In this document: positions 1-20,637 of the stretch, piece after piece
Numbering within the stretch: the first letter of the stretch is position 1
How the letters are laid out: each line of letters opens with the position of its first letter
DNA from: a bacterium
Lineage (GTDB): Bacteria; T1Sed10-126
DNA: 20,637 nucleotides
Direction of reading: 5' to 3'
Assembly (NCBI GenBank): GCA_003557545.1
Contig: PWOD01000067.1
Coordinates: 1 to 20,637, forward strand
Program-made: the position numbers and the translations under genes
The notes under the pieces: model-generated
Told to the model about the DNA's origin: nothing
Seen by the model: the letters and a program-made list of their open reading frames with translations, nothing else
The model's database searches: none

Positions 1-1
1 C

Positions 2-544
2 GATCAAATAATCATTGACCCCGGGGGCTGGACCGATGAGTTTTATAATTTAACCGACAAATCAACTCGAATGATTCTCCTCACCCACGCTCACTATGAT
101 CACATTATGGGAATTCCCAGACTGCAAAAAAAATTCCCCGGTATTGAGTTGCTCTGTCACTCTTCAGAAGCTGCAATTCTGAACGACCCGGCCCAGAATT
201 TTTCTCATCTCGCCGGAACAAATCTTAGCCTTGCTCCTACCCGGTTTTCCGATGAAGCAAAGTTAAAAATTGACGGTTTAACGATAAACACACTGTCGCT
301 ACCCGGTCATACCCCGGGTGGTGCCGGCTATTATCTACCGGAAGCCGAGCTGCTTTTTTCCGGTGACAGTTTATTTCATCACAGTATAGGCCGAACTGAT
401 CTACCCGGAGGTGACCGTCCGGCACTACTTTCGGCAATCCGAGCAGAGATTTTTACACTCCCTGATAACACCCAAGTCTATCCGGGACATGGTCCCCAAA
501 CAACAGTTGGCGAAGAGAAAAAAAACAATCCATTTTTTAACTAA
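2..544 (+). CDS. Metallo-beta-lactamase-fold hydrolase (glyoxalase II-like), 5' truncated
   Basis: The reading frame is open from base 2, before the first ATG at 71, so the gene begins outside the window. The codons before 71 fit the family, with an IIIDPGG strand leading to the first metal-binding loop. The HxHxDH motif (HAHYDH) is at 86-103. Further metal ligands are the His in PGHTPGG, the Asp in SGDSLF and the His near the C-terminus in YPGHGPQT. This full set, with the GRTDLPGGD loop, is typical of the YcbL/hydroxyacylglutathione-hydrolase-like branch of cytosolic binuclear metal hydrolases. The substrate cannot be told from sequence; thioester hydrolysis is the family norm. The last 8 bases overlap the end of the convergent aminotransferase gene. 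Confidence 0.9.
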   Translation, partial: DQIIIDPGGWTDEFYNLTDKSTRMILLTHAHYDHIMGIPRLQKKFPGIELLCHSSEAAILNDPAQNFSHLAGTNLSLAPTRFSDEAKLKIDGLTINTLSLPGHTPGGAGYYLPEAELLFSGDSLFHHSIGRTDLPGGDRPALLSAIRAEIFTLPDNTQVYPGHGPQTTVGEEKKNNPFFN

Positions 545-1748
545 TTCGCGCCCTGAGATGAGGATAAACCCGCTGAAAAACAGTTACTATTGAATCAATA
601 TCCTCTGACGTTAATTTCGGATAACAGGGTATACGAAGGAGCGAAGCGGCCACCTTTTCCGACACCGGCAAACAATCCTGGGGGGACAGATGTTGCTGCG
701 CATAGGGTGAGAGATGGAGCGGATGATAATGTTCCCGTACTTCGATCCCCTCCTGCTGAAGAGTTTCCAACAACCAGTCCCGCTGGGCTGGTTCTTTTAA
801 CAGAAAAGCTGTAATATGTCCATTAGTGCGGGCTGTTTCTGGCGGCTGAATAAAGTTGAAAAGCCCCGCCTTATCCAGCTCACTCAAGCGATTTATCAAC
901 TCCTGCTGAAGCTTGATCCTCCGCCCCATCAATTGGGGCCAGCGCTGCAATTGTTCCCAGAGAATTGCCCCCAAAATATCAGACAGAACATAACTACTTC
1001 CCCGGGAGCGCCAGGTATATCGATCATTATCACCACAACGGGAAACAGTTCGATCAGTCCCTTTGTCCCGCAACAATTCTGCCGGCCGAACATCTTCGGG
1101 GGAATTAATCAGCAACATCCCCCCCTCACCGCAGGTAAGACTTTTAGTACCATGAAAACTAAACACTCCAAACCGGCCAAAGGTACCGGCAGGACGGGAA
1201 TCCCGATATGAACCGAAAACCTGGGCTGCATCTTCAATAAAAAAAAGCTCCTGCTGGCGGGCATATTCAGCAAGCTCGGCCGCCGGCCCAGGAAAACCTC
1301 CGTAATGAACCATTATTATCCCCTCAGTCCTATCTGTCACCAGCCGATCAACCGTCTCAGCAGTAATAGTCAGACTGTCCGGGTCGATATCAGCAAAAAC
1401 CGGACGCCCGCCCGCCATTACTACTGCCAGTGCCGTGGAAACATAGGTAAAAGCCGGAACAATCACCTCGGATGACGGCTGCAATTCCATAGCTAACAGC
1501 GCAATTTCCAGAGCATGGGTGCAGGAAGTAGTAGTCAAAACACGGGGCACCTCCCAGCTATCCTGCAACTGCCGTTCAACTTTTTCACAGTAGATTCCCG
1601 GGCCGGCAATCTGACCACTGGCCAGAACTTTTTCCACCGTTTCTATCTCTTTAAACGAAATTGACGGCCTGTGATAGGGGATTTTTTTGTCAACTGACGG
1701 TTCTGCGCCATTAACAACAAGGGGGGGTAAATCAGTACTATGTTTCAT
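537..1748 (-). CDS. DegT/DnrJ/EryC1/StrS aminotransferase, WecE (RffA)-like
   Basis: This is a PLP-dependent sugar-nucleotide aminotransferase of 403 residues. The cofactor Asp is in IEDAAQ (D173) and the Schiff-base Lys is in FSFHGTKSLTCGEGG (K202). The YTWRSRGSSYVLSD stretch closely resembles the YTWRDIGSSYLMSD-type segment of E. coli WecE, which aminates dTDP-4-keto-6-deoxyglucose at C4. A 4-amino-4,6-dideoxyhexose for surface glycan is therefore the best guess. A C3 transaminase such as GnnB belongs to the same family and cannot be excluded. The start is ATG at 1748, with a GAGGTGA ribosome site about 9 bases upstream. No other sugar-nucleotide genes adjoin it, so it looks orphaned from a glycan cluster. 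Confidence 0.88.
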   Translation of the reverse strand: MKHSTDLPPLVVNGAEPSVDKKIPYHRPSISFKEIETVEKVLASGQIAGPGIYCEKVERQLQDSWEVPRVLTTTSCTHALEIALLAMELQPSSEVIVPAFTYVSTALAVVMAGGRPVFADIDPDSLTITAETVDRLVTDRTEGIIMVHYGGFPGPAAELAEYARQQELFFIEDAAQVFGSYRDSRPAGTFGRFGVFSFHGTKSLTCGEGGMLLINSPEDVRPAELLRDKGTDRTVSRCGDNDRYTWRSRGSSYVLSDILGAILWEQLQRWPQLMGRRIKLQQELINRLSELDKAGLFNFIQPPETARTNGHITAFLLKEPAQRDWLLETLQQEGIEVREHYHPLHLSPYAQQHLSPQDCLPVSEKVAASLLRIPCYPKLTSEDIDSIVTVFQRVYPHLRARIS

Positions 1749-1886
1749 CTTTAACAGTCACCTCAAATAAATTTTAGGCCATTTAACTGACCGCTAAAAG
1801 GATACAAAAATCCCTGCTTTTTTAACAGCCTCGACTGCCTATTAAAAGTAGAAAAAATGCCTTATCACCTGTGCAATCGGTTTTCA

Positions 1887-1915
1887 TTCATATTAATAAG
1901 AAATTGGGCTATAAT
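1887..1915 (+). promoter_or_regulatory. Putative sigma-70/sigma-A promoter for pepA
   Basis: A perfect TATAAT at 1910-1915 is preceded, after a 17-base spacer, by TTCATA at 1887-1892, which matches TTGACA at 4 of 6 positions. It lies 45 bases before the pepA start in the 211-base region shared with the divergent aminotransferase gene. No equally good minus-strand promoter was found there. Confidence 0.55.
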
Positions 1916-1959
1916 TTTACTGGATTAAATCCCGCTCACAGGAAGGAACTGAACCGCTG

Positions 1960-3462
1960 ATGGATTATACAGTAAAGACCCGGGTTGGAACCGCTAAAAA
2001 AATCACCGGTGAAGCAATTGTATATCTGGTTTTTCAGGACAACGATGAACAGCCACAACTTCCAGCTCTACCGCAGCTACCGGAAAAACAGCTGGCTGAT
2101 TTTTCCGCCAAACAGAACGAAATCCAACTTTTTTATCAGGGAGAATTCGCCTGCCAGAAGCTCCTGCTGATCGGCTGTGGCAAAAGTTCAGAGCTGGAAG
2201 CGGGCAAACTAACTGAGCTGGGCGGCCGGGTTATTGAGGTCGCACGCCAGTTCAAGCTGCCGGAACTTACCGTAATCTTCCCTCTACAGCTCAATTTCGA
2301 CAGGGAAAAGCTGGCCGAAAAGTTCTATTCAGGGTTGGTGCTGGCCGGGTATAAATTCATCCAGTATAAAAATCAATCGGATGACGAAGAGAATGAACAA
2401 CAGCTAAAACTACAGCATGTTACTGTTTTAATCGAGGACGCTCGCTCAGAAAAAACTATCACTCGGGGTGGGGAAAAAGGAATTACGATAGCTGAAGCCG
2501 TAAAGTTTTCCCGGGACCTGGGCAATACACCAGCTAATAAAATGTCTCCCCGGGAACTCCAGCAGACAGCTCTGGAAATGGCTGAGAAAGAGCCTAAAAT
2601 CAAACTAAAAACTATTGCTGACGAACAGCTCAAAAAACAGGGTTTCAACCTTATACGAGCAGTTGGTGGGGGTAGTTCGACTCCACCACGTCTTCTGGAA
2701 CTGACCTATACCCCCGAAAACTACGCCCGGACTGTTCTTCTACTGGGCAAAGGTGTGACCTTTGACTCTGGAGGAATATCACTTAAACCGAGCAAAAAGA
2801 TGGATGAGATGAAGTTCGACATGAGCGGCGCCGGAGTGGTTCTGGCGGTTATCAAAGGAGCTGCTGATCTGAACCTGCCGACCCGACTTATCGGATTAAT
2901 CCCGGCAGTTGAAAATATGCCTGACAGCAGTTCGATCAGGCCTGGTGATATTGTTGAATCCTACGCCGGACAGACTGTTGAGATTCTCAATACCGATGCC
3001 GAAGGTCGACTTATCCTTGCCGATACCATCGCCTATGCCTGCCAAAAATGGGGAGAACAGGCCGATTGTATGATAGACTACGCAACTCTTACCGGAGCCT
3101 GTCTGGTCGCTCTGGGCCATGCCGCAGCCGGACTGATGGGCAGTGATGACAAACTTTGCGAACAGCTGCTCAGGGCCGGACAGCAGGTGAACGAACGACT
3201 CTGGCGGCTGCCGTTGTGGAAAGATTATCGAAAAAAATTAGATAGCAAAATTGCTGATATTAAAAATATTGGTGGCCAGGCGGGCACGGTTGTTGCCGGA
3301 TGTTTTTTGAAAAACTTCGTAGATTTGGATAAGATTCCACGTTGGGCCCATATCGATATCGCTGGAACAGCCTGGGGAATGGAAAAGCTCAACTACAGAC
3401 CAAAGGAGGGGGCCACCGGGTTTGGTGTGCGTCTCACCCTGGAGTTTCTCTCCAATCAATAA
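1960..3462 (+). CDS. pepA: Leucyl aminopeptidase (M17 family)
   Basis: This is a cytosolic hexameric-type metallo-aminopeptidase of 500 residues, the usual family length, that releases N-terminal amino acids from peptides. The C-terminal catalytic domain carries LLGKGVTFDSGG (K264, D269), SLKP (K276), D287 and the NTDAEGR signature (D346, E348, R350). These match the E. coli PepA ligands and catalytic residues (K270, D275, K282, D293, D352, E354, R356) with a constant offset of six. The N-terminal third is divergent, as usual in M17. The start is ATG at 1960, with AGGAAGGA at 1940-1947. It is followed after 72 bases by a ribbon-helix-helix gene without an obvious terminator, so the two may be cotranscribed. 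Confidence 0.97.
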   Translation: MDYTVKTRVGTAKKITGEAIVYLVFQDNDEQPQLPALPQLPEKQLADFSAKQNEIQLFYQGEFACQKLLLIGCGKSSELEAGKLTELGGRVIEVARQFKLPELTVIFPLQLNFDREKLAEKFYSGLVLAGYKFIQYKNQSDDEENEQQLKLQHVTVLIEDARSEKTITRGGEKGITIAEAVKFSRDLGNTPANKMSPRELQQTALEMAEKEPKIKLKTIADEQLKKQGFNLIRAVGGGSSTPPRLLELTYTPENYARTVLLLGKGVTFDSGGISLKPSKKMDEMKFDMSGAGVVLAVIKGAADLNLPTRLIGLIPAVENMPDSSSIRPGDIVESYAGQTVEILNTDAEGRLILADTIAYACQKWGEQADCMIDYATLTGACLVALGHAAAGLMGSDDKLCEQLLRAGQQVNERLWRLPLWKDYRKKLDSKIADIKNIGGQAGTVVAGCFLKNFVDLDKIPRWAHIDIAGTAWGMEKLNYRPKEGATGFGVRLTLEFLSNQ

Positions 3463-3534
3463 CTTAAAAACCCGCTTGTAAGAATAAAAACTCAAAGCTG
3501 ATTGCTGAACTAATTTAAAATAGAGGTTAAACTA

Positions 3535-3804
3535 ATGGCCAGAAAACGTCCCCGGTTAAATATTACACTCGATCCCAACATCAAAATTCGGGCTGAGGAA
3601 ATCGCCGCCCGACTAAACCTGCCCATCTCCCGACTGATCGAACAACTGCTTATTGATTTTTCAGAAAAACTAAAAAGCAACCCGCAGACAGTTTCGCAGA
3701 TGACTCAAAAAATCAATGACAGATTGAAAAATAGTCAATCTACAGCCAGCGATGAGGCTATCCGGGAGATTACCACGATCCTCTCTCAGCTGGTGGAAGA
3801 TTAA
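3535..3804 (+). CDS. Small ribbon-helix-helix protein
   Basis: This is an 89-residue basic protein. The N-terminal pattern RPRLNITLDPNIKIRAEEIA, followed by LNLPISRLIEQLL, fits the strand-helix-helix fold of MetJ/Arc-type DNA-binding proteins, with the strand at about residues 6-13. The C-terminal half is a polar helical tail of unknown role. ATG at 3535 has AGAGG at 3522-3526. A role as a dimeric DNA-binding repressor is inferred from the fold. No toxin-like partner adjoins it, so an antitoxin role is not supported. Three bases separate its stop from the stop of the convergent amidohydrolase. Confidence 0.8.
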   Translation: MARKRPRLNITLDPNIKIRAEEIAARLNLPISRLIEQLLIDFSEKLKSNPQTVSQMTQKINDRLKNSQSTASDEAIREITTILSQLVED

Positions 3805-3807
3805 CCA

Positions 3808-5145
3808 TTATTCAGATTTTAATAGCTCTTTTTCCTGTTTGCGCTGCCGGTTAATCCGATAATTTTCACGGGATATTTCTTCCAACAAAGAACTTTCATC
3901 TAACGTTTTCAACTGACGATCTTGCATAACCTCACGGCCGGCTATCCACACATCAACTACATCGTGACCACGGACCGAATAAGCCAGCTGGGAATGAATG
4001 TTATACAGCGGTGTAAGGTGTAGCTGGTTAAGATCGATCGTGATCAAATCAGCCTGTTTGCCCTGCTCTACCGATCCTGTTTTTTCCCCTAGCCCCAAAG
4101 ATTCAGCACCTTCCCGTGTTAAAATCTGGATCAGTTTTTTCGCATCCAGAATCTCAGGATCCTTGTAATAAACTTTCTGGAGCTTACCGGCCGTATCGGC
4201 CTCACCAAAAAGATCCAGATCATTATTGGAAGCTGCTCCATCGGTACCAAGCCCGACCAGCAGATCATGTTCCAGAAACTTAACCACCGGTGCAACACCA
4301 GCGCCCAGTTTCATATTACTCTCCGGATTATGACTGATGCTCACATTATGGTCGGCCAGCAGCCGGATATCATCATCTTCCAACCAGACACCGTGGACCG
4401 CCTGCATTCGAGAGCTCAACAGGCCATTTTCAGCCAGCCAGGCTGTCGAACTCATTCCATATTTTTCCCAACTCTCTTCTATCTCACTCTTTATCTCGGC
4501 AAGATGGATGGAATATGGTACGTCCGAACCGTCTACAATCTCTTGTTTGAACCAGTCAAGTAGCTCGGGAGTGGTGGAATATGGAGCATGTAAAGCAGCT
4601 CCAAGAGTAATCCGTTCGGGAGCTGATCTCTGGATGAACTGCTTTATTTCTTTACCCCGGGGACTATCGTAATAAACATCCATAGTAGCATCATAAAGCA
4701 CTGCTCTCATCTGGCTCTGTTCAACTATTGGATAATAGAGGAACTGATGAAAACTCATATCTGCCACCGTTGTCACGCCGGCTTTTATAGATTCTGCCAG
4801 CGACAGTTTGACCCCCATTTTTTGAGTCTCATCATCCAGATATGATTTGCGAAATACATAGGTTTTTTGTAACCATTCCTCCAGGGAAAGATCTTCGGCC
4901 AATCCACGCAGGACTGACATTCGACAGTGTATATGGGTATTAATCAATCCCGGCATCAAAAGTTTACCTGACAGATCAATTCGGGTGATATCCGGATATT
5001 TCTCCAGCAGTTCACTGCTAGAACCCAGGTCAGCTATCCGTGACCCGGAAACAAGGACTGCCCCATCACTGTAATAACTATCCTCCTCATCACAGGTCAG
5101 AAGAAGTGCACCTACAAGTAAAAACTCATCATGGTCTCTAGACAT
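3808..5145 (-). CDS. Amidohydrolase, MTA/SAH-deaminase-like (TrzA/AtzA group)
   Basis: This is a cytosolic metal-dependent deaminase of 445 residues. Visible motifs are PGLINTHIH (H71, H73), LHAPYS (H186), HLAEIKSE (metal His H214 and proton-shuttle E217), VHGVW (H251) and GTDGAASNN (metal D302). The H/H/H/D metal set plus the E and H shuttles match the 5'-methylthioadenosine/S-adenosylhomocysteine deaminases. NTHIHCRMSVLRGLAEDLSLEEWLQ (residues 69-93) is the loop typical of that group. Guanine-deaminase-like or other aminohydrolase activity is possible. The ATG at 5145 has GGAGA upstream. It lies 15 bases after the related upstream deaminase, so the two are probably cotranscribed tandem paralogues. 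Confidence 0.88.
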   Translation of the reverse strand: MSRDHDEFLLVGALLLTCDEEDSYYSDGAVLVSGSRIADLGSSSELLEKYPDITRIDLSGKLLMPGLINTHIHCRMSVLRGLAEDLSLEEWLQKTYVFRKSYLDDETQKMGVKLSLAESIKAGVTTVADMSFHQFLYYPIVEQSQMRAVLYDATMDVYYDSPRGKEIKQFIQRSAPERITLGAALHAPYSTTPELLDWFKQEIVDGSDVPYSIHLAEIKSEIEESWEKYGMSSTAWLAENGLLSSRMQAVHGVWLEDDDIRLLADHNVSISHNPESNMKLGAGVAPVVKFLEHDLLVGLGTDGAASNNDLDLFGEADTAGKLQKVYYKDPEILDAKKLIQILTREGAESLGLGEKTGSVEQGKQADLITIDLNQLHLTPLYNIHSQLAYSVRGHDVVDVWIAGREVMQDRQLKTLDESSLLEEISRENYRINRQRKQEKELLKSE

Positions 5146-5160
5146 TTTCAGTTTCTCCAG

Positions 5161-6528
5161 TTAACTCAGTCGGGAGATCTGTTCGGCTGCCAGCTCGTTC
5201 TGACGTCTTGCCAGCTGCTGAAGATCAAGTGGCAAAAACTCACCATCATCAACAATAATCCGACCGTTAATTATTGAACAATCAACCTTTGGCGGATGAC
5301 AGAAGACAAGTGCTGCCAGCGGATCATGCTGAGCTCCAGCATAATCCAGTGCAGTAGTTTTTATTCCAATAATATCAGCTGCCATTCCAGGCTCAATTTT
5401 CCCAACATCATCCCGGCCGATAGCTTCGGCCCCACCCAGAGTTGCCGCCCGCAGTACATCGGTTGATGTGATAGATTCCTCATCATAATTGATCCGCTGC
5501 AATAGCAGCGCCTGGCGAACCTCAGCAAACATATGAGAGCTGTCGTTTGACGCGCTTCCATCAACTCCCAGACTGACCTTAACTCCAGCCTTCAGCATAT
5601 CGACTACCGGAGCCATACCGGAACCTAACCGCATGTTAGAGCTTGGGCAGTGAGAGATCGATGCCCCGGCCCGGCCCATTCTCTGAACCTCATCCTGATT
5701 GAGATGGATGGAATGTACATGAATTGTTTTTTCGTCCATCCAACCAAGTGATTCAAGATAATCAAAGGGACGCATACCGGTTTCTTGCAGGCAGAACTCT
5801 TCTTCATCCAACGTCTCTGCCAGATGGGTATGAAAATATACCTTATCGAACTTTTCACCCAGCTCCTTACTTTTTTTCATGATTGTATCGGTCACAGAAA
5901 AGGGTGAACAGGGAGCAACTATTATTCTCGTCATGCCAAATTTTTCGGGCTGATGATAACGGTTTATGACCTCTTCCGTATGGGACAGAATAGTCTCCTC
6001 ATCCTGGACAACACTGGCGGGGGGCAAACCTCCGTCTTCCTGAGACAAAGACATGCTTCCCCGGGTTGGATGAAACCGCAGCCCAATCTCCTGCACCGCC
6101 TCCACTTCTGCTTCAAACACCCCTTCAGGATGGGCTTCAGGGAAGACATAGAAATGATCAACTGCGGTGGTACAACCCGACATAATCAGCTCAGCAGCAG
6201 CCACCTGGGCACTGACACGAGCCATCTCGGGAGTTAAAAACTTCCAAATTTCATAAAGATATTTCAACCATTCAAACAACCTGGCATTCTGAACAGCAGG
6301 GATATTCCGGTTTAAAGTCTGATAAAAATGATGATGGGTATTAACCAGACCGGGCATAAACAACATCTCTTTACCATCAATCACCCTGTCTGGATTCCAG
6401 GCCGGATCCACTGTATCGGCAATCTCTGCTATCTCCTGGTCAACAATTCTAACCGAGACATTCTGCCGTAATGGCGCACCCACTTCAGTTACAAGATGTC
6501 CAATATTTTTAATCAGTATTTCAGACAA
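5161..6528 (-). CDS. Amidohydrolase, 8-oxoguanine-deaminase-like
   Basis: This is a cytosolic amidohydrolase of the same superfamily as its downstream neighbour. Positions are numbered from a possible GTG start at 6537. Motifs are PGLVNTHHHFYQTL (H68, H70), THLAET (H228, E231), VHSIHL (H265/H268) and GVDGSASND (D316). The stretch NIPAVQNARLFEWLKYLYEIW followed by SGCTTAVDH is typical of 8-oxoguanine deaminases and the related hydroxyatrazine ethylaminohydrolases. Purine deamination is the likeliest role, but the exact substrate is inferred. The GTG at 6537 abuts its AAGGAGA site (6538-6544), leaving no spacing. A TTG at 6528 has a 10-base spacer, like the TTG gene at 8036, so I prefer that start (455 residues). 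Confidence 0.87.
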   Translation of the reverse strand: MSEILIKNIGHLVTEVGAPLRQNVSVRIVDQEIAEIADTVDPAWNPDRVIDGKEMLFMPGLVNTHHHFYQTLNRNIPAVQNARLFEWLKYLYEIWKFLTPEMARVSAQVAAAELIMSGCTTAVDHFYVFPEAHPEGVFEAEVEAVQEIGLRFHPTRGSMSLSQEDGGLPPASVVQDEETILSHTEEVINRYHQPEKFGMTRIIVAPCSPFSVTDTIMKKSKELGEKFDKVYFHTHLAETLDEEEFCLQETGMRPFDYLESLGWMDEKTIHVHSIHLNQDEVQRMGRAGASISHCPSSNMRLGSGMAPVVDMLKAGVKVSLGVDGSASNDSSHMFAEVRQALLLQRINYDEESITSTDVLRAATLGGAEAIGRDDVGKIEPGMAADIIGIKTTALDYAGAQHDPLAALVFCHPPKVDCSIINGRIIVDDGEFLPLDLQQLARRQNELAAEQISRLS

Positions 6529-6578
6529 GTTGTCCACTCTCCTTTGAAAAATTTATCCACGCAGCCGGTACAATCAAC

Positions 6579-7793
6579 TCACAGTCGGGCGCGGGTTTTA
6601 ATCCTACTAACCTCTTTTCCGTCGGGACGCTTGACGACAGGAGCCGACGGGTCAGCTATCAGCTGAGTTCCATTGACCAGATAGCCATAGATTATCTGCC
6701 CCCGGGGAACCGGTAGTTTGGCAGCCCAGATTCCGGAACTTTGTAGCTGTAACTCTTCCCCACGCCGCCAGTTGTTAAAGTCACCCACCACTTCCACATT
6801 CCGGAGTTTAAGCTCTCCCGGCGGTTTATAACGAAACTGGTGTAATACAGTTTCTGTGACCCGATTACGTCCCTGTTTTTTTGAATGATACATGGCTCTA
6901 TCAGCTAATTCAATAAGATCTGCCAGATTGTCAGCATGAGTAGGAAATGTACTTGTTCCCACACTCACTGTCAGCTGACCACCGGGAAGACGTTCCTCTC
7001 CGGAAAACCTGGCTCTTTCAACTTTTTTCCGCAACCTCTCGGCAGTTTTCGTGGCAATCATATGATCAGCCCGGGGTAACAGAACAGCAAACTCTTCTCC
7101 CCCGATCCGGGCCACCGGATCACGCTGGCGAAAAACAGAACGAGTTATTTCACCGATTTTTTCAAGAACTCGATCACCCTGCGGATGTCCATAAGAATCA
7201 TTATATTTTTTAAAGTAGTCGATATCAAAAATAAGTACTGATAAAGGAGCATTTTTCGATCGATGAAAACCTATCAGTTCCTTCCCGCGCCGTTGAAAAT
7301 ACCCTTTTGTGGCCAGCCCGGTCAACTCATCCCGCTGCACCTCCGCCGACAACCTCTCACTGGTATGACGCAGTTTTTTAATTAACTCTCGATGAGCCTT
7401 CAACAAAAACTGCTGGTTTTTAAACAGTCGTCTTAAACTGATTAATTTTTTACGTAAACCATTGTAATCAACCGGTTGACGATAATAAGCAAAACCACCC
7501 GAGTTAACCCAGTTTAAAGCCTGCTTATCATTAAGTTTCTGACCAATCAATATTATCCGGGTCGTCTGACTGTACTTCTCGATTCGACTCAAAAAAACCA
7601 GCGGATTTGTTAAATAACGATCTTCAATAACAGCCAGCTGGATCTCATTGTTCTGCAGACTGAACTGCAGCCTCTCCAGACGTTCAAAACGGTTAACATT
7701 AAACCCCAGATCTCGAAGAATATGGCTCACCGGTGAGCCACTGCCCTTATTCTCCAGTAAAATGTTTGCAGCTAACTCCAGCTCTTTTTCCAT
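6579..7793 (-). CDS. Diguanylate cyclase: REC-like + GGEEF + CBM48-like C-terminal domain
   Basis: This protein of 404 residues seems to have three parts. Residues 1-120 have a receiver-like alpha/beta pattern, but the acidic pair and the usual Lys-Pro are altered (YRQPVD), so phosphorylation is doubtful. A helical linker follows at 120-150. Residues 150-325 are a GGDEF domain with RDELTGL, FDIDYFKKYND, an intact signature GGEEF (231-235) and an I-site RQRD (222-225) exactly five residues before it. That predicts c-di-GMP synthesis from GTP with product inhibition. Residues 335-395 (VEVVGDFNNW, a GIWAAKLPVPRG turn, YGYLVNGTQLIADPSAP) look like a CBM48/AMPK-beta glycogen-binding module. No membrane segment is seen. 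ATG at 7793 has a GAGGA site. It lies upstream of the deaminase genes without a visible terminator. Confidence 0.9.
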   Translation of the reverse strand: MEKELELAANILLENKGSGSPVSHILRDLGFNVNRFERLERLQFSLQNNEIQLAVIEDRYLTNPLVFLSRIEKYSQTTRIILIGQKLNDKQALNWVNSGGFAYYRQPVDYNGLRKKLISLRRLFKNQQFLLKAHRELIKKLRHTSERLSAEVQRDELTGLATKGYFQRRGKELIGFHRSKNAPLSVLIFDIDYFKKYNDSYGHPQGDRVLEKIGEITRSVFRQRDPVARIGGEEFAVLLPRADHMIATKTAERLRKKVERARFSGEERLPGGQLTVSVGTSTFPTHADNLADLIELADRAMYHSKKQGRNRVTETVLHQFRYKPPGELKLRNVEVVGDFNNWRRGEELQLQSSGIWAAKLPVPRGQIIYGYLVNGTQLIADPSAPVVKRPDGKEVSRIKTRARL

Positions 7794-7826
7794 AGTTTAT
7801 CCTCACAATATTTTTTTATACTCTAA

Positions 7827-7854
7827 ATTATATCTACAACCGGTAAATTGGTAA
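7827..7854 (-). promoter_or_regulatory. Putative promoter for the GGDEF-deaminase operon
   Basis: Read on the minus strand, a TATAAT (7827-7832) is preceded by TTACCA (7849-7854; 4 of 6 match) with a 16-base spacer, 34 bases before the GGDEF start. The rest of the 242-base intergenic region 7794-8035 holds no clear plus-strand promoter for the HTH gene and no terminator that I can recognise. Confidence 0.4.
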
Positions 7855-8018
7855 GGGATTTCTTACTAATTGACGATTAACCTTACTTCTGATTTTTGGA
7901 TAGCAACTTTTTGACCGACTATTCTTCAAAAAACCGGTGGTTCTGCCGATACTTAATGTGCAATCTGACTGAAAAATTAAACTAAGCAACTTTACTGTCA
8001 GCTAACAACTCTGATTAG

Positions 8019-8026
8019 AAGGAGGA
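8019..8026 (+). promoter_or_regulatory. Ribosome binding site deciding a TTG start
   Basis: AAGGAGGA, a near-perfect anti-16S match, lies 10 bases before the TTG at 8036. No in-frame ATG or GTG is suitably placed, so this site is the main evidence that the small downstream frame is a real gene. Confidence 0.7.
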
Positions 8027-8035
8027 ACTGGAAAT

Positions 8036-8239
8036 TTGCCCCTACAAACAAACCGCTTGATCAGTTTACAAGAACTTGCCTATCATCTGAATTGGACGAC
8101 TACAAGGGTAGAATACTGGTTAAAAGAACAACCTGGTGATCTAATTGTCTATAGAAATGGTAAAAAATCTGTGGACCCGATAATTCTTGCCGAACTACTT
8201 TCTGACCGCAGTTCTATCAGACCTGCTGTTCAAAAATAA
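8036..8239 (+). CDS. Small helix-turn-helix protein (MerR/excisionase-like), TTG start
   Basis: This is a 67-residue protein. Residues 8-30 (LISLQELAYHL then NWTTTRVEYWLKE) fit a helix-turn-helix of the MerR/AlpA/excisionase type. A short strand-turn segment (DLIVYRNGKKSVDP) that could be a wing follows. DNA binding is inferred. There is no recognisable integrase or phage gene nearby, so an excisionase role is not supported. The start is TTG behind a strong Shine-Dalgarno site. The last 23 bases overlap the end of a convergent gene, so their transcripts would be antisense there. Confidence 0.65.
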   Translation: MPLQTNRLISLQELAYHLNWTTTRVEYWLKEQPGDLIVYRNGKKSVDPIILAELLSDRSSIRPAVQK

Positions 8240-8663
8240 TCCCCTGTAAATCAGGCTGCTCATCCCCCGCCAGCTCCTGGATTTTATCCAGATTATTACT
8301 GCTATATAAAACCTGGCTCTCCCCGTTCGAGCGCAGACGAATCAGTTGAACAGTAAATCTATCACTGCTATTTTCATCCCTTGAAACAGCAATGGCTGTC
8401 AGTCCGTCAGCCTTTCCCACCGAACCGTCCAAAGCCCGTAAAGCTAACAGTTCCTGCCCCGCTCTGGAAACTCGGCTCTGCTGCTCGATCCACAACTTCC
8501 GCATTAGATTTAACTGCTGCCCGGGGCGTGCTGCAGTATCCGACTGATTATAATCATCCCTGGTAGATATCCGGTTTACCCCCGGCATTTCGGAACTGTC
8601 ATCAAATAAAGTAGAAAAAGTCGCCTGATCACGTGCTCTAGATGATATACTATTTACAATCAA
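8217..8663 (-). CDS. Unknown protein, 148 aa, TTG start
   Basis: I do not recognise this protein. It is soluble, rich in Ser, Asp, Gln and Arg, and has no membrane segment or signal peptide. The first half looks low-complexity and polar. The second half (FTVQLIRLRSNGES, VLYSSNNLDKIQELAGDE) looks like a small alpha/beta fold. Support for it being real comes from a GGAGGTG site on the minus strand (8671-8677), 7 bases before a TTG at 8663, and from its clean fit into the gap between neighbours. It diverges from the gene at 8726 and converges, with a 23-base overlap, on the HTH gene. Confidence 0.6.
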   Translation of the reverse strand: MIVNSISSRARDQATFSTLFDDSSEMPGVNRISTRDDYNQSDTAARPGQQLNLMRKLWIEQQSRVSRAGQELLALRALDGSVGKADGLTAIAVSRDENSSDRFTVQLIRLRSNGESQVLYSSNNLDKIQELAGDEQPDLQGIIFEQQV

Positions 8664-8676
8664 ATTAATCCACCTC

Positions 8677-8690
8677 CGATACCTGTATCG
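8677..8690. promoter_or_regulatory. Short dyad in a divergent promoter region (candidate operator)
   Basis: CGATAC-CT-GTATCG is a perfect 6-base inverted repeat with a 2-base centre. It lies in the 62 bases between the divergent genes at 8663 and 8726, abutting the minus-strand ribosome site. AT-rich TATATAAGATAAT at 8695-8707 follows and may hold a plus-strand -10 element. An operator role is inferred from location and symmetry only. Confidence 0.35.
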
Positions 8691-8725
8691 ACCTTATATA
8701 AGATAATTTGAAGGAGGACTTTTAA

Positions 8726-9319
8726 ATGTATGAAATCGCTTTTATTCTTTTTTTACTGCTCTTTCTGGCACTCTACCTGACCCTTTCCAGCGAACAAAAA
8801 AAATATGATGAATTAAATGATGTAATGGAACAACCGGCTGAAACAGCTCCCAAGAAACGTGGAATTCTCTGGGAAGGAATGGAGCAGGGAATTCCGGTTC
8901 AGATTAAACGCGGAATGATGTTCCGGGACTCCAGCCGTCTGATCACTGTTGTGGTTAAACTGTCAGTCCCCTTTTATCTCCAGCTTGACCCCTGGAATCC
9001 ATTGCGCAGCCTGACCCGACGATTGGCCGAACTGCTTTCAGAAAACAAACGTATAAGCTGGGGTGAACCGCTGGATAATTTTATCATCTACACCAATTCC
9101 CCGGAGTCGGCCCGGGATCTGCTGGGACGGCTGGACGACCAACCTAAAGTTGATTCATTACGCCAGTTCCATCATCTAATATTTTCCCCGGAACATCTTA
9201 CCGCCTGGTTTTATCAGACCGATATAAATATCCCGGAGATCAAACAAAAAACAAAAATTTTTGTCAATCTATTGAAAGAATCAGGGATAGAACAACTGGC
9301 CAGCCCGACTAACGATTAA
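8726..9319 (+). CDS. Membrane-anchored unknown protein, 197 aa
   Basis: One N-terminal hydrophobic helix (residues 4-21, Phe/Leu rich) is followed by a charged linker (about 22-45) and a soluble domain of about 150 residues. I recognise no family. No lipobox Cys follows the helix, so an uncleaved signal anchor is more likely than a lipoprotein signal. Visible segments include RGILWEGMEQGIPVQIKRG, RLITVVVKLSVPFYLQLDPWNP and DNFIIYTNSPESARDLLGRLD. ATG at 8726 has AAGGAGGA at 8711-8718 with good spacing, so the start is well supported. Its stop lies 5 bases from the stop of the convergent mutL. Confidence 0.75.
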   Translation: MYEIAFILFLLLFLALYLTLSSEQKKYDELNDVMEQPAETAPKKRGILWEGMEQGIPVQIKRGMMFRDSSRLITVVVKLSVPFYLQLDPWNPLRSLTRRLAELLSENKRISWGEPLDNFIIYTNSPESARDLLGRLDDQPKVDSLRQFHHLIFSPEHLTAWFYQTDINIPEIKQKTKIFVNLLKESGIEQLASPTND

Positions 9320-9324
9320 GCGGC

Positions 9325-11082
9325 CTATCTGGGTTCAAGATCAGACAGCGACCGTCCCACCCATTTTGCCATTTCCTGATTTTTCAGTTCATAATAAACC
9401 GGACGACCATGGGGGCATAACTTAGGAAATTTTAATTTTGTCAGACCGGCCACTATCTCTTCCTGTTCACGCGGCATCAACAACTCACCACGTTTAACTG
9501 CATTCCGACAGGACATGATAGCCAGCATCTGTTTTTTCGGCTCCATAACCCGATCCTCTTTTTCAGCTTCAATAAACTCCTCAATAATTTCAAAAATCAG
9601 CTTTTTATCTGCAGTTCGACGACCTAAAAATCCTGGCACTGACTGGATCACCATCGAACTTCCGCCAAACGGTTCTATCTCCAGACCCAACTTGGCCAGC
9701 TGTGGCTGATTATCCAACAAACTTTCTCGATCTGCAGAACTCAGCTCGATTTTAAGCGGAACTGAGAGATACTGGGCTGCCTCATCTGACCGTGCTTTCT
9801 CCATATAACGCTCATACAATATCTTTTCGTGGGCATTATGCTGATCGACAAACAGCAATCCACTATCCTGCTCAACCAGCAAAAAAAGCCGCTTAAACTG
9901 TCCCACAATACGATTTTTTATTGTTGACTCGGCTTCCGTAAAATCAAATAAATCGTCCTGTGAACCGGCGCCTGCTACCATTGGACCTATGAAACGATTC
10001 TCGGCCTTAAACCTATCGATGCCAACTCCGGATCTTGCGATTTCTTCTTCACTAACAGCTCCCTGTAAATCATCCTGGTAATGCTCCTGCAGAGTATTGG
10101 AAATCGCTTCATTTACAAACTTATAGATTGCGTTACTATTGTTAAATCTAACCTCTTCTTTACGAGGATGAACATTAACATCAACCTCTGTCCCGGGCAG
10201 ATTGAAAAATAAAATCACCACAGGATGACGATCGGTAAGTACGAGCTCTCGATAAGCCTGGGTAACCGCTCGATAGAAGATCGGATCACGCACCGGACGG
10301 CCATTGACAAATAAAAACTGGTTACGTCGTGAGTAATGGACAGCCTCTCCGTTAGAAATTAATCCTGTCAATGTAAACCTGCCACTACCCCGATAATCAG
10401 CATCGATCTTTTCCAGAGGGATCAGCTGTCTGATTATTTCCCCCCCAAGGGTGGAAGCTACCCGTTCCCGCAGACCCCCGGACGGTACATTCAATATTAC
10501 CTTATCCCCCTCCCGCAGAATAAAATGAACTTCGGGATGGGCCAGGATCTTCTTTTGAACAGTTTCTATTATATGTTTTTTTTCTGTCGTCTGACTTGCC
10601 AGAAATTTTCTGCGGGCAGGAATAGTTGCAAATAACTGCTGAACAGTGACCGTGGTTCCCCGGCGTCGCCCGGCCGGTTTGACCGACGGAGGTTCCCCGG
10701 GACTTTTGGTTAATAGAGCCCCTTCCGCGCTATTATCCGTCCGGCTGCTTATCTCCATTTCAGAAACCGAAGCTATACTGGCCAGCGCTTCTCCCCGAAA
10801 ACCGAGCGTCTTTACCCGAGCCAGATCAGTCGCCGATTCGATCTTACTTGTTGTATGTTTTTTAACCGCAACAGCAAGCTCTTCCGCCGCTATACCCTGT
10901 CCATTGTCACTGATCTTAATACTATCTATCCCACCCCCGGTGAACTCAACTATGATTTTATCAGCCCCGGCATCCAACGCATTTTCCACCAGCTCTTTAA
11001 CCACCGATGCCGGCCTTTCTACGACCTCTCCGGCAGCGATCTGATTGCTTACTTCAGCAGCAAGTTTTTTTATTTTAGCCAT
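9325..11082 (-). CDS. mutL: DNA mismatch repair protein MutL (endonuclease type)
   Basis: This protein of 585 residues couples mismatch recognition by MutS to strand incision. The N-terminal GHKL ATPase has KELVENALDAG (E30, N34), DNGQGI (59-64), HTTSK (76-80) and TLGFRGEAL (92-100). The C-terminal domain has the nuclease motif as DQHNAHEKILYE (413-424): the two Glu of DQHA(X)2E(X)4E are kept, but the usual Ala is Asn. SCRNAVK (534-540) and CPHGRP (566-571) supply further metal-site elements. Incision activity is therefore likely, as in bacteria without MutH. ATG at 11082 has AGGAGAGGG upstream. No mutS adjoins it; it follows the lipid A acyltransferase by 55 bases on the same strand. Confidence 0.97.
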   Translation of the reverse strand: MAKIKKLAAEVSNQIAAGEVVERPASVVKELVENALDAGADKIIVEFTGGGIDSIKISDNGQGIAAEELAVAVKKHTTSKIESATDLARVKTLGFRGEALASIASVSEMEISSRTDNSAEGALLTKSPGEPPSVKPAGRRRGTTVTVQQLFATIPARRKFLASQTTEKKHIIETVQKKILAHPEVHFILREGDKVILNVPSGGLRERVASTLGGEIIRQLIPLEKIDADYRGSGRFTLTGLISNGEAVHYSRRNQFLFVNGRPVRDPIFYRAVTQAYRELVLTDRHPVVILFFNLPGTEVDVNVHPRKEEVRFNNSNAIYKFVNEAISNTLQEHYQDDLQGAVSEEEIARSGVGIDRFKAENRFIGPMVAGAGSQDDLFDFTEAESTIKNRIVGQFKRLFLLVEQDSGLLFVDQHNAHEKILYERYMEKARSDEAAQYLSVPLKIELSSADRESLLDNQPQLAKLGLEIEPFGGSSMVIQSVPGFLGRRTADKKLIFEIIEEFIEAEKEDRVMEPKKQMLAIMSCRNAVKRGELLMPREQEEIVAGLTKLKFPKLCPHGRPVYYELKNQEMAKWVGRSLSDLEPR

Positions 11083-11109
11083 GGTTGAAACCCTCTCCTA
11101 AATTACTCT

Positions 11110-11144
11110 GAAATAGTTCAGTGCAGCTCGGATAAAACTATTTC
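11110..11144 (-). other. Inverted repeat spanning the lpxL-type stop codon, in the mutL leader
   Basis: GAAATAGTT at 11110-11118 and AACTATTTC at 11136-11144 form a perfect 9-base AT-rich stem around a 17-base loop. In the minus-strand transcript the stem contains the stop codon of the upstream acyltransferase gene, and it ends shortly before the mutL ribosome site. There is no U tract, so it is not a standard terminator. It could be an RNA processing or pausing element, or chance. Confidence 0.35.
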
Positions 11145-12004
11145 CAACGATTATGAAACCAGAAATACTGTTCTGGATAGTTTGTAATCTCCCTTTCCAA
11201 CCAGCTGTTATACTGATCGATCAGAGTTTTTTCCGTTTTAACTGTTACTCCCTGTAGCGAGACAGGTAGCGGTTCCCCGGCCCTTATCTCAATAGTTTGA
11301 CTGTCGGTTCTAACTGCGGCCAGCGGAATAACCGGTGCCCCGGTTTTACGAGCAAGAAAAGCGGGCATACGAGTATTATTTACAGTTTCACCGAATAATT
11401 TGGATTGCAGCGGGCGGCTCCCTTTACTCTGGTCTGCCACCAGACCAACCGGTTCACCGGACTCCAGGGCCGCAACCAGTTTTTTTAAAGCCCAGCCGCC
11501 GGTCACCGTATTAATATTAAATGCCCGACGATTACGCTCCACCAACCGATCAACATAAGGATTATGAATCACATCGGCATAAGCTGTTAACGAACCAAAA
11601 CGGCGGGCAACCAAAACTCCTGCCAGCTCCCGGTAGCCCAGGTGAGCTGTAGCCACAATCACCCCACGGGAAGAGTTTAACCAGCTCGCTAAGATTTCGG
11701 CCGCTGGAAATTCAATTTTATCGGTTTTTAAAAGTTTTTCAGTATTCATCCACTCTATAGCTGCCTGGCAATAAAATCTATAACAGCCCGTGGCAATCTT
11801 TTCACGAACCGCTGGAGTTTTATCAGGAAAAGCTCGTTGGAGATTTTTTTCCACCATCTCCCGACGTAATCGTAAAATTTTCAGCAGAATAAAAGCTACA
11901 ATTTCTCTGGTTTTCCTTGCTATTTTCAGAGGGAAAATAGTAACCAGTTTGACCAGCAGATAGATCGGCAGATACTCAGCCAGATATCGCAACTTCCTCA
12001 TCAT
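11138..12004 (-). CDS. lpxL: Lipid A late acyltransferase, LpxL/HtrB family
   Basis: This protein of 288 residues fits the family that transfers a secondary acyl chain to Kdo-lipid A at the inner membrane. Residues 10-45 hold a hydrophobic N-terminal anchor. The catalytic HX4(D/E) motif is AHLGYRE (H121, E126). GLVADQSKG (D191, Q192) and the KTGAPVIPLAAVR segment are family features. LpxL versus LpxM specificity cannot be told. A GTG at 12013 sits on top of its GGAG site. The ATG at 12004 has an 8-base spacer and overlaps the kdtA stop as ATGA, so I take it as the start, with translational coupling to kdtA. Confidence 0.88.
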   Translation of the reverse strand: MMRKLRYLAEYLPIYLLVKLVTIFPLKIARKTREIVAFILLKILRLRREMVEKNLQRAFPDKTPAVREKIATGCYRFYCQAAIEWMNTEKLLKTDKIEFPAAEILASWLNSSRGVIVATAHLGYRELAGVLVARRFGSLTAYADVIHNPYVDRLVERNRRAFNINTVTGGWALKKLVAALESGEPVGLVADQSKGSRPLQSKLFGETVNNTRMPAFLARKTGAPVIPLAAVRTDSQTIEIRAGEPLPVSLQGVTVKTEKTLIDQYNSWLEREITNYPEQYFWFHNRWK

Positions 12005-13233
12005 CTTTGACACTCCGTCAACTCAGTTAGAAAACTCCGATAAAAATCTCTTATTATTTTAGCTTTTATTTGCAGTTTTCCCACCCGCTCCTGAATAGTA
12101 CTCTTCTCAATATTAACTGCCTCCCGGGCCCGGTCAAACCATTCCTCGGAGTTTCTGGTTTTGAATAAAACCCCCACCCTCTCCAGCTGCTCGGCAACCT
12201 CCAACACATTTTCTAAATAAGGTCCGGTTAAAACTGGTTTTTCTGCCACAACCGGTTCCAAAAGATTATGTCCCCCAACCTGCTGTTTCCAACTCCCCCC
12301 AACAAAACAGAGGTCACCCAACCGGTATAAATCAGCCAGCAGACCCATTCGGTCTACTATTATAACCTGCCCTGAAAAATTTTTGATTCCCTCACTCCAC
12401 AGACAATATTCAATCTGCTGGTCCTGCAGCAGATCTTTCAGCTGATCGATCCGGTTTAAATGGCGGGGCGCAATATAAGCAACCAGATCAAGCTGATTTA
12501 TGAGTTTAATCAACTGCTCCTCCTCTCCCGGATGTATGCTCCCGGCAACTAAAATTTTAGGCTCGCCGCAAAAACCGGGAGGATCTATCAACTCACCGGG
12601 CGGATGGAGTAATTGAAGCCATTTAAGAGAACCGACCGCAGTAATTTCTGTCCCCCGGGGTGAAAATTCCCTGAACCTCTCTGCATCCTCGTCGGAACGG
12701 GCCAGAACCGCCTTACAATGTCGAATGGTACTACCTAACAGAGGTTTCAACCTACGATAGTTTTTGTATGTGGAACTTTTAATTTTCCCATTAACAATAA
12801 CCACTTTTCCTTGATTATAACGAAATAAATTGGGCCACAGTTCAGTCTCCACAACTATCAACCAGTCCGGTTGAAGCTGTTTAACCAGTGGCTTAATCAA
12901 CCAGGGATAATCGTGAGGAAGAACAAATTTACGAGTATGTTCAATATTTTCCAGACCACTAAAAGTCTGGGATGTAACTACTATTTGATCCTCTGAAACA
13001 GCTAAATCCAAAAGCCAATCCCGAATAATTTTAACCTGTTGTATCTCTCCCATCGATGCCCCATGCAACCAGAATCTAACCGGACCTGTAAGCTGTTTTC
13101 CAGCCACCCGTGAAAACTTGGTTTTCAACGCCCGTAACTTACCACGCCCTCGAAACCCGATAAATGTTGATAGAACAGACAGAGGTAATAAAAGATGAAT
13201 CGCCAGATTATAGATCATTTCAGAGATCCGCAT
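12001..13233 (-). CDS. waaA: 3-deoxy-D-manno-octulosonic acid transferase
   Basis: This is KdtA/WaaA, a GT-B glycosyltransferase of 410 residues that adds Kdo from CMP-Kdo to lipid IVA at the cytosolic face of the inner membrane. The N-terminal hydrophobic helix (about 8-27) is the membrane anchor. Motifs are WLHGASMGE (catalytic-base Glu, E63), VETELWPNL, APRHLNR and GGHNLLEP. The number of Kdo residues added cannot be read from sequence. ATG at 13233 overlaps the lpxK end by 14 bases, and its 3' end overlaps the acyltransferase start. No CMP-Kdo synthesis genes (kdsA, kdsB) are in the window. Confidence 0.96.
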   Translation of the reverse strand: MRISEMIYNLAIHLLLPLSVLSTFIGFRGRGKLRALKTKFSRVAGKQLTGPVRFWLHGASMGEIQQVKIIRDWLLDLAVSEDQIVVTSQTFSGLENIEHTRKFVLPHDYPWLIKPLVKQLQPDWLIVVETELWPNLFRYNQGKVVIVNGKIKSSTYKNYRRLKPLLGSTIRHCKAVLARSDEDAERFREFSPRGTEITAVGSLKWLQLLHPPGELIDPPGFCGEPKILVAGSIHPGEEEQLIKLINQLDLVAYIAPRHLNRIDQLKDLLQDQQIEYCLWSEGIKNFSGQVIIVDRMGLLADLYRLGDLCFVGGSWKQQVGGHNLLEPVVAEKPVLTGPYLENVLEVAEQLERVGVLFKTRNSEEWFDRAREAVNIEKSTIQERVGKLQIKAKIIRDFYRSFLTELTECQR

Positions 13234-14263
13234 AGTTTATTTCACCCACTAAACTGGCAATCATTTTCCAGAGTACCTTGGCCGATTTTATCTGTAATTT
13301 GCTATATACACAGTTCACCCTGCCCTGCAACTCAACTGGTAGTTTCACCAACTCCTTTTCGGTCATCACGACGGTTTCAGGACCTCCGGCTGGTTGAAGA
13401 ACCTCCTCCGGGATCTCCCCGTGGTCAGGTAGAAAAATCCGCTCGGCAATCTGATAACCTTCCGCTGTTAAAAATTGCTCAAATTTTTCCGGTCGGGCCA
13501 GAGTTGTCACCAGCCGCAATTTTACTGTTTTTAACCGGTCGGTCACATCACAATCACCCTGGCGAATTGCCTGCAATTTATACTGATGGCTGATTACGGG
13601 TATAGTAAATTTTTTTTGTTTATCCGGAATCTCTCCCGGATAATCCCTTATTGAAATAAGATCGGCACGCTTTAAAGAGGATGAAGGCTCTCTCAAAGGA
13701 CCTGCCGGCAAAATAAACATCCTGTCAGGACTATCCGATTCCAACAACACAATATCTAAATCCCGTTTGAGCTGTCTGTATTGAAACCCGTCATCCATGA
13801 GAAGCAGGTCAAACTCACCCTTCTGTAAAAGTTCTCGGGCCACTTGCTCCCGCTTTTTCCCCACTCCAAAGCCTACTTCAGGAAAATTTCTCTTCAACAG
13901 AGCAACCTCATCACCATACTCGCTCAACCCCTCTGTTATGTCACAGCCAGGCAGAATTATCCCACTCCTTGTAGCCTCCCCCCGTTTCAACACTGCCGGT
14001 CTATAACCGGAAGCGGTTAATCCTTCCAGAAGATATTTGATAAAAGCTGTTTTTCCAGTCCCGCCGATGGTTAAATTACCAACCGAAATGACCGGCAGAT
14101 CCAGCTGTCTGGATAGAGCCCGCTGCCGCCACTGATCGATCAACAAACCTAATCGATAAAGCGGAGTAAACAACCATAAAATCGACCTGAAGACGGTCAT
14201 CCGCACCGACAGCTCATCAGAAAAATAAAGTTTTCGAAAAAATCGATGCAGCCTCTCCTTCAC
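13220..14263 (-). CDS. lpxK: Tetraacyldisaccharide 4'-kinase
   Basis: This is LpxK, which phosphorylates the 4' position of the lipid A disaccharide to give lipid IVA. Its 347 residues are of normal length. There is an N-terminal membrane-associating region (about 20-45), a Walker A motif SVGNLTIGGTGKT (ending K71, T72) and MDDGFQ (D157, D158). The segment after the P-loop, usually like SRGYGG, is KRGEATRSG here, an unusual variant. The start is GTG at 14263, sharing one base with the TAG of the upstream gene, with a GGTGA site before it. The 3' end overlaps kdtA. Confidence 0.95.
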   Translation of the reverse strand: MKERLHRFFRKLYFSDELSVRMTVFRSILWLFTPLYRLGLLIDQWRQRALSRQLDLPVISVGNLTIGGTGKTAFIKYLLEGLTASGYRPAVLKRGEATRSGIILPGCDITEGLSEYGDEVALLKRNFPEVGFGVGKKREQVARELLQKGEFDLLLMDDGFQYRQLKRDLDIVLLESDSPDRMFILPAGPLREPSSSLKRADLISIRDYPGEIPDKQKKFTIPVISHQYKLQAIRQGDCDVTDRLKTVKLRLVTTLARPEKFEQFLTAEGYQIAERIFLPDHGEIPEEVLQPAGGPETVVMTEKELVKLPVELQGRVNCVYSKLQIKSAKVLWKMIASLVGEINYADL

Positions 14264-14955
14264 TAAGTTTCACCGGAAGAAGAAAAATACTCAGGCGGAA
14301 CAGCACAATCAGTGGTTAGCTGGCGGGAAAGTTCCACCATCTGATTTTCAAATTTTTGAACTTTAACAGATAGTTTTTCTGTAGATTCCCAGGGGCGATA
14401 TACAGGACCAAAATTAATAATTATTTTACTGAATGGCAGAGGAAAACAGAATCGATCCCAACTGGGAAAAAAATGGGCCCGGGTAGCAAGACCTCCGACC
14501 GGTAATAATGGTAGTTTGGTTCGCTCACTTATCTTAATCACCCCGGGCTGGACAGTAAAACGGGGGCCCAGCGGGCCATCAGGAGTTATTCCTAATGTTT
14601 TACCATCACGAGCCAGTCTAAAAGCCCTGCGCAGCTCACCTATTCGTGGATCACGCAGGGAAGTTTTTATCGAGTTTTGTCCCATTCCCTCCATAACATT
14701 GGCCACATATCGACCATCCCGATGGGGGCTGACAAAAGTATAGAACCCGGAGTTTAAAAAATAATACATCAGAGGAACTATCTGCCCATGCCAGAAACAG
14801 AGAATGTAATTACTATCCCGAGCAACTTCTTCATGAAAATGACTATTCCTCGTTTGAATTTTTGTACTCCACCGGATAGTTTTCAATAATGGTGGAGCTA
14901 TATAACTAGTAGCAAACGTCAAAAAACCATCACCAATATCACTTTTTAAACTCAC
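14263..14955 (-). CDS. DUF374 lysophospholipid-acyltransferase-like protein (LpxJ-like)
   Basis: This protein of 230 residues has DUF374 motifs in order: CFWHGQ (WHGQ 55-58), SPHRDGR (76-82), GITPDGPLGPR (122-132), PGVIKISERTKLPLLPVG and SWDRF. From what I recall, the epsilonproteobacterial lipid A secondary acyltransferase LpxJ is a DUF374 protein, which fits this place between lpxB and lpxK. The function here is inferred from that family and the operon; a phospholipid acyltransferase is the alternative. The start is GTG at 14955, overlapping the lpxB stop as GTGA. Its own ribosome site is weak, so it probably relies on coupling to lpxB. Confidence 0.88.
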   Translation of the reverse strand: MSLKSDIGDGFLTFATSYIAPPLLKTIRWSTKIQTRNSHFHEEVARDSNYILCFWHGQIVPLMYYFLNSGFYTFVSPHRDGRYVANVMEGMGQNSIKTSLRDPRIGELRRAFRLARDGKTLGITPDGPLGPRFTVQPGVIKISERTKLPLLPVGGLATRAHFFPSWDRFCFPLPFSKIIINFGPVYRPWESTEKLSVKVQKFENQMVELSRQLTTDCAVPPEYFSSSGET

Positions 14956-16079
14956 AGTTTTTTCAGCCCCAGTTCATCCAGAATAGCCCGGGCGACTTCA
15001 TCTGCAGGATCCAGCCCGGTATAATGTTCAACCACTCTCTCGAGGCCCGCTTTCTGCTGCTTGATTTTTTGTGGGTTTTTCAATAAATTTCCGACAGTTT
15101 CACTCAGTTTTTCTGCGGTAAACTGCTGCTGCAGTAATTCTGGTATTTCCACCGTCTCATCGATATATACCGGCATCGCTGCTTTATCTACAGTCACCAT
15201 CCAGCGGGCCAACCAGTATGAGATCCAGGAGGTACGATACCCCACAACCATCGGAGTTCTGGTAAAAGCTGCCTCCATGGTTACAGTTCCCGAGGCTAAT
15301 ACTGCCAGACCGGTAGCACTCAGAAGACTATGAGAATCATCTGACCAGAGTTTAAACTGTTTTGCTTGATTTTTAATTTTATCTGGATCACCGCTACTGG
15401 CAACACTGAAGACTGGTTCCCAGTGGGGATACTGAGCCTGCAGCTGTTCGGCGGTTTTAACCATTACCGGCAGATGGCGGTCAACCTCCTGACTCCGAGA
15501 TCCGGGAAAAAAAGCAAGCAGGTTCTTCTGAGGGTCGATTTGTAACTGACTGTGAATATCCTGTGGTATTTTTTCGGACCATTTTTTTTGCCGGGGATGA
15601 CCAACAAATTTAACGTTCATTCCATGTTTACGGTAAAAATCCTCTTCAAAAGGAAAGATCACAAACAGCTGTTCAAACCAGCTGCGCAACTTTTTAATAC
15701 GATTTTTACCCCAGGCCCAAACCTGTGGGGGAATATAATAGAAGATAGACACATCGTGACGAATAAGTCGCCGGGCAAGACGCATATTGAAACCAGGAAA
15801 ATCAAGCATTATAACAGCTTTTATCGGCCGCTCGGCCACAAGCCTTTCCAGCTTTCTGGCCAGAGAAAAATAATATGGAAGCGAACCCAGAATCTCAACA
15901 AACCCCATGACCGCATGATCAACCAGATTGTCGACAAGCTGCGCTCCGGCTGCCTCAGTTTTCGGGCCGGCCGCAGCGTAGATCTCCTCCTGATAACCCA
16001 GGTTACGTAGAGCCCGAACCAGATCAGCACCATACTGATCAGCTGAACTGTCCCCCGTTACAAGAAGAATTTCAGCCAT
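14952..16079 (-). CDS. lpxB: Lipid-A-disaccharide synthase
   Basis: This is LpxB, a GT19 membrane-associated glycosyltransferase of 375 residues that joins UDP-2,3-diacylglucosamine to lipid X. Motifs are MLDFPGFN (D93, equivalent to the DxPxFN active-site segment), YYIPPQVWAWG and FVGHP (158-162). FFPGSRSQEVDRHLP (residues 190-204) and the GTVTMEAAF segment mark the nucleotide side. The N-terminal glycine-rich motif, usually GEASGD, is GDSSAD (9-14), keeping only the outer Gly, the Ser and the final Asp. Start is ATG at 16079; the gene overlaps its neighbours by 8 and 4 bases. Confidence 0.96.
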   Translation of the reverse strand: MAEILLVTGDSSADQYGADLVRALRNLGYQEEIYAAAGPKTEAAGAQLVDNLVDHAVMGFVEILGSLPYYFSLARKLERLVAERPIKAVIMLDFPGFNMRLARRLIRHDVSIFYYIPPQVWAWGKNRIKKLRSWFEQLFVIFPFEEDFYRKHGMNVKFVGHPRQKKWSEKIPQDIHSQLQIDPQKNLLAFFPGSRSQEVDRHLPVMVKTAEQLQAQYPHWEPVFSVASSGDPDKIKNQAKQFKLWSDDSHSLLSATGLAVLASGTVTMEAAFTRTPMVVGYRTSWISYWLARWMVTVDKAAMPVYIDETVEIPELLQQQFTAEKLSETVGNLLKNPQKIKQQKAGLERVVEHYTGLDPADEVARAILDELGLKKL

Positions 16080-17031
16080 CTAACTGTTTTAAATTATCGC
16101 CTTTCAAAGCATCTAATACATCAAAAGCGACCTTGATCGCATCCTTGCCTTCACTTCCTCCTACAACCGGTTCCCGACCCTCTTTGATACAGTGAATAAA
16201 ATGCAACAGCTCCCGCTTTAAACTTTCTCCTTCCGGGACTGCCGGAGTATATATCTCACAGTCTGGTCCCTCCGCCTCATCTTTCAATCTCCACACCTTA
16301 ACCTTCTGATCCTTGTAGTTCAAAGAAACATAATTTTCCGGCTGAAAAACCCTGATTTCGCGACGTGCTTCGGGAGATACACGACTGGCAGTAAGATTAG
16401 CAACACAACCATTGGCAAATTCAAACCGCGCGTTGCAGATATCTTCAAACTCTGTCATTACTGCTGCGCCAACTGTCCGAACCTCAACCAGCGGTGAATC
16501 AACCAGGCTGAGCATAATATCTATGTCATGTATCATCAGATCCAGCACCACACTAATATCCACAGAGCGCTCCGTAAACGGACCTAATCTGTTGACCTCA
16601 ATAAACCGAGGTTCTTTAATATATTTCTGGGCGGCGACAAAGGCCGTATTAAATCGCTCGATATGCCCGACCTGCAACAGTACACCTTTTTCACGGGAAA
16701 GTGAAAAGAGTTTTTCGGCCTCTTCCAGAGTCTGCACCATCGGTTTTTCAATCAAACAATCAATCCCATTTTGGATTAGTTTTGTCCCGACCTCATAATG
16801 ATATTCGGTTGGAACCACTATACTGGCAGCATCGATTTTGGGCAGAAGTTCATCCATATCAGAATAATAGTCAGTTCCATATTTTTCACTTATAGCACGG
16901 CCCCGAACCGGATCAGTATCCACAACTCCCACAAGGTTTACATCGTGAAAAGAGGCAAACAAGCGGGCATGATGCTCACCTAGATGTCCAACCCCTATAA
17001 CACCTACATTTAATGTTTCTTTATCATACAT
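16072..17031 (-). CDS. Gfo/Idh/MocA oxidoreductase, GnnA-like
   Basis: This is an NAD(P)-dependent sugar dehydrogenase of 319 residues. The Rossmann motif GVIGVGHLGEHHARL is at 10-24, the EKP motif at 95-97 (catalytic-type K96) and DLMIHDID (D164, H168, D169) in the catalytic domain. The sequence around DLMIHDID and its place at the head of an lpxB operon resemble GnnA, the UDP-GlcNAc 3-dehydrogenase that leads to 2,3-diamino-glucosamine lipid A. That assignment is inference, because the family covers many sugars. ATG at 17031 has GGTGATGA upstream. It is the first gene of the compact lpx operon. Confidence 0.85.
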   Translation of the reverse strand: MYDKETLNVGVIGVGHLGEHHARLFASFHDVNLVGVVDTDPVRGRAISEKYGTDYYSDMDELLPKIDAASIVVPTEYHYEVGTKLIQNGIDCLIEKPMVQTLEEAEKLFSLSREKGVLLQVGHIERFNTAFVAAQKYIKEPRFIEVNRLGPFTERSVDISVVLDLMIHDIDIMLSLVDSPLVEVRTVGAAVMTEFEDICNARFEFANGCVANLTASRVSPEARREIRVFQPENYVSLNYKDQKVKVWRLKDEAEGPDCEIYTPAVPEGESLKRELLHFIHCIKEGREPVVGGSEGKDAIKVAFDVLDALKGDNLKQLDG

Positions 17032-17119
17032 ATCATCATCACCTGTTAATTAATATGAAAGAACCATAACAAAATCAGCTAATATTTAACTGTTAATCAA
17101 CACCTTACTCAGTTGATCT

Positions 17120-17125
17120 ATTATA
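17120..17125 (-). promoter_or_regulatory. Possible -10 element for the late lpx operon
   Basis: TATAAT on the minus strand lies about 90 bases before the GnnA-like gene. No convincing -35 element is found at 16-18 bases. The intergenic region 17032-17191 also holds two small dyads, TTAACTGTTAA at 17086-17096 and TAACAGTTA at 17166-17174. Confidence 0.25.
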
Positions 17126-17191
17126 TGATAACAAACTACTCGAGGCTGGCGTAAAATTTTCCCTCTAACAGTTAATTCTTCAGCCTCACTT

Positions 17192-19981
17192 TCAATCAAA
17201 GAAAAAACGTAATATTTCACTGACCGGTTTTCCCAGTACATCAGATAATATATCCCGCACTAACCCATCCCTGAAATCTCTTCTAACAGCATCGCGGTCC
17301 ACTTCAACCTTAGGCGAGGCAAGCTCACCCTTAACCTCAAACCCGATCTCTATCCTCCGCTCGCGGCCGATACCGATCTGTCTATAAAGATCTCCAAGTA
17401 CATCCTGCAGATAACGTCGTACCGCTTCGCCCTGAAGAATTAATCGATAGGAGGAATCAATCGTTCCATCAAAACCGATCCGGCCTCGACCCCTCAATCT
17501 AACATTATCAGCCTCTAATCTGAGTCCCGACAGCTGCAGATAACCATCCTCCACCGAAAAACGATTTTCACCCGGCTTAATAATCAGGTCATGACCAATT
17601 TTTTCTAAATTAGCCACCTGCTCCAGACCACCAACAACGGGAAACTCTTCCATCACCAACTGCGAATTTCTTACAACAAGCTCACCATTCCAACTCTGCC
17701 AGTCGCCCAGCTGACCTGTTAATTTCAGTTCCCCCGAAACAGCACCTTTAATATTACCCAAAAAAGGATCGATATGAGCTGGTAATTTTTCCAGTTCTAC
17801 TTCTGAAATCTGCAGATCTATTTCTAGATTTTCAAACTCCCTCAGAGATAAATCCCCGGTTAAATCAGCTCCGGAAAATTCGGCCCTGTCAACCGCCAGA
17901 TTATAGTCACCGCCCTGACCGCTAACTGTTCCAGAAAAATCATTGACTGCAACTCCATATCCTCCCAGCTTGCCGGCAGCTAACTCACCCGCAATTACAG
18001 GTTCCATTAGCGGACCTGTTAACTGAACTGACAGGGCTCCACCTTGAAGTTCGACCAGCGCAATCATAGTATCAGATTTAAATAGATCGACGGCCGAAAT
18101 TTCACGCCCCTCAAGCTGCAATTTCCAGACAGGATCAACAAATCCCACTTGATGTTCTATTCCCCCGTCGAACTCCAGCTCACCGGTCTCCAGTCTGGCA
18201 GTTAATCCGCCAAGATTGATTCTTTCTGAATCAACCATCACCGCTCCCTCCACCTCGGTCAATCCAACCCCGGATTTTTCCAATGCTCCCCCGGCAAAAC
18301 TAATTTGACCGGAATAGTCATACCAGTTTTCCATCGGCTGAGCAAACTGTAGATGGGCAGATTTAACCTCCACAGCCAATCCGGGGAAAATTTCCTGCTC
18401 CGAAACAATTGAAAATTCTTCCGTTTCAAACCGTAACGGACCACGGGAACTGCCTGCTATACGCCAGCGGTTATCAAAAAAATCATTGAATCGGCCGGCT
18501 ACCGTCATCTCTTCAGGACTCTTTGAACTGTATGAACCAACAATCCAGACATCCCTTAAACTACCCCCCTCAAAGCTTATTCTTGCACCATGAGTTGAAA
18601 AAACCATCCGCTGTTCAGCAGGGTTTAAAACCGCCGAAAAACTGAATGGTACGTTAACTCCGGTCAACTCACCCAGACCATCGATCGGTACATCTATCCC
18701 GGCAAATGGTGGGTCTTCAACAATCGCCTGACTGAGGCCATGTAAATCCAATCTTGCAACCCCTTCCTCACGCACAATCTGGCCGGCGGCGATCCCCCCC
18801 TGTACTCCCTCGGTAACGAACTCACCACTCTTGAAATAGAGAGCATCATCTCGCCAGACAGCTTCCCATGAACTTAATTCAAAATTTCGATAGATATCCT
18901 CCTGCTGTTCCCAACGACCGTGGAGGCGAGATAAATAAAACTGGATTTCCGGTTCAATACTGACAGCCTTCCCTCCCAGCTTGAACTGCCCGGTCAGTGG
19001 ACCCACCTCTACAATTTGCACTGGCAATTGATCGAAAAAACTTAACTCTTCTAAGATTACTTCAGACTCCACTCTATAATCGCCGGTCAATTCAATATAT
19101 CCCTCAGAATCAAGCAATCGTCCGCTAGATTCTGCCTGAAAATAGGGGGATTCAAGCTGCAATTTTTCCAACTTTACATCACTAAAATTATCAGCAATAA
19201 TCACCGACTTAACAGAAATTTCCGGAAGTTTAATAGCCGCATTATAGATCGGAGTAACACCCATATCTGCTTCAAACCTGAAACCAGACCCCTGCTGGTT
19301 GAAACTTAGCTCACCGTGCCACGAGCTTTCAAATCCCTCCAGTCGATCATCATCTATCTGCAGATCCCTTACTGCAGCCCAAGCCCTCAGTTCGGGGAGA
19401 AGTTCCAGTTTTGCCTCGATCTCCAGGGGAATATTATGGACCTTTTCTATTGTAAATAAAATCGGTTTGGCAGCTGATAAATATTGAAGATCACTTCCAC
19501 TTGCCTCAATTTCAACAATTTCGGGATCGGAATAATAGACTGCCCAATTACGAACAAACAGCTCCAGATCAGGAAAAATTTCAGCCTCAAATTGATTGGA
19601 GGAGGAACTGTTATTGAGGATTTGCGGAGTCAATCTGAGCTCCATACGACCAACTCTTAATCCCCGAAAAAGATGGGTGGGATTTCCCGGGAAATGTTGC
19701 CTGAAATAATTGTACCAACCCAGTCTGAACTCCAGGTTGTCCAGCTTGGCCAGCATTTCTGCTCCATCTTCACGGGTTACTGTCAGGCTAGATATAACCG
19801 GATTCAAACGCCAGTTAAAATATAGATAGCCGGGCGCAACAGACAGCCCGGTTTGATCCTCAATAAGCTGCTGTAACTCATATCGCACCGGCGGTAAATT
19901 TAACAGGGCGACCACAGTTAAATAAACTAATAAAAAAACCAGTAACAAAATTTTCAAAAGCCGTAGTTTGATATCGGTCAT
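17192..19981 (-). CDS. AsmA/TamB-like envelope protein, 929 aa
   Basis: This protein of 929 residues has one N-terminal transmembrane helix (about 8-30), followed by a very long beta-rich region made of repeated units such as LSLREFENLEIDLQIS and SGELKLTGQLGDWQSWNG. Near residues 800-880, GRIGFDGTIDSSYRLILQGEA and the segment before it resemble the AsmA-like C-terminal domain (AsmA_2/DUF3971 group). Such proteins are anchored in the inner membrane and thought to form hydrophobic grooves across the periplasm for lipid transport or envelope assembly. The role here is inferred. It lies between groEL and the lpx operon on the same strand. ATG at 19981 has only a weak GGGAAAG site. No terminator is seen between it and the next gene. 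Confidence 0.8.
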   Translation of the reverse strand: MTDIKLRLLKILLLVFLLVYLTVVALLNLPPVRYELQQLIEDQTGLSVAPGYLYFNWRLNPVISSLTVTREDGAEMLAKLDNLEFRLGWYNYFRQHFPGNPTHLFRGLRVGRMELRLTPQILNNSSSSNQFEAEIFPDLELFVRNWAVYYSDPEIVEIEASGSDLQYLSAAKPILFTIEKVHNIPLEIEAKLELLPELRAWAAVRDLQIDDDRLEGFESSWHGELSFNQQGSGFRFEADMGVTPIYNAAIKLPEISVKSVIIADNFSDVKLEKLQLESPYFQAESSGRLLDSEGYIELTGDYRVESEVILEELSFFDQLPVQIVEVGPLTGQFKLGGKAVSIEPEIQFYLSRLHGRWEQQEDIYRNFELSSWEAVWRDDALYFKSGEFVTEGVQGGIAAGQIVREEGVARLDLHGLSQAIVEDPPFAGIDVPIDGLGELTGVNVPFSFSAVLNPAEQRMVFSTHGARISFEGGSLRDVWIVGSYSSKSPEEMTVAGRFNDFFDNRWRIAGSSRGPLRFETEEFSIVSEQEIFPGLAVEVKSAHLQFAQPMENWYDYSGQISFAGGALEKSGVGLTEVEGAVMVDSERINLGGLTARLETGELEFDGGIEHQVGFVDPVWKLQLEGREISAVDLFKSDTMIALVELQGGALSVQLTGPLMEPVIAGELAAGKLGGYGVAVNDFSGTVSGQGGDYNLAVDRAEFSGADLTGDLSLREFENLEIDLQISEVELEKLPAHIDPFLGNIKGAVSGELKLTGQLGDWQSWNGELVVRNSQLVMEEFPVVGGLEQVANLEKIGHDLIIKPGENRFSVEDGYLQLSGLRLEADNVRLRGRGRIGFDGTIDSSYRLILQGEAVRRYLQDVLGDLYRQIGIGRERRIEIGFEVKGELASPKVEVDRDAVRRDFRDGLVRDILSDVLGKPVSEILRFFFD

Positions 19982-20070
19982 TGTTCTTTCCCATGCAGAA
20001 GATTAGTCACGTTAAAACCATAATAAAGCTTTGATAATAACGCAAGTTTAAAACTCAAACTACAGGGTAC

Positions 20071-20113
20071 AAAAAAAAAACCCAGGCCCGGTGTTTTCAC
20101 CGGAACCTGGGTT
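20071..20113 (-). terminator. Intrinsic terminator of groEL
   Basis: In the minus-strand transcript, AACCCAGG and CCGGTG pair with CACCGG and CCTGGGTT around an AAAA loop, giving an 8+6 base-pair stem with a small internal bulge. A run of ten T follows, partly shared with the stem base. It begins about 30 bases after the groEL stop and separates it from the AsmA-like gene. The stretch 19982-20070 beyond it holds no promoter I can defend. Confidence 0.92.
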
Positions 20114-20143
20114 ATCGGGGGAAGGGGTATCTGATTATTCTAT

Positions 20144-20637
20144 TTACATACCCATGGCGCCGCCTGGCATCCCCCCACCTCCTGGCATTCCACCGGGTCC
20201 ACCACTATCGTTATCCTCTTTTATCTCAGCAATAGCGGCCTCCGTTGTGATCAGCAATGAGGCGATGCTGCTAGCGTTCTGAATAGTGTTTCGAACGACC
20301 TTTGCAGGATCAATTATACCAGAACTCAGCAAGTTTTCAAACTCCATTGTTTTGGCATTGAATCCAACATCTGGGTCTTTCTCGTTAATCAATCTCTCAA
20401 CTATCACAGAACCCTCCACACCGGCATTATCTGCAATCTGCCGGGCAGGCGCAGAAAGTGCTTTCTGAAGAATTCTCAGACCCTGCTGCTCTTCTGGATC
20501 TTCCAACTCAACCGCCTCAAGCTCCTTCTGAATTCTCAACAGGGTAACACCTCCGCCAGGAACAATTCCTTCTTCAACAGCGGCGCGAGTTGATTGCAGT
20601 GCATCCTCAACTCGATCTTTTTTCTCTTCCATCTCAG
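20144..20637 (-). CDS. groEL: Chaperonin GroEL, C-terminal part (5' end outside window)
   Basis: This is the last 163 or so residues of the 60-kDa chaperonin, running off the right edge. The frame continues through the internal Met at 20632. Recognisable segments are EKKDRVEDALQSTRAAVEEG, IVPGGGVTLLRI, ALSAPARQIADNAGVEGSV and DPAKVVRNTIQNASSIASLL, from the equatorial domain. The ending GGPGGMPGGGGMPGGAMGM is the disordered Gly/Met tail that projects into the ring cavity in GroEL. Complex partner GroES is not in the window. Confidence 0.98.
   Translation of the reverse strand, partial: EMEEKKDRVEDALQSTRAAVEEGIVPGGGVTLLRIQKELEAVELEDPEEQQGLRILQKALSAPARQIADNAGVEGSVIVERLINEKDPDVGFNAKTMEFENLLSSGIIDPAKVVRNTIQNASSIASLLITTEAAIAEIKEDNDSGGPGGMPGGGGMPGGAMGM

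Follow-up and report, generated by a model that had tools for sequence, protein, structure and literature searches.

A diguanylate cyclase with a C-terminal CBM48 domain, and relatives of which some lie beside glycogen synthase genes

WspR, PleD, and DgcR are cyclases in which a receiver domain, a helix, and a GGDEF domain with a GGEEF motif and an I-site follow one another, and accessory domains of many sorts are familiar from GGDEF proteins. The CBM48 family includes the glycogen-binding domain of AMPK beta (PDB 1z0n and 2f15). One study names W100, K126, W133, and N150 as the critical glycogen contacts in rat AMPK beta-1, confirmed by mutation, and a SnRK1 subunit from plants binds starch with W133 in place but without K126 and N150 (PMC4032982). 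In Streptomyces, the c-di-GMP-regulated enzyme GlgX also has a CBM_48 domain, and the same source calls the way second messengers act on bacterial glycogen a big gap (PMC9530166). Some GH126 proteins end in a GGDEF domain and have no CBM (PMC7479077). No description of a GGDEF-CBM48 protein was found in the open-licence literature, which was covered mainly as titles and abstracts, and domain databases may list the architecture automatically.

The window analyzed here, i.e., the whole stretch of 20,637 nucleotides, contains a diguanylate cyclase gene with the following parts:

6579..7793, minus strand: diguanylate cyclase gene, 404 aa (receiver-like domain, coiled-coil helix, GGDEF, CBM48)
7419..7793, minus strand: degenerate receiver-like domain, residues 1-125, with a (beta-alpha)5 pattern and without the canonical Thr/Ser and Lys
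7338..7466, minus strand: long helix between receiver and GGDEF, residues 110-152 (AlphaFold2)
6855..7343, minus strand: GGDEF catalytic domain, residues 151-313, with GGEEF at 231-235 and the I-site R222xxD225 (Pfam, alignment, fold match)
6594..6836, minus strand: CBM48/AMPK1_CBM domain, residues ~320-400, with W342 (AMPK W100) kept and G370 (K126) and L378 (W133) changed (Pfam, phmmer, alignment)

The reading frame begins with ATG behind a plausible GAGG, and the plus strand across 6579-7793 is full of stops. The sequence-only reading that preceded this analysis had given the gene coordinates exactly and left the strand unstated; it is the minus strand. In a Pfam scan covering 24,736 families with curated cut-offs, GGDEF (PF00990) matched residues 153-311 at E = 4.9e-42 (143.9 bits against a cut-off of 23.8), and the C-terminal part matched both AMPK1_CBM (PF16561, residues 331-399, 3.2e-6, 27.7 against 26.8 bits) and CBM_48 (PF02922, residues 332-382, 2.7e-5, 24.8 against 22.4 bits). 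When the C-terminal segment was rescanned alone, the scores were 32.0 bits for AMPK1_CBM and 28.4 bits for CBM_48. With both profiles over their cut-offs in the search that the sequence-only reading had suggested, the CBM48/AMPK-beta pattern proposed there for residues 335-395 is upheld as a domain, with a start slightly earlier, at about residue 320. AMPK beta-2 was the top phmmer match in the PDB (2.7e-4) and was matched at 9.8e-10 by a 7-member family profile; the AMPK beta domain is thus the closest sequence match, with a shared FNNW motif that contains W100 and a shared DPS motif.

TIGR00254 matches the cyclase part at 2.1e-44 in NCBIfam, where a PleD-like layout is also recovered from residue 22 on, at a score well under that model's own cut-off. 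The metal, guanine-binding, and I-site residues are conserved (D190, N198, D199, E234, and K305; R222xxD225), and the earlier statement that GGEEF and the I-site are intact holds. Judging from these residues, we expect an active cyclase core that is subject to product inhibition. The 404-aa protein has no stretch sufficiently hydrophobic for a transmembrane segment, so the ligand of the C-terminal domain, if any, should be cytoplasmic.

The window protein shares its receiver-helix-GGDEF order with WspR, PleD, and DgcR but differs from them in the additional C-terminal CBM48 and in a receiver without the conserved Thr/Ser and Lys. Response_reg remained below threshold in the N-terminal part (13.5 bits against a cut-off of 30.2), where the predicted secondary structure nevertheless follows the alternating pattern of a receiver (REC-like). 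Gly84 occupies the site expected for Thr/Ser, and Gln106, which is Met in the ortholog, the site expected for Lys, as positioned from the strand ends. The N-terminal receiver had been called degenerate from the sequence, and these results agree. The degenerate receiver and the long helix probably keep the dimer largely independent of phosphorylation.

An AlphaFold2 model built with a 38-row alignment reached a mean pLDDT of 92.4 and a pTM of 0.68, whereas input of the two orthologs alone gave a pLDDT of 45. The model orders the protein as a receiver-like domain, helix 110-152, GGDEF, and a beta-rich C-terminal domain, and it builds the CBM from seven strands with high pLDDT; given the pTM, confidence is lower for how the domains are placed relative to each other than for each domain by itself. 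The best fold matches in the PDB were receiver-GGDEF regulators of the WspR, PleD, and DgcR kind (3bre, 3i5a, 2wb4, and 6zxb), in a list filled by GGDEF structures, with the CBM part barely covered. An unbroken strand (residues 312-322) connects the end of GGDEF to the CBM in the model, and the gap between the two profile matches is about 6-8 residues in every lineage. Based on the continuous strand and the short junction across all lineages, the GGDEF-CBM link is likely rigid, and a binding partner of the CBM could directly move or position the GGDEF domain.

The other genome of the phylum that was compared (hereafter the sister genome) has a syntenic ortholog with 45% identity in which all four parts are kept, and the architecture is therefore not a chance arrangement. 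Identity between the two orthologs is lowest in the receiver-like domain (30%), higher in the CBM (42%), and highest in GGDEF (55%). The higher identity of the CBM compared to the receiver suggests that the CBM still matters.

A profile comprising the end of GGDEF and the CBM was run over 386 genomes spread across the domain, and matches spanning both parts were obtained in genomes G284, G147, G205, G183, and G038. Both domains were confirmed by Pfam in all four proteins scanned (G205, G183, G038, and G147). The proteins of G284 and G147 have the layout GAF-GAF-GGDEF-CBM, and G183 and G038 are both of the sampled genomes of one phylum. In the phylum of G205 (45 genomes), the architecture occurs in 7/8 genomes of its family and in two other families, with a single genome in each. 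In total, GGDEF-CBM48 is present in 13 sampled genomes outside the window's phylum, representing at least three other lineages. The sequence-only reading could not say whether the fusion had been described; it recurs and is not unique to the window. GGDEF-only relatives returned by a search of genome contigs included none with a fused CBM, and tblastn against plasmids gave ordinary cyclases only, among the matches listed. GGDEF-CBM48 is a real, under-described architecture, of which the window protein is an atypical member.

In the G205 family, the gene directly before the cyclase gene on the same strand is glgA (glycogen synthase) in all six testable loci, from four genera (L182, L215, L216, L217, L218, and L219); the seventh contig of the family stops within the cyclase gene and was left out of this count. 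The upstream gene of L182 matches PF08323 (GT5) at 2.8e-93. GT5 is also present in the genomes of G147, G284, G183, G405, G406, and G411 and was not found in that of G038, a draft of 87% completeness. By glgA adjacency and this survey, nearly all fused relatives outside the window's lineage occur in genomes with glycogen synthase. The glgA-linked proteins (e.g., L182:4364-5626) resemble the window protein in having CBM48 directly after GGDEF with the same short junction, and they differ in having another N-terminal region, intact glycan contacts, and glgA immediately upstream. Of the two, the glgA-linked family holds the greater interest.

The glycan contacts set the window's lineage apart. 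Unlike the AMPK beta domain, the window CBM is carried by a cyclase and not by a kinase subunit, and it has K126 replaced by Gly and W133 by Leu. W100 is universal among fused proteins, the window included. After removal of duplicate sequences, K126 is kept in 13/13 and W133 in 12/13 of the fused proteins outside the window's lineage, the exception having Phe (L192/L221), whereas the window protein and its ortholog both have Gly and Leu at these positions. The N150 position aligns to Val in the window protein, where this contact is apparently lost, leaving W100 as the only one of the four contacts kept. Asn occupies this position in the glgA-linked family and G405/G406 and does not in G147, G284, G183, G038, and the window's lineage. 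Among unfused CBM48 rows, 7/70 have neither Lys/Arg at 126 nor an aromatic residue at 133; most of the seven are small and have a single hydrophobic segment ahead of the CBM.

Glycogen enzymes were searched family by family in the window genome, a draft of 91.9% completeness, and none of the four families searched gave a match: GT5 (PF08323), GT35 (PF00343), GH13 (PF00128), and GH57 (PF03065). The sister genome contains every one of them, spread over contig C41 (GT5 and two GH57) and contigs C47 and C16. Assuming that 8% of the genome is missing and that gaps strike the three places independently, we estimate a chance of about 5 in 10,000 that all three are hidden, which makes a real loss more likely, and the glycogen pathway appears to be lost in the window genome. 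The same CBM changes occur in the sister alongside glycogen genes, so the residue changes either preceded the pathway loss or arose apart from it.

The window protein is probably a soluble GGDEF-CBM48 cyclase whose CBM binds another ligand or a protein, or serves a structural role, rather than acting as a glycogen sensor. The sequence-only reading had proposed a C-terminal glucan module as a means of tuning or positioning the cyclase. For the relatives in other phyla, the proposal is well supported: their contacts are conserved and glgA is the neighboring gene in one family, so that their CBM most likely binds alpha-glucan, which would put the making of c-di-GMP on glycogen or connect it with carbon storage. 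Glucan sensing is thus plausible for the wider GGDEF-CBM48 family. For the window protein itself the proposal fares poorly, and glucan sensing is unlikely, because the contact set is broken in the lineage and the pathway is apparently lost in this genome. That the window CBM still binds alpha-glucan, whether its own or imported maltodextrin, and so tunes c-di-GMP or places the enzyme on glycogen would be in keeping with the AMPK1_CBM score over its cut-off, the retained W100, the glycogen locus of the sister genome, the glgA-linked relatives, and the plant homolog that binds starch without K126 and N150 (PMC4032982). The same retained W100, the sister's glycogen genes despite identical residue changes, the SnRK1 subunit (albeit with W133), and the draft state of the window genome all count against the reading we prefer. 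With K126 and W133 replaced in both orthologs and GT5, GT35, GH13, and GH57 undetected in the window genome, we nonetheless regard glucan binding here as improbable. It is slightly harder still to see the CBM as a functionless remnant decaying since glycogen metabolism was lost. Binding residues have indeed been lost, as apparently has the pathway, but the frame is intact in both genomes, the domain still exceeds its Pfam cut-offs and is better conserved than the receiver, and the residue changes are common to a sister with glycogen genes and are thus not a result of pathway loss.

Where the lineage's CBM came from is a separate question, and its answer is compatible with a soluble cyclase whose CBM is no glycogen sensor. 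The CBM may have come from small single-TM, anti-sigma-like CBM48 proteins, independently of the glgA-linked fusions, an origin to which we give somewhat less than even chances. Based on quick trees, used throughout, the fused proteins are scattered (five changes on the GGDEF tree and three on the CBM tree, with weak forks), and the window's lineage stands apart from the other fused proteins in both. The CBM tree groups the lineage with the small proteins (SH-aLRT 93), a placement that rests on 82 columns, and the contact-less unfused CBMs mostly belong to the same class. On the other hand, a single origin of the fusion survives testing against the GGDEF tree (p-AU 0.159), and the short GGDEF-CBM spacing is identical across lineages. 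More broadly, and only as a tentative suggestion, GGDEF-CBM48 proteins may be glycogen-anchored cyclases that report carbon storage across phyla and were built repeatedly, with the module of the window's lineage re-targeted to another ligand or partner while still rigidly linked. A cyclase with a glycogen-binding module in an apparent glgA operon would make a direct physical link between second messenger and glycogen testable, and the window member with its lost contacts is a natural negative control. The arrangement differs from that of Streptomyces GlgX, where a glycogen enzyme binds c-di-GMP (PMC9530166), since here the glucan-type module is on the cyclase itself.

Small proteins (~180-250 aa) in which a single membrane segment precedes a C-terminal CBM48 are widespread (L163, L165, L171, L172, L177, L178, L195, and L223). 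Some have a zinc-finger-like anti-sigma N-terminus, and several are without the glycan contacts.

Two amidohydrolase genes follow the cyclase gene in the window:

5161..6537, minus strand: 8-oxoguanine deaminase gene, 41 bp downstream of the cyclase, a possible operon partner (NF006055 at 594 bits, cut-off 532)
3808..5145, minus strand: TRZ/ATZ-family amidohydrolase gene, 15 bp further downstream

The sister keeps the same gene order, and the first gap there is 281 bp, so a cyclase-deaminase operon is a possibility only. The position of two purine-deaminase-type amidohydrolases (3808-6537, minus strand) directly after a GTP-consuming cyclase may point to a link between purine salvage and c-di-GMP. 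Upstream of the cyclase there is a promoter-like site (7854-7827), identified by consensus match only, and a scan of the window with Rfam matched neither a riboswitch nor any other RNA. A small ORF at 8036-8238 on the plus strand, divergent from the cyclase gene, has a TTG start, a strong Shine-Dalgarno sequence, and a helix-turn-helix look (~67 aa), with a counterpart at the same place in the sister (L107, near 11500). Between the cyclase and mutL, two genes at 8217-8663 (minus strand) and 8726-9319 (plus strand) have no NCBIfam match and have counterparts in the sister. In L107 of the sister, the intergenic regions at ~1634-1800, 9720-10000, and 11207-11700 contain similar translated stretches of the 'PPSRGEKG / PSRGEG' type, which are probably a dispersed repeat that widens the gap beside the cyclase gene.
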